A stretch of DNA of 64,000 bases. It comes from Sphingobacterium griseoflavum (GTDB lineage: Bacteria > Bacteroidota > Bacteroidia > Sphingobacteriales > Sphingobacteriaceae). The position numbers were made by a program, and so were the translations under genes. Positions 1 to 64,000 of the stretch are shown in pieces. Below the pieces are notes generated by a model. That model worked only from the letters and a program-made list of their open reading frames with translations. It did no database searches and was not told the DNA's origin. Positions within the stretch are counted from its first letter, which is position 1; every line of letters starts with the position of its first letter. The stretch is taken from assembly GCF_014653155.1 (NCBI RefSeq), contig NZ_BNAF01000003.1, positions 1 to 64,000 on the forward strand, written 5' to 3'.

Positions 1-1
1 G

Positions 2-214
2 TACCAATCGACTTATTCCGGCAAGAACATCAACACCATCGGGAAAAAGAACAGTGATTTCCAGGCTGCCACGTTCAACAGCAATTCACAGCCGCTGTAT
101 GTGATCGTGGATACCGAAGGAAAGGTGCTGCTACCTCCCACTGGGGCAAACTACGATGTGGATGCCTACAAAGCATATCTTCAACAAGGGATCGCCCTTT
201 TCAACGACAAATAA
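2..214 (+). CDS. C-terminal end of a DsbD-like / thioredoxin-fold protein (partial)
   Basis: An open frame runs in from the left edge and stops with TAA at 212-214, giving about 70 residues. It contains QPLYVIVDTEGKVL followed by a short acidic stretch and a final amphipathic helix. This resembles the last strand-helix part of the thioredoxin domain of Bacteroidota DsbD-type 'thioredoxin family/cytochrome c biogenesis' proteins, in which a phrase such as QPYYVLLD-GK precedes the C-terminus. The catalytic CxxC lies outside the window, so the assignment rests on the C-terminal motif only. The pfkA start lies 19 nt further on, so the two genes may be cotranscribed. Confidence 0.6.
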   Translation, partial: YQSTYSGKNINTIGKKNSDFQAATFNSNSQPLYVIVDTEGKVLLPPTGANYDVDAYKAYLQQGIALFNDK

Positions 215-233
215 GATACAATCAATCTATAAC

Positions 234-1208
234 ATGAAAACGATAAAAAATATTGCGGTCTTAACTTCCGGCGGCGACGCTCCAGGGATGAACGCCGCCA
301 TTCGAGCGGTAGTAAGAGCGGGTATATACAATGGGCTTCATGTCTTTGGAGTGCGCCGAGGATATGATGGGCTTGTACAGGGGGATATATTCGCAATGGA
401 TGCGAAATCTGTAGCGAATATTATTCAACGGGGTGGCACCGTGTTAAAAACGGCGCGAAGTGACGAGTTTCGGACGTACGAAGGTCGCAAACAAGCGTTT
501 GAGAACATCACGAGACTGCATATTGACGCACTCGTAGTTATTGGAGGCGACGGCACTTTTACTGGTGCATCCAAATTTATTGAAGAATTCGATATCCCAA
601 TAATTGGTATCCCGGGCACTATTGATAACGACCTAGCGGGAACGGATTTTACAATTGGTTACGATACCGCAATAAATACCGTTGTTGACGCTGTCGACAA
701 GATTCGGGACACGGCAGAGTCGCACGACAGGCTATTTGTTGTCGAAGTAATGGGGCGCGACTCGGGTTTAATTGCTTTACGATCTGGGATCAGTACGGGT
801 GCCGAAGCGGTGCTCATCCCCGAGTTGCAGGTCGACTACGACGCCATCATGAAGCGTTTGGATAAAACAAGAAAGAACAAATCGTCTCGTATCATCATTG
901 TAGCAGAGGGAGATAAAGAAGGTGGCCTGGTGGTGGCAGAACGCATACAAGAAAATTTCCCACATTATGATGTCCGACTTTCTATCTTGGGGCATATTCA
1001 ACGGGGCGGAAAGCCGACCTGCATGGACCGGGTTTTGGCAAGCCGGCTAGGTGTTGCATCTGTGGAAGCTTTAATCGAAGGCCGACGTGGCGAAATGGCC
1101 GGACTTATCTGCGGACAAGTTCAGTTCACACCATTCAGCAAAGCGATCAAACATATTGACAAGATAAACGAAAACCTAACAAGAATCGTGGAAATCCTTT
1201 CTTTGTAA
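234..1208 (+). CDS. pfkA: ATP-dependent 6-phosphofructokinase
   Basis: This enzyme phosphorylates fructose 6-phosphate to fructose 1,6-bisphosphate in cytosolic glycolysis. The protein has 324 residues, the normal bacterial PfkA size. Visible motifs are TSGGDAPGMNAAIR at residues 11-24 (nucleotide loop), GGDGT at 104-108, PGTIDND at 127-133 with the catalytic aspartate, MGRDSG, and GHIQRGG near the C-terminus. The glycine in GGDGT, where pyrophosphate-dependent enzymes carry aspartate, argues for ATP as donor. I chose ATG 234; an upstream in-frame ATG at 156 would overlap the preceding gene and adds 26 residues foreign to the family. A strong terminator follows. Confidence 0.96.
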   Translation: MKTIKNIAVLTSGGDAPGMNAAIRAVVRAGIYNGLHVFGVRRGYDGLVQGDIFAMDAKSVANIIQRGGTVLKTARSDEFRTYEGRKQAFENITRLHIDALVVIGGDGTFTGASKFIEEFDIPIIGIPGTIDNDLAGTDFTIGYDTAINTVVDAVDKIRDTAESHDRLFVVEVMGRDSGLIALRSGISTGAEAVLIPELQVDYDAIMKRLDKTRKNKSSRIIIVAEGDKEGGLVVAERIQENFPHYDVRLSILGHIQRGGKPTCMDRVLASRLGVASVEALIEGRRGEMAGLICGQVQFTPFSKAIKHIDKINENLTRIVEILSL

Positions 1209-1220
1209 AAGGTGACTATA

Positions 1221-1260
1221 AGAAAAACGGTTACCCAAATAAGGTAACCGTTTTTCTATT
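1221..1260. terminator. Bidirectional terminator between pfkA and the TlpA-family gene
   Basis: Two 15-nt arms (1221-1235 and 1243-1257) form an inverted repeat reading AGAAAAACGGTTACC and its complement around a short loop. There is an A-run on the left and a T-run on the right, so it can stop transcription from pfkA on the plus strand and from the convergent minus-strand gene. Confidence 0.88.
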
Positions 1261-1306
1261 TTATCTAAAATCCTATGCCATTTTTTCAGGACAAGAGATC
1301 GGAGAT

Positions 1307-2446
1307 TTACTTTAAAACTTCTTGCAACTTCTCCTCCAATGCAGGTCCGCGAAGGTTGGAACCGATAATTTTTCCTGCGGGATCAATCAAGTAATTTTGT
1401 GGTATACCGCGTATAGCATATAACTCAACTACCGGAGACTGCCAGAATTGCAAATCCGATACCTGCGTCCATTGACCGAGTTTGTCATCTGCAATAGCTT
1501 TCATCCAATCTTCTTTCTTTCCAGGTCGATCGAGCGAAACGCCTAGCACAGTAAAATTTTTGTCTTTGAATTGGTTAAACGCTGCTACCACATTGGGGTT
1601 TTCCTGACGGCAAGGTCCACACCAGCTTGCCCAAAAATCAATTAACACATATTTACCGCGCAACGAGGATAAAGCAACATCCTTACCCGTGGTATCGGGA
1701 AGCGTAAAATCTGGCGCCATGGCACCTACAGCGAGTTTTTCCATTGATGCGATTTTCTCACCCAAACGTTTACCTAATGATGTGCTCTTTACGTTGGCGG
1801 ATAGACCTTCAAAAGTTGGCTTAACAAAAGAGGTGACATTCTCGGGAGAGGCCAATTCATCCAAAATGGTTAAAGCGACATAGCTATTCGGATTGGCCTT
1901 TACAAATTCTTGATTTAATGCCTCTTGTCTTTCGTAAATAACAGCAGCTTTTTCTTGTAAACCTTGAATAAATGCCTCATCTTGCTTTTTCTCGTCTGGC
2001 GCTGCTTCGTACTCGGCATTTAAAGCCGCAAATCCTTGCTCAACTTCTTGGATAGCCCCTTTATACCGCGCGAAATCATCGTTGATGACATTTCCTTTGG
2101 CGACGGCCGATTCGAAATCACCTCCCTCGAAATGGATCACACCTTTCGAAAGATAGACCGTGTTCATCGGCGGACGTTCACCACTCGCTCGTAGCTGCGA
2201 CATGGATTTCCCATCCGCAGATAAGAACAATCGCGCTTGGGTAGGCTCGGCGACTGTACCTTGATATTTGAATGCTCCATTGGTAAAAACGGCCGAATCA
2301 ATCGTACCCTGCCCATTATCTTGGTATTGGATAAAAACCTTCGCCCCGTTCGGTGTGTTTCCAATTTTCCCGTTCAGGGTAAACTCCTCTTGCGCAAACA
2401 ATAGCGCAGGAAACAAACCTACAGACATTAACATGCTCTTTTTCAT
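1307..2446 (-). CDS. TlpA-family thiol-disulfide oxidoreductase with N-terminal DUF4369-like domain
   Basis: An exported thioredoxin-like protein of 379 residues. Residues 1-18 form a signal peptide ending LLFAQ. Residues of about 20-130 look like the beta-rich DUF4369 domain common in Bacteroidota, followed by a helical linker rich in Glu and Ala (about 125-190). The AhpC/TSA-TlpA thioredoxin domain starts at about 240 with GAMAPDFTLPD and carries FWASWCGPCRQENP, the CxxC being C276 and C279. The cis-proline region GIPQNYLID follows. Such proteins reduce or isomerise disulfides in the periplasm; the partner is unknown. It is transcribed alone, between a terminator and the TPM gene that starts the next cluster. 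Confidence 0.88.
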   Translation of the reverse strand: MKKSMLMSVGLFPALLFAQEEFTLNGKIGNTPNGAKVFIQYQDNGQGTIDSAVFTNGAFKYQGTVAEPTQARLFLSADGKSMSQLRASGERPPMNTVYLSKGVIHFEGGDFESAVAKGNVINDDFARYKGAIQEVEQGFAALNAEYEAAPDEKKQDEAFIQGLQEKAAVIYERQEALNQEFVKANPNSYVALTILDELASPENVTSFVKPTFEGLSANVKSTSLGKRLGEKIASMEKLAVGAMAPDFTLPDTTGKDVALSSLRGKYVLIDFWASWCGPCRQENPNVVAAFNQFKDKNFTVLGVSLDRPGKKEDWMKAIADDKLGQWTQVSDLQFWQSPVVELYAIRGIPQNYLIDPAGKIIGSNLRGPALEEKLQEVLK

Positions 2447-2494
2447 ATATATGTTTATTTAATATTTCTTTATTTGAAACCGCTTATTACGCTG

Positions 2495-3325
2495 TTACCA
2501 CCGGCCGCTGGCACCGCCCCCACCAAAGCCGCCACCGCCAAATCCTCCAAAACCACCGCCGCTACCGCCGCTACCGCCGCCAAAACCACCACCGAAGCCT
2601 CCTCCTCCTCCTCCGCCTTTCCCAAGGCTACTTAACAATGACCACCAAAAAAGATCAGACGACCCTCTACCCGTGAGCACGCGCCCTCCTCTATTGCCTC
2701 CACCTCCGCCATTTTTGGAAATCACAGATATAATCACAACGATAATGATAATGATGACCAATACCGGAACACCTCCTCCATCTTTGGTTCGGCGATCTGC
2801 TTTTGGATTGGCCTTATATTCACCTTTGGTGTAAGCTATCAGCGCATCCGTCGCTTTATCAAGACCAGCATAATAATCTCCTTGACGGAAAGAAGGTCTG
2901 ATTTCATTCTGTATGATGCGATGTGCTATAATATCTGGCACTGATCCTTCTACGCCATAGCCGGTTTGTATAGTGACTGTACGATCATCTAAAGCCGCAA
3001 GCAGCAGTAGACCATTGTTATTCGCTTTACTCCCTATACCCCACTTTTTAGCAAGTCTGACGCCATAATCAGCTACATCGTAGGCACCGGTAGAACGCAC
3101 TAAAGCCACAGCTATCTGTGTAGAAGTTGTATCTTCAAATGCTAAAAGCTTGCGTTCCAAGGCTTGTACTTCTGCCGAACTAAGCGTACCCGTATAATCA
3201 TTAACCAATCGATTTGGGGTCGCCGGAAATTCTTGCGCTTGAGCAAAAAAGAACGTTGTCAGCCACAGAAGTGCTAACGAAATGATATTTTTTTGGCCTT
3301 TAAAAAGACCAGTCGTTATTTGCAT
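2495..3325 (-). CDS. TPM-domain (YgcG-like) membrane protein with glycine-rich tail
   Basis: This protein has 276 residues. A signal peptide (about 1-30, ending FFAQAQ) is followed by a TPM (TLP18.3/Psb32/MOLO-1) domain at about 35-170, which includes NDYTGTLS and GYGVEGSVPD. A single very hydrophobic segment follows (about 186-202, mostly Ile and Val), and the last 60 residues are a Gly/Phe low-complexity tail. It is the third gene of a lemA-TPM-TPM cluster, a common bacterial arrangement with membrane-associated products. Biochemical function is not established. The domain would lie outside the cytoplasmic membrane and the tail on the other side. Confidence 0.85.
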   Translation of the reverse strand: MQITTGLFKGQKNIISLALLWLTTFFFAQAQEFPATPNRLVNDYTGTLSSAEVQALERKLLAFEDTTSTQIAVALVRSTGAYDVADYGVRLAKKWGIGSKANNNGLLLLAALDDRTVTIQTGYGVEGSVPDIIAHRIIQNEIRPSFRQGDYYAGLDKATDALIAYTKGEYKANPKADRRTKDGGGVPVLVIIIIIVVIISVISKNGGGGGNRGGRVLTGRGSSDLFWWSLLSSLGKGGGGGGGFGGGFGGGSGGSGGGFGGFGGGGFGGGGASGRW

Positions 3326-3331
3326 GAACCC

Positions 3332-3766
3332 TTAGTTTTTTCCAAAATGAATTTCGTCCGGAAGTTCGTTTATGTCATCCACTCCGCGGGGGTAGAAACG
3401 CTTCAATTGCTCTGCGGTGTGGTGTATGCCCGCGACCAATCCTTCCACCAGCTCCCCTTTTCTAAAGAACGAAGCCATCTGTTCTTTCGTATCGTCCCAA
3501 AAATTGGCATCTACCCGACGGCTAATGCCTTCATCGCCAATGATGGCAAATTCATGGTCTTCTGTCGCAAGATAAATTAACACCCCATTTTTTAGACGGG
3601 TCTTGTGCATATCCAATTTCCGAAAATAGCCGAGGGCTGCATCGACGACGGATTTGGCAGCAACTTTGCGATCCACTACGAGACGTATCTCTCCCGATGT
3701 TTGTCCTTCGGCAACGCTAATTGCTTGCACAATCTTATCTTGATCCGTTGTTGAAAATATTTCCAT
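3332..3766 (-). CDS. Short TPM-domain protein
   Basis: A 144-residue protein that is almost entirely one TPM domain: SGEIRLVVD near the N-terminus, then NGVLIYLATEDHEFAIIGDEGI, then a helical end. I chose ATG 3766 because family members begin with a phrase like MEIFSTTDQ directly ahead of the domain. An in-frame start at 3817 would add a 17-residue hydrophobic leader and cannot be excluded. The stop lies 6 nt before the downstream TPM gene and the gene follows lemA, so the three are probably one operon. There is no obvious membrane segment in the short form. Confidence 0.82.
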   Translation of the reverse strand: MEIFSTTDQDKIVQAISVAEGQTSGEIRLVVDRKVAAKSVVDAALGYFRKLDMHKTRLKNGVLIYLATEDHEFAIIGDEGISRRVDANFWDDTKEQMASFFRKGELVEGLVAGIHHTAEQLKRFYPRGVDDINELPDEIHFGKN

Positions 3767-3836
3767 TGTTAGCAGTAAAAAAATGAATACAAACGCGTAT
3801 AGCACCGTGAGCCACACATCTTAACAAAAGTGTCCG

Positions 3837-4415
3837 TTAAAAAGACACGCTTGGCGCTTTATCGGATCCTTCGGCTGCCTTAAATGTGCCTTTTGCCTTA
3901 AATCCGAACATGCTAGCCATAATATTATTCGGAAAGCTGCGAACGGTGGTATTGTAATCCTGAACGGCATCGTTATATGCTTTTCGCTCTACGGAAATAC
4001 GATTTTCGGTACCTTCCAACTGCACTTGCAATTCTTGAAAGTTCGCATTGGCCTTTAGATCGGGATAGGCTTCTACACTTACCAGCAAGCGACCTATGGA
4101 TTGGGACAGCGCATCTTGCGTTTGTTGAAAGTTTGCTATAGCCTCGTCTGAAAGGTTGGATGGATCGACATTCACAGAGGTCGCTTTTGCGCGCGCCTCT
4201 ACGACAGCAGTCAGCGTTCCTTCCTCATGCTGTGCTGCTCCCTTAACAGTAGCCACCAAGTTAGGGATAAGATCAGCCCGGCGTTGATACGCATTTTCCA
4301 CTTGAGCCCATTTCCCTTTCACATTTTCATCCTTGGAAACCATAGTGTTGTATCCACAAGAACTAAAAGAAAGGGCGGTAAACAGCCCAGCTAAAACAAC
4401 TAGTAATCTTTTCAT
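3837..4415 (-). CDS. lemA: LemA family lipoprotein
   Basis: A 192-residue protein. The N-terminal signal ends with SFSSC, a lipobox-like site with C20 as the probable lipidated cysteine. It is followed by GYNTMVSKDENVKGKWAQVENAYQ, the hallmark of LemA, and then long helices (YQRRADLIPNLVATVKGAA) that form the LemA four-helix bundle. It is the first gene of the lemA-TPM-TPM cluster. LemA proteins are membrane-attached; their molecular role is not settled. The gene is divergent from the FAD dehydrogenase, with about 150 bp between the starts. I saw no clean TAnnTTTG box for it there. Confidence 0.93.
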   Translation of the reverse strand: MKRLLVVLAGLFTALSFSSCGYNTMVSKDENVKGKWAQVENAYQRRADLIPNLVATVKGAAQHEEGTLTAVVEARAKATSVNVDPSNLSDEAIANFQQTQDALSQSIGRLLVSVEAYPDLKANANFQELQVQLEGTENRISVERKAYNDAVQDYNTTVRSFPNNIMASMFGFKAKGTFKAAEGSDKAPSVSF

Positions 4416-4529
4416 GTGTAAAGTTTTAATCTATTTTCTATAAAAATAATAAAAATGTTTAACAGTAGAAAGGACTAATCAAAGCCTATACCAAGCTTTC
4501 AAAAAAGATACACTTTGACAGACTTTGTG

Positions 4530-4537
4530 TAACTTTG
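4530..4537 (+). promoter_or_regulatory. Promoter -7 box for the FAD dehydrogenase gene
   Basis: TAACTTTG followed by CAC matches the Bacteroidota -7 consensus TAnnTTTG. A TTTGACA lies upstream at 4514-4520, closer than the usual 19-21 nt, so the -33 element is uncertain. A short hairpin (CCGGG/CCCGG, 4545-4559) would fall in the leader before ATG 4570. Confidence 0.6.
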
Positions 4538-4569
4538 CACATCCCGGGATAAAAACCCGGCCATATTGT

Positions 4570-6111
4570 ATGCAGAAAGAAATTGAAATCGCTGTAGCAC
4601 CCGAATTTATTCATGATATCGATTACCTGATCGAAGTGGGAAGCACGCGACTAAAGGTTGCTAAGGAACGTATTAAAGGCCATCACATCCGCAAACGATC
4701 GATTGACGCGCGTAGTCGCCAAGTGTTATACCGGTTACGTATTGTTTACTTTATCGACGAGCGTGACACCCCCAACATTCTTTCTACCACGATTAAAAAG
4801 GTAGATAATGCCCCTCCTGTGATTATCATAGGCGCGGGTCCGGCGGGGCTATTTGCTGCATACCGTAGCCTCGAGCGAGGTTTCAAGCCAATTGTCATCG
4901 AACGGGGGAAATCTGTTCAGGACAGAAGGCGAGATCTTGCACGGATCAACCGCGAAGGCCTGATCAATCCGGAGTCTAATTATTGCTTTGGCGAGGGTGG
5001 GGCAGGCACTTATTCAGATGGCAAATTATACACACGATCCAACAAGCGAGGCGACGTGCAAAAGGTCTTACAGATTTTTGTGCAACACGGTGCCACGGAA
5101 GACATCCTCGTTGATGCACGCCCGCATATCGGCACCAATAAACTACCGCATATTATCGAGGACATGCGAAACAGCATCCTGGAAAATGGCGGCGAGTTTA
5201 GATTTGACACGCGTGTGGATGATATCATCGAGTCGTTTGGACAGATACGCGGTGTGCGTACAGCTAGCGGGGGCATCATTACGGCAAACCACGTTATTGT
5301 GGCAACCGGCCACTCCGCACGCGATATATTTACGCTGTTTCAGCAGAAAGGCTGGCTGATTGAAGCTAAACCTTTCGCCTTAGGTGTACGCATTGAACAC
5401 CCGCAGGCAATCATCGACCAAGCACAGTATCATACTGCTGTACGGCATGAAAACCTTCCTCCAGCCTATTATAGCCTAGTAGAGCAGGTAAATGGACGTG
5501 GGGTGTTTTCTTTCTGCATGTGCCCCGGAGGAATTATAGCCCCCTGTGCTACCGCTTCGGAAGAAGTGGTGGTTAATGGCTGGTCGCCTTCCAAGCGCAA
5601 CAACCCACAGGCCAATTCTGGCACGGTTATTCAAATCAACATCGATGACGTTCCTGCAGCGGCAGCAGATCCACTCGCGCTTTTGGCTTTCCAAAAAGAC
5701 ATCGAACGGAAAGCCTATCAAGCAGGTGGTGGGAACCTTATTGCACCTGCCCAGCGCATGGTTGATTTCGTCGAAAGCCGTGTGTCGAACGATTTGCCCG
5801 AAAACTCATACAAGCCTGGCACCCGGAGTACGGACCTGAATGAGATTTTGCCCACCTTTGTTCATCAAGCATTGCGCGGAGCGCTGCCGCTTTTTGGAAA
5901 AAAAATGAAGGGGTATTACACAAATGAAGCCATACTGGTTGGGGTTGAATCGAGAACATCCTCCCCTATACGTATCCCTCGCGACAAGTTTAGCTTGCAG
6001 CACCCGGAAGTTGCGGGCCTGTATCCTTGCGGCGAAGGTGCGGGTTACGCGGGCGGTATTGTCTCAGCAGCGATCGACGGCATGAACTGCATCGATGCAA
6101 TTCACATGTAG
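4570..6111 (+). CDS. FAD-dependent dehydrogenase, COG2509-like
   Basis: A 513-residue cytosolic flavoprotein. An N-terminal domain of about 80 residues, containing RSIDARSRQVLYRLRIVYF, precedes the dinucleotide-binding fold VIIIGAGPAGLFAAYRSLERG (GxGxxG) and a second glycine-rich segment FGEGGAGTYSDGKL. Near the C-terminus YPCGEGAGYAGGIVSAAIDG is the usual FAD-closing motif. The architecture matches uncharacterised FAD-dependent dehydrogenases (COG2509); the substrate is not known. ATG 4570 fits the family N-terminus MQKEIEIAV and lies after the promoter box; the longer in-frame start at 4525 overlaps that box. Confidence 0.85.
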   Translation: MQKEIEIAVAPEFIHDIDYLIEVGSTRLKVAKERIKGHHIRKRSIDARSRQVLYRLRIVYFIDERDTPNILSTTIKKVDNAPPVIIIGAGPAGLFAAYRSLERGFKPIVIERGKSVQDRRRDLARINREGLINPESNYCFGEGGAGTYSDGKLYTRSNKRGDVQKVLQIFVQHGATEDILVDARPHIGTNKLPHIIEDMRNSILENGGEFRFDTRVDDIIESFGQIRGVRTASGGIITANHVIVATGHSARDIFTLFQQKGWLIEAKPFALGVRIEHPQAIIDQAQYHTAVRHENLPPAYYSLVEQVNGRGVFSFCMCPGGIIAPCATASEEVVVNGWSPSKRNNPQANSGTVIQINIDDVPAAAADPLALLAFQKDIERKAYQAGGGNLIAPAQRMVDFVESRVSNDLPENSYKPGTRSTDLNEILPTFVHQALRGALPLFGKKMKGYYTNEAILVGVESRTSSPIRIPRDKFSLQHPEVAGLYPCGEGAGYAGGIVSAAIDGMNCIDAIHM

Positions 6112-6191
6112 TGGACAATTGACATTCCTAAGTAGGGACAAGGACCTTAAACATATGGCTCATTGCACTACGAAAGAATTTCAAAAAAATA

Positions 6192-6222
6192 TTGACAGAT
6201 ATTGCCCAAATGATTAACTTTG
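6192..6222 (+). promoter_or_regulatory. Promoter of tRNA-Gly
   Basis: TTGACA at 6192-6197 and TAACTTTG at 6215-6222, with 20 nt between TTG and the -7 box, form a near-ideal Bacteroidota promoter. The tRNA 5' end is 12 nt after the box. Confidence 0.8.
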
Positions 6223-6233
6223 TACCACAATCA

Positions 6234-6309
6234 GCGAAAGTAGCTCAGTTGGTAGAGCACAACCTTGCCAAGGTTGGGGTCGCGAGTTCGAATCTCGTCT
6301 TTCGCTCCA
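6234..6309 (+). tRNA. tRNA-Gly (anticodon GCC)
   Basis: A complete cloverleaf. The acceptor arms GCGAAAG (6234-6240) and CTTTCGC (6299-6305) pair. The D arm is GCTC/GAGC. The anticodon stem CAACC/GGTTG encloses TTGCCAA, with GCC at 6267-6269. The T loop is GTTCGAATC, and CCA is encoded at 6307-6309. It reads glycine codons GGC/GGU. Confidence 0.97.
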
Positions 6310-6366
6310 AAAAAGCGCTCAATTATCGGAGAGCAATGAAAAAACCCCTTACTAGATAAGGGTTAC

Positions 6367-6410
6367 AAAAAAAGGAGTGGGAAACAACGGTTTTCTACTC
6401 CTTTTTTTAT
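6367..6410 (+). terminator. Terminator downstream of tRNA-Gly
   Basis: An A-rich arm with AAGGAGTGGGAAA and its near-complement TTTTCTACTCCTT are separated by about 6 nt and end in a run of seven T. A smaller hairpin (AACCC/GGGTT) precedes it at about 6343-6364. The rest of the interval to 6562 contains no gene that I recognise. Confidence 0.78.
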
Positions 6411-6562
6411 TGTATATTAAACTACGCTTTAACGGAGATCAGCGATCACCCTATATCATCTCAAGTCCGAATCTTTACAAAATTCTGCCAGATCCTTTTT
6501 AGTTTTACGCAAGCTTTACTGTGCTGCTTGACCGAAAAGAGCAAAGATAAACTATAAACAGA

Positions 6563-6589
6563 AAAGGACAACCTTTCGAGTTGTCCTTT
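6563..6589 (-). terminator. Terminator of the tRNA-Val pair
   Basis: A perfect 10-bp inverted repeat (AAAGGACAAC, 6563-6572; complement 6580-6589) with a 7-nt loop starts 2 nt past the 3' end of the second tRNA-Val. Read on the minus strand, it ends in TTTTC-TGTTT. Confidence 0.82.
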
Positions 6590-6590
6590 G

Positions 6591-6665
6591 TGGAGGCTAC
6601 TGGATTCGAACCAGTGACCCTCTGCTTGTAAGGCAGATGCTCTGAACCAGCTGAGCTAAGCCTCC
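6591..6665 (-). tRNA. tRNA-Val (anticodon TAC), copy 2
   Basis: On the minus strand GGAGGCT at the 5' end pairs with AGCCTCC at the 3' end. The D arm is GCTC/GAGC, the anticodon loop is CTTACAA with TAC, and the T arm is CTGG-TTCGAAT-CCAG. CCA is not encoded (CAA follows the discriminator A). It lies 12 nt downstream of a near-identical copy in the same transcript. Confidence 0.96.
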
Positions 6666-6677
6666 TTTATTATTCTG

Positions 6678-6752
6678 TGGAGAATACTGGGTTCGAACCA
6701 GTGACCCTCTGCTTGTAAGGCAGATGCTCTGAACCAGCTGAGCTAATTCTCC
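6678..6752 (-). tRNA. tRNA-Val (anticodon TAC), copy 1
   Basis: The acceptor is GGAGAAT/ATTCTCC, with the same D arm, anticodon arm (TAC) and T stem as copy 2. It differs only in three acceptor base pairs and one T-loop base. It is the promoter-proximal gene of the pair, and CCA is not encoded. Confidence 0.96.
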
Positions 6753-6775
6753 AAGCCTTTCGCTTATTGCGTGTG

Positions 6776-6805
6776 CAAATATAGGCGTAAAATCCGATAT
6801 GCAAA
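6776..6805 (-). promoter_or_regulatory. Promoter of the tRNA-Val pair
   Basis: On the minus strand TTTG (6802-6805) is followed after 18 nt by the -7 box TATATTTG (6776-6783). The tRNA 5' end is 24 nt downstream. Confidence 0.7.
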
Positions 6806-6872
6806 ACTATTTTTCAACTTTTTCCATCTACCATTAGCAATTATCTTACTTTCAGGCACATAATTTCATCTC

Positions 6873-8873
6873 TTAATCGTAGAATTTCCATGAAATTCCG
6901 AACCTGAAATTAGCATCGTTCATAGGGTAGCGTCTTACCGTGTAATATCCTTTTGGATAAACAAGTTGGTTGAAGAAATTGTAGGACACAAAGAGATTTA
7001 CCCGATCGATGTTACCGGTGAACCAAAGGTCTCCAATTGGATAGGTAGAATAGTTGATGCCGACATTGTCATTATAAAACTGGCCGGCATTGATGGCGTA
7101 GGACGGAGATCGAAATGGCGTATTGAATCGTACATCCATGCCTAGTCTGAAATCCATCACATTGTAAAGCTTGTTGTTGTAGTAAAAGCTATGCCATGTG
7201 TAAAATTCGGGTGTGGCAAGTATATCTGGGGCATCCGTTTTTTGATACACCACCATATTGTCCAGATGGAAACGTCCTAGCCGGAAATTTTGACCAACCG
7301 AAACCTTTAACAAATTTAGATTCCCGGATTGATCTGGCGTAATCTGACGAAGCAAAAGTTCATCATTATCCGGATTATCGACTTCCCTGAAGTAGAGAAA
7401 ATTGTCCATCAAAAAGTATTCAGCTTTTCCTGAAAATCCGATTTTTTTATTCTCGTAGGCGAATGAAAGATTTTGTGTTTTTGTTTTTGCGAAACTATTG
7501 CTCCATTGATGGTAGGTGTAATTCATCCTATCGAAAACCATCTCAGGCGATTTGTTCTGCGAATATGCGCCTAAATGAATAATCCCTGCGTTTTCGCTTA
7601 CATATATATCCGCATTGGCTTCGTACAGGAAATCGCCGGCCTGCTGACCGACAACAATTTGGTTTACTGCCGCTCGCACATCCACGCGATCACTAAATTT
7701 GTAGCCCAACCGGCCTTTCACCATACTGTTTTGATAGAAATCTGATGTAAGGCTATCGCGATACCAAATCAAATCATTCTGAAAGGCCAAATCCAGCTTT
7801 GCTTCATTTTTGAAGACCCCTTTCCCCCGCAGATAAAAGCTGTAAGTAAACTCATTAGATATGGTGGTAACTGCTGTGGTATCATTAACAAGTTCAACAT
7901 CACCGATAGGAAATGCACCACGCAAATCTGCTTCGTTTTTAAAAAAAATAAATTTACGCTGCCGTATCGATGAGTTGTGCGCGACCGTGTTGGTTGGATG
8001 TATTTCCATTTCGGGCGTGCCCGCATGAACGGTGTCCAAACGACCTAAGAAATAGGATTGACGAATAAACATGCCATTATCACGCCACCTATTATAGGGT
8101 CGAGTTGCATTTTGGCCCCTAAGTCTTGTTTCGTAACCCATATTGGCGGTGCTAGTGGTATCTTTAAAGACGTCTCCCCCGACAATGTTCTCATCAACAA
8201 CGGACCCGTTTTCAGCTGCGTCCAAGTTATTAAACGTGCCATTTACCAATAGATTATAGCGCTTGTCTTTTGATTCATACCAACTAAAGACCGCGGCTTT
8301 TCGGTCGCTATAGTCTTGGTTGCGGTAATAGCCGTCCGTATTTGTGGCATGGTATTCCGCACCAATGTTCCACTGTGGTGTTATATTTTGTGCCAAACGA
8401 GCGCGGAAAACCTGATCATCGAAAAAGAAGCCCACGGCATATAGCTCCGAGTATCTCGCCCGAGCCCTGAAATATTGTATAGAATCGGGGTGTAGCAGGT
8501 ATCGTTCCAGTGCATGGAATCCAGCCTGAAAACCGATGCTTTTGTTCGGATTGAATAGGAGATCACGAGTTGCTAGGCCATATGAGCCCAAATTTATGGA
8601 TGGGTTCCAAGGTAGATTCTGTTTGTTGTAATACTGAAAGTTCACGTGTGAGGTATCGATCTGCACGGTACGTGTCGCCTGTTTCATCATCGCCAGCGTT
8701 GTATAGCGCACATACTTCGCAGTGAAGACCACGGAGTCCTTCTTATTGTCTTCTTTCGCACGTGCGGAATCCAGCGCGCTGCTGAATTCCTCTTCCACCT
8801 GCGCAGAAAGCCGTGATATCCCGGCCAAGGTTAACACACATAAAAAGAGAAACTGCTTGACGTATCTGTTCAT
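6873..8873 (-). CDS. Putative outer-membrane porin (Porin_10 family)
   Basis: A 666-residue protein with a signal peptide (1-25, ending LSAQ). The mature part is made almost wholly of alternating aromatic and polar beta-strand segments, such as YSELYAVGFFFDDQVFRARLAQ and FSFYLRGKG, and ends with FRFGISWKFYD, the aromatic C-terminal strand typical of barrel proteins. The RYTTLAMMKQ/YNKQNLPWNPSINLGSYG region is characteristic of the Bacteroidota putative porin family (Porin_10). It follows the phosphorylase gene with a 52-nt gap that holds its own possible -7 box (TATTTTTG, 8902-8909). Its substrate is unknown. Confidence 0.82.
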   Translation of the reverse strand: MNRYVKQFLFLCVLTLAGISRLSAQVEEEFSSALDSARAKEDNKKDSVVFTAKYVRYTTLAMMKQATRTVQIDTSHVNFQYYNKQNLPWNPSINLGSYGLATRDLLFNPNKSIGFQAGFHALERYLLHPDSIQYFRARARYSELYAVGFFFDDQVFRARLAQNITPQWNIGAEYHATNTDGYYRNQDYSDRKAAVFSWYESKDKRYNLLVNGTFNNLDAAENGSVVDENIVGGDVFKDTTSTANMGYETRLRGQNATRPYNRWRDNGMFIRQSYFLGRLDTVHAGTPEMEIHPTNTVAHNSSIRQRKFIFFKNEADLRGAFPIGDVELVNDTTAVTTISNEFTYSFYLRGKGVFKNEAKLDLAFQNDLIWYRDSLTSDFYQNSMVKGRLGYKFSDRVDVRAAVNQIVVGQQAGDFLYEANADIYVSENAGIIHLGAYSQNKSPEMVFDRMNYTYHQWSNSFAKTKTQNLSFAYENKKIGFSGKAEYFLMDNFLYFREVDNPDNDELLLRQITPDQSGNLNLLKVSVGQNFRLGRFHLDNMVVYQKTDAPDILATPEFYTWHSFYYNNKLYNVMDFRLGMDVRFNTPFRSPSYAINAGQFYNDNVGINYSTYPIGDLWFTGNIDRVNLFVSYNFFNQLVYPKGYYTVRRYPMNDANFRFGISWKFYD

Positions 8874-8925
8874 GAATTACCTGCTCATCTTAAAACTATG
8901 CCAAAAATAAGGCTAAAATTCCCAT

Positions 8926-9741
8926 TTACTGCAATGCGATCAATTCTTTTAAAATCTTTGTCATTTTTGGTTCTACAGCGGCGGCAACCTCAACAATTTC
9001 TTTTAGTGACACGGGCTTCAGGTCAGCATGAAAACCTTCATCTGTGATGACAGAAATGGCAAAGACCGGCAATCCCATGTGGTTGGCTACAATAACCTCT
9101 GGAACCGTGCTCATCCCAACGATATCGCCTCCAATAATACGCATGTACCGATACTCTGCACGTGTCTCCAAATTTGGCCCCGGTGCCGACACGTATACAA
9201 CTTTATGTGCCCTTATTTTATGCTCATCCGCAATATCTAATGCTTGATGGATCATCTGCTTATTGTATGGCTGGCTCATATCCGGAAAACGCGGACCCAG
9301 ATCGTCATCATTTGGCCCTCTCAACGGATTATCAGGTAGCAGGTTTATATGATCGTCGATGATCCCTATATCGCCCTTGAGCACGCTCGGGTTTAAGGAA
9401 CCGGAAGCGTTGGATACAAATAGCTTTTGAATGCCCAAAAACTTCATGACGCGTATTGGGAACGTAATCTCCTGCATATTGTAGCCTTCATAAAAGTGTA
9501 GACGGCCCTGCATCGCCACCACATTTCTTCCACCAAGCTTACCAAAAATCAACTTCCCTGTATGGAATTCCACCGTCGAGATCGGGAAATTAGGAATATT
9601 GGCATACATCAACTGGTACTCAATCTCTATTTCACTGACCAATTTTCCCAAACCGGTACCTAGGATGATTCCAAATTCCGGTGTAAAATCGCCTATTTTA
9701 CGACGAATAGCGCTAACTGTCTCTGTGATTAAATGATACAT
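8926..9741 (-). CDS. Purine nucleoside phosphorylase (trimeric type)
   Basis: This enzyme cleaves purine nucleosides with phosphate to the free base and ribose 1-phosphate in cytosolic salvage. The 271 residues include ILGTGLGKL (phosphate loop), EFHTGKLIFG, MQGRLHFYEGY, VSNASGSLNP, APGPNLETRAEYR and GMSTVPEVIVA, all in the order of the trimeric PNP family. The base-binding position that is ITN in mammalian PNP reads ITD here; as I recall other Bacteroidota members share this. ATG 9741 is supported by the family start and by a promoter ending just upstream. The longer in-frame start at 9807 would place the promoter inside the gene. Confidence 0.93.
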   Translation of the reverse strand: MYHLITETVSAIRRKIGDFTPEFGIILGTGLGKLVSEIEIEYQLMYANIPNFPISTVEFHTGKLIFGKLGGRNVVAMQGRLHFYEGYNMQEITFPIRVMKFLGIQKLFVSNASGSLNPSVLKGDIGIIDDHINLLPDNPLRGPNDDDLGPRFPDMSQPYNKQMIHQALDIADEHKIRAHKVVYVSAPGPNLETRAEYRYMRIIGGDIVGMSTVPEVIVANHMGLPVFAISVITDEGFHADLKPVSLKEIVEVAAAVEPKMTKILKELIALQ

Positions 9742-9762
9742 GGGTTGATAGATCTGTCTACT

Positions 9763-9793
9763 CAAACTTAGTTTATTTTTTCTTCTCACACAA
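9763..9793 (-). promoter_or_regulatory. Promoter of the purine nucleoside phosphorylase gene
   Basis: On the minus strand TTG (9791-9793), 20 nt of spacer, and TAAGTTTG (9763-9770). The start codon at 9741 lies 21 nt past the box, which favours the short start for the gene. Confidence 0.75.
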
Positions 9794-9880
9794 GCCGGCG
9801 AAACCATCTAGCCGCCTGTTTAACAAAGATTAACCGAAAAACCAATTATTCTTCACGCAAGGGCGTTCTTCACCGAAATA

Positions 9881-9912
9881 AAAAAACGCTCAGGCAGCCT
9901 GAACGTTTTTCT
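9881..9912 (-). terminator. Terminator downstream of sufD
   Basis: An inverted repeat of about 13 bp (AACGTTCAGGC and a near-complement with one G-T pair) is followed on the minus strand by a T-run. It ends the sufBCD transcript before the phosphorylase promoter. Confidence 0.82.
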
Positions 9913-9933
9913 TATTCATGATGAAAAAATCGA

Positions 9934-11241
9934 TTACTTCTTTTCTAAACCTGCTGCAACCAACTCTTCCACATATGTCCTAACATTTTCGTTAGAGAAA
10001 CGGGAAGTAACATCGAACGCGAAGGCATGCACCAACAGGATCCGAGCAGACTCTTCACCAATACCGCGGGCACGAAGATAAAACAATGCTTCATCATCAA
10101 ACTGTCCCATGGTGCATCCATGCGAACACTTGACGTCGTCGGCGAAAATCTCCAGTTGCGGCTTGGTAAATACCGTAGACTTATCTCCGATTAGCATATT
10201 ATTGTTTTGTTGAAAGGCATTCGTTTTCTGCGCATCTTCCCTTACGAAAATCTTCCCGTTAAAAACAGCCGTCGATTCATCTTGTGGAATATTTTTGTAC
10301 CATTCATACGATTCGCAATGCGGCCTCATATGGTCTACAATAGTATGATTGTCGACAAATTGTCGCCCTGAAGTTAGGTTTATCCCATAGAGGTGAGATT
10401 CCACTTGTTCGGCATCCAAACGAACATTGATGTTGTGCCGAACGAAAGAAGCACCCGGCAAATTGCAGTTATAATTATTGTACAAACTATGCTGCATTTG
10501 GTAAATTTCTGTATGATGCAGGTAATTACTCGCAGCTTCAGAAACCTGCAGATAATAATGCTGCATTTTCGCCTGCTCGTTCAGCACAATTTCGGTAACC
10601 TTATTGTTTAGGTTGTTGGCCGTTCCTTCGAGCGTAATGAACGATTCAACAATTTCCACTTCTGCATTTTGCTCTAATACGATCAGGTTTCGAGTTTGTG
10701 CAAAGAAAGAGGCTTCGCTACTCGCTACATGCACAATATGAATGGGCTTTTGAACGACTTTATTTTTTGCAACCGATATGTATACCCCCGCTGTCTGCAG
10801 CGCTGTATTCAATTGCACGAAAACATTATCAGATTTATCGGCGTGCTGGGCATAATGTTTCTGAAAATTAGGCTCCGTATGGGCGTCCTCTATGGGCTTT
10901 ACAACCAAGCCAATTTCATCTTCCAAACTTGAAAAAGCCAACACATATTGTCCGTTTACCAACACGACGCGGTGAGCATCCAAGCCAGGAATATCTGCTT
11001 TGCTCAAGTCAATGTCATCAATGGATACATCCGTATTGAGTACATAGTTTTTATTCGTTAAGCTATGTATGTTGGTGTATTTCCATTCTTCATTCTTAAC
11101 GGTTGGAAAGCCCTCCTTTTCAAAACGAGCGAATGCTGTTTGGCGCATAGCGGTCAAGCTTGCAGGTTCGGGAATTGTTTCTAACGCATTAAATGAAGTA
11201 ATGACCTGTTGATATAATGATGCTGCAACTGTTGTACTCAT
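9934..11241 (-). CDS. sufD: Fe-S cluster assembly protein SufD
   Basis: SufD is a subunit of the SufBCD scaffold that builds Fe-S clusters in the cytosol. The protein has 435 residues. It opens with helices, then NEEWKYTNI, the typical SufD motif, followed by a long right-handed beta-helix, and ends with HGCTMGQFDDEALFYLRARGI and a helical SARILLVHAFAFDV segment. The histidine and cysteine in CSHGCTMG sit where SufD contributes to the SufB-SufD interface. ATG 11241 (MSTTVAAS) fits; an in-frame ATG at 11289 abuts the sufC stop and adds 16 residues. It is the last gene of sufBCD, followed by a terminator, so sufS and sufE are not in this transcript. Confidence 0.93.
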   Translation of the reverse strand: MSTTVAASLYQQVITSFNALETIPEPASLTAMRQTAFARFEKEGFPTVKNEEWKYTNIHSLTNKNYVLNTDVSIDDIDLSKADIPGLDAHRVVLVNGQYVLAFSSLEDEIGLVVKPIEDAHTEPNFQKHYAQHADKSDNVFVQLNTALQTAGVYISVAKNKVVQKPIHIVHVASSEASFFAQTRNLIVLEQNAEVEIVESFITLEGTANNLNNKVTEIVLNEQAKMQHYYLQVSEAASNYLHHTEIYQMQHSLYNNYNCNLPGASFVRHNINVRLDAEQVESHLYGINLTSGRQFVDNHTIVDHMRPHCESYEWYKNIPQDESTAVFNGKIFVREDAQKTNAFQQNNNMLIGDKSTVFTKPQLEIFADDVKCSHGCTMGQFDDEALFYLRARGIGEESARILLVHAFAFDVTSRFSNENVRTYVEELVAAGLEKK

Positions 11242-11289
11242 GTTATTTTTTATCACTCCGCTGCTTAAATTATCCATAGATAAATCCAA

Positions 11290-12048
11290 TTATGCGGTTT
11301 GTGTATCATATTCTTTTAACCAATCGTAACCTTTTTCTTCCAACTCCAAGGCTAATTCTTTTGGGCCCGTTTTGACGATGCGACCATTGTAAAGAACGTG
11401 CACAAAGTCTGGAACAATATAATCCAATAGACGTTGGTAATGCGTGATGACAACGAACGCATTGTCGTTTGACCGGAGCTGATTGACACCGCTAGCCACG
11501 ATACGTAGCGCATCAATATCCAACCCAGAGTCGGTCTCATCCAAAATGGCCAACTTCGGATTCAGCATCGCAAGCTGAAAGATTTCGTTACGTTTTTTCT
11601 CACCACCGGAAAAGCCTTCGTTCAACGAACGGTTTGCCAAGTTTGCGGAAAATTCCACAAGCTTTTGCTTCTCTTTCACCGTTTGCAAGAATTCTTTAGC
11701 TTCCATAGGAGGCAAGCCTTTATACGCGCGAATATCGTTGACTGCTGTCTTTAAAAAGTTAATATTGGATACACCAGGTATTTCAACGGGATACTGGAAA
11801 GCCAAAAACAAGCCCTCGCGCGCACGGTCTTCAGGTGCCAAATCCAATAGATCAACACCGTCTAAGAAGGCCGTACCGTTGGTCACTTCATAAGAATCCC
11901 GTCCTGCCAATACATTACCTAAGGTACTCTTTCCTGCCCCATTCGGCCCCATAATCGCGTGCACCTCGCCAGCTTTAACCTCTAAGTTTAATCCTTTTAA
12001 TATTTGTTTGTCTTCTACAGACGCGTGTAAATTCTTAATTGATAACAT
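11290..12048 (-). CDS. sufC: Fe-S assembly ATPase SufC
   Basis: The ABC-type ATPase of the SufBCD scaffold, 252 residues. Walker A GPNGAGKST is at 34-42, the signature is FSGGEKKRNEIFQ, and Walker B is LAILDETDSGLD, with a conserved histidine at VVITHYQRLL. The ETDSGLD wording and FSGGEKKRNE are specific to SufC rather than transporter ATPases. It lies between sufB (63-nt gap) and sufD (adjoining), so the subunits are made from one message. Confidence 0.97.
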   Translation of the reverse strand: MLSIKNLHASVEDKQILKGLNLEVKAGEVHAIMGPNGAGKSTLGNVLAGRDSYEVTNGTAFLDGVDLLDLAPEDRAREGLFLAFQYPVEIPGVSNINFLKTAVNDIRAYKGLPPMEAKEFLQTVKEKQKLVEFSANLANRSLNEGFSGGEKKRNEIFQLAMLNPKLAILDETDSGLDIDALRIVASGVNQLRSNDNAFVVITHYQRLLDYIVPDFVHVLYNGRIVKTGPKELALELEEKGYDWLKEYDTQTA

Positions 12049-12111
12049 GTTATTCCGTATTGCTTACTAACGTGCCAGCGTTCTAGGCTGCACCCGTCAA
12101 CTATTTATATT

Positions 12112-13563
12112 TTATCCTACTGAACCTTCTAGGGAGATCGCCAACAGCTTTTGAGCCTCCACGGCGAATTCCATTGGTAGTTGGTTCAGCACCTCTTTTG
12201 CGTATCCGTTCACAATGAGCCCAACCGCTTTTTCTGAATCAATACCACGCTGATTGAGGTAAAACACCTGATCCTCACCGATTTTTGATGTCGTCGCTTC
12301 GTGTTCCAGCTTCGCCGTCCTGTTCTTGTTTTCAATATAGGGGAAAGTATGTGCTCCGCAGCGATCTCCAATCAACAAAGAATCACATTGGGTAAAGTTT
12401 CTAGCGCGATCAGCATGAGGACCAATCTTCACCAATCCGCGGTAGCTGTTGTGGCTAAAGCCTGCTGATATTCCCTTCGAAACGATTTTTGATCGCGTGT
12501 TCTTCCCCAAATGAATCATCTTCGTTCCTGTATCGGCAACCTGCTTATTCCGGGTCATAGCAACTGAATAGAATTCGCCCACGGAATTATCACCTTTCAG
12601 GATTACGCCCGGATATTTCCATGTAATGGCAGAGCCTGTCTCGACCTGTGTCCATGAAATCTTCGCATTGTCGCCTTTGCAGATACCTCGTTTTGTCACA
12701 AAGTTATAGATACCGCCCTTTCCATCTTTATCTCCCGGATACCAGTTTTGAACGGTGGAGTATTTAATCTCCGCATCGCGTTCCGCTATTAATTCAACGA
12801 CAGCAGCGTGCAGTTGGTTTTCGTCACGCATGGGTGCTGTACATCCCTCTAAGTAAGAGACATATGCTCCTTCATCTGCCACGATAAGTGTGCGTTCAAA
12901 TTGTCCAGTATTTTGCGCATTGATACGGAAATACGTGGACAACTCCATCGGGCAACGCACCCCTTTCGGAATGTAGACAAAAGAACCATCGGAGAAAACG
13001 GCAGAATTCAAGGCCGCGTAAATGTTATCCGTCTGCGGGACAACGGTTCCCAAATGTTTCTTTACAAGTTCTGGATATTCTTGTACCGCTTCACCAAAGG
13101 AACAAAAAATCACACCTTGTTCTTTCAGCTTTTCCCGAAAAGTGGTTTTTACAGACACCGAATCAAACACAGCGTCCACAGCAACTACACCCGCTAAAAT
13201 TTTTTGTTCGTCCAAAGGTATACCCAACTTCTCGAATGTCGCCAACAATTCCGGATCCACTTCATCCATACTTTCCAATAGCTCTTTTGCTTTTGGAGCT
13301 GCATAATAAGACAAATCCTGGAAATCGACTTCCGGATTCTCGAAGTTTTGCCAAGTTGGCATCTTCATGGTAAGAAAATGGCGGAAAGCTTTCAAACGCC
13401 ATTCCAACAACCATTCCGGTTCGTTCTTCTTGGCGGAAATCAAGCGGATAGTATCCTCATTAAGCCCTTTAGGGGCGATTTCCATTTCTATATCGGTTGT
13501 AAAACCATATTTATATTCTTCGAGCTCTAGCTCTTTCAGTAATTCGTCGTCTTTGGTACTCAT
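12112..13563 (-). CDS. sufB: Fe-S cluster assembly protein SufB
   Basis: The core scaffold protein, 483 residues, close to the usual SufB length. Characteristic segments are [16 protein letters not shown] near the N-terminus, [57 protein letters not shown] and [16 protein letters not shown], with the cysteine used in cluster building. It is the first gene of sufBCD, with a -7 box about 50 nt upstream. Upstream lies the divergent Lrp-family gene. No iscR-like regulator is adjacent; the Rrf2 gene of this window is 38 kb away. Confidence 0.97.
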
Positions 13564-13893
13564 TTCTCTTCCCCTTTAATTTATCGGCGATTCCTACCTC
13601 ATTTTGGACAACAAAGATACAATTTAATAAGCAATTAACCTTATCACGACGCGCGGTAAGATGGGTATATTTGGCAAAAAAAATGACAAAACTCATTTTC
13701 AACCATTTTAACGCTGTGTACGATAAAGGTTTTTTTACATTTACATGATTGCAAATAGGCTAAATTGATAACACATGTCATCTTGTATGATTTTTACCTA
13801 TAAGTTTATCGAAGACACAAGCCTTTATATTCGAAATAAAATTCCGTATGTTTACTGATTGTAAAATATTATATTCACTTCTAGCGAATAAAA
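13564..13893. other. Intergenic region between sufB and the Lrp-family gene
   Basis: A 330-bp AT-rich divergent interval. It holds the sufB -7 box at 13612-13619. Nearer the regulator gene it is very AT-rich with no clean TAnnTTTG box (closest: TATGTTTA near 13847). I see no credible ORF or structured RNA; an operator for Lrp autoregulation is possible, but no clear palindrome was found by eye. Confidence 0.5.
13612..13619 (-). promoter_or_regulatory. -7 box of the sufBCD promoter
   Basis: TATCTTTG on the minus strand, 48 nt before the sufB ATG. A TTG is found 12 nt upstream, too close to be a standard -33 element, so only the -7 box is proposed. Confidence 0.55.
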
Positions 13894-14364
13894 ATGCCCT
13901 ATCAACCCGACAAAACAGATCTAAAGATCCTGAAACTACTACAGGAAAATGGCAGAATAACAAACTTGCAGCTGGCCTCCAGTATCGGTTTGTCTCCTGC
14001 TCCAACCCTAGAACGGGTGCGTAAGTTGGAGAATTCCGGCTTTATAAAAAGCTATCATGCGTTTGTGGATGAAGAAAAACTGGGTCTTGGCATCAAATCC
14101 TTCATACAGATTTCCTTGGATTTCCATACCCACAACGCCATACCCGAGTTTGTCGAAGCGGTAAAATCTATTCCAGAAGTAACAGAATGCCATCACGTGA
14201 CGGGCAATTGCGATTTTATCCTGAAGGTTTATGTGAAAGATATCAAGGCCTACGAAGCCGTTATTATGGAAAAGATATCAAAGATTCCGTTTGTTAAGAC
14301 GTTCCAGACGATGATGATCATGTCCACCAGTAAAAAGGAACCTATCGTTCCATTAGCATATTAA
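13894..14364 (+). CDS. Lrp/AsnC family transcriptional regulator
   Basis: A 156-residue regulator. The N-terminal winged helix-turn-helix is LKILKLLQENGRITNLQLASSIGLSPAPTLERVRKLE (about residues 9-45), followed by the RAM effector-binding sandwich, with IPEVTECHHVTGNCDFILKVYV as the typical RAM core. Lrp-type proteins are usually octamers or dimers that sense amino acids. The DUF6695-like gene begins 12 nt after its stop and is probably cotranscribed; the link between the two is not known. The gene is divergent from sufB. Confidence 0.93.
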   Translation: MPYQPDKTDLKILKLLQENGRITNLQLASSIGLSPAPTLERVRKLENSGFIKSYHAFVDEEKLGLGIKSFIQISLDFHTHNAIPEFVEAVKSIPEVTECHHVTGNCDFILKVYVKDIKAYEAVIMEKISKIPFVKTFQTMMIMSTSKKEPIVPLAY

Positions 14365-14376
14365 AATCAGCGATCG

Positions 14377-15456
14377 ATGCAATCAAACGATGTAGCTTAC
14401 GATGACTTGGCGCTGATACTTACTTGGCCGGATGCGACCATTCGAGGTGACGAGAAATGGATGATGTTTTTCAAAAAGATCGGATTTGTCAAAAACTTAA
14501 ACTTTAAAGTAGGGCACACAGGCATTGTTATCATCAAGCGCGGAACCGGTGAGATGTTGTTTTATGACTTTGGACGCTACATAGCTCCACGTGGCTATGG
14601 GCGGGCAAGATCTAAATTTTCGGATCCGAGGCTAGAAATAAAATTCAAGGCAAAATTCGACAAAGATGGCATTAGCAACCTCACCGATCTTGTTTCCCAA
14701 CTTGATCTGTTGAAGCAAGCCATGTATGGAGAGGGGATTCTCTACTTTTCCATCGCGCGGGGTATAAACTTCGAACAGGCCAAAGCCTATGGTGACGACT
14801 GTGTGCATCAAGGCACGTATCCTTATGGGGCCGTGGCAAAAAACAACAACAATTGTTCCCGTTTCATTACGCGTATGTTGATGCGATCATCGAAAGTATA
14901 TAGCTGGAATCACAGCATCAACTTCCCCGAAACCATCAAAGCTAGCCCCATCAGCAATGTGGTCAATGCGGTACCGGACCGGATGATCTATGCCTTCACA
15001 GCCGATGATGGACTTCGACATTTTAAAATGAACCGCTGGCAATCGTTCGGTTTTCTGTTACGAAAACTGCGCGATAACATCAATAGAAAAAAAGCGGCTT
15101 TTCTGCCGAACGACTTGATTATTGGGTACATGGACTTTGCCTCTAAGCCCATTTCCGTACCCCTTGATGCACAATATTTAGGCGGCGTAGGCGACGGAGC
15201 TTGGTTTTCCGTCCAACCCACTGCCGATGAAAAGGTGCTTATCCAAAGATTTACCTCCAAAGGCGAGTTGGAATATGTCGTTTTAGGTGAGCCAATGGAG
15301 CCCGTAGATCTTGAATCCTCCTTCGAGATTACTTACGATAGCCACCTACTGTTTACGCATATACGGCAACAGGGAAGAAAAATTAGAATTAACCATGTGC
15401 AGAGACTCTCGCTAGAGAGCTACCAGTATAAAGGTCTCAAAGAGCGTTACGCTTAG
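14377..15456 (+). CDS. DUF6695-like protein, possible permuted papain-like fold
   Basis: A 359-residue protein without signal peptide or membrane segments, similar from memory to the Bacteroidota family DUF6695. The N-terminal half contains KVGHTGIVIIKRGTGEMLFYDFGRY (H47) and, about 110 residues later, NNNNCSRFITRML (C160). The order HxG...hydrophobic strand, then NC-x-RF, is that of circularly permuted NlpC/P60 (YiiX/LRAT-like) papain folds, where His precedes Cys. The C-terminal half contains LGGVGDGAWFSVQ and a beta-rich end. It lies 12 nt downstream of the Lrp regulator and its stop overlaps the convergent ung stop. Enzymatic activity is an inference only. Confidence 0.65.
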   Translation: MQSNDVAYDDLALILTWPDATIRGDEKWMMFFKKIGFVKNLNFKVGHTGIVIIKRGTGEMLFYDFGRYIAPRGYGRARSKFSDPRLEIKFKAKFDKDGISNLTDLVSQLDLLKQAMYGEGILYFSIARGINFEQAKAYGDDCVHQGTYPYGAVAKNNNNCSRFITRMLMRSSKVYSWNHSINFPETIKASPISNVVNAVPDRMIYAFTADDGLRHFKMNRWQSFGFLLRKLRDNINRKKAAFLPNDLIIGYMDFASKPISVPLDAQYLGGVGDGAWFSVQPTADEKVLIQRFTSKGELEYVVLGEPMEPVDLESSFEITYDSHLLFTHIRQQGRKIRINHVQRLSLESYQYKGLKERYA

Positions 15457-16127
15457 CCCAATAGCCAATTTATAGGAGCCTTGCCGACCGAAGTGAGATA
15501 GGAATTGGCTTTGGAAAAATGTTTGCATCCAAAAAATCCTCTATAAACGGACAAAGGCGATGGATGGACGGATTTAAGGACCAAATGCCGGTTACTATCA
15601 ATCAATATCGATTTCTTTTGCGCATAGCTGCCCCAAAGGATAAACACGACATGGTCACAACGCTGCGAAATCGCCTCAATAATTTGATCGGTAAATGTTT
15701 CCCAACCTCTTTTTTGATGAGACGCTGCTTGATGGGCGCGAACGGTCAAGGTGGCGTTCAACAACAATACACCCTGCTTGGCCCACGCTGTGAGATCGCC
15801 GGCAACAGGAGCCGTAAACCCAGGGATATCTGACTCCAGCTCAGCAAAGATATTTTTTAAGGATGGGGGCAGCGGCACTCCCTGCGGCACCGAGAAGGAC
15901 AAACCATGTGCCTGTCCATCGTTATGGTAAGGATCTTGCCCAAGAATAACCACCTTAATGCCATCAAACGGCGTAAGTTTGAAGGCGTTGAACACCAAGT
16001 GCGCTGGAGGGAATATTTTTGTTGCCTTGCGCTCTTGCTGGACGAACAACGACAAATCCCGCATGAAATCTTGTTTTAAGAGCGGTTTCAATACAGGTTC
16101 CCAACTCGGATGATAACGTTCTGACAT
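15453..16127 (-). CDS. ung: Uracil-DNA glycosylase (family 1)
   Basis: Removes uracil from DNA as the first step of base excision repair. The 224 residues contain GQDPYHNDGQAHGLSFSV at about 63-80 with the catalytic D65, LLLNATLTVRAHQAASH, and near the end HPSPLSVYRGFFGCKHFSKAN, the leucine-loop motif with catalytic His. ATG 16127 gives the normal start MSERYHPSWE; the longer frame to 16142 would run through the promoter box. The last 4 bp overlap the convergent DUF6695-like gene. Confidence 0.97.
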   Translation of the reverse strand: MSERYHPSWEPVLKPLLKQDFMRDLSLFVQQERKATKIFPPAHLVFNAFKLTPFDGIKVVILGQDPYHNDGQAHGLSFSVPQGVPLPPSLKNIFAELESDIPGFTAPVAGDLTAWAKQGVLLLNATLTVRAHQAASHQKRGWETFTDQIIEAISQRCDHVVFILWGSYAQKKSILIDSNRHLVLKSVHPSPLSVYRGFFGCKHFSKANSYLTSVGKAPINWLLG

Positions 16128-16131
16128 AACA

Positions 16132-16139
16132 CAAATGTA
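16132..16139 (-). promoter_or_regulatory. -7 box of ung, 4 nt before the ATG
   Basis: TACATTTG on the minus strand ends only 4 nt before the ung start codon, predicting a leaderless or nearly leaderless mRNA. No TTG at the usual distance was found, so confidence is moderate. Confidence 0.5.
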
Positions 16140-16231
16140 CAATTTTACAATTTTATCCGACGAACAAGTTGTATAAGCTCTAAAATAACCGGATATTTGT
16201 GGCGATATTCATTACTAAAGAAAAATTATCT

Positions 16232-16771
16232 ATGTCAAATATCGTTCGCATTATTCTCGCCAGCCTGCTACTTATTGGAACGGTGGTTCTTTTCTGGTTT
16301 GGACACTGGGGGTTTGGTATCCTGGGAATTGTTTTCAGTATACTTGCTTGGGTAACCGTTTTCTTTAATGAAAACATGCTTTTGGCCCAATGGTTTTTGC
16401 GCAAGGAAAATATGCCGAAAGCTGAGCGCTGGTTAAAGAACATCAGAAATTACGAGAAACAGTTGGTATCGGCACAGCATGGCTATTACCACATGTTACT
16501 CGGCATCATGGAGTCACAGCGCGCCCCGTTACAGTCGGAAAAATTCTTCAAAAAAGCACTTTCTTTAGGATTGCATATGGATCACAATGTCGCTTTGGCT
16601 AAATTAAGCCTAGCCGGTGTCGCCATGGCCAAACGGAACAAACGGGAGGCAGAAAAATTGTTGGCTGAAGCGAAGAAGGCCGATAAAAACAAACTGTTGG
16701 CCGATCAAATAAAGATGATGAAAGACCAGATGTCTATGATGGATAAGCAGCAGTTCCGCTATTCCAGATAA
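16232..16771 (+). CDS. Small membrane protein with helical (TPR-like) cytosolic domain
   Basis: A 179-residue protein. Residues 1-50 hold two hydrophobic segments (about 4-22 and 25-44) separated by a short glycine turn. Residues 60-179 are helical, with repeats of the kind AERWLKNIRNYEKQLVSAQHGYYHMLLGIMES and AEKFFKKALSLGLHMDHNVALAKLSLAGVA, which resemble two or three degenerate TPR units, ending in a Lys/Met-rich helix. ATG 16232 starts directly before the first membrane segment; the frame extends upstream to 16199. I recognise no named function. It stands alone, divergent from ung. Confidence 0.72.
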   Translation: MSNIVRIILASLLLIGTVVLFWFGHWGFGILGIVFSILAWVTVFFNENMLLAQWFLRKENMPKAERWLKNIRNYEKQLVSAQHGYYHMLLGIMESQRAPLQSEKFFKKALSLGLHMDHNVALAKLSLAGVAMAKRNKREAEKLLAEAKKADKNKLLADQIKMMKDQMSMMDKQQFRYSR

Positions 16772-16839
16772 AATATAAATGCGCCAAAGAAGTCCTGTAT
16801 TTTACAGGACACCGACACACATCCACGCGGGAGGTTCGC

Positions 16840-17292
16840 TTACAAGTCGATCTCCTGTGTGATAAACTTCCCTTCTTCCGCGCTATCCTCAAAGACCAAT
16901 AATAACTTTTTGGGTTTTTCCTTTTTCCAATTTGCATATTTTATGGTCAGTGGCACCGGAACATCCTCTTCGAATAAATAGTGTAGGTAATTTTGTTTAT
17001 CCTCCATATGGATTAAAACCCTGCCCATTTTCAAGCTGGCAAATACATGCTGTTTTCCATCCATATCCATCACCTGCGTCGCAAATGTATTGAGTTTAAA
17101 TTCCCTTTGATCAAGATGGTAGGAAATCAAAAACAGATCAATCGTTAAGGTATCATTATCCGAATCGATATGCACGGATTTTATATCGACCTGTATGTTA
17201 TCCAACACATTGCCCGATTCCGCCTGCTGTGCTCGCACGAAACTGTTTGACACAGATAGGAAAGATAAACAAAGAAGCAAAATTCTCCTCAT
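16840..17292 (-). CDS. Exported protein of unknown function
   Basis: A 150-residue protein with a signal peptide (1-21, ending FVRAQ). The mature part is a predicted single beta-sandwich-like domain: NIQVDIKSVHIDSDNDTLTIDLFLISY, REFKLNTFATQVMDMDG, then VPVPLTIKYANW. The pattern suggests a periplasmic domain of immunoglobulin-like type, but I know no family. It starts 2 nt after the DUF4293 stop and is surely cotranscribed with it. Confidence 0.7.
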   Translation of the reverse strand: MRRILLLCLSFLSVSNSFVRAQQAESGNVLDNIQVDIKSVHIDSDNDTLTIDLFLISYHLDQREFKLNTFATQVMDMDGKQHVFASLKMGRVLIHMEDKQNYLHYLFEEDVPVPLTIKYANWKKEKPKKLLLVFEDSAEEGKFITQEIDL

Positions 17293-17294
17293 GA

Positions 17295-17771
17295 CTATGA
17301 CCTTAACCGATCCGCAGATTTAATCAATTTATTATCTTTCCGTATGCCGCTAATGGCCATCCCGAGAAAAATGACCGCTACGGGCAACAAAAAGAATCCC
17401 ACACCGACATTTCCGGCCTGCAACCGCTGAGAAATTGCTCCCAGTATCGAATTTGCGGAAACAAACATCCAAATGCCCAGTAGCGCAATCAGCACAATTT
17501 CTATCCCGATGAAGATCAGTTGTTTCTTTCTATTTTTATAAAAGAAGACAATGACCAATGGGAAAAGAGCCGTTAGTGCGGCCATCAGGGCCTGAGGAAT
17601 AGCAGCGCTTTCGCGACTCATCTCGTTATTGACCGAAGAGTAGACACCGGTCACAAATATCTGTTTGCCTAGCCCCACCAAGTCAATGAAACTGACGTAA
17701 GGAAAAATAAACAATCCTAGCAATGTTATGGTTGCGGCCAATAGCCACAGCGTTTGGATACGTTGAATCAT
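17295..17771 (-). CDS. DUF4293 family membrane protein
   Basis: A 158-residue integral membrane protein. It begins MIQRIQTLWLLAATITLLGLFIFP, the hallmark of the Bacteroidota family DUF4293, and has four hydrophobic segments (about 8-26, 55-75, 84-106 and 124-143). The loop between segments 1 and 2 is likely periplasmic. Function is unknown. Its position next to truA, divergently oriented, recurs in this phylum as I recall. It is the first gene of a two-gene unit with the exported protein. Confidence 0.85.
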   Translation of the reverse strand: MIQRIQTLWLLAATITLLGLFIFPYVSFIDLVGLGKQIFVTGVYSSVNNEMSRESAAIPQALMAALTALFPLVIVFFYKNRKKQLIFIGIEIVLIALLGIWMFVSANSILGAISQRLQAGNVGVGFFLLPVAVIFLGMAISGIRKDNKLIKSADRLRS

Positions 17772-17936
17772 AGTTTAACTTTAAACAGAATAACAAATAT
17801 ACTATAAACAATAATATAACCAATTTGATTGCCCATATACACAATAAAATTTTGTTGGAAACCGCTAGAAGGTATATTTTGGGTAATGAAATTGTTAGAT
17901 TCTATTTTATGCCAAACAGCTTAACACACTTTTAGC

Positions 17937-17944
17937 TACCTTTG
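17937..17944 (+). promoter_or_regulatory. -7 box of the truA promoter
   Basis: TACCTTTG followed by CAC. The transcript would start near 17950, downstream of the first base of the in-frame GTG at 17949, so ATG 17961 is the more likely start of truA. Confidence 0.6.
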
Positions 17945-17960
17945 CACGGTGGAAAATCTC

Positions 17961-18707
17961 ATGCAACGCTTTTTTATGGAGGTCTCGTACGACGGTTCGT
18001 TGTACCATGGCTGGCAGGTGCAAAAAAATGCGGTTTCCGTCCAGCAGCGCATCAATGAGGCCTTAGCCAAAATTCTACGGACGACGGTAGAAACTATCGG
18101 CGCCGGTCGTACAGATACCGGGGTGCACGCCAAACAGCTGTATGTACATTTTGATATCAAAGCGGGTCTAATCCCCGATGAAGATCGGTTTTTGCATGCT
18201 ATAAATTCCCTGTTGCCATCAGACATCGCTGCGCTTCGGTTGGTGGAAGTACACCAGGATGCACATGCTCGTTTCGATGCCGTAGAACGTTCGTATGCAT
18301 ATCATATTCATTTTCGTAAAGATCCATTTCTGATCCGTAGATCCTGGCAGCTGCGCGACTATCCAGATGTGGCGAGAATGAACGAGGCTGCACATTACCT
18401 TCTGGGTACACAAGACTTTGGTTGCTTTTCCAAAAGTAATACCCAGGTTTTTACCAATATTTGTACGGTGAAACGTGCAGAGTGGGTGGAAAACGAGGAA
18501 GGATTGGTTTTCCATATTACGGCAGACCGCTTTCTGCGTAACATGGTGCGAGCAATTGTTGGCACCTTATTGGACATCGGACAGAAAAGGAAAGAGCCGT
18601 TATCTATGGTAGCGGTGATCCAAAGCAAAGACCGGGCACAAGCAGGCACTTCCGTACCTGCACATGGGCTTTATTTAACAAGAGTTGTTTATCCTTATAT
18701 GCAATAG
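17961..18707 (+). CDS. truA: tRNA pseudouridine(38-40) synthase TruA
   Basis: Converts uridines 38-40 of the tRNA anticodon arm to pseudouridine. The 248 residues begin MQRFFMEVSYDGSLYHGWQ and contain GAGRTDTGVHA with the catalytic aspartate, RSYAYHI, and near the end FLRNMVRAIVGTLLDIG. An in-frame GTG (17949) and a later ATG (17976) are possible, but the chosen ATG matches the family and the predicted transcript start. The ABC exporter gene starts 4 nt after the stop, implying cotranscription. Confidence 0.96.
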   Translation: MQRFFMEVSYDGSLYHGWQVQKNAVSVQQRINEALAKILRTTVETIGAGRTDTGVHAKQLYVHFDIKAGLIPDEDRFLHAINSLLPSDIAALRLVEVHQDAHARFDAVERSYAYHIHFRKDPFLIRRSWQLRDYPDVARMNEAAHYLLGTQDFGCFSKSNTQVFTNICTVKRAEWVENEEGLVFHITADRFLRNMVRAIVGTLLDIGQKRKEPLSMVAVIQSKDRAQAGTSVPAHGLYLTRVVYPYMQ

Positions 18708-18711
18708 AATC

Positions 18712-20475
18712 TTGAACGAACAAAAAATTTCAGGTAAAACCTATGACAGCAAGTTGCTGAAACGCATGGCTTTTTACATGCGCCCCTATCAGGGTATATT
18801 TTGGGCATCTGTGATTTTGACGATCCTACTGGCCGCTGTGGCTCCAGCACTTCCGATGCTTATCGAATACACCTTGGACAATTATATCCTGAAACCCGAT
18901 GCTGCCGGACTGACCCACATGCTTATTGCGATGTTGGCACTATTGATCTGCCAAACTATTATCCGCTACTACCATACCTTGGCAACCAACGTGCTGGGCC
19001 AAAATGTCATCCGTGATATTCGCATACAGGTATTCAATCACATCACGAATCTCCGTTTGAAATATTTCGACAATACGCCTCTAGGCAAACTCATCACACG
19101 CACCATTTCAGACTTGGAAACGATATCAAATATCTTTTCGCAAGGCTTGATACAGATCATCGGCGATTTGCTGCAATTGGTGGTTATTTTGGGGGTCATG
19201 TTTTATACAGATTGGACCCTGACCCTGATTGTGCTAGTGCCTATGCCTTTAATGGTATGGGCAACCTATATCTTTAAGGAATCCATGAAATCAGCTTTTG
19301 TTGATGTGCGTACCTGGGTCTCCAACCTGAATACTTTTCTACAAGAACATATTAGTGGTATGGCGATTATCCAATATTTCTCGCGCGAACGCCAAGAAAT
19401 GCGAAAATTTGACCATATAAACCAAAAACACCGGGATGCCCATATTCGCGCGAACTGGTATTTTTCAATTTTCTTCCCTGTACTGGAAATTATCTTAGCC
19501 ATTGCCACCGGCCTGTTGGTATGGTATGGATCAAAACAAATTCTCGCTAACGCAATATCTCCAGGTGTTGTCGTTGCCTTTCTGATGTACATCAACATGA
19601 TCTTTAGACCCATTCGGGAATTGATTGATAAGTTCAATACCTTGCAAATGGGTATGGTATCTGCTGAACGCATTTTTGAGGTGTTGGATACAAAAGCGTT
19701 TACACCGAACGAGGGCACTTACCGTCCATCACAGATAGCAGGGCGTATTGAATTTCAACACGTTTGGTTCGCTTATAATAACGAGAAATGGGTGCTTAAG
19801 GATGTAAATTTCACCGTCAAACCGGGGGAAACGCTAGCTTTGGTCGGCGCAACGGGTGCTGGAAAGTCATCTACAATCAATATCTTGAGCCGCTTTTACG
19901 AAATCCAAAAAGGCCATATACTACTGGATGGTAAGGATGTTCGCACCTATGAACTCGGCTATCTCCGGAAGCATATTGCGACCGTCCTGCAAGATGTTTT
20001 CCTGTTTGCCGACACCATCTTTCATAACATCACCTTGCACAATCCTTCCATTACCTTGGAAGAGGTGGTGGAGGCGGCAAAGAAAGTAGGTGCTTACGAT
20101 TTCATCATGCGTTTGCCAGGGGGATTCGATTACCAAGTACAAGAGCGTGGCGCTACCCTGTCTTCTGGGCAGGCTCAGCTTATATCGTTTATCCGTGCAT
20201 TGGTGCATGATCCCACGATCTTGATTCTGGACGAAGCGACCTCCTCCATCGATACAGAAACGGAACTCTTGATCCAAACGGCGATAGATAACATGATGCA
20301 GGGACGTACCGCTATCGTCATAGCCCACCGTCTGTCTACCATTCAGAAGGCTGATAAGATTATTGTTTTTGATAAAGGGGAGATCAAGGAAATAGGAACG
20401 CATAGTGAGCTTCTGGCAATTGACGGCTACTACAAAAGGTTATATGATCTTCAGTTTAATTCGTTGAGTATATAG
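18712..20475 (+). CDS. ABC exporter (half transporter, MdlB/MsbA type)
   Basis: A 587-residue fused membrane and ATPase protein. Six membrane segments lie in the first 310 residues (for example IFWASVILTILLAAVAPALPML and LIVLVPMPLMVWATYIF). The ATPase domain has Walker A GATGAGKSST, Q-loop LQDVFLFADTI, signature LSSGQAQLISFIRAL, Walker B TILILDEATSSID and the H-loop IAHRLST. The signature has serine in place of the usual first glycine, as is common in this exporter subgroup. No ATG precedes the conserved N-terminus, so I propose TTG 18712 (then NEQKISGKTYDSKLL), 4 nt after truA; ATG 18766 would clip the first helix region. It probably acts as a homodimer; the substrate is unknown. Confidence 0.88.
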   Translation: MNEQKISGKTYDSKLLKRMAFYMRPYQGIFWASVILTILLAAVAPALPMLIEYTLDNYILKPDAAGLTHMLIAMLALLICQTIIRYYHTLATNVLGQNVIRDIRIQVFNHITNLRLKYFDNTPLGKLITRTISDLETISNIFSQGLIQIIGDLLQLVVILGVMFYTDWTLTLIVLVPMPLMVWATYIFKESMKSAFVDVRTWVSNLNTFLQEHISGMAIIQYFSRERQEMRKFDHINQKHRDAHIRANWYFSIFFPVLEIILAIATGLLVWYGSKQILANAISPGVVVAFLMYINMIFRPIRELIDKFNTLQMGMVSAERIFEVLDTKAFTPNEGTYRPSQIAGRIEFQHVWFAYNNEKWVLKDVNFTVKPGETLALVGATGAGKSSTINILSRFYEIQKGHILLDGKDVRTYELGYLRKHIATVLQDVFLFADTIFHNITLHNPSITLEEVVEAAKKVGAYDFIMRLPGGFDYQVQERGATLSSGQAQLISFIRALVHDPTILILDEATSSIDTETELLIQTAIDNMMQGRTAIVIAHRLSTIQKADKIIVFDKGEIKEIGTHSELLAIDGYYKRLYDLQFNSLSI

Positions 20476-20597
20476 AAAAGTAATGGAGCAGATTGCATGG
20501 TAGAACACCATGCCGTTCTGCGCCATGCGTTTCAACTTGTGCCTAGTTAACCTATAGCCATTAACCAACTGCCACAGGTCACTAGGGCTTGATATCG

Positions 20598-20921
20598 TTA
20601 ATTCGGGTGCATCATTTCGTGAATTTGGCGCATGTAGAATCCTTCATTCATGGATTTCGTGAAATCCATCCATTCGTCATGTGTGAACGTAAAAACGATC
20701 TCCCGTACCGGCGTGTTTAAAACTACCCTTGCCACACCATCTGGAAAACGAAAATATTCCTCAACCCCCATTTTCTCCTTGATGGCCTCCCAAAAGCATC
20801 GATATTGATGGGTGTCAAACGTCAAAAGAAAAGTTTGATGCCAGATGTAGCAATTTTTACAGTGTTTACAGTAGCTCACCGTTGTTGTTCCGTTTGTACT
20901 CAACATAGTGGATTGACACAT
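20598..20921 (-). CDS. DUF6686-like small protein
   Basis: A 107-residue soluble protein. It contains SYCKHCKNCYIWHQTFLL (a CxxC-x2-C cluster that could hold a metal) and a C-terminal half reading VVLNTPVREIVFTFTHDEW and NEGFYMRQIHEMM. It resembles the Bacteroidota family DUF6686 from memory. Function is unknown. The 120 bp between it and the ABC exporter stop shows only a weak inverted repeat around CATGG. Confidence 0.62.
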   Translation of the reverse strand: MCQSTMLSTNGTTTVSYCKHCKNCYIWHQTFLLTFDTHQYRCFWEAIKEKMGVEEYFRFPDGVARVVLNTPVREIVFTFTHDEWMDFTKSMNEGFYMRQIHEMMHPN

Positions 20922-20982
20922 ATTTATTTTTATTTAAACCAAATATAAATAAGAATAATGGGTTTGCAAATTTTAATAAAAA

Positions 20983-21009
20983 AAAGGCCACATATTTTAT
21001 GTAGCCTTT
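20983..21009 (-). terminator. Terminator of the M3 peptidase gene
   Basis: A 12-bp stem (AAAGGCTACATA with one mismatch) and 3-nt loop, followed on the minus strand by nine T, lies just after the peptidase stop at 21029. Confidence 0.88.
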
Positions 21010-21028
21010 CATCTTTTTATAGATTATT

Positions 21029-23146
21029 TTAATTTAATCCACGTTTTTTCATCAAAAATTCTGGATCAGGATCTTTGCCACGAAAGGTTCTGTACATTTG
21101 AGCCGGGTTACCCGTACCACCCTTTTCCAAAATATTCCGCCTAAACGAAGCCGCTGTCCCAGCATCGTACAATGACTTTTCTTTAAATGCTGCAAAAGCA
21201 TCGGCATCTAACACCTCTGACCAGATATAGGCATAATATCCTGCAGAATATCCTCCAGAGAAAATATGTTTGAAATAAGTACTTCTGTATCGTGGAATAA
21301 TTGCATCCATCAATCCTATTTTTTGCATTGATGTTGCTTCGAAAGCATTTACATCATCAGGAATTGGTTTGCTAGCCGCGTGGTAATCCAAATCCAATAG
21401 CGATGCCGCCACATATTCTACGGTTGCAAAACCTTGATCGAACGTACCCGCTCTCTCCATTTTTGCAATTAGGGAGTCTGGAATTGCTTCTTTGGTTTTA
21501 TAATGTTTTGCATATGATTTTAGCACTTCGGGATCTGCTGCCCAATTTTCCATGATTTGCGAAGGAAGTTCGACAAAATCACGCGGTACAGCGGTTCCAG
21601 CCAAGCTTCTGTAGCGCACATTGGACAGTAGTCCATGCAATGCGTGACCAAACTCATGAAACAAAGTCGTCGCTTCATCAAAAGTCAGCAACGCGGGTTC
21701 ATCGCCAACAGGTTTGGTAAAATTACAAACAATAGAGATCACAGGAGCGATGCGCTTACCATTTTTTGTATACTGTGCACGGTATGATGTCATCCAAGCT
21801 CCACTATTTTTTGATTTGCGGGGGAAAAAGTCGGCATAGAGCAAACCCAAGTGTGATCCATCCCTATCTTTTACCTCATAAACCTCGACTTCGGGGTGAT
21901 AAGTGGGCACATTGTTCAAAGCAATAAATGTTAAGCCATAAAGGTTATTGGCTGTTGCAAATGCTCCCTCCCGCACAGCTGGCAGGCTAAAATAAGGTTT
22001 TATCTGCGCTTCGTCCAATGCGAATCTCTCCATGCGGATCTTCTCCTGATAGTAGCGCCAATCATACGGTGCCACCGCAAACGTATCTTTATCTGCAACA
22101 ATTTGCTTTTGAATATCAGCAGCTTCTTCCTTGGCCTTCTTCAAAGCTGGTGTCCATATCTTGTTCAGCAAGGCATACACATTCGCTGGGCTTTCTGCCA
22201 TAGACTCTTCCAAAACATAGGCCGCATGAGACGCATAACCCAACAGCTTTGCCCTTTCGAGACGAAGATTGGCTATCTTTACCAGAACGCTTTTGTTATC
22301 GTGATCATTGCCGTTATTCCCCTGTTGCTGATAGGCTTCCCAAATCTGTTTGCGGAGCAATCGATTATCCGCGTATTGGAGGAACGGCATAACGGACGGG
22401 TTCTGTAGGGTAAATACCCACTTCCCTTCTTTTCCCCTCGCTTTGGCTTCGTCAGCTGCCGCGGCTTTCAGCCCTGCGGGCAAGCCCGCTAAATCGGCTT
22501 CCTTATCCACAACAAGTTCGAACGCGTTGTTCTCTGCCAACGCATTCTGCCCAAATTGTACCGCTAGCACCGAAAGCTCCGTATTGATTTCTTTTAACTT
22601 CTCTTTCTGCTTCACGGGAAGGTTTGCGCCTGCACGAACAAAATTCTTGAACGTTTCTTCCAGCAGCATGCCATCCTCCGCATCCAGACCAAGTGTACCT
22701 TTCTTTTCATAAACGCTTTTTACACGGGCAAAAAGCTTCTCGTTCAAAAATATTTCGTCTCTATGCGCAGAGAGTACAGGAGCGATTTCCTTGTCGATGG
22801 CCTGCAGGGAGTCATTGGTGTTTGCCCCGCTAACGTTACGAAAGACCGTATTTACGCTGTTTAATAATGTGCCAGCATCTTCCAAGGCAACGATCGTATT
22901 TTTAAAATCAGGTTCTTCCGAATTGTTAACAATGGAGTCTATTTCGAGCTTATGTTGGGCTAAAGCTGCGTGAAAGGCCGGCCGGAAGTGCTCATCTTTT
23001 ATCTTATCAAAAGGAGGAACCTCGAACGGCGTATCATAATGGAGGAGTAACGGATTGTCAGTTTGTGGGGTTTTATCTTGATCTTGACAGCCCACTACAA
23101 CCGCTGCCACAACCAAACAAAGGGGTAAGAATCTTTTTTTACTCAT
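21029..23146 (-). CDS. dcp: M3 family metallopeptidase, Dcp-like lipoprotein
   Basis: A 705-residue zinc peptidase of the thimet oligopeptidase family. The Dcp branch removes C-terminal dipeptides. The zinc motif is H497-E-F-G-H501 in FHEFGHALHGLL, with the distal ligand region VELPSQIMENW following. TSMQKIGLMDAIIPRYRSTYFKHIFSGGYSAGYYAYIWSE is the substrate-gating region typical of Dcp. The N-terminus is a lipoprotein signal ending VVVGC (C20), so the enzyme is placed on the membrane facing the periplasm and likely trims imported or envelope peptides. A -7 box is at 23168-23175. Confidence 0.92.
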   Translation of the reverse strand: MSKKRFLPLCLVVAAVVVGCQDQDKTPQTDNPLLLHYDTPFEVPPFDKIKDEHFRPAFHAALAQHKLEIDSIVNNSEEPDFKNTIVALEDAGTLLNSVNTVFRNVSGANTNDSLQAIDKEIAPVLSAHRDEIFLNEKLFARVKSVYEKKGTLGLDAEDGMLLEETFKNFVRAGANLPVKQKEKLKEINTELSVLAVQFGQNALAENNAFELVVDKEADLAGLPAGLKAAAADEAKARGKEGKWVFTLQNPSVMPFLQYADNRLLRKQIWEAYQQQGNNGNDHDNKSVLVKIANLRLERAKLLGYASHAAYVLEESMAESPANVYALLNKIWTPALKKAKEEAADIQKQIVADKDTFAVAPYDWRYYQEKIRMERFALDEAQIKPYFSLPAVREGAFATANNLYGLTFIALNNVPTYHPEVEVYEVKDRDGSHLGLLYADFFPRKSKNSGAWMTSYRAQYTKNGKRIAPVISIVCNFTKPVGDEPALLTFDEATTLFHEFGHALHGLLSNVRYRSLAGTAVPRDFVELPSQIMENWAADPEVLKSYAKHYKTKEAIPDSLIAKMERAGTFDQGFATVEYVAASLLDLDYHAASKPIPDDVNAFEATSMQKIGLMDAIIPRYRSTYFKHIFSGGYSAGYYAYIWSEVLDADAFAAFKEKSLYDAGTAASFRRNILEKGGTGNPAQMYRTFRGKDPDPEFLMKKRGLN

Positions 23147-23167
23147 TACATCTAATTAAATTCCAGA

Positions 23168-23175
23168 CAAAGATA
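23168..23175 (-). promoter_or_regulatory. -7 box of the M3 peptidase gene
   Basis: TATCTTTG on the minus strand, 21 nt before the start codon; no standard TTG -33 element is obvious. Confidence 0.5.
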
Positions 23176-23336
23176 AGGAATAGCTGTTGGTAAACATAAA
23201 ACTTAGAGAGATTCCAATTTTGGGCATCAATTGACGTTTGTAACAGCCATAAAAGAAAGCTTGGCGTTATTTTTGAAAAGGGTGTTCTGTAAACTTGCTT
23301 AACAGGGATACATATAACGCATTAAAATTAAATAAT

Positions 23337-24101
23337 ATGATTGGAATAGTAGGAGGTGTCGGCCCACTTGCTGGACTGGACATCGTGCGAAAAGTGATTG
23401 ACGAAACCATAGCGAACACCGATCGGGATCAGCTGCCGATTTTGCTTCATTCGCATCCGCATCGTATCAGTAATCCCACAGACTATTTGTTGGGAAAAGA
23501 AGCGCATAATCCTGCTTATGCTATCGTGGAAATTATCTCGGAATTGGAAAATGCTGGCGCAACTGTCGTAGCGATACCTTCGCATACGGCGCATGCAAAA
23601 CGCGTCTTTGAGGTAATAGAACAAGAACTTGAACGCAAGAACAGTGCGGTAAAACTGGTACACCTAATCGAAGAGACCGCTTTGTTTATCAAGAGAAAAT
23701 ATGGCCATACCCGAGTTGGGATACTTGCAGGGACGGATTTAAAAAATAATGGTCTGTATCACCATATTTTGGCGAGCCATCATCTCGAAGTGATAGAACC
23801 TGATGAAGAGCTACAAGATAAAATACACACAGCTATCCACGACAGCACATATGGTATCCGTGCTGTATCTTCTCCCGTTAGCAATAGGGCGCGCAGCGAA
23901 ATCATTGAGTCAATTGCAGCATTGAAAGAAAAAGGGGCGCAGTCCATTATTTTGGGAGATTCGTCCCTCCCAGACGCCATACCGGAAAAAGAAAGCGATG
24001 GCTTGCCTATCATCGACCCGATACGCATCCTGGCACGCGCCTTGGTGTCGGCATTGGCGCCATCGAAGCTGCAAGACGACGTGGCTAGTTCCCGATTGTA
24101 A
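23337..24101 (+). CDS. Aspartate/glutamate racemase-fold protein lacking both catalytic cysteines
   Basis: A 254-residue cytosolic protein. It opens with GIVGGVGPLAGLDIVRKV, the family start, and has GATVVAIPSHTAHAKRVFE at about 74-92 and GAQSIILGDSSLPDAIPE at about 200-217. In active racemases these read IPCNTAHA and ILGCTE, each with a catalytic cysteine. Here the positions hold S82 and D208. No frameshift or stop is seen and the rest of the fold is intact, so it is not a decayed gene. It may catalyse a cysteine-independent reaction, bind an amino acid, or be inactive. ATG 23337 matches the family start; the frame is open to 23295. It is convergent with the Rieske gene. Confidence 0.85.
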   Translation: MIGIVGGVGPLAGLDIVRKVIDETIANTDRDQLPILLHSHPHRISNPTDYLLGKEAHNPAYAIVEIISELENAGATVVAIPSHTAHAKRVFEVIEQELERKNSAVKLVHLIEETALFIKRKYGHTRVGILAGTDLKNNGLYHHILASHHLEVIEPDEELQDKIHTAIHDSTYGIRAVSSPVSNRARSEIIESIAALKEKGAQSIILGDSSLPDAIPEKESDGLPIIDPIRILARALVSALAPSKLQDDVASSRL

Positions 24102-24125
24102 GCCTTGGCGAATGGGCACTCAGCA

Positions 24126-24461
24126 TTAGAAAAGCCTCTTCCACCAAGACTTGTGAATACCGATGTAAAGCTTCCCGCTATCTACTTTCAGGGGATAGGT
24201 AGGAATGAAATTACCCTGTCCTGCGTCGCCCCTACCGGTGGTTAGATCAAATCGATGTCGGTGAACGGGACAGACAATTTTCTTCGCTTCGCACCAACCC
24301 TGTGCTAAATCCGCGCCAGCATGGGGACAACGATTGCCAACAGCAAACAACTCTCCATCTTGCTTGACCAAGCAGATGACTTTGCCCGCTACCTTAAGCC
24401 TTTGCATTCCGCCTTCTGCCACCTGAACGTCGGATACCAAGTGCCAATCTTCTTTATCCAT
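24126..24461 (-). CDS. Rieske 2Fe-2S protein (ferredoxin-like)
   Basis: A 110-residue single-domain protein. The cluster ligands are C45-P-H47 in NRCPHAGADLAQG and C64-P-V-H67 in IVCPVHRHRFDLTTG, exactly the Rieske CxH...CxxH arrangement. The short length and lack of a signal suggest a soluble electron carrier similar to NirD or dioxygenase ferredoxins. No oxygenase is nearby. ATG 24461 starts just before the domain; the frame continues upstream to 24557 through the typA terminator, which would be an unlikely coding stretch. C-terminus: KSWWKRLF. Confidence 0.88.
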   Translation of the reverse strand: MDKEDWHLVSDVQVAEGGMQRLKVAGKVICLVKQDGELFAVGNRCPHAGADLAQGWCEAKKIVCPVHRHRFDLTTGRGDAGQGNFIPTYPLKVDSGKLYIGIHKSWWKRLF

Positions 24462-24511
24462 ATTCGCTAAATATAAGGAGAATAGCTTAAGAGCCAAATA
24501 GCTAAATAAAA

Positions 24512-24538
24512 ACGGGCTTTCGAATATCGAAAGCCCGT
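24512..24538 (-). terminator. Terminator of typA
   Basis: A perfect 11-bp stem (ACGGGCTTTCG and complement) with loop AATAT, followed on the minus strand by TTTTTATTT. It lies 24 nt past the typA stop. Confidence 0.9.
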
Positions 24539-24562
24539 CGTCCATATGATTGCTCAAATTTC

Positions 24563-26368
24563 CTATTGGAATTTTTTCGCATTGATTTTTCTATCACCTT
24601 CTGATAGATATATCTTGCGCAACCGCATAGACTGCGGCGTTACTTCAATATATTCATCCGCTTGAATATATTCCATACATTCCTCCAATGAAAACTTGAT
24701 TGCCGGAGCAATACGCGTGTTATCGTCAGATCCTGATGCGCGCATATTCGTCAGCTGCTTTCCTTTCGTAATATTGATTGTTAAATCATTATCTCGGATA
24801 TGCTCACCCAATATCTGTCCTTCGTATATGTCTACACCTGGATCAACAAAGAAGCGACCGCGATCCTGTAATTTATCAATGGAGTAGGCGGTCGTTGATC
24901 CCGTATCCAAGGAAATCAATACCCCTGCCAAACGACCAGGGATAGTACCCTTCCAAGGCTCATAACCTTTCAAGCGATGTGCCATTACCGCTTCACCCGC
25001 TGTTGCGGTCAGCACGTTGTTACGCAGGCCAATGATACCACGTGAAGGAATAGAGAATTCTAGGTGTTGCATTTCACCTTTTGATTCCATGATCAACAAT
25101 TCTCCCTTACGCTGGGTGACCAATTCGATAACTTTTCCAGATACTTCAGCAGGTACATCCACCACCAACTCTTCGATCGGTTCGCACTTTACGCCATCTA
25201 TCTCTTTTACGATAACCTGCGGTTGACCAACTTGAAGCTCGTAACCTTCACGACGCATTGTCTCAATCAATACAGACAAGTGAAGGATCCCACGACCATA
25301 TACCAACCAAGCATCCGGTGATTCTGTGGGAACGACACGTAAGGCTAGGTTTTTTTCCAACTCTTTCTGCAAACGGTCATAGATATGGCGTGACGTCACG
25401 AATTTACCCTCTTTACCAAAGAAAGGTGAATTGTTGATGGTGAACAACATGTTCATGGTAGGTTCGTCAATGTGCATCACCTCGAGTTGCTCCGGGTTTT
25501 CAAAGTCAGCAATGGTATCGCCGATCTCGAATCCGTCAATACCGACGACTGCACAGATATCACCGGCGTATACTTCGGAAACTTTTATGCGGCCAAGCCC
25601 CTCAAAAACCTGTAGTTCCTTCACCCGTGATTTCACGATCTTGCCATCACGTTTTACCAATGACACAGGTTGGTTTTCTTTGATCACGCCCCGTGCCACA
25701 CGACCGATTGCGATACGACCAACGAAAGTAGAATAGTCTAGCGAGGTTACCTGCATCTGTAAAGTACCTTCAGAAATCTTAGGAGCAGGGATGTGCTCAA
25801 GAATCGCATCTAATAAATCAGTAAAGTCCGTTGTTGGTTTCTTCCAATCTGTCGACATCCATCCTTGTTTAGAGGATCCATACAATACTGGAAAATCCAA
25901 CTGCTCCTCTGTAGCGCCCAAGTTAAAGAACAGGTCGAAGACATTTTCGTAAACCTCTTCGGGGCGACAGTTTTCCTTGTCAACCTTATTGACAACAACG
26001 ATGGGTTTGATCCCAAGGCCTAAAGCTTTTCCGGTCACGAAACGCGTTTGCGGCATTGGTCCTTCAAAAGCATCCACCAATAGTACGACACCATCGGCCA
26101 TTTTCAATACCCGCTCTACTTCACCACCGAAATCCGCGTGACCAGGCGTATCAATAATATTGATTTTGACATCCTTATATTTAACCGATACGTTTTTGGA
26201 CACGATAGTGATTCCACGCTCACGCTCCAAATCGTTATTATCTAAAATAAGCTCACCTGCATTCTCGTTTTCACGGAACTGGTTGGTGAAATATAAAATC
26301 TTATCAACGAGGGTAGTTTTACCGTGGTCAACGTGTGCGATAATCGCGATATTCCTGATGTTTTGCAT
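24563..26368 (-). CDS. typA: Translational GTPase TypA/BipA
   Basis: A ribosome-associated GTPase involved in stress adaptation and 50S assembly. The protein has 601 residues. G1 is [10 protein letters not shown] (11-20), the effector region is [14 protein letters not shown]3 is [14 protein letters not shown] and G4 is [15 protein letters not shown]. Elongation-factor domain 2, domains III/V and the TypA-specific C-terminus ([22 protein letters not shown]) follow. ATG 26368 is the family start; the frame is open to 26404 but that includes the promoter region. Its promoter is embedded in the kbl terminator. Confidence 0.97.
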
Positions 26369-26395
26369 TGAGCGATACTGTATTATAAAAAATTC

Positions 26396-26424
26396 GAGGT
26401 GCAAAGATAATTATTTTGCACCTC
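26396..26424 (-). terminator. Terminator of kbl, overlapping the typA -7 box
   Basis: A 10-bp stem, GAGGTGCAAA (26396-26405) and its complement (26415-26424). Minus-strand transcripts end in GAATTTTTT. The plus-strand sequence after the stem is also T-rich, but no plus-strand gene reads into it. Confidence 0.85.
26402..26409 (-). promoter_or_regulatory. -7 box of typA
   Basis: TATCTTTG followed by CAC on the minus strand, 33 nt before ATG 26368 and inside the kbl terminator hairpin. A TTG 14 nt upstream is closer than usual. Confidence 0.55.
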
Positions 26425-26445
26425 AATTTTTTATTTTTTATATTA

Positions 26446-27636
26446 TTATTTTATTACGTTTAGTTCTTTCCCCACTTTGGTAAACGCGCTGATGGCTTTA
26501 TCGAGATGTTCCGTATCATGCGCAGCGGAGATCTGCACACGAATCCTCGCTTTCTCCTGTGGCACAACGGGGTAGTAAAATCCGATAACGTAAATTCCTT
26601 CTTCCAGCATTTTTGCAGCGAATTCCTGCGCTAACTTCGCTTCATATAACATGACCGGAACAATGGGATGGAAGCCGGCCTTGATGTCGAAACCAGCCTC
26701 GGTCATTTTTTCTCGGAAGTATTTTGTATTGGCCTCCAGCTTGTCGCGAAGAGTGGTCGTTTCGCTTAACATGTCTAAGACGGCAACGGATGCTCCAGCG
26801 ATCGCCGGAGCCAAGGTATTGGAAAACAAATAAGGACGTGAGCGTTGGCGTAGCATATCAATGATCTCTTTGCGTCCGGATGTAAATCCGCCCGATGCAC
26901 CACCTAACGCTTTTCCTAATGTGCCCGTAATGATATCGACGCGGTCGATCACGTCAAAAAGTTCATGAGTTCCCCTACCGGTCTTGCCGATAAAGCCCGA
27001 GCAGTGCGATTCATCAATCATGACCAACGCTTCGTATTTATCTGCCAAGTCACATATTTTATCTAATGGAGCCACCGAGCCATCCATCGAAAATGCGCCG
27101 TCGGTCACAATTAGTCGATGTCTTGCCCCTGCCGCCGCCTTCAATTGCGTTTCTAAATCGGCCATGTCACTGTTTTTATATCGAAAACGTTGCGCTTTGC
27201 AAAGACGTACGCCATCAATAATCGAGGCATGATTCAGTTCGTCTGAGATGATGGCATCTTCTGCGCCTAGCAGCGGCTCGAAAACTCCGCCATTGGCGTC
27301 GAAAGCTGCCGCATAAAGAATGGTATCTTCTGTCCCCAAAAACTTGGAGAGTTTAGCTTCCAGCTCTTTATGCACATCCTGCGTACCGCAAATAAAACGA
27401 ACCGACGACATACCGTACCCATGACTATCAATTGCTCTTTTTGCAGCTTCCAGCACTGCCGGATGTGAAGACAGGCCCAAATAATTGTTCGCGCAGAAGT
27501 TGATCACCTCTTGGCCAGAAGCAACCTTGATGTCCGCACCTTGCGGTGTAACAATAATACGCTCTTGCTTGTATAAACCTGCTTCTTTTATCGCTGCAAG
27601 TTCTTTTTCTAATACGGGTTTTAATGTTTTAAACAT
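26446..27636 (-). CDS. kbl: Glycine C-acetyltransferase (2-amino-3-ketobutyrate CoA ligase)
   Basis: A PLP enzyme that splits 2-amino-3-oxobutyrate with CoA into glycine and acetyl-CoA, the second step of threonine catabolism. The 396 residues match the E. coli Kbl length. Motifs are [41 protein letters not shown] and [15 protein letters not shown], with the PLP lysine at K242. Alpha-oxoamine synthase relatives share the fold, but the [13 protein letters not shown] wording and length point to Kbl. No threonine dehydrogenase is adjacent. ATG 27636 is the family start. Confidence 0.95.
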
Positions 27637-27753
27637 GATAATTCGAAAGTAAAAATTCAAAAACAAAAAGTAAAACAGCTTTTACGAAACCCACACGATT
27701 AAGAAAACTCCTATTAAAGACCTTTCTATTTGCATAGGGAGCGGCTTGCTGTC

Positions 27754-27769
27754 AGCTAAGCACTTAGCT
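27754..27769. repeat. Short perfect inverted repeat downstream of the permease gene
   Basis: AGCTAAG and its complement around CA, between the permease stop (27832) and kbl. It has no clear T-run, so a terminator role is uncertain. The rest of the 27637-27831 interval shows no gene. Confidence 0.35.
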
Positions 27770-27831
27770 CTTGATCCATGCGAAGATAAAGCTATATTTC
27801 AGAACTACAACAGGAAATCGATTGCTCAAAT

Positions 27832-29067
27832 TTACTCGTAGCGCAAGGCTTCCACCGGATCAAGCTTGGAGGCCTTGGATGCGGGGTAGTATCCAGATAG
27901 AATTCCCACGACAATACAGACAGTTAGTCCAAGCCCCATCCACTGCCAAGGAATGATAAAATCTGCTCCTAAAGCGAGTGCCAAGAGATTTCCGATGAGC
28001 ATACCCAAGAGTATACCCGCAACGCCCCCTAACACACAGATGACGATCGCCTCCATCAAAAATTGTTTGCGGATCACATTGGGCGTGGCACCGATGGCTT
28101 TACGGACTCCTATTTCGCGCGTACGCTCGGTTACCGAAACCAACATAATGTTCATCAACCCGATGGATGCTCCCAGCAAGGTGATAAAAGCTATAATGAT
28201 AGCGCCCATGGTCACATAGCTTAGGTTCTGCATGAGTATCTGCGCCACTGCATCCGACTTAACAATTTCGAAATCGTTGGTTTGTTTGGCATTTAACCCC
28301 CTTATTTTACGAAAGGTGGCAATTGCCTCTCCCTCGGCCGCCTCCATTTTAAATGGATCCGTTGACATTACGGTGATGACAAACGAAGGATTTCCGCGAG
28401 CCATCATGGCCCGTCCGCGCGAAAGGGGCACAAAACAGGCCTTATCCCCCCCAAAGCCCGCGCTAGACCCCTTGCTTGCAAGTACACCGATTACGGTAAA
28501 CCGATCTCCTCCCAACGTAATATATTCGCCCACCGGATTCTTGTTGTTCTTAAACAACTTGTCTTTGATTTCCTTACCTATGATCACGACGCTGGCAGCG
28601 TAATCTATGTCTTGAACCGTCAAGTTTCGGCCATCTTCCAATTTATAGCCGGATGTCTGTAAATAGTTTTCGTCTGCGCCCAGCACACCGATATTTGGGT
28701 TTGTTTTCTCTGTTTTATACTTGGCTGTTGCACCCCAAGTCACATTTGCGTTGATGGAAACCAATGCGCCAAAGTCAAAGTTACGCTTAAAATCGAGCGC
28801 ATCCTGATAGGTAATTGCCGGAAAGACTTTTGCTTGGCTTCCTGAATCGCCGATCCGCACATTCACACCTCGATTACGGATATTGAACGAATTAGATCCC
28901 ATGGAAGAAAAAGAGTTTGTGAGCGAGCTTTGGATAGCATCGATTGAAGTGAGCACCCCAATCAAGGCCATAATACCGATAGCGATGATCAATGCAGTAA
29001 GAAATGTACGTAGCTTGTTGCTTACAATGGATTGCAAGGCCAACTTTACATTTTCCCGATAAGACAT
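27832..29067 (-). CDS. MacB/FtsX-type ABC transporter permease
   Basis: A 411-residue permease. One membrane segment lies near the N-terminus (LRTFLTALIIAIGIMALIGVL), then a large periplasmic MacB-PCD-like domain (about 50-280), then three C-terminal segments (IIAFITLLGASIGLMNIMLVS, IVICVLGGVAGILLGMLIG, GLTVCIVVGILSGYYPA) with the conserved VTERTREIGVRKAIGAT loop and the ending PASKASKLDPVEALRYE. Its ATPase partner is not adjacent, so it must pair with one encoded elsewhere. ATG 29067 or 29079 are both possible starts. Confidence 0.9.
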   Translation of the reverse strand: MSYRENVKLALQSIVSNKLRTFLTALIIAIGIMALIGVLTSIDAIQSSLTNSFSSMGSNSFNIRNRGVNVRIGDSGSQAKVFPAITYQDALDFKRNFDFGALVSINANVTWGATAKYKTEKTNPNIGVLGADENYLQTSGYKLEDGRNLTVQDIDYAASVVIIGKEIKDKLFKNNKNPVGEYITLGGDRFTVIGVLASKGSSAGFGGDKACFVPLSRGRAMMARGNPSFVITVMSTDPFKMEAAEGEAIATFRKIRGLNAKQTNDFEIVKSDAVAQILMQNLSYVTMGAIIIAFITLLGASIGLMNIMLVSVTERTREIGVRKAIGATPNVIRKQFLMEAIVICVLGGVAGILLGMLIGNLLALALGADFIIPWQWMGLGLTVCIVVGILSGYYPASKASKLDPVEALRYE

Positions 29068-29143
29068 GTTAACCGACATGGCGACTTCTTTCCTCCAAAA
29101 TACGGGAAAAAGTTAACATGCAGCAAGTAAAAGCAAAAAAGTT

Positions 29144-29172
29144 AGGGCCGCATCGTGGAAAGATGGGGCCCT
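29144..29172 (-). terminator. Terminator of the DUF2147 gene
   Basis: An inverted repeat AGGGCC-x-CATC / GATG-x-GGCCCT, followed on the minus strand by AACTTTTTTG, just past the gene's stop at 29185. Confidence 0.8.
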
Positions 29173-29184
29173 CAACTCCGTAAT

Positions 29185-29598
29185 TTACTCAATTCGCTTC
29201 CAAGTTTCCGTACGTCCCAATAAAGAAACGCCCATATAGCCACGAATATCCAACTTATCTTTCCCTTTTAAAGTCATCTTGCAGCTGTACGTTTTGCCAG
29301 ACTTCGGATCGTATATTTGACCATCTTGATAGGTGTCCCCATTTTTGGTGAAATTTGTCAGAATTTCCAGTCCTTGGATCTTCCTGCCCCTTAGGCTAGC
29401 ATCCGGGTTTTTCTCATCTTTTTTGTTCGCATCCTTTATCCAATACAGCTTACCGAAATACTTATTACCTTTCTTGTAAATCTCAATCTTGCCTTCTCCA
29501 CTCGGATTTTGCCATTTACCAATGATGGGATCGCTTGCCTGCGCAAAAACGAAAAATGTCAATAATACTGCGAAACATGTTAATGCAATCTTTTTCAT
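29185..29598 (-). CDS. DUF2147 family exported protein
   Basis: A 137-residue protein with a signal peptide (1-19, ending VFAQA). The mature part begins DPIIGKWQNPSGEGKIEIYK and contains IYDPKSGKTYSCKMTLKGKDKLDIRGYMGVSLLGRTETW, the DUF2147 signature. It probably forms a small lipocalin-like beta barrel in the periplasm. Function is unknown. It is monocistronic: its own terminator follows and a 230-bp AT-rich gap precedes it, in which I see no other gene. Confidence 0.9.
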   Translation of the reverse strand: MKKIALTCFAVLLTFFVFAQASDPIIGKWQNPSGEGKIEIYKKGNKYFGKLYWIKDANKKDEKNPDASLRGRKIQGLEILTNFTKNGDTYQDGQIYDPKSGKTYSCKMTLKGKDKLDIRGYMGVSLLGRTETWKRIE

Positions 29599-29857
29599 AC
29601 GTGTGTGTGTAAGTTGTGAAAATTTGATGGACATCCGCGATGATCGTGTATGTACATCCCTGCTATCGTTTATAATCTCTACTAAGATACATTATTTTTA
29701 TATGCAAGCATAGCAAATTACTGATAAAAGTTTCCATTTCCTCAATCCACACCTAACGATCTAAAGTCTGCCGAAATGAACCAGGCTAGAACAGCGTGGA
29801 GCACTTAATTTTGGCATTTTTTTTGAAACGATGGAGACGGTTAAATGTAAAAAAATT

Positions 29858-30205
29858 ATGCGATTTATAATTAGTCTTTTGCTTACGGGTGCCATTGTTG
29901 CTGTAGCAGCTTTTATTGTGCCAGGAGCGCATGTGGAAGGTTTTGGCTGGGCTATTATCACAGGTCTGGTCATCGGATTAGTGAATGCAATTGTTGGAGG
30001 TATTTTGCGTCTGTTCACCTTCCCGTTGAATTGGCTCACATTTGGTTTGGTTTCCTTTATCATCACCGTCCTCATGATTATGTTGAGCGACAGTCTAATG
30101 GGCAGCAAATTTGATGTCGACGGATTTTGGACGGCAACGCTTTTTGCCATTGTCGTGGCACTTATCGAAATGGTGCTTGGCAGATTTTCGAGTGAAAAGC
30201 GCTAA
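29858..30205 (+). CDS. Phage-holin-family-4-like membrane protein
   Basis: A 115-residue membrane protein with four hydrophobic segments, beginning MRFIISLLLTGAIVAVAAFIVPGAHV and containing GLVIGLVNAIVGGILRLFTFPLNWLTFGLVSF. This is the conserved pattern of the PF04020 ('phage holin family', Mycobact_4TM) proteins, which despite the name are mostly chromosomal and of unknown role. There are no phage genes nearby. ATG 29858 matches the family start; the in-frame ATG at 29831 adds nine polar residues. Confidence 0.85.
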   Translation: MRFIISLLLTGAIVAVAAFIVPGAHVEGFGWAIITGLVIGLVNAIVGGILRLFTFPLNWLTFGLVSFIITVLMIMLSDSLMGSKFDVDGFWTATLFAIVVALIEMVLGRFSSEKR

Positions 30206-30241
30206 ACGTTGACATAGAAGGAAAATTAGGGCACCTATAAA

Positions 30242-30278
30242 AAGATCCGACACGCAAAATTGCTGTGCCGGATTTTTT
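30242..30278. terminator. Bidirectional terminator between the holin-like gene and susD
   Basis: An imperfect stem ATCCG-CAC-GCA / TGC-GTG-CGGAT (two bulged positions), with A's on the left and TTTTTT on the right, sits between two convergent genes. Confidence 0.75.
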
Positions 30279-30291
30279 ATCGCTCATGCAT

Positions 30292-31803
30292 TTATTGCGC
30301 ATCCCACCAAACCCTGCTAGATAAAATGCTATTATCGCCCTGCGCGACTACCATTTCATTATTGGTATTGAGCTCCGTTTCAGGATACATAAATCGAAGT
30401 GGAAAAGTTGTAGGATTGGTCGCGGTAGCTGAGTTAGGAAATGCAGGATATCCTAATCGGCGATGGTCATTCCAAGCCTGCATATTATTGATCCCGGCTA
30501 GTGCCAGCCATTTTTGCGTAATAATTCGTTCTATTTTGTTCGTGGCATTGTTTATATCGACATTCCTGTCCGTGAGGTACGTATCGATATTATAGTTCGA
30601 AACGTTAAATAAATAATTGAAGGACGCCTGCACTGCACTCCGATAAACTTGCTCCAGCGAGCCACTAATCCAGCCTCTCGCTATCGCCTCTGCCTGTAAA
30701 AAGTTTGCTTCCGACAAAGAGATCATTACGGTGGCTTGACTGAAAGACTTTATAACGCCGGCGGCGCTATTAGCATTTTCGACAGGACCTTTCAGGGCCG
30801 ATGTATTTTGGGCAGCATAAGCATTATCGATGGTGTTATTACCAAAAATTACACCTTTGAAATCGCCGTCAACCGCTGTGTAAATTTGTGCTAATCGCGG
30901 GTCATTACGCTCTTTATACATGCTTATCAAGTAGTTTGTCGGTCTAATATTTGCATAATTTGCAACCGCAACGCCCGCATTATTCCGGTAATAGGTTTCG
31001 TACATCGGGTTCATTTTACCCACGGTATTTAAATATCCCGGATTTACCTGGGCATCTTCAAGAATAAAACCTGAGCCCTCTTGCACGATCTTGCTCACTT
31101 CATCGGCAATGTAGCTGGACTGCGCTGCTATTTCAGACTGTCGAAGCAACGCCCGCAGCTTTAATGTATTACCGAACCTCGCCCACTTAACCTTATCCCC
31201 CCTAAACAAGACATCGTCAGTTGTTGGCAATAATGAGGCGACCTTGACGTCCTCTATCCCGTCGTTGATAAGCTGTATCGATTTTTGGTATACATCCTGT
31301 CCCGCTTCATACCTTGGATGTAGCACTGCAGATCCTTTCAACGCGTCATCGAAGGGAACGTTATTGTAAAAATCAACCAGTGTAAAATAATGATGAGCCA
31401 TCATGATCTTGGCGATACCCGCATAAAATCGAGCATCTTCAGCATTTGCTTGATCGAGGATTTCCTTATAGTAGAGCAGATTATTATATGTCGATTCCCA
31501 TACCGCTATCCCATCTCTCGTATCTCGTATTGCTGGGCCATTATACATTTTTAACGCAGTAAATGCATTTACACCTTCATTGGAAGTGCCCCAATATCCA
31601 CCCCACATCCCGCCAATTTGGTTCAATGTTGTCGCCTCATAATGAGCTGAGACGACCAGGGCAGCAGGAAGCTTCGCATGCAAACTAAGGTTTTCTTTCA
31701 CCGGAGAATTGGGGTCTATATTGACATCCAAAAAATCGTTACAAGATACCGCAGCGGTTAATACGATTGCGAATAATCCTATCTTGAAAATTATGGTTCT
31801 CAT
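30292..31803 (-). CDS. SusD/RagB family nutrient-binding lipoprotein
   Basis: The surface-exposed partner of the TonB-dependent SusC channel, which captures a substrate and delivers it to the channel. The 503 residues start with a lipoprotein signal ending AAVSC (C21), followed by NDFLDVNIDPNSP, the usual start of mature SusD. Helical TPR-like segments (YFTLVDFYNNVPFDDAL) and the C-terminal RIITQKWLALAGINNMQAWNDHRRLGYP are family landmarks; this one fits the 'SusD/RagB outer-membrane lipoprotein' subgroup. It follows susC by 10 nt. Substrate is not predictable: no glycoside hydrolase or peptidase accompanies it. Confidence 0.95.
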   Translation of the reverse strand: MRTIIFKIGLFAIVLTAAVSCNDFLDVNIDPNSPVKENLSLHAKLPAALVVSAHYEATTLNQIGGMWGGYWGTSNEGVNAFTALKMYNGPAIRDTRDGIAVWESTYNNLLYYKEILDQANAEDARFYAGIAKIMMAHHYFTLVDFYNNVPFDDALKGSAVLHPRYEAGQDVYQKSIQLINDGIEDVKVASLLPTTDDVLFRGDKVKWARFGNTLKLRALLRQSEIAAQSSYIADEVSKIVQEGSGFILEDAQVNPGYLNTVGKMNPMYETYYRNNAGVAVANYANIRPTNYLISMYKERNDPRLAQIYTAVDGDFKGVIFGNNTIDNAYAAQNTSALKGPVENANSAAGVIKSFSQATVMISLSEANFLQAEAIARGWISGSLEQVYRSAVQASFNYLFNVSNYNIDTYLTDRNVDINNATNKIERIITQKWLALAGINNMQAWNDHRRLGYPAFPNSATATNPTTFPLRFMYPETELNTNNEMVVAQGDNSILSSRVWWDAQ

Positions 31804-31813
31804 GTTTCGTTAA

Positions 31814-34800
31814 TTAAAAAGTCATATTAATATTAAATCCAAACGATCGCGATGTGGGTATTTGCCTGAAGCTCGAATATCCGTCGGTTTGGTTATATAG
31901 GGCTTCCGGATCACCAATCTGATTAGATGAATGTTTTATAATAAACACGTTATTACCTACCAATCCTATGCTGGCCTTTTTGAATACGCCCTGCCGCTGA
32001 ACAACGCTGTTCGGTAAAGCATAACCTATATAAAGTTCTCTTAATTTAAGATAATCTGCCTTCGCCGCCGTGGTAGTTTGTATTGCACCATACTTCGTCC
32101 ACCAGTCTTTATCGCCCTGTGATAACACATTGGTATTTTCTGTGAACGTTCCATCATCTTGCTTGATTACCGTATTAGGCATCAAAAATGGTTGGCGATC
32201 ATATTTCACCGTTTCGGGATGCGTTCCAGCACTATACATCCTGGGTATGACCTCCGAATACATCCAACTGCCTAAACGAGAATCTACCTGAAAACCTATC
32301 GAAAATTCTTTATAGCGAAACTGCGTGTTAAATCCGAACAAGTAGGGCGGCACCATGGTGCCAAGAATCACCTCTTCCTCTGAGGGCAACACATTTCCGG
32401 ATTGGTCCAATACAATTTTTCCCTCGTGCCTTTCAAAATCAGTCATCCTTAAGGTTGGGTAGGGTTCATCCTTTATGGCATAGGCTTGTCTGAATATGTT
32501 AAATTCATTTCCGGCATACAGATCTTTCGCTTTTGTATCTGTAAACGTGAAGTTTATGCCAAATTGCAAATCAATATCTTGTGATCGTATTGCCGAACCG
32601 TTTAACATCACCTCCAAGGTATTGTTAATCATCCGGCCAGCATTTACATAGGTCGAGTTGAAGCCCGTAGCTCGCGAAATGCCAGCGTTAAAAATCTGAC
32701 CATCTGAATCAGAATAGGCATAAGTAATATCGGCATTTAAGCGACTATCAAGAAAGCCTAATTGCAGGCCTCCTTCGTATGACGTAACAAACTCTGGTTT
32801 CAATCGGCTATTCGGCTCGATCAGCGAGGGCGTGAAACCGACGAGGCTTCCATAAGGAAATCCATTAGTCTGGCTGTAGGTAAGGTTTAAGCGATAGGGA
32901 TCAAGTGTCACGTTACCGGTACGATTATATGACCCATAGATTCGACCATAGTTTAGCATTTTCGAATTTTTCGGCCCCGCAATCGCATCTGTGAACACAA
33001 ACGATGCACTTACGCCCGGCGTGAAATAGCTATTATTCGATGGGTCAAGTGTAGACACCCTGTCGTTTCTACCCACTAGGGTCAAAAATAGGTAGTTTCT
33101 GTAGCCCATAGTAAATTCACCATACGTCGAAAGCGAGCGATACTGGGTGATGGTGGAACCTCCGCTCAGTTCTCCAGTACGCGATCCTTGGTTAAAGATA
33201 TCTTCGAAAAGTAGATTGTTTGCTTGGACATTAATGAGTTTTGCATCATCCATACGGATGTTGTGACCGAGCAGCAATCTCGTCGTAAATTCTCCAAATT
33301 CTTTCCTGAAATTTAGCATGAAGTCGTTATTCAAACGCGTAAAATCGCGCCCTGAGTCATTTAGGGTACCATTGATGTTACGTGTAGCTATGTTGGATAC
33401 CAATTTTTTATTGGTGACTCTGCCGGCCTCGGCTTGTAGATAGTAGCCAGTTCTATTTGTAACAGAAAACCAATCTGTGAAATCATAGGTAAATTCCAAC
33501 TTCGAGTTTAGGGTATGTTGGTTGGCGGTATTTCGATTGTTATTGGCCATAAAAATCGGATTCCTTGTCCCAGCAACCGGATTATACCAATTCAGAGGAT
33601 GGTTGGGCGAAGACGGGTCTTCCCATTCCCTTGCTTCATTATAGTCTATATTCGCCGGCTGTGTGTATACAGATAGCCATGGGCCGTCGCTTGTTGTATT
33701 ATTTTTGAAGAGAACATAGTTTGCATTAAAGGAGGTCGTTAATTTATCGAAGCTTCGAGTGCCGTTAAAACGAACACCGGTACGACTAGACTTGTCATGC
33801 GGAATGACACCTTTAAGCCTCACATCCTGTAGGGACAAGAAATAAGAGCTTTTTGCATCTCCTCCGGAGAAGGATAAGTCGTTTTGGACCGTCACCCCTG
33901 TATCAAAAAAGTCCAAACGGTTATCTCTAGCCGGCGCAGCATACAACTTAGTAGGCTGGATCCCGTTAATCGGCAGTCCGAAATCGCGCATCTCGCCATT
34001 GAAACGATCTCCCCACGACTCTGCACTTACCGCACTATAAACACCATTCTGCCCCTGTCCGAAAGCTTTTTGTGCAGGGGGCAATAGAAAAACATTGGCA
34101 AACGTGGTGCTATTTGAGAAATTAACCTCTCCGGCTCCCGTCTTTCCAGACTTTGTGGTGATCATGATCGCACCATTAACCCCTTCAGAGCCATAAAGTG
34201 CTGCCGCATTCGCTCCTTTCAAAACAGTGATGTCAGCGATATCGTTTGGGTTAATTCTTGTTATATTTGGAAGCGGTACACCATCGACGACGTAAATTGG
34301 ATCATTTTTACTTCTATTCAGGGAACGTGTTCCTCTCATACGAATTTGAATACCGGGATCCGTCTTACCCGTCGTTTGGTCTGTAGCATTTATCCTAAGC
34401 CCAGCCACTTTACTTGACAAAGCCAATAACGGGTTCACCACTTTCCCTAGATTTAGCTCCTCGTTATTGACAGATTGCGCTGAGGTACCGAGCTCCCTCG
34501 ATGATCTTTTGATGCCCAGTGCACCTGTGACGACGACTTCAGTCAATTCATTGACGCTTCGATCCAGTTTGATAACCACATCATGGTTTTGCCCATCTAT
34601 AGGGATCTCTTTATTTGCATAGCCCAACATATTTACTTGCAATATTTGGCCTTGATGCGCACGAATTAGGAAACCACCGGTACTCCCGGAAACAGGCGTT
34701 CCTGACCGTGGGTTTTCTTTTATTTTAACAGAAGCTCCTTCCAATGGAGCACCTGATTCCCCGTCGGTAATACGGCCTCGTACTGTCACATGCTGTTGTG

Positions 34801-34867
34801 CAAACGTTATCCCTACGCAAAGCATCGCGACGAACGACAGACACGATTTTAAATAAAAAACTTTCAT
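31814..34867 (-). CDS. SusC/RagA family TonB-linked outer-membrane protein
   Basis: A TonB-dependent outer-membrane channel of 1017 residues. After the signal peptide (1-23) comes a carboxypeptidase-regulatory-like domain, VTVRGRITDGESGAPLEGASV (about 26-105), then the TonB box region VNELTEVVVTGALGIKR, the plug (SSKVAGLRI, RIRGTRS-like RMRGTRSLN, YVVDGVPLPN, KGANAAALYGSEGVNGAIMITTKSG) and a long 22-strand barrel ending SFGFNINMTF. It has no N-terminal STN domain, so transenvelope sigma/anti-sigma signalling is not expected. Control is more likely by the divergent AraC protein. It is first in a susC-susD operon. Confidence 0.96.
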   Translation of the reverse strand: MKVFYLKSCLSFVAMLCVGITFAQQHVTVRGRITDGESGAPLEGASVKIKENPRSGTPVSGSTGGFLIRAHQGQILQVNMLGYANKEIPIDGQNHDVVIKLDRSVNELTEVVVTGALGIKRSSRELGTSAQSVNNEELNLGKVVNPLLALSSKVAGLRINATDQTTGKTDPGIQIRMRGTRSLNRSKNDPIYVVDGVPLPNITRINPNDIADITVLKGANAAALYGSEGVNGAIMITTKSGKTGAGEVNFSNSTTFANVFLLPPAQKAFGQGQNGVYSAVSAESWGDRFNGEMRDFGLPINGIQPTKLYAAPARDNRLDFFDTGVTVQNDLSFSGGDAKSSYFLSLQDVRLKGVIPHDKSSRTGVRFNGTRSFDKLTTSFNANYVLFKNNTTSDGPWLSVYTQPANIDYNEAREWEDPSSPNHPLNWYNPVAGTRNPIFMANNNRNTANQHTLNSKLEFTYDFTDWFSVTNRTGYYLQAEAGRVTNKKLVSNIATRNINGTLNDSGRDFTRLNNDFMLNFRKEFGEFTTRLLLGHNIRMDDAKLINVQANNLLFEDIFNQGSRTGELSGGSTITQYRSLSTYGEFTMGYRNYLFLTLVGRNDRVSTLDPSNNSYFTPGVSASFVFTDAIAGPKNSKMLNYGRIYGSYNRTGNVTLDPYRLNLTYSQTNGFPYGSLVGFTPSLIEPNSRLKPEFVTSYEGGLQLGFLDSRLNADITYAYSDSDGQIFNAGISRATGFNSTYVNAGRMINNTLEVMLNGSAIRSQDIDLQFGINFTFTDTKAKDLYAGNEFNIFRQAYAIKDEPYPTLRMTDFERHEGKIVLDQSGNVLPSEEEVILGTMVPPYLFGFNTQFRYKEFSIGFQVDSRLGSWMYSEVIPRMYSAGTHPETVKYDRQPFLMPNTVIKQDDGTFTENTNVLSQGDKDWWTKYGAIQTTTAAKADYLKLRELYIGYALPNSVVQRQGVFKKASIGLVGNNVFIIKHSSNQIGDPEALYNQTDGYSSFRQIPTSRSFGFNINMTF

Positions 34868-34871
34868 TGTA

Positions 34872-34946
34872 TTAGATTAAATTTCTATCTTTATCTATCC
34901 TTTAGAATAAGTCTAAATTAACATTACAAAAATAGAATTAATCTAA
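34872..34946. promoter_or_regulatory. Divergent control region between susC and the AraC-family gene, with inverted repeats
   Basis: In an 87-bp gap, TTAGATTAA (34872-34880) and its exact complement TTAATCTAA (34938-34946) flank a central palindrome TTTAGA-AATAA-GTCTAAA-like element at 34901-34917. A minus-strand -7 box TATTTTTG is at 34927-34934. The shared core TCTAA/TTAGA recurs four times, as expected of operator half-sites. Confidence 0.5.
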
Positions 34947-34954
34947 ATAACGAA

Positions 34955-35893
34955 ATGACAGCATTGGAAAATAATCGTGTACATTCGGAAAAATATGCTT
35001 TACCACTAGATTTGGAGTCTTTCGGTAGGTTGCAGTTGACGATGCAATATATCGTGTTGGAGGAGGCAAATATCCTAAACATCAGCTTCCCTTCAAATGG
35101 CTATTTGAATATCATGTGCCCTCCCACAATGGAGCAGTTTTCCTATACCGTAGACAGCGAAACCTTGTTATTTGAGGCGCCGCAGAATATCATTCACTAC
35201 GTGAAGGAAAATCAATGTCTTCAGGCGAATGGGCTTTGCGGAGCAAGTCAAGCCATCCTTATCTTCATCCCGGAAACATGTCTATCAAATATGTTTGATA
35301 AGGGAGCCGATCATGTCAGGCAAGTCTCCAATAATAGCCGTCTTCTGCTAATCAAGTCGCGCGTCCTGAAAATCTACGCCAGCACAACTGTCGCAAAGAA
35401 CATCCGTATCCACAGTTTGCTATTGGAGGCATTGGCCTTGCAACTGGATATGTTACACGCACTTAACGCATCTACGATACAGGCCGTATTGTTAGCGAAA
35501 ATATTGCAGGCGCAGCAACTTATAGAGAACGATCTTGCAAAAACCTATACCATCAGTGAGCTTGCAAAAGCGGTCGGAACCAATGAGCAGTATCTGAAAA
35601 AGTATTTTAAGCAGCATCTCGGAAAGACCATTATGCATTATGCATTGGAGGCGAAAATGCTATACGCTAAAAAACTGATAACGACCGGTGATTTCCGGAT
35701 TGCTGATGTAGCGCGTATGACAGGCTACAAACATGCTACCCATTTCAGTATGAGCTTTAAGAAGTTTTTTGGCTTTCTTCCGACCTCTTTGCGCTATTCT
35801 TTGCTTTTTCAGGGAGCTGGGATGGGCATAGCCGAACTAAATGTGCTGGCAGCAATCGAAGCCTGTTGCCCCATGGGGTTCAGCATGGTTTAA
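34955..35893 (+). CDS. AraC family transcriptional regulator
   Basis: A 312-residue regulator. The N-terminal 200 residues are a sensor region of no clear family, with two cysteines (ENQCLQANGLC). The C-terminal AraC domain has two helix-turn-helix units: YTISELAKAVGTNEQYLKKYFKQHLG and FRIADVARMTGYKHATHFSMSFKKFFGFLPTSLR. It is divergent from susC across 87 bp rich in repeated TCTAA elements, so it is the likely switch for the susCD operon. The effector is unknown. The C-terminus has an extra 35 residues beyond the DNA-binding domain, ending EACCPMGFSMV. Confidence 0.92.
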   Translation: MTALENNRVHSEKYALPLDLESFGRLQLTMQYIVLEEANILNISFPSNGYLNIMCPPTMEQFSYTVDSETLLFEAPQNIIHYVKENQCLQANGLCGASQAILIFIPETCLSNMFDKGADHVRQVSNNSRLLLIKSRVLKIYASTTVAKNIRIHSLLLEALALQLDMLHALNASTIQAVLLAKILQAQQLIENDLAKTYTISELAKAVGTNEQYLKKYFKQHLGKTIMHYALEAKMLYAKKLITTGDFRIADVARMTGYKHATHFSMSFKKFFGFLPTSLRYSLLFQGAGMGIAELNVLAAIEACCPMGFSMV

Positions 35894-35914
35894 AAGCGGA
35901 GGGCTTAAACATTA

Positions 35915-35940
35915 AAAAAGCCCACTTCCGTGGGCTTCTT
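35915..35940. terminator. Bidirectional terminator between the AraC gene and the NagB fusion gene
   Basis: An 8-bp perfect stem AAGCCCAC/GTGGGCTT with loop TTCC. The left flank is an A-run (a T-run on the minus strand) and the right flank reads CTT, so it serves the minus-strand gene best and probably both. Confidence 0.82.
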
Positions 35941-35959
35941 GAGAGGTTAAGTTTCGTAA

Positions 35960-37885
35960 TTATCTATCAAACTTCCAGCGTACGAATGCTTCAATAGCTT
36001 CATAATCCGCCAAGCCCAACTTATGGTACAGTTCAGCGGTTTCGCTGGTCCTATCTTCGGCACGTACCCAAAACTCCCGCGGATCGTCTCCGGGAAAGAC
36101 AGGGACATCTTTCTGCGACTGGTGCTTAAAAATGGCCAAGCGCTTGCGCTTCACCTCCTGTGGCGAAAGCGGCACGGCCATCTCGATTTCGTGGATAGGA
36201 TACTCGTGCCAAGCACCACGATATAACCATAGCCAGCAATCTTTTGTCCATTCATCCGTTTTCGAAAGTCGCTTCAGCGCTTCAAACAAGATATCAAAGC
36301 AGACTTTATGTGTGCCATGTGGATCGGCAAAGTCGCCCGCTGCAAAAACCTGATGAGGTTTTACTTTTCGCAGTAGCTCCATTGTCTGAACAATATCATC
36401 CTCGGTAGATACCTCTTTAGAAAATTTACCGCGATCGTAAAATGGCAAATCTTGGAAATGGATATTTTCATCCGGCAGGCCTACAAATCTTGCGCCAGCT
36501 ATTGCTTCACCCTTCCGGATCAAAGCTTTGACCGAGCGAATGATTTCCGGATCCACTTGATTAGGTTGTTTTGTTTTAAAAAACTCGCGTGCTTCTTTAT
36601 AGATCTTCGAGGTAACGCCATTGTCATCATCCACCGCAACGGCAAAATCTTGGACAAACTCCAAGTAACGGAGCACATCGTCGTCCCAAACGGCTGTATT
36701 GCCAGAGGTTTGGTAAGCGACGTGTACGTTATGTCCTTGATCCGCCAAACGGATAAATGTGCCACCCATGGAGATCACATCATCGTCTGGGTGTGGCGAG
36801 AATAGAATAACATTCTTACGTGCAGGTTCTGCACGTTCTGGACGACTCGAATCGTCTACCCCAGGCTTGCCACCCGGCCAGCCCGTGATTGTACGCTGCA
36901 GTTCATTAAAAATCTTGATATTTATATTGTAAGCGGGACCTTGTTCGGTAACCAACTGCGCCATCCCATTATTGTTATAGTCCTCGTCGGTAAGCTTTAA
37001 TATAGCTTTGCTGAGTTTCAATGATAACCAAACAACGGCCTTTTTAATCAGGGAATCAGTCCACACAACTTCGTGCGCCAACCAAGGCAAATAAAAACGG
37101 GTCAATTGCGACGCAGCATCTTCGTCTAGCACAAATTCTACCTTGTCTGATAGTTGAAGGAAGGTAGCTGGAATATCAGAAGAAATATCACCTTCAACGG
37201 CTTTCTTCACAATATCGGCTTTTTTCTCATTCCACGCCATTAAAATAATTTCTTTGGCTTTGAAAATTGTTCCTACCCCCATGGTGATGGCTTTGGTGGG
37301 CACATTTTCCTTTCCTCCGAAATCACGCGATGCATCGCGGCGCGTCAGATCGTCCAAAATTACGAGGCGTGTACCCGAGTTGGGTGCAGATCCCGGCTCG
37401 TTAAAACCAATATGCCCCGTACGTCCAATACCGAGGATCTGGATATCCAGACCACCAAGATTGGAGATTTTCTGTTCATATGCTTCGCAAAAAGCCTGCA
37501 CAGCATCCTGCGGCAAGGTTCCATCTGGAATGTTAATGTTATCTTTCGGAATGTCAATATGATCAAACAAGTTTTTGTTCATGAAGGTCACATAACTTTG
37601 ATCCGCATCAGGCTTCATGGGATAATATTCATCCAAATTGAAAGTGACCACATTTTTGAAGCTCAAACCTTCTTCTTTGTGCAGCCTTACCAGTTCTTTA
37701 TAAACGTGAACAGGGGTAGCGCCGGTCGCTAAGCCTAACACCGCCGTTTCATCTTTCGCTTGTTTTTGTTTGATGATGGTAGCTATGCGATTCGCAACAT
37801 CCACCGAGGCTTCGCTTTGGCTGGGGTATACCTTCACCGGCACCCGTTCAAAACGTGTTTCCTCTAATAAGTTTAATCTTGCCAT
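35960..37885 (-). CDS. nagB: NagB-like glucosamine-6-phosphate deaminase fused to a PIG-L deacetylase domain
   Basis: A 641-residue two-domain protein. Residues 15-265 are NagB-like: GLATGATPVHVYKEL, FNLDEYYP (D85, matching E. coli D72) and GIGRTGHIGFNEPGS (H158 and E163, matching H143 and E148). The position of E. coli D141 is T156. Residues 355-600 are a PIG-L/LmbE domain: FSPHPDDDVISMGG with the zinc-site aspartates (364-369) and DPHGTH (521-526). NagB converts glucosamine 6-phosphate to fructose 6-phosphate and ammonia; PIG-L enzymes remove N-acetyl groups from sugars. The joint product may couple the two, but that is inference. The fusion is known in Bacteroidota as I recall. The gene stands alone. 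Confidence 0.88.
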   Translation of the reverse strand: MARLNLLEETRFERVPVKVYPSQSEASVDVANRIATIIKQKQAKDETAVLGLATGATPVHVYKELVRLHKEEGLSFKNVVTFNLDEYYPMKPDADQSYVTFMNKNLFDHIDIPKDNINIPDGTLPQDAVQAFCEAYEQKISNLGGLDIQILGIGRTGHIGFNEPGSAPNSGTRLVILDDLTRRDASRDFGGKENVPTKAITMGVGTIFKAKEIILMAWNEKKADIVKKAVEGDISSDIPATFLQLSDKVEFVLDEDAASQLTRFYLPWLAHEVVWTDSLIKKAVVWLSLKLSKAILKLTDEDYNNNGMAQLVTEQGPAYNINIKIFNELQRTITGWPGGKPGVDDSSRPERAEPARKNVILFSPHPDDDVISMGGTFIRLADQGHNVHVAYQTSGNTAVWDDDVLRYLEFVQDFAVAVDDDNGVTSKIYKEAREFFKTKQPNQVDPEIIRSVKALIRKGEAIAGARFVGLPDENIHFQDLPFYDRGKFSKEVSTEDDIVQTMELLRKVKPHQVFAAGDFADPHGTHKVCFDILFEALKRLSKTDEWTKDCWLWLYRGAWHEYPIHEIEMAVPLSPQEVKRKRLAIFKHQSQKDVPVFPGDDPREFWVRAEDRTSETAELYHKLGLADYEAIEAFVRWKFDR

Positions 37886-38011
37886 TAATAAGGATAATTT
37901 ATATTGTTAACAACCTGAATAACAAATTTAAAAAATAAAACCATTCAAAATCGAAAAAATCAGGCGAAATCCTGCAAAAAAATGCAGGAGCCGCAAAACA
38001 ATCGTTTGCCC

Positions 38012-39175
38012 TTATACCTTTTGAAGTAGTTCGACTGCTCGAGATAGTGTATCTCCATCCTTGGCGAAGCAAATTCGCACCAGTTTTTGCTCGCAAGGAG
38101 TGCTGTAAAAAGCGGCGACCGGGACGGTTGCTACCCCATGGTTGATCGTTAAGTCTTGTGCAAATTCCCTTTCTGGCTGTCCACTGATCTGTTGGTAACC
38201 CGCTAAAAGGAAATAGGTTCCCTCGCTCGGTACAACCGAAAATCGCGACCGTAGTAATCCCTTCACCAAAAAGTCGCGTTTCTCCTGCATGAAGGCGGGA
38301 AGATCCAGATAGCAGCTACTATCCTTCAAATATTCGGCGATTGCCATCTGCATGGGTGTGTTCACGCTAAATACATTAAACTGATGCACCTTTCTAAATT
38401 CCTGTGTCAGCAAGGGTGGTGCTATAACATAGCCTAACTTCCAGCCTGTGGTATGTAAAAGTTTACCAAACGAAGCAACGACCCAACTGCGTTCCCGCAG
38501 TGCAGGATAAGATAACACCGATTTATGCTTTTGTCCGTCAAAAACAATATGTTCGTAAACCTCATCGCTCAGCAAAAAAACAGCGTTGTCCTGCAATATC
38601 TGCTGCAACTGTTTCCAATCGCTATCTGTCCATATTTTTGTACTAGGATTACCCGGGTTGTTTACAATGATCAGCTTCGTCTTCTTGGTGATTGCTGCAC
38701 GAACCTCCTGCCAGTCAACGGCAAAATCTGGAGCCAACAGACGAACCGGGACCACTTTCCCCCCAAAAACTTCTACGCTGGGCCGATAGGAGTCGTAGGC
38801 CGGTTCGAAAATAATGACTTCGTCGCCGGGCTGCACAACGGTTGCCATCGCAGTAAAGAGTGCCTGCGTGGCACCCGCTGTTATGGTGACCTCGCTCTCC
38901 GGATGTACCGCAACCGCATATACGTCGCTTACTTTCTGAGCAATCTGCTCCCGAAGCGGCATGCAACCAGGCATCGGCGCATATTGATTCCAACCTTTCT
39001 CCATATACTTATCAACTAACGCGATCAAAGCCGCCGATACCGGATAGTTCGGAAATCCCTGCGAGAGATTGACCGCACCGTGCTGCGTTGCGAGTGCCGA
39101 CATCTGGGAAAATATACTGCCGGAGGTGTTCGGCAGTTTGGAGTGGAAGGATGAGCTTTGAAAGGTTTTTGTCAT
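38012..39175 (-). CDS. PLP-dependent methionine aminotransferase (YbdL-like)
   Basis: A class I/II aminotransferase of 387 residues. Landmarks are VNLSQGFPNYPVS, GWNQYAPMPGCMPLREQIAQ, ITAGATQALFTAMA, NNPGNPSTKIWT, LSDEVYEHIVFDG and SFGKLLHTTGWKLGY with the PLP lysine K238. QGFPN and YAPMPG are characteristic of methionine/kynurenine-oxoglutarate type enzymes such as E. coli YbdL, used in methionine salvage or amino-acid interconversion. The specific substrate is inferred. I chose ATG 39175; the frame also opens with TTG at 39187. It is divergent from the TlpA-family gene. Confidence 0.88.
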   Translation of the reverse strand: MTKTFQSSSFHSKLPNTSGSIFSQMSALATQHGAVNLSQGFPNYPVSAALIALVDKYMEKGWNQYAPMPGCMPLREQIAQKVSDVYAVAVHPESEVTITAGATQALFTAMATVVQPGDEVIIFEPAYDSYRPSVEVFGGKVVPVRLLAPDFAVDWQEVRAAITKKTKLIIVNNPGNPSTKIWTDSDWKQLQQILQDNAVFLLSDEVYEHIVFDGQKHKSVLSYPALRERSWVVASFGKLLHTTGWKLGYVIAPPLLTQEFRKVHQFNVFSVNTPMQMAIAEYLKDSSCYLDLPAFMQEKRDFLVKGLLRSRFSVVPSEGTYFLLAGYQQISGQPEREFAQDLTINHGVATVPVAAFYSTPCEQKLVRICFAKDGDTLSRAVELLQKV

Positions 39176-39213
39176 TTTAGCGTTCAATTATCCTACTAAA
39201 TTAATAGATTATT

Positions 39214-39221
39214 TATATTTG
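39214..39221 (+). promoter_or_regulatory. -7 box of the second TlpA-family gene
   Basis: TATATTTG, 31 nt before ATG 39253; no clear -33 TTG. Confidence 0.55.
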
Positions 39222-39252
39222 TGCTATCACATACGGAAGAAACAACGCATTT

Positions 39253-39921
39253 ATGAAAAAATTAATAGGTATCATTCTTTTGGCATTCCCACTTTTGGTG
39301 TTATCGCAGACCAAAGCGGAGCTGATCAAACAGGTTAAAGACAATCCCACAACTGTGGAAAGCTTAAAAACTATACAACGTGTGGGCGGCTACTACCCCG
39401 AGTACAAGGAACTTCGTGCCCTATACAACGGGCTAGATAAAGCTGTTCGCAAATCTAAGGAAGGCAAGGCATTCGACTATTACCTGAAAAGACTGGAGAA
39501 CAGTTCTGTCGGAAAAAAAGCGCCAGGTATTACCCAACTGACTCCTGAAGGCGAGCCATTTTCCTTAACGGATCTGCGGGGCACCTACGTGTTGATTGAC
39601 TTTTGGGCCGCCTGGTGCCCGGATTGCCGCAGAGAGAACCCCAGTTTGGTAAAGACTTATGCTGAATTTAAGGACAAAAATTTCGAGATTTTAGGCGTCT
39701 CATTCGATCGGAAGCTAGAAGATTGGGTAAAAGCCATCAAAGACGATAAGTTAACTTGGAAGCACATATCCGATTTACAGTCTTGGCAGAACGCTGCGGG
39801 CACGCTTTATGGCGTGCGCTCCATTCCACAAAATATTTTGGTTGATCCGGCAGGCATCATCATTGCACGCAACCTGCATGGCGAAGCATTGAACGAAAAA
39901 CTTCGGGAATTGCTTCACTAA
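39253..39921 (+). CDS. TlpA-family thioredoxin-like protein with CPDC active site
   Basis: An exported protein of 222 residues. The signal peptide (1-19) ends VLSQT. A short helical segment (20-85) is followed by the thioredoxin domain SVGKKAPGITQLTPEGEPFSL and FWAAWCPDCRRENP (C122 and C125). The active site CPDC is less common than CGPC and can shift the redox potential. The C-terminal part is closely similar in wording to the first TlpA protein of this window (DRKLEDWVKAIKDDKLTWKHISDLQSWQ against DRPGKKEDWMKAIADDKLGQW), so the two are paralogues. Confidence 0.9.
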   Translation: MKKLIGIILLAFPLLVLSQTKAELIKQVKDNPTTVESLKTIQRVGGYYPEYKELRALYNGLDKAVRKSKEGKAFDYYLKRLENSSVGKKAPGITQLTPEGEPFSLTDLRGTYVLIDFWAAWCPDCRRENPSLVKTYAEFKDKNFEILGVSFDRKLEDWVKAIKDDKLTWKHISDLQSWQNAAGTLYGVRSIPQNILVDPAGIIIARNLHGEALNEKLRELLH

Positions 39922-40004
39922 AGTTAGCACATGAAGCTCGAAGGATGGAGCGCGCACGCGGCTCATGCCTTTGCCAGCTAATCAATAAATAAGGACATAC
40001 CGTT

Positions 40005-41390
40005 CTATCCGAACAACGCTCGAAATAAGTCTTCGAGCGTTGCCAACGGGCGAATAGCGATATTATATTTTTTAGCTTCTAGGCCCTTTGTGTTGTATTT
40101 GGAGATGAAAATACCTTCAAAACCCAATTTTTCAGCCTCGGCGATGCGTTGCTCAATTCTATTGACCGCGCGAATCTCACCGGAAAGTCCAACCTCCCCT
40201 GCAAAAGTCAATTGGGAAGAAAGAGGAATATCTTGTTGCGAGGAGATTAGCGCGGCTATGACCGCTAGGTCGATGGCTGGATCTTCCACCCTTAAGCCCC
40301 CTGCAATATTTAGGAATACATCTTGCGCGCTCAAGCGGAAACCAAATCGCTTTTCCAGCACAGCCAATAGCATGCTCAGTCGTTTGGTATCAAATCCGGT
40401 ACTGGTCCGCTGTGGGGTTCCGAAAGCCGAGTTACTAACGAGCGCCTGAACCTCAATCATCAGGGGGCGCATACCCTCCAGCATCGCAGCAATAGCGACA
40501 CCACCTACAGGTTCTTCCCGTTGGGAAAGCATGATTTCCGACGGATTAGAAACTTCCCTTAATCCAGAGCCTTGCATCTCATAGATCCCAATTTCCGAGG
40601 ACGAGCCGAAGCGGTTCTTTACCGCCCGCAGAATGCGGTAGACATGGTGGCGATCCCCTTCAAATTGCAAAACCGTATCGACCATGTGTTCCAACACCTT
40701 GGGTCCGGCAATCGAGCCGTCCTTGGTGATATGGCCTACAATAAAAACCGGTGTACTCGTCTCCTTCGCAAACCGTAGAAGCTCTGCTGTACATTCCCGC
40801 ACTTGAGAGACAGATCCTGGAGCAGACTCAATCTGTGAGGAATGCAACGTTTGGATGGAATCGATCACCACAATATCAGGTTGTACAACCTCCACTTGCT
40901 TAAATATATTTTGGGTAGCAGTTTCTGTCAAGATATAGCAATTGGCTTTTGAGTTTTGTACCAACCTTTCTGCTCGCATCTTAATTTGTTGTTCACTTTC
41001 CTCGCCCGAAATATAGAGTGTTTTCACTTGCGGGATGCCCAGTGCCAATTGGAGCATTAGGGTAGACTTTCCGATGCCCGGTTCGCCTCCAATCAGTACC
41101 AATGATCCCGGAACAATACCGCCGCCCAATACCCGGTTAAATTCGCGGTCGGGCGTAGCGAGACGCTGTTCGTCCTGGTATACAATCTCGTTGATCACGG
41201 CAGCCTTGTTGGTTCGCTTTGTTGAGGTGGGCGCAGCACTGCTCCGCCATTCCGGCACCTTAGAGTTTGTTTTTTCGACGAGTTCCTCCACAAAAGTGTT
41301 CCATTGCTTGCAAGAAGGGCATTGTCCCAACCACTTTGCAGATTCATAACCACAATGTTGACAGAAGTATGTTGATTTTGCCTTAGCCAT
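40005..41390 (-). CDS. radA: DNA repair protein RadA
   Basis: A RecA-like ATPase that helps branch migration and processing of recombination intermediates. The 461 residues include an N-terminal C4 zinc finger, CQHCGYESAKWLGQCPSC, Walker A GGEPGIGKST, the RadA motif VKNRFG in AVKNRFGSSSEIGIYEM, and a C-terminal Lon-protease-like domain (PAIDLAVIAALISSQQDIPL, FAGEVGLSGEIRAV). ATG 41390 (MAKAKSTYFCQ) is the family start; the frame to 41429 overlaps the sigma-factor control region. Confidence 0.96.
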   Translation of the reverse strand: MAKAKSTYFCQHCGYESAKWLGQCPSCKQWNTFVEELVEKTNSKVPEWRSSAAPTSTKRTNKAAVINEIVYQDEQRLATPDREFNRVLGGGIVPGSLVLIGGEPGIGKSTLMLQLALGIPQVKTLYISGEESEQQIKMRAERLVQNSKANCYILTETATQNIFKQVEVVQPDIVVIDSIQTLHSSQIESAPGSVSQVRECTAELLRFAKETSTPVFIVGHITKDGSIAGPKVLEHMVDTVLQFEGDRHHVYRILRAVKNRFGSSSEIGIYEMQGSGLREVSNPSEIMLSQREEPVGGVAIAAMLEGMRPLMIEVQALVSNSAFGTPQRTSTGFDTKRLSMLLAVLEKRFGFRLSAQDVFLNIAGGLRVEDPAIDLAVIAALISSQQDIPLSSQLTFAGEVGLSGEIRAVNRIEQRIAEAEKLGFEGIFISKYNTKGLEAKKYNIAIRPLATLEDLFRALFG

Positions 41391-41481
41391 GCCACGAAAA
41401 TACCAAAATCGAATGAGAATAATTTTCAAAATATGCTACCTCCTTGTAACATCTTCTGCTTACCTTCGACTTATATCCCAT

Positions 41482-41988
41482 ATGACTAAAAATCTCGAAA
41501 TAGACTTTGTCAATCTTTTGGAGAATAACCAAAACATTCTCCATAAGATCTGTCGACTATACGCCGAAGATCTCGAAGCACATAAAGATCTATTTCAGGA
41601 GATGGTCATCCAACTTTGGCACTCGTACCCCAAATTCAAGGGCGAATCCAAATTTTCCACTTGGGCCTATCGGGTCGCTCTTAATACCGCCATTTCGCTC
41701 TACCGAACGAAAAAGAGACGAGTAGCTACCGTCGAACTGGACCAGTCGTTACAAAACATCCATTACGAAGAATATAACGAGGTGCAGGAGGAACAACTTC
41801 GATTTTTATATGCCGCTGTCAGAAAGCTGAGCGACATTGAGAAAGCTTTGGTCTATATGTACCTCGAGGATAAGGATTATCAAGAAATCGCAGAAACGTT
41901 AGGCATCAGCGAAGTCAATGCGCGGGTGAAGATGAACCGCATTAAAACTAAATTAAAAACTATGTTAAATCAGCAAGGAGGCATATAA
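41482..41988 (+). CDS. ECF-type RNA polymerase sigma-70 factor
   Basis: A 168-residue sigma factor. Region 2 is DLFQEMVIQLWHSYPKFKGESKFSTWAYRVALNTAI and region 4 is LSDIEKALVYMYLEDKDYQEIAETLGISEVNARVKMNRIKTKLK. The domain pair without regions 1 and 3 is the ECF layout. ATG 41482 lies after a -7-like TACCTTCG (41461-41468); the frame extends upstream to 41389 without family resemblance. Its stop overlaps the start of a membrane protein gene (TAATG, 41986-41990), which argues for translational coupling with a partner such as an anti-sigma factor. Divergent from radA. Confidence 0.92.
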   Translation: MTKNLEIDFVNLLENNQNILHKICRLYAEDLEAHKDLFQEMVIQLWHSYPKFKGESKFSTWAYRVALNTAISLYRTKKRRVATVELDQSLQNIHYEEYNEVQEEQLRFLYAAVRKLSDIEKALVYMYLEDKDYQEIAETLGISEVNARVKMNRIKTKLKTMLNQQGGI

Positions 41989-42596
41989 TGGACGGATTGG
42001 ATTTACTGAAAGGGCACTGGAACAAAAACGACGATTTTCCGAAAATAGACAAAGAGCAGATTAAACATATGTTACATAAAAGCTCTTCCTCCATTCTTAA
42101 GTGGATATTCCTGATCAGCGTAATCGAACTAGCGGTCGGTATCCTACTCAGTTGTACGATCACAATAGAGAAAGAGCACCACTCCAGTCTCTATACCATC
42201 TTTTATGTAGCTTTCGAAGTCCTATTTTATATCGTGGTTTTGTATTTTATGTACCGTTTCTTTTCCAGCTACCGGAACATCAAGAACACCATCAATACCA
42301 AGTTGCTTCTGGAGAACATATTGAACACCCGGAAACACGTCAACAACTACATAAAATTTAATATATATTGCATCATCTTCCAGTTTTCGTTGGTGTCTAT
42401 TGAGAAAATAATACAGGAGGTACAACGTAAACCCGCCGGCGAAGCTATTCTGTTTTCGATGTTTATGGTCGTTTTTGTTTCGCTATTTTGTTGGCTATTT
42501 CTTTTGGTCGTGCGCTTCTACTATAAATTACTTTATCGAAGACTAGTGCATAAGCTAGACCATAACTACGAGGAGCTCATCAAGATAGAGGAGTAA
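41988..42596 (+). CDS. Four-helix membrane protein coupled to the ECF sigma factor (possible anti-sigma factor)
   Basis: A 202-residue protein of no family I recognise. A cytosolic N-terminus of about 35 residues (MDGLDLLKGHWNKNDDFPKIDKEQIKHML) precedes four hydrophobic segments (about 37-57, 67-90, 122-140 and 153-178) and a charged C-terminal tail. Its ATG shares bases with the sigma factor's TAA. A short cytosolic domain followed by membrane helices, coupled to an ECF sigma gene, is the usual layout of anti-sigma proteins in Bacteroidota, but no zinc-binding HxxxCxxC motif is present. Role is inferred from position. Confidence 0.68.
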   Translation: MDGLDLLKGHWNKNDDFPKIDKEQIKHMLHKSSSSILKWIFLISVIELAVGILLSCTITIEKEHHSSLYTIFYVAFEVLFYIVVLYFMYRFFSSYRNIKNTINTKLLLENILNTRKHVNNYIKFNIYCIIFQFSLVSIEKIIQEVQRKPAGEAILFSMFMVVFVSLFCWLFLLVVRFYYKLLYRRLVHKLDHNYEELIKIEE

Positions 42597-42607
42597 ATGT
42601 GGCACGG

Positions 42608-43765
42608 TTAGTTTTCGTTCTCCTTCCATATCCGCAGAAAATTAAGTCCCATGATTTTCACCACATCAGCCTTGCTGTACCCTCTCTGCAGTAGGGCATC
42701 CGTCAAAACAGGAAATTTAGAAACATCTTCCAAGCCTTGGGGAGCGGATTCGATACCATCGAAATCAGAACCGATTGCTACGTGATCGACACCGACCTTT
42801 TTGACGAGGTAATCGATATGGTCCAACAGCGTGGACAAGGGGGCATCTGCTTGGTGCTGTAATGTTTTAGGGAGCTTTTCGTATTGGCGTGTAGCCGACA
42901 AGCCATAGTTTCCCTTGTCGCCGAAATGCCGTCTGTAAAGCTTTTTCACACGTCCGGCAAAGCCCGGATCCAAGAAACCCGAATAAAAGTTAACACCAAC
43001 TACACCACCATTTTTACGCAAAGCTTCGAGTTGCGCATCTTTTAGGTTCCTGTAGTGGGGCATTAGGCTGTAAGCGTTGCTGTGGGAGACCAATACCGGC
43101 TTAGTGCTGATAGACAGCACATCGTAAAATGTTTGCTCACCGGCATGCGAAAGGTCGATCATCATGCCCAGCGCATTCATTTTCTTGACAAGCGATTTTC
43201 CAAACACGGAAAGCCCTTTACCTTCACGATGTGCTGTCTTAGACTCGATGGCCGCTGCAGTGGCCCACGGTAGGTTATAGTTCCACGTCAACGTTAGGTA
43301 TCGCGCACCACGTTGATAAAGAGCTTCTAGGTTATCCAATGAGTTCTCAATCATGTTTCCGCCTTCCACACCAATCAACGCAACAATTTTACCTTCATTG
43401 ACAATCTGCTGCACATCCGCACTGCTCTTGGCCAGCGCAATATCTTTGGCATTTGCCCTTACCATCTTTTCCAACGCATCGATCTGTGCGTTAGCATGCT
43501 TAAAAGCTTGGCCTTTTCCGAATTTCTTGTCGTCAGACCAAACGGCAAATACCTGTACATCCACCCCTCCTTTTTTCAATCGTGGTATATCGGTATGTCC
43601 AACAGCTAGTCGTTTGCTCAAGTCGCGGCCCTTCAGCAGTGATTCATAAATCACATCGTTATGCCCATCGACAACCATTAAACTTTCATGAAACGCAAGA
43701 TTACCTTGTGCTATCGCAGCCTGAACGCAAAGAACAGCCGTGCAAAATACGAATGCTTTTCTCAT
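42608..43765 (-). CDS. Membrane dipeptidase family M19 (exported)
   Basis: A zinc dipeptidase of 385 residues with signal peptide (1-20, ending QAAIAQ). Metal-site motifs are VDGHNDV, EGGNMIENSLDNL, DLSHAGEQTFYD, LVSHSNAYSL and AIGSDFDGIESAPQGL. M19 enzymes hydrolyse dipeptides including those with a D-residue. ATG 43765 begins the signal peptide 4 nt after the stop of the upstream hydrolase; the longer frame (to 43795) overlaps that gene. The two exported enzymes probably form one operon acting on peptides released from the cell wall or the medium. Confidence 0.92.
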   Translation of the reverse strand: MRKAFVFCTAVLCVQAAIAQGNLAFHESLMVVDGHNDVIYESLLKGRDLSKRLAVGHTDIPRLKKGGVDVQVFAVWSDDKKFGKGQAFKHANAQIDALEKMVRANAKDIALAKSSADVQQIVNEGKIVALIGVEGGNMIENSLDNLEALYQRGARYLTLTWNYNLPWATAAAIESKTAHREGKGLSVFGKSLVKKMNALGMMIDLSHAGEQTFYDVLSISTKPVLVSHSNAYSLMPHYRNLKDAQLEALRKNGGVVGVNFYSGFLDPGFAGRVKKLYRRHFGDKGNYGLSATRQYEKLPKTLQHQADAPLSTLLDHIDYLVKKVGVDHVAIGSDFDGIESAPQGLEDVSKFPVLTDALLQRGYSKADVVKIMGLNFLRIWKENEN

Positions 43766-43769
43766 CGAA

Positions 43770-45512
43770 TTACTGTGCTGATTGGATACTTTCATAAATA
43801 GCGTCTTGTATACGGCTACGAATATTTAGATCATATAACTTGTTGCTTACCTGTGGATGCACTCGGTTAGAAAGGAAAATATAGATCAATTGATTTTTAG
43901 GATCTATCCAGATACAGGTCCCTGTGTATCCCGTATGTCCATAAACGGAGGGGTTAGCCAATTTAGAGGGATATGCTTTTTTTCTATCCGGATCGAAGCG
44001 GTCAAAACCGAGTCCTCGTCTACTATGGGCCGACTGGTTGGAAGTAAACAGATCGACGGTTTCTGGACGGAAGTACCTAATGCCCCCATATTCGCCCCTA
44101 TTCAGGAGCATCTGACCATAAATCGCAAGGTCGTTGGCTGACGAAAACAGACCTGCGTGACCAGCCACACCACCGGCCATGGCGGCACCTTGGTCGTGCA
44201 CATATCCTTGCAACAACACTTTACGGAAAGATGTATCATGCTCTGTCGGTACCATACGTGTTTTCGGAAAACGGTTTCGCGGGTTATAGCCAGCGGTTTT
44301 CATACCGATAGGCCGATAAAGAAATTTTTGCACATATTGATCTATGGGCTCGGCAGTCTCGTGCTCAACGATCTCCTTCATGACGTACATGCTAATGTCG
44401 CTATACACATAATTTCCGGGCGGCTTTACAGCAGATTTGAGCATTTCAGGCCACATCACGTCCCGGTAGTAATTGTTCAGCAAATAAGCGCTATCGGCTA
44501 CCGTTACCTCATGAGTCGCATCTCTTGTGCGCTGCAGGTCGCCCGGTTTTAGCTTCTTGTAGAACGGAATAAACGGCGTAAAGCCAGCTTCGTGCAGCAG
44601 AACACTACGCAACGTAATATCTTTTTTATTGGATAGCTTCGCCTGGCCTAAATAATGGCCCATGGTGCTATCCAACCGAATCGTTGCTTCTTCTTGCAGA
44701 TGCATGACTACCGGCGTGGTACCAACGATCTTACTGATGGATGCCAAGTCGAAAACATCGTTCGTCCTTGTGGCTCGTTTGTTTGCGTAAGTATGGCTTC
44801 CGTATGCTTTCTCGAAAATAACCTGTCCATTCTTGACGGCCATCACGACCATTCCAGGCGCTGCATGCTGCTGTATGGCTTCCGTTGCAATTGCATCGAT
44901 CTTTTTCACCATATTCACCTTATCCAGGCCTGACCCCCACCCATCGGTATACTGTATACGCACCTGCGCTGTCTTCAGTGCTCCTTCTGTTATGGCAAGT
45001 CCACCGAATACCGACATCGCAGCAAATTCCTGCGCTTGCTTGTCGAAAGCCGGGTAGCGGATTTCCGAAAACCGGGCATCAATCAAATTATCTGCCCATA
45101 CGCGTCCACCGCCATCTTTGCCAAAGCGCACTAAGACTACCTGCTTTTTATTGACGATGGACTGTCGAACTTTTAACAGCAGGTCACTGCGCAGATCATC
45201 ATCCGTACCAGCAACGATTATGGTATTAAAATACTTTGTCTGTTCATCGTATTGTTTGAAGTCGAAAGCTTCGATTTCCGCATAGCGATCGAGCATATCG
45301 ACAAAAGGACGATAGGGCGATAGAGATGGCGTAACAACGGCAATCTTTCGTTGATCTAGATGCGTTATAGGAATTATATCTTCTGCGTTTTTCAGCAGGA
45401 TCGCTTGATTGGCAACAGTCTGCTTAAACTGTCCAAAAAGCAAACTTGAATAAAAAAGAAGACTTAAAAATATAAATGAAGACAATTTCTCACTTCTGAT
45501 GGTTCTTACCAT
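43770..45512 (-). CDS. Exported serine hydrolase (beta-lactamase/class C fold) with a leftover GH3 C-terminal domain
   Basis: A 580-residue protein. Signal peptide is at about 1-27 (LLFGQ). Residues 30-190 (NQAILLKNAEDIIPI, QRKIAVVTP, FNTIIVAGTDDD) look like the C-terminal domain of a family-3 glycoside hydrolase. Residues 200-570 are a class C beta-lactamase/DD-peptidase fold: FDLASISKIVG with S258-x-x-K261, YVYSDISMY in the YxN position, and GHTGYTGT in place of KTG. In Bacteroidota, NagZ-like GH3 domains are fused to such hydrolases in proteins of about 970 residues; here the GH3 catalytic domain is missing but a signal peptide is retained. The upstream 160 bp cannot encode it. Likely an esterase or peptidase of wall fragments. 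Confidence 0.87.
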   Translation of the reverse strand: MVRTIRSEKLSSFIFLSLLFYSSLLFGQFKQTVANQAILLKNAEDIIPITHLDQRKIAVVTPSLSPYRPFVDMLDRYAEIEAFDFKQYDEQTKYFNTIIVAGTDDDLRSDLLLKVRQSIVNKKQVVLVRFGKDGGGRVWADNLIDARFSEIRYPAFDKQAQEFAAMSVFGGLAITEGALKTAQVRIQYTDGWGSGLDKVNMVKKIDAIATEAIQQHAAPGMVVMAVKNGQVIFEKAYGSHTYANKRATRTNDVFDLASISKIVGTTPVVMHLQEEATIRLDSTMGHYLGQAKLSNKKDITLRSVLLHEAGFTPFIPFYKKLKPGDLQRTRDATHEVTVADSAYLLNNYYRDVMWPEMLKSAVKPPGNYVYSDISMYVMKEIVEHETAEPIDQYVQKFLYRPIGMKTAGYNPRNRFPKTRMVPTEHDTSFRKVLLQGYVHDQGAAMAGGVAGHAGLFSSANDLAIYGQMLLNRGEYGGIRYFRPETVDLFTSNQSAHSRRGLGFDRFDPDRKKAYPSKLANPSVYGHTGYTGTCIWIDPKNQLIYIFLSNRVHPQVSNKLYDLNIRSRIQDAIYESIQSAQ

Positions 45513-45637
45513 TTGTATGTTATGTTTAGTATTGCTACGTAAATTTATAAATAAAACGCAGAAAGAAGCATGGACGAACGATATAATTTCACAGTGAATC
45601 GCCCATCCTCTGCGGTGCGGCGGCCAAATCTTTCATA

Positions 45638-45668
45638 TTGCATATCCACCTAAATTTGACTAAGTTTG
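45638..45668 (+). promoter_or_regulatory. Promoter of xseA
   Basis: TTG (45638-45640), 20-nt spacer, TAAGTTTG (45661-45668), ending 4 nt before ATG 45673. A second box TAAATTTG sits at 45651-45658. Use of the downstream box gives a leaderless message; the upstream one a leader of about 8 nt. Confidence 0.72.
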
Positions 45669-45672
45669 ATCT

Positions 45673-46926
45673 ATGCCGGAAGTTTTAGCAAGCAAAACCA
45701 TATTCTCCTTGTTGGAAGTATCACGTAGTATACAAAAAACTATTGCCGATCGGTATAAAAGTCTGTATTGGATCAAGGCGGAGATGAATAAACTTAACCA
45801 CTATACCCATTCCGGCCATTGCTATCCCGAACTCGTTGAAAAGAAAGATGGTAAAATTGTTGCCGAAATGCGATCCACGTTATGGAAAGCGGACTTTCAG
45901 CGTATCAATGCCTTATTTATCAAACAGCTTGGTGAACCTTTGCGCGAGGGCATCACGATGCTTTTCCAAGCCGCTATCAGCTACGACCCGCTTTATGGGT
46001 TCAGCTTGAAGATCCTGGACATCGATCCTACTTTCGTGTTGGGCGAGCTTGAAAAAGAGAAACGGGAGAGTATCCAAAAGCTGCGGGAAGAAGGACTATT
46101 CGGCGCAAATCGACAACTTCGCTTTCCCCTGCTTGCGAAACGCTTGGCAATTATTTCCGTAGAAACGAGCAAGGGGCTCTCCGATTTCTTCAACATCATT
46201 AAACAGAATCCTTGGGGCTATCGTTTTGAGTACAGGCTATTCCCTGCGCTACTGCAGGGGGATAAATCCATTCCTTCCATTATCAAACAACTTGCTGTGA
46301 TAGCGGAGCAGTCCCATGAATTCGATGCCGTAGCCATTATTCGGGGCGGCGGCGGGGAAGTGGGGCTCTCTTCCTACAATAATTACTTGTTGGCGAAAGC
46401 GATCGCTTTATTTCCTATTCCGGTATTAACCGGCATTGGCCATTCAACAAACGAAACTGTCAGTGAGATGGTGGCCTATAAAAATGCGATCACGCCAAGC
46501 GAACTTGCCGACTTTTTGATACAGAAATTCCACCAATTCGCCATCCCGGTAGATGAAGCGTTGCGCCGCATTGTCGACGCCACGAATACACAATTTATAC
46601 AGGAACAACGTAATTTAGAACAAATTTCCCGTGCTATTTCCTGGAGTAGCAAGGCACATTTGGCGAGTCAATCAAACGAACTAAAAACGACAACCAGCCA
46701 CCTGCAGCTTTTCAGCCGGCAACTTTTACGAGCGCGGATGGTCGAGTTAAGCAATAGTGACCGATTGCTCCGGTTGGCAGATCCTCAGCAACTGCTTATG
46801 CGGGGCTTTAGCATCACCCGGCTCAACGGACGCGCCCTTACCGATGCCGCTGTCCTTGCGCCCGGCGACGAGATTGAAACCACCTTCTTATCGGGGTTGA
46901 CTTATAGTAACATCATAAAAAAGTAA
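45673..46926 (+). CDS. xseA: Exodeoxyribonuclease VII large subunit
   Basis: The catalytic subunit of Exo VII, which degrades single-stranded DNA to oligonucleotides. The 417 residues hold an N-terminal OB-fold (LYWIKAEMNKLNHYTHSGHCYPELVEK, about 30-105), the catalytic region (RLAIISVETSKGLSDFFNII, FDAVAIIRGGGGEVGLSSYNN, PIPVLTGIGHSTNETVSEMVAY) and a C-terminal helical part ending with RGFSITRLNG. The RGGGG and GIGH elements are strictly family-specific. xseB follows 12 nt downstream. Confidence 0.96.
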   Translation: MPEVLASKTIFSLLEVSRSIQKTIADRYKSLYWIKAEMNKLNHYTHSGHCYPELVEKKDGKIVAEMRSTLWKADFQRINALFIKQLGEPLREGITMLFQAAISYDPLYGFSLKILDIDPTFVLGELEKEKRESIQKLREEGLFGANRQLRFPLLAKRLAIISVETSKGLSDFFNIIKQNPWGYRFEYRLFPALLQGDKSIPSIIKQLAVIAEQSHEFDAVAIIRGGGGEVGLSSYNNYLLAKAIALFPIPVLTGIGHSTNETVSEMVAYKNAITPSELADFLIQKFHQFAIPVDEALRRIVDATNTQFIQEQRNLEQISRAISWSSKAHLASQSNELKTTTSHLQLFSRQLLRARMVELSNSDRLLRLADPQQLLMRGFSITRLNGRALTDAAVLAPGDEIETTFLSGLTYSNIIKK

Positions 46927-46938
46927 GATCAAGAAAAT

Positions 46939-47175
46939 ATGGCAACAGTTTACACCTATGAAGAAGCTTTTCAGGAGCTACAGGCAATTGTCTCCGACAT
47001 CGAATCCGGGCAAATCAATGTCGACGAGCTCACGGCGAAAATCCAACGCGCGGCGTCCCTTATTGCTATCTGCAAAGCCAAACTTAGCGCCTCTGAAATG
47101 GAAGTCGAAAAACTACTGGCGAAGCTACATGCGGCAGACGAAAGGGCTTCATCCCCGGTGGATGAAGAGGAATAG
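46939..47175 (+). CDS. xseB: Exodeoxyribonuclease VII small subunit
   Basis: A 78-residue helical protein (TYEEAFQELQAIVSDIESGQINVDELTAKIQRAASLI) that binds the XseA helical region. It has the size and helix-turn-helix hairpin of XseB, with a short acidic tail (SPVDEEE). It is the second gene of the xseAB operon. No terminator is evident in the 126 bp before uvrA, but uvrA has its own -7 box. Confidence 0.93.
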   Translation: MATVYTYEEAFQELQAIVSDIESGQINVDELTAKIQRAASLIAICKAKLSASEMEVEKLLAKLHAADERASSPVDEEE

Positions 47176-47287
47176 CGGGCACATCACGCATTAATTTTAG
47201 CGATTACACTTTTATCACCGGATAGCCACAAAACGGCAAAACCTATTGTCAACCTATTGAAAGCGAACGAAAATATTAGAAATTCGT

Positions 47288-47295
47288 TACCTTTG
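47288..47295 (+). promoter_or_regulatory. -7 box of uvrA, 6 nt before the ATG
   Basis: TACCTTTG followed by CACTGT and ATG (47302). A transcript starting 5-7 nt past the box would begin at or next to the start codon. The -33 element is not clear. Confidence 0.6.
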
Positions 47296-47301
47296 CACTG
47301 T

Positions 47302-50100
47302 ATGTCAAATAAATCGGAGCAAAACGCAAAATCTCATATCCAAATCAAGGGAGCGCGGGTAAACAACCTCAAAAATATCGATGTCAACATTCCGAAAAAC
47401 AAACTCATTGTTATCACGGGCATGTCAGGTTCGGGCAAGTCATCCCTCGCTTTTGACACGCTGTATGCGGAAGGCCAGCGCCGGTATGTAGAGAGTCTAT
47501 CGGCGTATGCGAGGCAGTTTATGGGGCGGATGAACAAGCCGGAGGTCGACTATATCAAAGGTATCGCGCCCGCGATCGCGATCGAACAGCGCGTGATTAC
47601 TTCCAACCCACGTTCGACGGTAGGTACCTCCACGGAAATATATGACTACCTGAAGCTGCTTTATGCACGCATTGGCAAGACCATATCACCCATATCTGGG
47701 AAAGAAGTTACCAAAGATACCGTTTCGTCCATTATCGATGAGCTGATGGCGTATTCCACGGATACCACCGTCACCGTCTTTGCGACCTTATATCCTGTTA
47801 ACAAACGTAAATTAAAAGAAGAGCTTTCGTTGCTCCTGCAAAAAGGCTTTGTCCGTATCCTTTTTGAGGGCAAAATACAGAAAATTGAAGATGTTATTGA
47901 CGACAAAACGGTCAAGAATCGTGATTTTAACCCAGACGAGTTACAGATTGTCGTTGACCGGATCCGGTTGGACAAGGAGGAGGACACCTACAGCCGCATA
48001 GCCGATTCATTGCAGACTGCTTTTTTTGAAGGGAAGGGCGAATGCTACGTGGATATAGATGGCGTGAAAAAACATTATTCGGATCGTTTTGAACTGGATG
48101 GCATGGCCTTTGAAGAACCGACACCCAATTTTTTCAGCTTCAACAACCCCTACGGTGCCTGTAAGCGCTGCGAAGGATACGGTAAGGTTATTGGCATCGA
48201 CGCGGACCTCGTCATACCGGATAAAAGTAAATCGGTTTACGACGGTGCTATTGCTCCTTGGCGCGGCGAGAAGATGGGGGAATGGTTAGACCGTTTGGTA
48301 CGGAATGCCTTAAAATTCGACTTCCCTATCCACCGTTCGTATGGAGAGCTTACCAAAGCGCAGCAGGAGCTATTATGGACGGGCAACAAATATTTCTCGG
48401 GTCTCCACAAATTTTTTGAGGATCTGGAATCACAGACTTACAAAATACAGTATCGTGTGATGCTTTCGCGTTATCGTGGCAAGACAGATTGCCCGGATTG
48501 CAAAGGATCCCGTTTACGGAAAGATGCGACATACGTTAAGATCGCGGGACAATCCATCACAGACATTGTATTGCTACCCTTAGATGAGGCCTTGCATTTT
48601 TTCAACAACCTGTCGTTGACGAAAAATGAGCAGACTATAGCCAAGCGATTATTGGCAGAGATTGTCAATCGGCTTCAATTTCTATGCGATGTCGGGCTGC
48701 GCTACCTGACGCTAAACCGACTCAGCAACAGCCTTTCTGGTGGCGAGTCCCAACGGATCAATCTAGCAACGTCGCTGGGCAGTTCGCTTGTAGGTTCCAT
48801 TTATGTGCTGGATGAGCCCAGTATTGGTTTACATCCACGTGACACGCAGCGATTGATTGGTGTATTGAAATCGTTGCGTGATGTCGGCAACACGGTTATC
48901 GTTGTGGAGCATGAACAAGAAATGATGGAAGCCGCCGATTATCTAGTAGATATCGGGCCAGAAGCGGGCATCAACGGAGGGGAATTGGTATTTGCCGGTA
49001 CCTACGATGAAATATTGACCGACAAGCAGAGCTTAACGGGGCGCTACCTTCATGGCGAGCTCACCATCCCCACGCCCTCGAAACGTCGCAAATGGAGCGA
49101 TTCCATCGTGGTGAAAGGCGCGCGCGAGAATAACTTGCAGGGAATAGACGTTGCATTTCCGTTGAACGTGTTTACGGTCGTTACTGGTGTATCCGGTTCT
49201 GGCAAGACCTCATTAGTCAAGCGGATCCTTTACCCAGCTTTGCAGAAAGCCATTGGTAATTATGCTGGCGAACAAACCGGAATTTTCGATGCGCTAGAGG
49301 GCGATATAGCGCGCGTTGAGCAGATAGAAATGATTGATCAAAATCCGATTGGTCGCTCGTCGCGCTCGAACCCCGTAACCTATGTGAAAGGTTGGGATGA
49401 GGTGCGTGCGGTGTATGCGGCACTTCCTGCTGCCAAGGCGGCAGGCCTTAAGCCTGCAGCGTTTTCCTTCAACGTCGAAGGTGGCCGTTGCGATGTCTGC
49501 CAAGGTGATGGCGAAGTAAAGATCGAAATGCAATTTATGGCGGATATTGTACTGCCTTGTGAAGCTTGTGGTGGCAAACGCTTCAAGCAACATGTGCTTG
49601 ACATAACCTACAGAGACAAATCGGTTTCTGATGTATTGGACTTAAGCGTGGACGAGGCTATACTATTTTTTGACGACCAACCGAAAATCCTTGCAAAGAT
49701 CAAGCCGCTACAAGATGTGGGATTGGGCTACGTCAAACTGGGCCAGCCATCAAGCACGCTATCAGGCGGCGAAGCGCAACGTATCAAACTAGCCTCTTTC
49801 CTTATTAAAGGAAACAATAGTAAAAAAACGCTATTTATTTTTGACGAGCCGACCACCGGACTGCATTTCCACGATATACAGAAGCTGATACATGCTTTTG
49901 ACGCTTTAATAGCGCTAGGAAACAGCATCTTGGTCATCGAGCATAACATGGAGATGATTAAAACGGCGGACTGGGTTATCGACATCGGCCCGGAGGGGGG
50001 GAATAAAGGGGGCAGTCTTGTATATGAGGGAACTCCTGAAGGATTGGCAGCATGTAACGAATCTTATACAGGGAAGTTTCTAAAAAATCACCTACTTTAG
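47302..50100 (+). CDS. uvrA: Excinuclease ABC subunit A
   Basis: The damage-recognition ATPase of nucleotide excision repair. The 932 residues form two ABC modules: first [34 protein letters not shown] with signature [15 protein letters not shown] and Walker [16 protein letters not shown]; second [15 protein letters not shown] with [15 protein letters not shown] and [15 protein letters not shown]. Zinc fingers are CKRCEGYG...CPDC and CDVCQGDG...[12 protein letters not shown] 47302 ([10 protein letters not shown]) lies after the promoter box; the frame is open to 47257, which would include that box. The PafA-like gene follows 27 nt later. Confidence 0.97.
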
Positions 50101-50127
50101 TCGCTCGTTCTTAAAACTCAACATAGT

Positions 50128-51768
50128 ATGTGGAAATCATTCTTTACAGGCCTTTTAAGCGTAGCGCTCGCGTTTCCGAGCTTAGCACAGCCTGCACGTC
50201 CGAAGTTAGTCGTAGGCCTGATGGTCGACCAGATGCGATGGGACTACCTTTACCGTTTCGCAGATCGTTACGGGAATGACGGTTTCAAACGGCTGCTCAA
50301 TCAAGGTTTTTCTTGTGAAAACACCATTATCAATTACATTCCAACGTATACCGCAATTGGACATAGCTCGGTATACACCGGATCGGTGCCATCGATTCAT
50401 GGCATTGCAGGCAATGACTGGATCGTCCAGTCTACCGGCGCGTCTATGTATTGTACGCAGGACGACCTCGTAAAAGGGGTAGGCACCAACGAACGAGAAG
50501 GGCAACAATCGCCTCGCAATCTTTTAGCCTCGACAGTAACCGACCAACTTAAATTAGCCACCAATTTTCAATCCAAGGTTGTTGGCATAGCGATCAAAGA
50601 TCGTGGAGGCATTCTCCCCGCTGGACATTTCGCCGACGCAGCCTACTGGTTTGAGAGCAAATCCGGCGACTGGATAACGAGCAGCTTTTATATGGAGCAA
50701 CTTCCCTCTTGGGTTGCTCAATTCAATAAACAGAAGTTTGCAGAAAAATACCTAAAACAGGATTGGAACACCTTATATCCCATCGAGACCTACGCAAAAA
50801 ATAGCATAGCCGACAACAATCCATATGAAGGCAAGTGGGCCGGCGAGGAATCGCCAACATTTCCACGTAAAACGTCGCTGCTGATGAAGGACGCGGGCTA
50901 CGAGCTCATCAAAACTACCCCTCAGGGCAATACGTTCACCCTAGACTTTGCAAAAGCTGCTATCGAGCACGAACAACTAGGTAGCAACCCGAGCAACAGC
51001 ACCGATTTCCTTTGTGTCAGTCTTTCGGCAACCGACTATGTAGGCCATCGTTATTCATTATCGGCTGTCGAAATAGAAGATACGTACCTCCGTTTGGATA
51101 AAGACATTGCGGATTTTTTAGCCTACCTGGATCGAACAGTAGGTAAAGACAACTATACTTTCTTCCTGACAGCAGATCATGCGGCATCCTACAACCCGAT
51201 GTATTTTACCGACCAGAAGGGGAATGGTGGATATTTGTTCGGCCGACAGATCCGTCAAAATCTCAATGATGCACTATCTGCGGAGTTTGGCAGTGACAAA
51301 TTGATCCGTAGTTTAACAAACTATCAAATCCACCTCAACTACCCCATGATCGATTCCTTGTCATTAAATCTCGATGACGTAAAAAAATCCATCATCAAAA
51401 CATTGAAGAAAGAAGATGGTATAGCATACGTTGTTGATATGGAGGGCGACCAAAATATGTTTATCCCAGCGCCCATTCGGGAAAAGATCATCAACGGCTA
51501 CAACCGTAAGAACAGCGGAGCCATACAAATCGTTGCAGAACCGCAATGGTATTCCGGTTCGCCACGGGGCACAGGAACGACCCATGGTGTATGGACCGCC
51601 TACGATTCACATATCCCTTTGATCTTTATGGGCTGGGGGATAAAACAGGGTGTCAGCAACAAAGAGGTGCACATCGTGGATATCGCCCCGACACTCTCGT
51701 CGTTGCTCCATATTATGGAACCCAATGGAAATATTGGGAAACCGATCGTAGAGGTCTTAGGGCAATAG
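50128..51768 (+). CDS. pafA: PafA-type alkaline phosphatase (exported phosphomonoesterase)
   Basis: A 546-residue enzyme of the alkaline phosphatase superfamily with signal peptide (1-20, ending PSLAQ). Residues match Elizabethkingia PafA: nucleophile T75 in PTYTAIGHSSVYTG (PafA T79), N96 in GIAGNDW (N100), and K156/R158 in IKDRGGILPAGH (K162/R164). Zinc ligands lie in VDQMRWDY, LSATDYVGHRYS, TADHAA and TTHGVWTAYDSHIPLIFMG. The K/R pair is known to favour phosphate monoesters over diesters, so this is predicted to release phosphate from organic monoesters in the periplasm. It follows uvrA by 27 nt, but a functional link is doubtful. Confidence 0.92.
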   Translation: MWKSFFTGLLSVALAFPSLAQPARPKLVVGLMVDQMRWDYLYRFADRYGNDGFKRLLNQGFSCENTIINYIPTYTAIGHSSVYTGSVPSIHGIAGNDWIVQSTGASMYCTQDDLVKGVGTNEREGQQSPRNLLASTVTDQLKLATNFQSKVVGIAIKDRGGILPAGHFADAAYWFESKSGDWITSSFYMEQLPSWVAQFNKQKFAEKYLKQDWNTLYPIETYAKNSIADNNPYEGKWAGEESPTFPRKTSLLMKDAGYELIKTTPQGNTFTLDFAKAAIEHEQLGSNPSNSTDFLCVSLSATDYVGHRYSLSAVEIEDTYLRLDKDIADFLAYLDRTVGKDNYTFFLTADHAASYNPMYFTDQKGNGGYLFGRQIRQNLNDALSAEFGSDKLIRSLTNYQIHLNYPMIDSLSLNLDDVKKSIIKTLKKEDGIAYVVDMEGDQNMFIPAPIREKIINGYNRKNSGAIQIVAEPQWYSGSPRGTGTTHGVWTAYDSHIPLIFMGWGIKQGVSNKEVHIVDIAPTLSSLLHIMEPNGNIGKPIVEVLGQ

Positions 51769-51791
51769 TTTCAGGAGCGAACAAATTTCCG

Positions 51792-51799
51792 TAGCTTTG
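51792..51799 (+). promoter_or_regulatory. -7 box of the Rrf2-family gene
   Basis: TAGCTTTG, 39 nt before ATG 51839; no standard -33 TTG. Confidence 0.5.
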
Positions 51800-51838
51800 T
51801 ATATTCGTATATAGGATTACTAGATTAAAGGATAATAC

Positions 51839-52288
51839 ATGCTTTCTAAGAAAACGAAATACGCCATTAAGGCACTCATGGTTCTAGGACGAAACTATGG
51901 AAAGGAACCTATGCAAATTGTGAAAATTGCGGAGGAAGAACGTATTCCAAAAAAGTTTCTGGAACAAATCCTGTTGGAAATGCGGAATGCAGGCATCCTC
52001 TATTCCAAGAAAGGTGCCGGTGGGGGATATAGTTTGAATAAAGCGCCGGAAGACATATTTTTGTCGCAAGTGATGCGTTTGATCGATGGACCTATTGCTT
52101 TGCTTCCTTGTGTGAGCTTGAATTTCTATCGCTCTTGCGAGGAGTGTGCAGAAGAACATGCTTGCGGCATCCGCGATACATTCGTTGAGGTTAGGAACGC
52201 TATGTTGCAGATATTAAACGACACCAGCGTCGCACAGCTCATCAATAAAGAAAAGCAGCTGTCCTTCGACTTGGATACCGAGTCATAA
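51839..52288 (+). CDS. Rrf2 family transcriptional regulator with four cysteines
   Basis: A 149-residue winged-helix regulator. The N-terminal domain is SKKTKYAIKALMVLGRNYG, with the recognition part ERIPKKFLEQILLEMRNAGILYSKKGAGGGYSL typical of Rrf2. The C-terminal part has cysteines C91, C100, C103 and C109 (LPCVSLNFYRSCEECAEEHAC), similar to the three-cysteine cluster of IscR-type Fe-S sensors. It is therefore a candidate Fe-S or redox sensor. Its target is unknown; sufBCD in the same window is one candidate. Convergent with murF. Confidence 0.9.
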   Translation: MLSKKTKYAIKALMVLGRNYGKEPMQIVKIAEEERIPKKFLEQILLEMRNAGILYSKKGAGGGYSLNKAPEDIFLSQVMRLIDGPIALLPCVSLNFYRSCEECAEEHACGIRDTFVEVRNAMLQILNDTSVAQLINKEKQLSFDLDTES

Positions 52289-52293
52289 TCTTA

Positions 52294-52329
52294 CGGTGTA
52301 GGACGAGCGAAAAGCTCCTCCTACACTGT
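52294..52329. terminator. Hairpin between the Rrf2 and murF genes
   Basis: A long imperfect stem (GTGTAGGA-GAGC / GCTC-TCCTACAC) with loop GAAAA between convergent stops. It has no T-run, so its terminator role is likely but weak. Confidence 0.5.
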
Positions 52330-53630
52330 TACAGATGTTCCATTAGTTTTTCAAAGGCCATTCCTCGAGAAGCTTTCAAAAGTACCGTACTGTCCATGAT
52401 CGGCCGCTCGCGCAGCGCCTGTATCGCGAGATCCGTTGTTTCATAAAACTCTGCCGCATCGCGCTTGTGTTCGGAAAAAGCTTTTCCGACAAAAATAATA
52501 CGCCCAGCAGGTATAGTGCACGCCATTTCCACTAGCTTTTGATGCTCCACAAAGCTTTCATCACCCATTTCAAACATATCGCCCAAAATGATGGCCTTTT
52601 GCTCGGCATCGATAAAAGCAATGTTTGCTAATGCCGCCGCCATACTGCTAGCATTCGCGTTATAGTAATCCGCGATAACAGTATTGGCGGATGTTTTTGT
52701 TATTTGAGACCTGTTATTAGTAGGCGTATAACTGTTGATACCACGGTTTATTTCGTCATCGGCTAAACCTAAAAAATTCCCTACAGCGACAGCTGCTAGA
52801 ATATTCTCTGTATTATAGGAACCCGTGAGTTTGGTATCGACCGTATGTGACACCCCTTGCTGCAAATGCCAAGTGATTTGGAGAAAGGGATTTGCTCGCT
52901 CCAGTTTGCCGATAACGGCATTTGAATCCGAAAAGCCGTATCGCACAACCTTATCAACCTTCCGCTGACGCTCCATCTCGATCAGGTGCTGGTTATCGCC
53001 TTGAAGAAATAACACCCCATGATTGGCTTTCAAATAATCGTAAAGTTCACCTTTAGCTTTTTTCACGCCTTCGAACGACCCAAATCCTTCCAGGTGAGCC
53101 TTCCCCACATTGGTTATCAATCCATGTGTGGGTGCGGCAATTTCAGCGAGGAAGGCAATTTCATGTTGGTGGTTCGCGCCCATTTCTATCACAGCAACTT
53201 CGATGCGTTCATCGATGGCAAGCAACGACAATGGCACACCGATATGATTATTTAAATTTCCCTTTGTAGCAAAGGTTTCGTAACGTTGCGACAAAACAGC
53301 GTATAATAACTCCTTCGTTGTCGTCTTACCATTGGTTCCCGTAATACCGATAACGGGAATATGCAATTGATGGCGATGGTGACGCGCCAAATCCTGCAAC
53401 GTCTCCAGCACATCGGCAACCAAAATATAACGATCATCGCGTGCATATTTATCTTCGTCGACCACAGCCAAGCTAGCTCCAGCAGCGATTGCATCTGCGG
53501 CAAATGCATTGGCATTGAACTTCTCACCCTTTAATGCAAAGAAAATACTACCCGGGATAATGTTCCGAGTATCGGTAGCAATCAACCGGCTTTTGATGTA
53601 GTGTTGATATAACTGCGCTATAGTCATCAT
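52329..53630 (-). CDS. murF: UDP-N-acetylmuramoyl-tripeptide--D-alanyl-D-alanine ligase
   Basis: Adds D-Ala-D-Ala to the UDP-MurNAc-tripeptide, the last cytosolic step of peptidoglycan precursor synthesis. The 433 residues show the ATP loop GITGTNGKTTTKEL, DTRNIIPGSIFFALKGEKFNAN near the N-terminus, GNLNNHIGVPLSLL, EMGANHQHEIAFL, NAVGKAHLEGFGS-type ITNVGKAHLEGFGS and DYYNANASSMAAAL, all of MurF. Two start ATGs (53630 and 53627) are adjacent. A -7 box lies 14 nt upstream. The gene stands outside a mur cluster, alone. Confidence 0.96.
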   Translation of the reverse strand: MMTIAQLYQHYIKSRLIATDTRNIIPGSIFFALKGEKFNANAFAADAIAAGASLAVVDEDKYARDDRYILVADVLETLQDLARHHRHQLHIPVIGITGTNGKTTTKELLYAVLSQRYETFATKGNLNNHIGVPLSLLAIDERIEVAVIEMGANHQHEIAFLAEIAAPTHGLITNVGKAHLEGFGSFEGVKKAKGELYDYLKANHGVLFLQGDNQHLIEMERQRKVDKVVRYGFSDSNAVIGKLERANPFLQITWHLQQGVSHTVDTKLTGSYNTENILAAVAVGNFLGLADDEINRGINSYTPTNNRSQITKTSANTVIADYYNANASSMAAALANIAFIDAEQKAIILGDMFEMGDESFVEHQKLVEMACTIPAGRIIFVGKAFSEHKRDAAEFYETTDLAIQALRERPIMDSTVLLKASRGMAFEKLMEHL

Positions 53631-53643
53631 CGTTCGTTTTCAA

Positions 53644-53651
53644 CAAAGGTA
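53644..53651 (-). promoter_or_regulatory. -7 box of murF
   Basis: TACCTTTG on the minus strand, 13 nt before the ATG at 53630, giving a predicted leader of about 7-8 nt. Confidence 0.55.
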
Positions 53652-53773
53652 CATATCGTGCTGCTAAAAAGAAGGGCCATTTTCGCTGTATTTATCCTAG
53701 TTATCTTTTACGGGGTAGCATGCCGTGCATCTGCAGCCCTTACGTTTAGTTGCATAGGTACGCTTCGGGCTTC

Positions 53774-54592
53774 TTAGTGCAACTTATACGCTTTGACGCT
53801 ATTGTTGTTGAAAGTTGGTATAAAAATGGTATTGGATTGAGGGTGATATCCTAAATCGGCCGTATTCATTTCTCCCCGTACATCCAATAACTTATCAAAG
53901 GTCCCATCTGCTTTGACATGGTAAATCAAACCTCCCCAGCAGGTGACCAAAAATTCATTATTTCCGATCGGTTCCAGACCATCACCCCCCTGCTCGAAAC
54001 CTTTGGCGACGATCGTAATTTTCTTATTGCTATCAATCTTCCATAGCTCCGGCCCCACCAAAGCGTAAAGATGACCACTAGAAAACTTGAGTCCATTTAC
54101 GGAAGGTGTGTTTTCCAAATAAACCGATGGGCGATTGTTGCGCATTTGATAGATCTTACCGGATCGTGTATCAGATACATACACCAATCCATCATCGTCG
54201 ATGGTTACATCGTTAAGCATGATGGCGCCGGGAAATTCGATCTGGTTAACAACATTACCCGTCACCACATCCACAACCCAGACGGATGTAACATCGGCTA
54301 CGTACAGGAGATCCCTGTAAAGAGCCAACCCCTTTGGGGCATCCATTTCGGTGATCCAATCCTTCATTTTGATGGAACCGTCAAGGTTTAGGATAGCGAC
54401 GCCGCCTTTGCCATCCTTGGTCATAGCATCTCCATCAATCAACGATACGTAAAGCAGATCGTTTTTCGCCGAATACAAGACAGATTCCGGTGTAGGTAGA
54501 TCTTTCGTTTCCCAAAGGGGTTTAAGCTGAAGTTGCGCAAATGCTGTCGCGGACAAACACGTTGCGAAGGCCAAAAAGAATAGTTTTTTCAT
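53774..54592 (-). CDS. Exported SMP-30/gluconolactonase-like beta-propeller protein
   Basis: A 272-residue protein with signal peptide (1-19, ending TAFAQ). The mature part has repeated propeller blades of the form LLYVSLIDGD, GLALYRDLLYVADVTSVWVVD, NDVTIDDDGLVYVSDTRSGKIYQM, NGLKFSSGHLYALVG and DLGYHPQSNTIFIPTFNNNSV. The wording PESVLYSAKNDLLYVS and IDDDGLVYVSDT is that of SMP-30/Gluconolactonase/LRE-like proteins. Without a clear active site the lactonase role is uncertain; it may be a binding protein. ATG 54592 begins the signal peptide; the frame is open to 54643. Confidence 0.83.
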   Translation of the reverse strand: MKKLFFLAFATCLSATAFAQLQLKPLWETKDLPTPESVLYSAKNDLLYVSLIDGDAMTKDGKGGVAILNLDGSIKMKDWITEMDAPKGLALYRDLLYVADVTSVWVVDVVTGNVVNQIEFPGAIMLNDVTIDDDGLVYVSDTRSGKIYQMRNNRPSVYLENTPSVNGLKFSSGHLYALVGPELWKIDSNKKITIVAKGFEQGGDGLEPIGNNEFLVTCWGGLIYHVKADGTFDKLLDVRGEMNTADLGYHPQSNTIFIPTFNNNSVKAYKLH

Positions 54593-54730
54593 GTATATCA
54601 GTTTTTCTAGGTAAGCTATTCGTATTCCGGAAATCTTGTCCAACGATCCAACCCTACGACATCACGGATTTCCATAAAAATCATTCTACGGGTATAACCT
54701 TATTGATAAACGCTGGCGCGTGTGGACTGT

Positions 54731-55318
54731 TTAAATATCATCCTTTTTAATCCATTTGGTCACTGCCACGGGCTCGTATCGTTCCATTTTTTCTAAAAGC
54801 TCCTCTATCGTGTCGGCGATCAACAACATCTCTCGATTCTCTTTTTTAAGCAATCCCTCGCTCACCATATGATCGATAAAATGGATCAGGTGCTGATAGA
54901 AATTATTGGTATTGAGCAGTCCTACCGGCTTTTTATGCAACCCCAATTGTGCCCACGTAATCATTTCAAACAGTTCTTCAAGGGTTCCAAATCCACCAGG
55001 TAAGGCAATTACACCCTCGGCATAGTCATTCATGATACGCTTTCTATCGTGCATGGTGTCAACCGTAATTAAGGTAGTCACGCCCGTGTGCTCCCGTTCC
55101 TTAGAATTTAGAAAATGAGGGATCACCCCCACCACTTTCCCTCCGGCTTCCAGTGCAGCGTTGGCAACCGTGCCCATCAGCCCGACCTTACCGCCCCCAT
55201 AAACCAGCTGGATGCCTCGCTCGGCAAAAACCTGGCCTACGCGCGCGGCCTGTTCACTGTATGCTATGGAATGACCAAAACTTGAAGCGCAAAAAACAAC
55301 GATACTTTTTAATTTCAT
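54731..55318 (-). CDS. LOG family protein (TIGR00730, cytokinin riboside 5'-monophosphate phosphoribohydrolase type)
   Basis: A 195-residue Rossmann-fold protein. YGGGKVGLMGTVANAAL and the catalytic motif LPGGFGTLEELFEMITWAQLG (PGGxGTxxE) identify the lysine-decarboxylase-like LOG family, with HDRKRIM upstream as expected. LOG enzymes split nucleoside monophosphates into base and ribose 5-phosphate; in bacteria the physiological substrate is mostly unknown. ATG 55318 is chosen; the frame also opens with TTG at 55324. A -7-like TATACTTG ends 3 nt before the ATG. The C-terminal VTKWIKKDDI is lineage-specific. Confidence 0.9.
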   Translation of the reverse strand: MKLKSIVVFCASSFGHSIAYSEQAARVGQVFAERGIQLVYGGGKVGLMGTVANAALEAGGKVVGVIPHFLNSKEREHTGVTTLITVDTMHDRKRIMNDYAEGVIALPGGFGTLEELFEMITWAQLGLHKKPVGLLNTNNFYQHLIHFIDHMVSEGLLKKENREMLLIADTIEELLEKMERYEPVAVTKWIKKDDI

Positions 55319-55337
55319 GCACAAGTATAAACAAAAA

Positions 55338-55361
55338 GCCGCAGGTTTTTACATCCTGCGG
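55338..55361 (-). terminator. Terminator of the TonB-type barrel gene
   Basis: An 8-bp GC-rich stem (GCCGCAGG/CCTGCGGC) followed on the minus strand by TTTTTG, 38 nt past the barrel gene stop. Confidence 0.85.
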
Positions 55362-55398
55362 CGCTACTGCTCTTTTCCATAACGAGTCAACAGAGATC

Positions 55399-57828
55399 TT
55401 AAAGTGCTCTGCTTTTTTCTTCGGAGTCGGTTGTTGTACGTTTCGTTTGTTGTTTTAGGTTACCGAATTTATAGGTATACGTTAACCGGATCACCCGGTT
55501 GTCGTTATACTGTCGGAACTCACTATCGAAAGCCGCAAAATTGGTGGAGACATTATTTTGCTGTGTCCGGAAAACATCCGTCACCGCGAGCTTCAGTGAG
55601 TTTCTTTGATCTTTGAAGTTGTAATTCACGCCCAGATCGGTTCCCCAGCGGGTATGGATTTTATATACATTATATAAAAAAGGACTGTTATAGTTGACCG
55701 ACAATTCTGCGCCAATGCCTTTGCCCAATTTGAAATTGTTGGTACTCCGGCCTTGAAAGAATAGAGAGCCTGCGTTGGCGAAATCTCCCGCAATCTCACC
55801 TTTAAAATGCATATATACACCCGTTAGGTTATTGTTCATTGTCCAAAATTGACCAATTTGAGCAGGCGCGTTGATGTTCAAGTAAGAGGTCAACGTCTTC
55901 GCTAGGTTTTGTTGCTGGATCCATGATTCGCCGGTTTCCACATTTTGCCCCAAGCTTTCCAGCATGGCATCATTGGTAATATCGGTTCCTAAGGTAAAAT
56001 TGAACATCTTCATCCATGTATAATTTAGCGTGAATCCGTCTGTGTATTGCGGACGAAGGTAGGGGTTGCCCAGCATAAAGGTAAACTTATCGATATAATA
56101 AGGCATAGGATTCAAATACCGATAGTTCGGTCTGGCTATTTTTCGCGCATAGCTTAATGAAACGATATTGTTTTCGTTGAATGAGTAGGAGCTACTTACG
56201 GAAGGAAACAAGTCGAGGTAGCTACGCTTATTGATGGTATCCGTTGTGATGGAATGTGCATTCGATTGGGTGTGCTCTGCGCGAAGCCCCAGTTTGATGC
56301 TGGCTTTCCCTATCTCCCGGCTGTAGTCTACATAGGCCGCTGCAATCTGTTCGGTATAAACAAAATGATTTTGCCGACGGGGGAAACGTTGCCAGATATC
56401 GTCCACATATTCCTCAAAAGTGAGGTCGTTATCCGATTTCACCTGGCTATATTTAACGCCAGATTCAAATTTGCCTTTTCCGATGTTCTTCACGAAATCC
56501 ACTTTGCCGACATAAATATTGATATTAACCGGCATCGCCGTGCGCCAGTATTCAGGGCTGCGAGCCAACATGCCGTTTGGAAAAGCAGTTTGATAGTCAT
56601 AGTCAATGTTTGACCGGTTTCGGAAGGCACTCCAATCCAAATCCAAGGTTAGTTTACCGTCCAGCGTATCCAGCCGGAATTCGTTGTTGAAATTAATCGA
56701 ATAGCGGTTAAAAGGCGTTCTACTGTCTGTGACTGTATGAAGTATTGAATCCACTGCACCTAGCCGTGGCCCGATCTGCGTGCGGCTTGCATTCACAGAC
56801 TGTTCGTCGTCGTTATCACCAGAAAACTGCAGGAGCATCGTGTTTCGTTTGGAGGTACGTTGTTCAATGCCAATTTTGTAGTTATGCGTTTTATTAGTCT
56901 CTATCAAGCTCGCCTCCTGATCGAAAACCCTAGTCAGGTCTTCCGAAGCGATGGTGCGCAGTAAATCGAGATCAAACTGGCGTTTGTTGTGGGTGAAACC
57001 GTAGTTTCCAAATAGGGTTGTATTGTTTTTTTTATAATTTAATGTCAAAGAGGAGTTTCCCCGAAAATGCTGCCCATGCGCTGCACTTGCTAAGAATGTC
57101 CCATTAAAACCTTCCAGCCTATTTTTCTTTAACGTAATATTTATCGTACCGACCGATCCTTCTGCATCATCCTTTGCACTTCTACCTGTCGTTACCTCGA
57201 CACTTTTTATCTGATCGCCATTCATCGATTTTAGAAAGGTAGCAAGTTGTTCGCCGCTCATGAAGGTTTGTCGACCGTCGATCGTCACATTGACGCCCTG
57301 CTGTCCCATCAGTTGGAGATTTTCATCCTTGTCTACACTAACCCCCGGCGCCCGCTGCAATACCTCCAAGGCATTGTTACCTGCTGCCAGCGTAGAATTC
57401 TCCACATTCAAGATAAGCTTTCCATCGCGCTGCTGAACCAGTGGAACACGCCCCTCTACCGTCACAGTCCCTATAGATCGCGCTTCCACAAGCAGCTGAA
57501 TAGTCTCCATTTTCAATAGGTTATCATCTGTCTGAAATATCGGAGACGTATATGTTTCAAACCCTACCGATGTAGCCTGTAGCATGAACTCCCCTTTAGG
57601 CACCTGGTTGATTTGATAGTTCCCTTGTTCATCGGTCAGGCTGGTTTTTATCACGACGGCGGCTTTGGCACTAAGCAGATAAATAGATACATTCGCCACT
57701 GGCGCACCGTCCACAGACAGAACTTGTCCAGCTACCGCCCCCTTCGGCAACTGCTGAGCCTGCAGCGTGAGCGCAGTATATCCAAAAAAATAAAATGAAA
57801 GCAAGAGGTAGGTGTAGATGTTTTTCAT
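55399..57828 (-). CDS. Outer-membrane TonB-receptor-like beta-barrel protein
   Basis: An 809-residue protein with signal peptide (1-24, ending LQAQ). A carboxypeptidase-regulatory-like domain (AVAGQVLSVDGAPVANVSIYLLSA, about 30-115) is followed by a plug (NALEVLQRAPGVSVDKDENLQLMGQQGVNVTIDGRQ, and SVEVTTGRSAKDDAEGSVGTINITLKK) and a barrel rich in aromatic strands. It belongs to the OMP_b-brl_3 group of TonB-related proteins common in Bacteroidota, distinct from SusC; no SusD partner is present. The ligand is unknown. The C-terminus (VIRLTYTYKFGNLKQQTKRTTTDSEEK) extends beyond the last strand with a charged tail. Confidence 0.88.
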   Translation of the reverse strand: MKNIYTYLLLSFYFFGYTALTLQAQQLPKGAVAGQVLSVDGAPVANVSIYLLSAKAAVVIKTSLTDEQGNYQINQVPKGEFMLQATSVGFETYTSPIFQTDDNLLKMETIQLLVEARSIGTVTVEGRVPLVQQRDGKLILNVENSTLAAGNNALEVLQRAPGVSVDKDENLQLMGQQGVNVTIDGRQTFMSGEQLATFLKSMNGDQIKSVEVTTGRSAKDDAEGSVGTINITLKKNRLEGFNGTFLASAAHGQHFRGNSSLTLNYKKNNTTLFGNYGFTHNKRQFDLDLLRTIASEDLTRVFDQEASLIETNKTHNYKIGIEQRTSKRNTMLLQFSGDNDDEQSVNASRTQIGPRLGAVDSILHTVTDSRTPFNRYSINFNNEFRLDTLDGKLTLDLDWSAFRNRSNIDYDYQTAFPNGMLARSPEYWRTAMPVNINIYVGKVDFVKNIGKGKFESGVKYSQVKSDNDLTFEEYVDDIWQRFPRRQNHFVYTEQIAAAYVDYSREIGKASIKLGLRAEHTQSNAHSITTDTINKRSYLDLFPSVSSSYSFNENNIVSLSYARKIARPNYRYLNPMPYYIDKFTFMLGNPYLRPQYTDGFTLNYTWMKMFNFTLGTDITNDAMLESLGQNVETGESWIQQQNLAKTLTSYLNINAPAQIGQFWTMNNNLTGVYMHFKGEIAGDFANAGSLFFQGRSTNNFKLGKGIGAELSVNYNSPFLYNVYKIHTRWGTDLGVNYNFKDQRNSLKLAVTDVFRTQQNNVSTNFAAFDSEFRQYNDNRVIRLTYTYKFGNLKQQTKRTTTDSEEKSRAL

Positions 57829-57918
57829 AGGTTGATCATGCTTTGCCCAGCCGACTTTTTACAATATGGCTAAGCAAAGCTTTTAATTTAATACGTTTTT
57901 TTAGCTGTGTGAGCGAAG

Positions 57919-59652
57919 CTATTTATCTGCTTCTTTATCTTTAATTTTTACGCTTTTATCTTTTACTTCAATGGTCACATTAGATCCGTCGATCGTGATG
58001 ATGGAATCGAGTTTGTTTGCGTGCAGTTCCTCAGCCGATACAGCATCAACAAGGGCGACATGGTCATCATCTTCTTGATCTTCTTTTTTCTCGGCCTGTG
58101 CGCAGACCAAACCTGTTGCCGACATCGTCCATTCCGTGAATTTTTGATGATCGTTATCGGCATAGTTATTTAAACATTCCCAATAAGATATACCGCGAAG
58201 CTTGTACTCTATGCTTTTCTCCAAGATCACTTTCGCACCTCGTGGAAGATAAACAGTAACCCCCACATATTGATCCCGATCAAGCGCATTTTTTCGTAAG
58301 AGAAAATGGCTGGGGAACAAAAGTGTTTTGCCCTCCTGTACAGCCTCGTATACAATGTCTCTCGCACGTTCGGCCGCCAACTGATACGTTTTGCCTTTAG
58401 CCGAATAATTATATTGCACATAAGGTTGCGCTAGTGAATCAATGCTCTCAAACGATATCCCGATATCGCTATGCAAATAGTTCCGTAGGTCCTGCCCATC
58501 GATCTGTATATTAAATTTTGACCGCAGGGAATCTTTTTCGCTCGCGTCTAGAATCCGTATATCCTTTTCCGTAAAGTGATACACCTTTTGTGCGGTTATG
58601 TTACGTTGCACGTTGATTGTACTTTTCTCTCGAAAGTCCTGCGAAGCATAGACACAGTAATAAATAACCCCTGCTAGGGAAACTATCCATGCGGCAAACA
58701 TAGTCAAAGACAAATAGTTGTTCACTTTATCCGTTTTGAAGAGGACGCGCACCAACCATAGGAATAGCGCAAAAAATGGAATGGTCATCGCCAAAAATCC
58801 GAAAGAAAGAGCTATGACAGCATCATCGGTAGAAAGAATCGCCAATGGAGGAAACAAGATCGGGTTTTCCAGGCCGAATAAGTTCATCATATTGAAGATA
58901 TAGAAAATAAATAAGCCCAATATGTTCAAACCTGTAAATATCAACATCAGCCAGGCAATCATCTTTCCGATAAGACCCAAACATCCACCCAACGCATTTC
59001 CCGCTCTCCGCGCACCGCGACCGATATGTTCGCCTGCGCCCGCAAACTCATCTGAAAAAGATTTGACTTCCTCATCGAATGACTTCTTGAAGTTCTGTAA
59101 GTTCGGTACCTCACCGCGCATAGCCATCTTATCCGCTCGGGTCTCGGCAAGCGGCATCACAATCCAAAGGATAATGTAAACCAAAAAGCCAGAACCACCA
59201 ATCAGAACAAAAAGAACCAATAGCACCCGCAGCCATCTCGGCTCCATGCCGAAATAATGTGCCAAGCCGCTACATACGCCCCCCAACACTTTATCTTCAG
59301 GATCCCGCATGAGCTTACGGCCAAAATCACCGGCATGTTTACGGGGCTCAGCGTATGCCTTGGTATGTTCTTCACTCGCTTCCTCACTTTGCTCAAAATC
59401 ACTAACACGGCCCATGCGTGCTATAACCTGTTGCACATCCTCCAGGTTAATAACCTCTTTGCGACCAGATTGAATACGCTCATTGAACATCTCGGCAATG
59501 CGGTTTTCGATATCTTCCAGGATTTCTTTGCTCTCTGCGCTGTTGCCAAAATGTTTCTTAATATCAATCATATATGACCGAAGCATCTCGTATGCATCCT
59601 CCTCGATGTGGAACACGATACTGTTTATGTTTATGATGATTGTCTTATTCAT
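57919..59652 (-). CDS. PspC-domain membrane protein, large
   Basis: A 577-residue protein. The first 95 residues are helical and charged (ILEDIENRIAEMFNERIQSG). The PspC domain is at 112-178 (LMRDPEDKVLGGVCSGLAHYFGMEPRWLRVLLVLFVLIGGSGFLVYIILWIVMP). Further hydrophobic segments at about 230-265, 280-305 and 315-335 are followed by a long soluble region of about 230 residues ending with a Lys/Asp-rich coil. PspC relates to phage-shock/envelope stress responses. It follows padR by 35 nt, so padR probably represses this operon. The C-terminal half is of no family I recognise. Confidence 0.87.
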   Translation of the reverse strand: MNKTIIININSIVFHIEEDAYEMLRSYMIDIKKHFGNSAESKEILEDIENRIAEMFNERIQSGRKEVINLEDVQQVIARMGRVSDFEQSEEASEEHTKAYAEPRKHAGDFGRKLMRDPEDKVLGGVCSGLAHYFGMEPRWLRVLLVLFVLIGGSGFLVYIILWIVMPLAETRADKMAMRGEVPNLQNFKKSFDEEVKSFSDEFAGAGEHIGRGARRAGNALGGCLGLIGKMIAWLMLIFTGLNILGLFIFYIFNMMNLFGLENPILFPPLAILSTDDAVIALSFGFLAMTIPFFALFLWLVRVLFKTDKVNNYLSLTMFAAWIVSLAGVIYYCVYASQDFREKSTINVQRNITAQKVYHFTEKDIRILDASEKDSLRSKFNIQIDGQDLRNYLHSDIGISFESIDSLAQPYVQYNYSAKGKTYQLAAERARDIVYEAVQEGKTLLFPSHFLLRKNALDRDQYVGVTVYLPRGAKVILEKSIEYKLRGISYWECLNNYADNDHQKFTEWTMSATGLVCAQAEKKEDQEDDDHVALVDAVSAEELHANKLDSIITIDGSNVTIEVKDKSVKIKDKEADK

Positions 59653-59687
59653 GACCTTGTTTAATAGTTAAGATTAGTATATTTTTT

Positions 59688-60020
59688 TTAATTTCTGCCT
59701 TGCAATGACGTTTCCACAGCGAATAAAAGCTCTTTCCAAGTCACATCCAGTTTGCTGAGAACCTCTCGTCCTTCGCTCGTGATTTCGTAATACTTACGGG
59801 GTGGTCCCGACGTGGATTCTTGCCAATTGTAGCTTAAAAGTCCGTTGTTCTTTAGCCGTGTCAAAAGCGGGTACAATGTCCCCTCGACCACCAAGAGCTG
59901 CGCTTTTTTGAGCTCCCCGATTATATCTGATGCATAGATCTCCCCTCGGGAAATAATAGAAAGGATACAGTATTCCAGTATCCCCTTACGCATTTGGGTT
60001 TGTGTATTTTCCGCTATCAT
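59688..60020 (-). CDS. PadR family transcriptional regulator
   Basis: A 110-residue winged-helix protein: MRKGILEYCILSIISRGEIYASDIIGELKK with the recognition helix in VVEGTLYPLLTRLKNNGLLSYNWQESTSGPPRKYYEITSEGREVL, the PadR signature. ATG 60020 is the family start, 7 nt after the -7 box; the frame to 60059 covers the promoter. It precedes the pspC gene in one operon, and the promoter overlaps two perfect inverted repeats, so autorepression is likely. The effector is unknown. Confidence 0.93.
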   Translation of the reverse strand: MIAENTQTQMRKGILEYCILSIISRGEIYASDIIGELKKAQLLVVEGTLYPLLTRLKNNGLLSYNWQESTSGPPRKYYEITSEGREVLSKLDVTWKELLFAVETSLQGRN

Positions 60021-60021
60021 A

Positions 60022-60069
60022 ACAATACAAAGATATATGCTTTGTATTGTACTATGCAATACATAGTAC
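60022..60069 (-). promoter_or_regulatory. padR-pspC promoter with two perfect inverted repeats (putative operators)
   Basis: The minus-strand -33 TTG is at 60057-60059 and TATCTTTG at 60028-60035, spacer 21 nt. Inverted repeat 1: ACAATACAAAG (60022-60032) and its complement (60040-60050), 7-nt centre, covers the -7 box. Inverted repeat 2: GTACTATG (60049-60056) and its complement (60062-60069), 5-nt centre, covers the -33 region. Confidence 0.7.
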
Positions 60070-60219
60070 TATATTTATTCAGTATTTTATTGTAAACCAC
60101 TGATATTCAGGGTAAATAATTTTTTAAAATCTTACAGCAGCCTGTGCGAACCGAGACATTCTTGACTTTTTTATTAGGAATATTTGAAAGTTGCATAATA
60201 AACACGACTTTTATAAACC

Positions 60220-60606
60220 ATGCTGAGATTCTTATACAACTACTCCCTATCCATCTTGTGGGGAATACTGATGCTGCTTTTAATGGGGCTACCATCAACA
60301 GATCTACCCGACACGAACTATTTTGAGGGATTTGATAAGTTGGCGCATTGCGGATTTTTCTTTGTTTTTGCCGTGTTATTGCTTAGGGGATTTATTTTGC
60401 AAGGAAAAGGTCGTAGTTCGAAGATCAAGACTTTCTTGATCGTATTGTTCATCACCAGCTTCTTAGCTTTTGGAACGGAAGCCATACAGTTGTATTTTTC
60501 TGCCGGTCGGATGGCAGATTGGTGGGACATCTTTGCGGATTACATGGGAATTGGCATGGCGCTGTTGGCTTACCTTTTATTGCATCAACGAAAACAAGGT
60601 TATTAA
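60220..60606 (+). CDS. VanZ-like membrane protein
   Basis: A 128-residue protein with four hydrophobic segments (about 7-22, 42-62, 73-89 and 105-121) and the VanZ signature DKLAHCGFFFVFAVLLLRGF, followed by GTEAIQLYFSAGRMADWWDIFADYMGIGMALLAYLLL. The VanZ family includes a teicoplanin-resistance protein, but most chromosomal members have no known role. Its stop shares bases with the next gene's start (TAATG), so the two are coupled. Confidence 0.88.
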   Translation: MLRFLYNYSLSILWGILMLLLMGLPSTDLPDTNYFEGFDKLAHCGFFFVFAVLLLRGFILQGKGRSSKIKTFLIVLFITSFLAFGTEAIQLYFSAGRMADWWDIFADYMGIGMALLAYLLLHQRKQGY

Positions 60607-60740
60607 TGAACGATATGGGAAAACGAACTTTCTTTTTCGGCATTCTTTTATTGCTTTTGGGTATAGGCAGTCTACAATCCTGTGCTGTTTTTAAAAAAGA
60701 TTGCGGTTGTCCATCTGCGTTGGGAGGCAAACAACGCTAA
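60606..60740 (+). CDS. Very small lipoprotein (44 residues) coupled to the VanZ gene
   Basis: A short ORF beginning MNDMGKRTFFFGILLLLLG and ending SALGGKQR. After the hydrophobic segment comes SLQSC, a lipobox-like site (the cysteine would become the lipidated residue 1 of a mature peptide of about 19 residues), then AVFKKDCGCPS. Its ATG overlaps the VanZ stop by one base. Small lipoproteins of this kind are common in Bacteroidota; no function is known. It is convergent with comF, whose stop is 9 nt away. Confidence 0.7.
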   Translation: MNDMGKRTFFFGILLLLLGIGSLQSCAVFKKDCGCPSALGGKQR

Positions 60741-60749
60741 GCCGTTGTC

Positions 60750-61439
60750 TTATGCCATCGCCAACACGGCGACAGAGACGCGACAGCCATTCCTATCCAA
60801 TGTTCGCGCTGCAGATGCGATCGTCGCTCCGGTGGTCAACACATCGTCTACCAATAGAATGTGCTTGCCAACCAACGCCTGCATATTGAGGCAGGCGAAG
60901 ATGTTCTCCACATTGTCATAGCGATCCATTCTTCCCATAGACGTCTGACTGGCAGTGTTCATGGGCCGGATAAAGTTCACGGTGTCTAACTGCACCTTCA
61001 ATACCTCAGCAATTCCACGGGCGATGTATTCGCTTTGGTTGTAACCGCGCTTCCTTTGCTTTTTCTTATGTAACGGAATGGGAATAATGAGGTCAATTTG
61101 ATGGAAATGTGGCGATGCCAACAACTGATGCCCTAGCCGGCGGCCCAAGTACATACCAATCGCTGTACCTTGCCCATACTTCAGTTTGTGGATCATGGTT
61201 TGCACCAGGGAAGACTTTGCAAAAGACAGAAAAGCAGCAGCCATCTCCACGGGAGCTTTGTGCTTAATCCGACGCATGGCTTCGTTGTCCAAAAAAAGGT
61301 AATGATCGTTTATGGGTAAATGAAATTCGCAATAGCTGCAAAGCAACTCTTCTTGCTGTAGCAGCACCTTTTCACAGGATGCGCATACGGAAGGAAACAG
61401 GACAGCGATGAAACTATCCCAATAGCGTCTGAGATGCAT
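60750..61439 (-). CDS. comF: ComF family protein (phosphoribosyltransferase-like)
   Basis: A 229-residue protein. The N-terminal zinc-finger-like CASCEKVLLQQEELLCSYC precedes the phosphoribosyltransferase fold: IDLIIPIPLHKKKQRKRGYNQSEYIARGIAE and the PRPP motif HILLVDDVLTTGATIASAA. ComF proteins take part in DNA uptake in competent bacteria, but the family is widespread and its activity is poorly defined. A -7 box TACATTTG lies 20 nt upstream. Confidence 0.92.
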   Translation of the reverse strand: MHLRRYWDSFIAVLFPSVCASCEKVLLQQEELLCSYCEFHLPINDHYLFLDNEAMRRIKHKAPVEMAAAFLSFAKSSLVQTMIHKLKYGQGTAIGMYLGRRLGHQLLASPHFHQIDLIIPIPLHKKKQRKRGYNQSEYIARGIAEVLKVQLDTVNFIRPMNTASQTSMGRMDRYDNVENIFACLNMQALVGKHILLVDDVLTTGATIASAARTLDRNGCRVSVAVLAMA

Positions 61440-61459
61440 AGGCCATATCTTGGTGTATG

Positions 61460-61467
61460 CAAATGTA
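61460..61467 (-). promoter_or_regulatory. -7 box of comF
   Basis: TACATTTG on the minus strand, 20 nt before ATG 61439. It lies just beyond the rlmN stop region, allowing comF its own transcript. Confidence 0.5.
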
Positions 61468-61476
61468 CTTTATTTT

Positions 61477-62547
61477 TTATTCGCTTACCAAATCTGTCTT
61501 TTCTTCTTTGATTGCGAGTTGCCCACATGCGGCATCAATATCTTTGCCACGGCTACGTCTGACGTTGGTAATCACACCTTGACTGCGTAGATATGCTGCA
61601 AACTGATCAATTTTATCGGCTTCCGCGTTGACAAAGTCTGCTAATGCTATGGGATTGTACTCGATGATATTTACTTTGCATGGCACATGCTTACAGAATT
61701 TTGCAAGCTCTTTCGCATCTTGTAGCGCATCATTAAAATCATGAAAAACAATATATTCAAAGGTTACCGGATTTTTTGTTTTTGCGTAGTAATACTTCAG
61801 CGCCTCCGCCAGTGCCTGTAGCGAATTTTGCTCATTAATAGGCATAATTTCGTTCCGCTTTTGGTCATTTGCAGCATGCAGTGAAAGTGCCAAATTAAAT
61901 CGCACTTCGTCATCTCCAAGCTTTTTGATCATCTTCGCAATGCCTGCCGTAGAAACCGTTATTCGCTTAGGGGCCATATTTAAGCCATCGGGCGCCGTGA
62001 TCCGTTCCACAGATTTCATCATACCACTGTAATTCAAAAGTGGTTCTCCCATACCCATATATACGATATTGGTAAGGGGTTGTTGGTATTTTTCTTCGGC
62101 CTGCTTGGCGATAAGTACCACTTGGTCATAGATTTCATCGGCCTGCAGATTGCGCTTTCGATCCATGTATCCTGTCGCACAAAACTTACAGGTTAAGCTA
62201 CAGCCCACTTGTGAACTCACACAAGCCGTCATGCGATCGGGTGTGGGGATCAACACTCCCTCTATCACGTTTCCATCATATAGTGTGAAGCTACTTTTAA
62301 TGGTCCTATCTGCACTAACCTGTGATTGTCTTACGTTTACCGCACGAATCTCGAAGTTGGCTTTCAGAGTCTCCCGCAGGGGTTTGCTGAGGTTGCTCAT
62401 CTCATCAAAATTTGTGCACGACTTTACCCACAACCATTCATAGATTTGTTTGGCACGAAACCCCTGTTCACCCATTGCGATAAGTTTATCTTTCAAACCC
62501 GACAAACTTAAACTTCTGATATCGATCAATTTACCCTGCTTTTCCAC
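61477..62547 (-). CDS. rlmN: 23S rRNA/tRNA adenine-C2 methyltransferase RlmN (GTG start)
   Basis: A radical-SAM methyltransferase that modifies A2503 of 23S rRNA and A37 of some tRNAs. The 356 residues have the cluster motif C116-SLT-C120-KF-C123 in GCSLTCKFCATGYMDRKR, GMGEPLLNY, RITVSTAGIAKMI, LALSLHAAND and, near the end, the catalytic-cysteine region SRGKDIDAACGQL. The only plausible start is GTG 62547 (then EKQGKLIDIRSL); the next ATG would remove 24 residues of the conserved N-terminal domain. A -7 box ends 4 nt upstream. Confidence 0.95.
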   Translation of the reverse strand: MEKQGKLIDIRSLSLSGLKDKLIAMGEQGFRAKQIYEWLWVKSCTNFDEMSNLSKPLRETLKANFEIRAVNVRQSQVSADRTIKSSFTLYDGNVIEGVLIPTPDRMTACVSSQVGCSLTCKFCATGYMDRKRNLQADEIYDQVVLIAKQAEEKYQQPLTNIVYMGMGEPLLNYSGMMKSVERITAPDGLNMAPKRITVSTAGIAKMIKKLGDDEVRFNLALSLHAANDQKRNEIMPINEQNSLQALAEALKYYYAKTKNPVTFEYIVFHDFNDALQDAKELAKFCKHVPCKVNIIEYNPIALADFVNAEADKIDQFAAYLRSQGVITNVRRSRGKDIDAACGQLAIKEEKTDLVSE

Positions 62548-62551
62548 GGTG

Positions 62552-62559
62552 CAAAGATA
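62552..62559 (-). promoter_or_regulatory. -7 box of rlmN, 4 nt before its GTG
   Basis: TATCTTTG followed by CACC and the GTG start on the minus strand. No TTG at 19-21 nt upstream is visible. If used, the mRNA would be leaderless and start with GTG. Confidence 0.5.
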
Positions 62560-62666
62560 GACAAAAAATAATGAAGCCCCTAAGTGCTCTAGGTAGTCCT
62601 TTTGTAATAAAGTGATAAATTGGGAATAAATTACCGCGCCCGCAGGCTAATGAAAGCCGTAATCCG

Positions 62667-63530
62667 CTATTTTTTTCTGTTTTTATAGCTTCGCCAAGCG
62701 AACATGGCCACACCTGCCAGCAATATAAACGGCCAAAGACGTAGCACAAAAAGAAACACCTCACCCACGAATAGCCAACCGTCTGCGACTGCCTCCTCCA
62801 ATTGTATCCAAAAGCTTTGACTCCCAATAGGCAGATTCGCTTGGTATTCAAACAGCTGGATACCCAAGCTGCTATAAGCAATCTGATCCTTCAGACTCCG
62901 CATAACAGATTCTTGGCTATCGACTTCTTCTTGCAACCGTCGAATTTGCTCTTGGATTTCCAACAGATCCTTCACGCTCTTTGCCTGCCCCACCATCTCC
63001 TGATAACGTTTCAGGTACGCTCTTTTGCTTTGCAATCTAGACTCCGAATCGAAATATCGCAGCGAGACATCCTCGCTACGCAAAGATCGCTCGGTGAGTT
63101 TGTCGCCACCCTTTTCGATAGCCAACAGAAATCGGTCGAGATGTGCTGCTGGAATGCGCGCAATGAGGGAATAGTGGCGGTAGGTGCCAGCGCTTGACAA
63201 GGTCTCCTGTTCGTAATAGCCACCATAATGCGTTAACAAAGCATCCATCGCCTGCTTGCTTTTCCCGATCGCTTTGGACTCCACCGCAATATTGCCGCTA
63301 CGGATAATCTTTTTGTTTGGAGATGTTGTTGTGGATAAAGGTGGTGTCGGGTGATCGTCCGCTTGTCCATTGGCGGACGCACGTATTTCAGCCTGTGGGG
63401 TGACTTCTTCCGCAGCGTCCGATACGACAGCTTGCTCTTCTATGGCTTGAGCGGTAGTAGCAACCTCGGCTTTATTACAGCCCACCATAAAGCTCAAGGC
63501 GAAAAACAGAGAAAAACAATATCCTTTCAT
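62667..63530 (-). CDS. DUF4349 family lipoprotein
   Basis: A 287-residue protein. The lipoprotein signal ends SFMVGC (C18), followed by a Thr/Ala/Glu-rich linker. The DUF4349 domain then starts at about 74 with KKIIRSGNIAVESKAIGKSKQAMDALLTHYGGYYEQ and IARIPAAHLDRFLLAIEKGGDKL, and includes a coiled-coil stretch (VKDLLEIQEQIRRLQEEVDSQESVMRSLKDQ, about 185-220). A C-terminal membrane segment is at about 255-278 (FLFVLRLWPFILLAGVAMFAW) with a positive end RSYKNRKK. Function is unknown; it is envelope-anchored at both ends. ATG 63530 is the first ATG; TTG 63539 also opens the frame. Confidence 0.88.
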   Translation of the reverse strand: MKGYCFSLFFALSFMVGCNKAEVATTAQAIEEQAVVSDAAEEVTPQAEIRASANGQADDHPTPPLSTTTSPNKKIIRSGNIAVESKAIGKSKQAMDALLTHYGGYYEQETLSSAGTYRHYSLIARIPAAHLDRFLLAIEKGGDKLTERSLRSEDVSLRYFDSESRLQSKRAYLKRYQEMVGQAKSVKDLLEIQEQIRRLQEEVDSQESVMRSLKDQIAYSSLGIQLFEYQANLPIGSQSFWIQLEEAVADGWLFVGEVFLFVLRLWPFILLAGVAMFAWRSYKNRKK

Positions 63531-63592
63531 AGCGTGCAATTTGTTGGCTAAGATGCATTATTTTCCTCTATTCCATAACGTATCTAAAAATT

Positions 63593-64000
63593 TTATTCCG
63601 CTTTTTTCAATGCCTCTTTAACTTTCGGGATGATTTGCGTGCCATACAGCTCGATCGACTTCATCATATCTGCATGGTCTGGACTGCCGACATCCATATG
63701 AGCTGAAAACCGCGTTAAGCCAAACATTTCGATGGTATGCAGGATCTGTTCAACAGACTGATTAACATCTCCAACGACCAAATGCCCGTGCGCCGAACGA
63801 CCGAAATCGTATTGCGATCGCTGATAGGGTGGCCAGCCTCGCGAGGCTCCAATGCGGTTCATCTGGGCTGCATAAATTGGGTAGTATTTATCCGCCACGT
63901 CTTTTGAATTTTCCCCAAAAAATGCATGCATATGCACCCCGACCTGAAAATCCTTGCTATCATGCCCATTGTCCACCCAAGCTTGCTGGTACATTTCAAA
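63593..64000 (-). CDS. Luciferase-like flavin-dependent monooxygenase (LLM class), C-terminal part
   Basis: The frame is open to the right edge and holds about 135 residues. It reads QVGVHMHAFFGENSKDVADKYYPIYAAQM, then HGHLVVGDVNQSVEQILHTIEMFGLTRFSAHMDVGSPDHADMMKSIELYGTQIIPKVKEAL. The phrases VGDVNQSVEQILHTIEMFG and ELYGTQIIPKVK are those of the C-terminal part of bacterial luciferase-like (LLM class) oxidoreductases. The flavin-binding N-terminal part lies outside the window, so the exact subclass is unknown. Confidence 0.85.
   Translation of the reverse strand, partial: FEMYQQAWVDNGHDSKDFQVGVHMHAFFGENSKDVADKYYPIYAAQMNRIGASRGWPPYQRSQYDFGRSAHGHLVVGDVNQSVEQILHTIEMFGLTRFSAHMDVGSPDHADMMKSIELYGTQIIPKVKEALKKAE

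Follow-up and report, generated by a model that had tools for sequence, protein, structure and literature searches.

Two-base, cofactor-independent racemases of the Asp/Glu racemase superfamily use two catalytic cysteines, and departures from this rule are found in the literature. EcL-DER is an L-Asp/Glu-specific racemase with a Thr83/Cys197 pair and MMP0739 is a predicted Cys/Thr racemase; the two are examples of one-cysteine racemases (PMC12661438 and PMC8142540). Arylmalonate decarboxylase belongs to the same superfamily and performs a changed chemistry with one cysteine: it carries Gly74/Cys188, in which the second cysteine remains and donates the proton (PMC4996985). HisR is a racemase with a different fold, and its turnover fell strongly when one Cys was replaced by Ser (PMC11602996). 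The departures from the two-cysteine rule that were found (EcL-DER, MMP0739, and arylmalonate decarboxylase) all keep one thiol. A literature search on dyad-less racemases and selected bacterial pseudoenzymes returned no selected racemase without both cysteines, and a search on racemases in the genus returned no description of the case presented here.

The gene in question is located at 23337..24101 (+) of the window, which is the whole 64,000-nucleotide stretch of Sphingobacterium griseoflavum DNA that was analyzed. Its translation yields 254 residues followed by a single terminal stop. The program-made list of open reading frames places the start 14 codons earlier at a TTG; the ATG at 23337 is the likely start, since the relatives open with the identical MIGIVGG. 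The protein matches the superfamily profile PF01177 over its full length (Pfam, residues 5-235, profile positions 1-210 of 211, E 2.2e-24), scoring 86.9 bits against a curated cut-off of 31, and it also exceeds the cut-off of the amino acid racemase model TIGR00035 (112.3 bits compared to 93.1). The best NCBIfam match is the cysteate racemase model CuyB (NF052483), for which the protein stays below the equivalog cut-off with 138.3 bits against 190. A relative from the genus with both cysteines (G113) passes this model with 197.4 bits, CuyB being the annotation name of the model that does not establish the substrate of the two-cysteine proteins of the genus. The nearest solved structures by sequence are archaeal aspartate racemases (1jfl and 2dx7, E 5e-24 and 1e-23), and 1jfl is also the top Foldseek match of an AlphaFold2 model of the protein (TM 0.74/0.82). 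The model, which was built from a two-row alignment and reaches a mean pLDDT of 69.4 and a pTM of 0.70, takes on the two-domain α/β fold at moderate confidence, to which sequence similarity contributes. The pLDDT falls below 50 in the loops 7-13, 84-86, and 170-179, so the pocket geometry is unreadable from the model. Identity with the cell-wall glutamate racemase was rejected, as the genome has a separate MurI-type match. A scan of viral sequences returned no relatives of the protein, and a scan of the genome contigs returned a single distant one.

The protein belongs to the same fold family as the aspartate racemase from Pyrococcus horikoshii (PhAspR, structures 1jfl and 2dx7) and the TIGR00035 proteins, with which it aligns over the full length, and differs from PhAspR in having no cysteine at either catalytic position. 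In a phmmer alignment, Ser82 (TCG, 23580..23582, +) takes the first catalytic-cysteine position opposite PhAspR position 82, which is an Ala in 2dx7, and Asp208 (GAT, 23958..23960, +) takes the second at Cys194, with the adjacent Thr-Glu replaced by Ser-Ser. Columns 82 and 208 are both cysteine in all 26 rows of the genus alignment that retain the pair. The whole protein contains no cysteine, which rules out a displaced cysteine that takes over catalysis. The pair of Ser and Asp is therefore neither that of a two-base racemase, nor the one-cysteine type of EcL-DER, which retains the second cysteine, nor the Gly-then-Cys arrangement of arylmalonate decarboxylase. Further substitutions accompany the loss. 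His83 (CAT, 23583..23585, +) replaces the Asn beside the first cysteine and is present in 7/8 rows without the second cysteine, compared to 2/26 rows with both cysteines and 0/26 rows with Ser82 and Cys208. Pro47 (CCC, 23475..23477, +) and Arg175 (CGT, 23859..23861, +) lie opposite PhAspR Arg48 and Lys164, which we take to be substrate-binding residues. The Arg48 column holds Arg in 24/26 two-cysteine rows and Pro in both proteins with the Ser/Asp pair; the Lys164 column holds Lys in 26/26 two-cysteine rows, Arg in the window protein, and Gln in its closest relative, from genome G006.

The losses concentrate in the pocket. Sixty-eight columns were scored as conserved, with the same residue in at least 25 of the 26 two-cysteine rows, and eight of these count as pocket columns, being at most two residues away from either cysteine or in the Lys164 column. 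The window protein alters 12/68 conserved columns and the G006 protein 13/68. Five of the eight pocket columns compared to seven of the other 60 are altered in the window protein (p 0.003), and seven of eight compared to six of 60 in G006 (p 1e-5). The enrichment persists when columns 82 and 208 are excluded (3/6 compared to 7/60, p 0.04, in the window; 5/6 compared to 6/60, p 0.0003, in G006). In G028, a relative with Cys82/Gly208, one of eight pocket columns is altered and all other pocket residues are kept. The scaffold is retained, including the GGxGP start (mostly), N58-P59, P81, A85-H86, E113, Y172-G173, and D227-P228-x-R230. Ser82, His83, and Asp208 are identical in the two Ser/Asp proteins, and their pocket neighbors differ (T84/A84, R175/Q175, and S209-S210/A209-D210 in the window and G006, respectively). 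A sequence-only reading of the window had described an intact 254-residue Asp/Glu racemase fold with Ser82 and Asp208 in place of the cysteines, and translation, PF01177, and the alignments bear this out. It had also considered that other cysteines might occupy the catalytic positions, of which the cysteine-free protein has none.

The distribution of the dyad, written here as the residues at positions 82/208, was followed through 93 genomes of the genus, of which 62 have a match and 31 have no detectable copy. Sixty-four loci were found and 63 aligned, with the first half of a double protein from G089, which has 19% identity, omitted, and 60 orthologue-like rows were counted after three distant rows (G030, G089, and a second copy in G115) had been set aside. 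The double protein is a separate observation: at L086:7983-9380 (-) and L066 (G089), a 465-residue protein harbors two tandem racemase domains, visible as two PF01177 stretches, of which the second half scores above the CuyB cut-off and the first shares about 20% identity with the window protein. The 60 rows divide into 26 C/C, 26 S/C, three C/G (G028, G072, and G083), and two S/D (the window and G006), with one row each of C/E (G001), Y/G (G108), and N/S (G079). The C/G racemases are seen at L070, L072, and L073 and carry GGT, GGC, or GGA as codon 208. Their Cys82/Gly208 pair is the mirror image of Gly74/Cys188 in arylmalonate decarboxylase, and the S/C rows are comparable to EcL-DER, in which the first cysteine is naturally replaced by a hydroxyl residue. 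A 22-row S/C clade (L083, L084, and others) with Ser82/Cys208 has Cys-Ala-Glu replacing Cys-Thr-Glu, lies at a different place adjoining a pirin-like gene, and shows a dN/dS of about 0.07, as tight as in C/C; its members are candidate one-cysteine racemases.

In a tree calculated without the catalytic columns, the window and G006 are sisters (support 96/94), and G006 is the nearest row by tree path. The five-row group of S/D and C/G is supported at 97/86, and support is weak (84/66) once C/E and Y/G are included in a group of seven rows. C/C is taken as ancestral because the six rows from other genera all carry this pair, the deep root with these genera being weak (78/85) and accompanied by a program warning of long branches. 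The split between C/C and not-C/C requires four changes on the tree. Codons and tree together indicate that the second cysteine was probably lost first via glycine and the first cysteine later, since TGY to GGY to GAY takes one change at each step. The sequence-only reading had raised the questions of whether a clade with the Ser/Asp pair exists and whether the closest homologues would expose an error; the two-row clade answers the former, and G006 carries the same pair. The loss in one gene is thus real, and what that reading did not foresee is that the gene forms one end of a dyad series within the genus.

The locus offers a context for these losses. The left neighbor at 21029..23146 (-) is a conserved gene for what we take, from reading its sequence, to be an M3-type peptidase, and the right neighbor at 24126..24557 (-) encodes a Rieske [2Fe-2S] protein (ORF list and profile). 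A strong terminator-like hairpin at 24539-24511 lies inside the listed Rieske frame (24126-24557, -) and is the likely end of the typA transcript; because it lies within the frame, the listed Rieske start is probably too far upstream. In operon-carrying C/C genomes, the same M3 and Rieske/typA genes bound a larger block, and genes for an S58 peptidase and a serine hydrolase stand between the M3 gene and the racemase. The order in many C/C genomes is an S58 (DmpA-type) aminopeptidase, a serine hydrolase of the class-C β-lactamase fold, and then the racemase, often followed on its 3′ side by ecotin and an aldehyde dehydrogenase before the Rieske gene. The arrangement S58-serine hydrolase-racemase-ecotin(-aldehyde dehydrogenase) can be seen at L071:4534-8133 (G113) and also at L068, L074, and L077. 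By its gene content, this operon looks like a pathway for scavenging D-amino acids or β-peptides; a literature search for a link between S58 peptidases and racemases found no description of the operon.

At the window locus, the operon partners are lost, and S58 and ecotin have no match in the window's genome. The S58 gene stands beside the racemase in 18/26 C/C rows compared to 0/34 non-C/C rows, where neighbors were sought over 5-8 kb or as far as the contig end in most rows and in 1.5-kb flanks in nine S/C rows, whose genomes have no S58 anywhere. S58 also occurs near the racemase in three rows from other genera, and three non-C/C genomes (G001, G108, and G096) encode an S58 elsewhere that is 40 to 60% identical to the operon proteins. 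The C/C racemases of G010, G063, and G091 (L080, L050, and L096) have serine hydrolase remnants on their 5′ side, a snapshot of operon decay. In a phylogenetic test that set the loss of partners against that of the cysteines, four independent pairs gave a median p of 0.25, with the traits running the same way in 2.7 pairs on average and opposite never; four pairs are too few to reach significance. A connection between the two losses is consequently no more than suggestive. Partner loss seems to permit rather than force cysteine loss, because eight C/C rows have no S58 alongside. The sequence-only reading had named both flanking genes correctly and found that they do not reveal the pathway, which is true for a reason it did not anticipate, namely that the partner genes have been lost.

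A conserved promoter-like element, TTGGCnnnATTTTTGAA, is positioned at 23261..23277 (+), 76 nt 5′ of the start codon. It occurs once in the 64-kb window and never in 100 shuffles. With at most one mismatch it is present in 23/60 rows, comprising 9/18 C/C rows with S58, 2/8 C/C rows without S58, 4/26 S/C rows (a four-row clade), and 8/8 rows without the second cysteine; it is missing from the 22-row S/C clade, whose racemase gene sits elsewhere. In 8/9 of the S58 rows, the element lies within an open frame of 366-378 codons and forms the 3′-terminal codons of the serine hydrolase gene. Its translation is LLALFLN in G113 (L071:6719-6735), and it is also found at L068 8811-8828 (-). In the remaining rows, the hydrolase coding sequence is gone and the element is kept, mostly 71-82 nt 5′ of the racemase. 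The element looks like the racemase's own promoter inside the neighbor's coding end, and the racemase gene is predicted to be still expressed, because the element survives the loss of the hydrolase gene. It is presumably compatible with both a sigma-54 pattern and the Bacteroidota -7 motif TAnnTTTG, and a simple sigma-70 scan is not suited to it; sigma-54 is encoded in the window's genome. A regulon was rejected, as the genome has one exact match and three one-mismatch matches, the latter in no clear promoter position on a rough look.

Selection on the gene was estimated with a purpose-written codon model, both pairwise and on a tree. Comparison of the window with G006 gives 62% identity for the racemase, 61% for the Rieske protein, 78% for truA, and 83% for the M3 peptidase, with typA at 99%, kbl at 94%, and an ABC transporter at 93%. 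The pairwise dN/dS of the racemase is 0.123 at a synonymous divergence near saturation (t 2.2), and a value of 1 is rejected (test statistic 120); the other genes of the pair range from 0.003 to 0.102. Fast evolution is not special to the racemase, because the Rieske gene shows similar divergence and has not undergone a loss of this kind. The two S/D genes differ at 60% of third and 18% of second codon positions. On the tree, which was fitted to 42 of the 63 rows (three distant, three C/C, and 15 close S/C rows were omitted), four branch classes beat one (2ΔlnL 28.3, three parameters). The fitted dN/dS is 0.057 for C/C with S58 (a class that also includes mixed inner branches), 0.087 for C/C without S58, 0.069 for S/C, 0.074 for C/G, 0.162 for S/D, and 0.148 for the rest. 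For S/D, a value of 1 is rejected in a test that re-fitted the S/D branches alone (2ΔlnL 126.5), and 0.057 is rejected too (profile lnL -21587.2 compared to -21577.2). In neutral simulations, the frame stayed open in 3/4000 runs with 0.46 changes per site and in 0/4000 with 0.7, while the fitted S/D end branches measure 0.84 and 0.89; the reading frame is open in 8/8 rows without the second cysteine. A dead pseudogene is excluded with dN/dS far below 1. Constraint on the S/D gene is relaxed about two- to three-fold relative to the operon C/C genes and clearly present. The S/C and C/G genes may well encode working one-thiol enzymes, because their constraint is about as tight as in C/C.

The explanation that we hold, with somewhat better than even confidence, is that the window gene encodes an orphaned, racemase-derived pseudoenzyme that is under relaxed selection and probably serves a function other than racemization. 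The catalytic motif is lost, and purifying selection acts after the loss (0.12 pairwise, 0.16 on the tree), provided that the cysteine pair was already lost in the ancestor of the window and G006 genes. Frame, scaffold, and promoter-like element are kept under purifying selection after the Ser/Asp genes split. The substrate racemized by the ancestor would have been an amino acid liberated from D- or β-linked peptides, and with the loss of the peptidases, this racemization would no longer have been needed. The second cysteine would then have changed by the glycine route described above, followed by the first from TGC to TCC. The present protein would perform no two-thiol racemization and may be kept for a noncatalytic role of its fold, for example, binding of a ligand or a partner protein. 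The sequence-only reading had suggested a changed chemistry, a ligand-binding role, or a regulatory function for an otherwise intact gene. A changed or noncatalytic role, in any of these three forms, gains from the low dN/dS, the S/D clade, and the vanished active-site residues; the intact gene is indeed selected, with a relaxation that had not been expected.

The main rival, which we consider unlikely, is decay in progress, in which the gene lost its purpose with its partners and a weak leftover constraint, for example against misfolding, acts before the gene vanishes. The absence of a detectable copy from 31/93 genomes fits this course, as does the climb of dN/dS from the operon C/C genes through those without S58 to S/D. 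The two- to three-fold higher value of the S/D genes and the active-site residues that still change between them speak against the pseudoenzyme and fit slow decay as well. Against decay stand the strong rejection of a dN/dS of 1, the excess of third- over second-position differences, the eight open frames out of eight, and the retained upstream element. A sequencing or assembly error would account for a pair of substitutions seen in one assembly, and its probability is close to nil, because G006 has the same pair with a different Ser codon (TCC instead of TCG, with GAT as codon 208 in both); moreover, three related genomes lack the second cysteine alone, and the losses follow the tree.

Retained catalysis can be imagined in two forms. 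Ser82, His83, and Asp208, or the acidic or glycine residue of a sister together with His83, might constitute a new active or metal site of a lyase, hydrolase, or decarboxylase, which we regard as rather improbable. The concentration of His83 in rows without the second cysteine and its sharing, with Ser82 and Asp208, by both S/D proteins point in this direction, and arylmalonate decarboxylase gives a precedent for changed chemistry (PMC4996985), with the difference that it keeps a thiol and the S/D protein is thiol-free. However, the residues surrounding the trio differ between the S/D proteins, unlike a tuned active site, which makes new chemistry less likely than decay; His83, which two C/C rows carry as well, may be an earlier unrelated change, and the low-confidence loops 84-86 and 170-179 leave the pocket geometry undefined. 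That the protein represents a new kind of enzyme, with a thiol-free Ser82/His83/Asp208 pocket for a new reaction or metal, is likewise quite improbable; if true, a cofactor-independent racemase would have been converted stepwise within one genus, with the C/G, C/E, Y/G, and N/S sisters as intermediates, His83 being already present in 7 of 8 cases. Still less probable is an amino-acid racemase or epimerase that uses Ser82 and Asp208 as its two acid/base groups. The score above the TIGR00035 cut-off and the existence of EcL-DER and MMP0739 argue for it, but both of these keep one cysteine, the Cys-to-Ser change greatly lowered turnover in HisR, and the Arg48 and Lys164 positions of PhAspR are Pro and Arg/Gln.

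For the pseudoenzyme that we favor, the profile-based name "aspartate racemase" would be a mis-annotation of the window gene. Within one genus, a thiol-free end state occurs alongside the intact enzyme and each of the two one-cysteine states, in the window clade at an orthologous locus where the loss of the operon partners can be seen as well. The genus thereby offers a natural series for studying whether the fold of a racemase persists for a role other than racemization, and the sequence in which partner genes, catalytic residues, and substrate-binding residues disappear.
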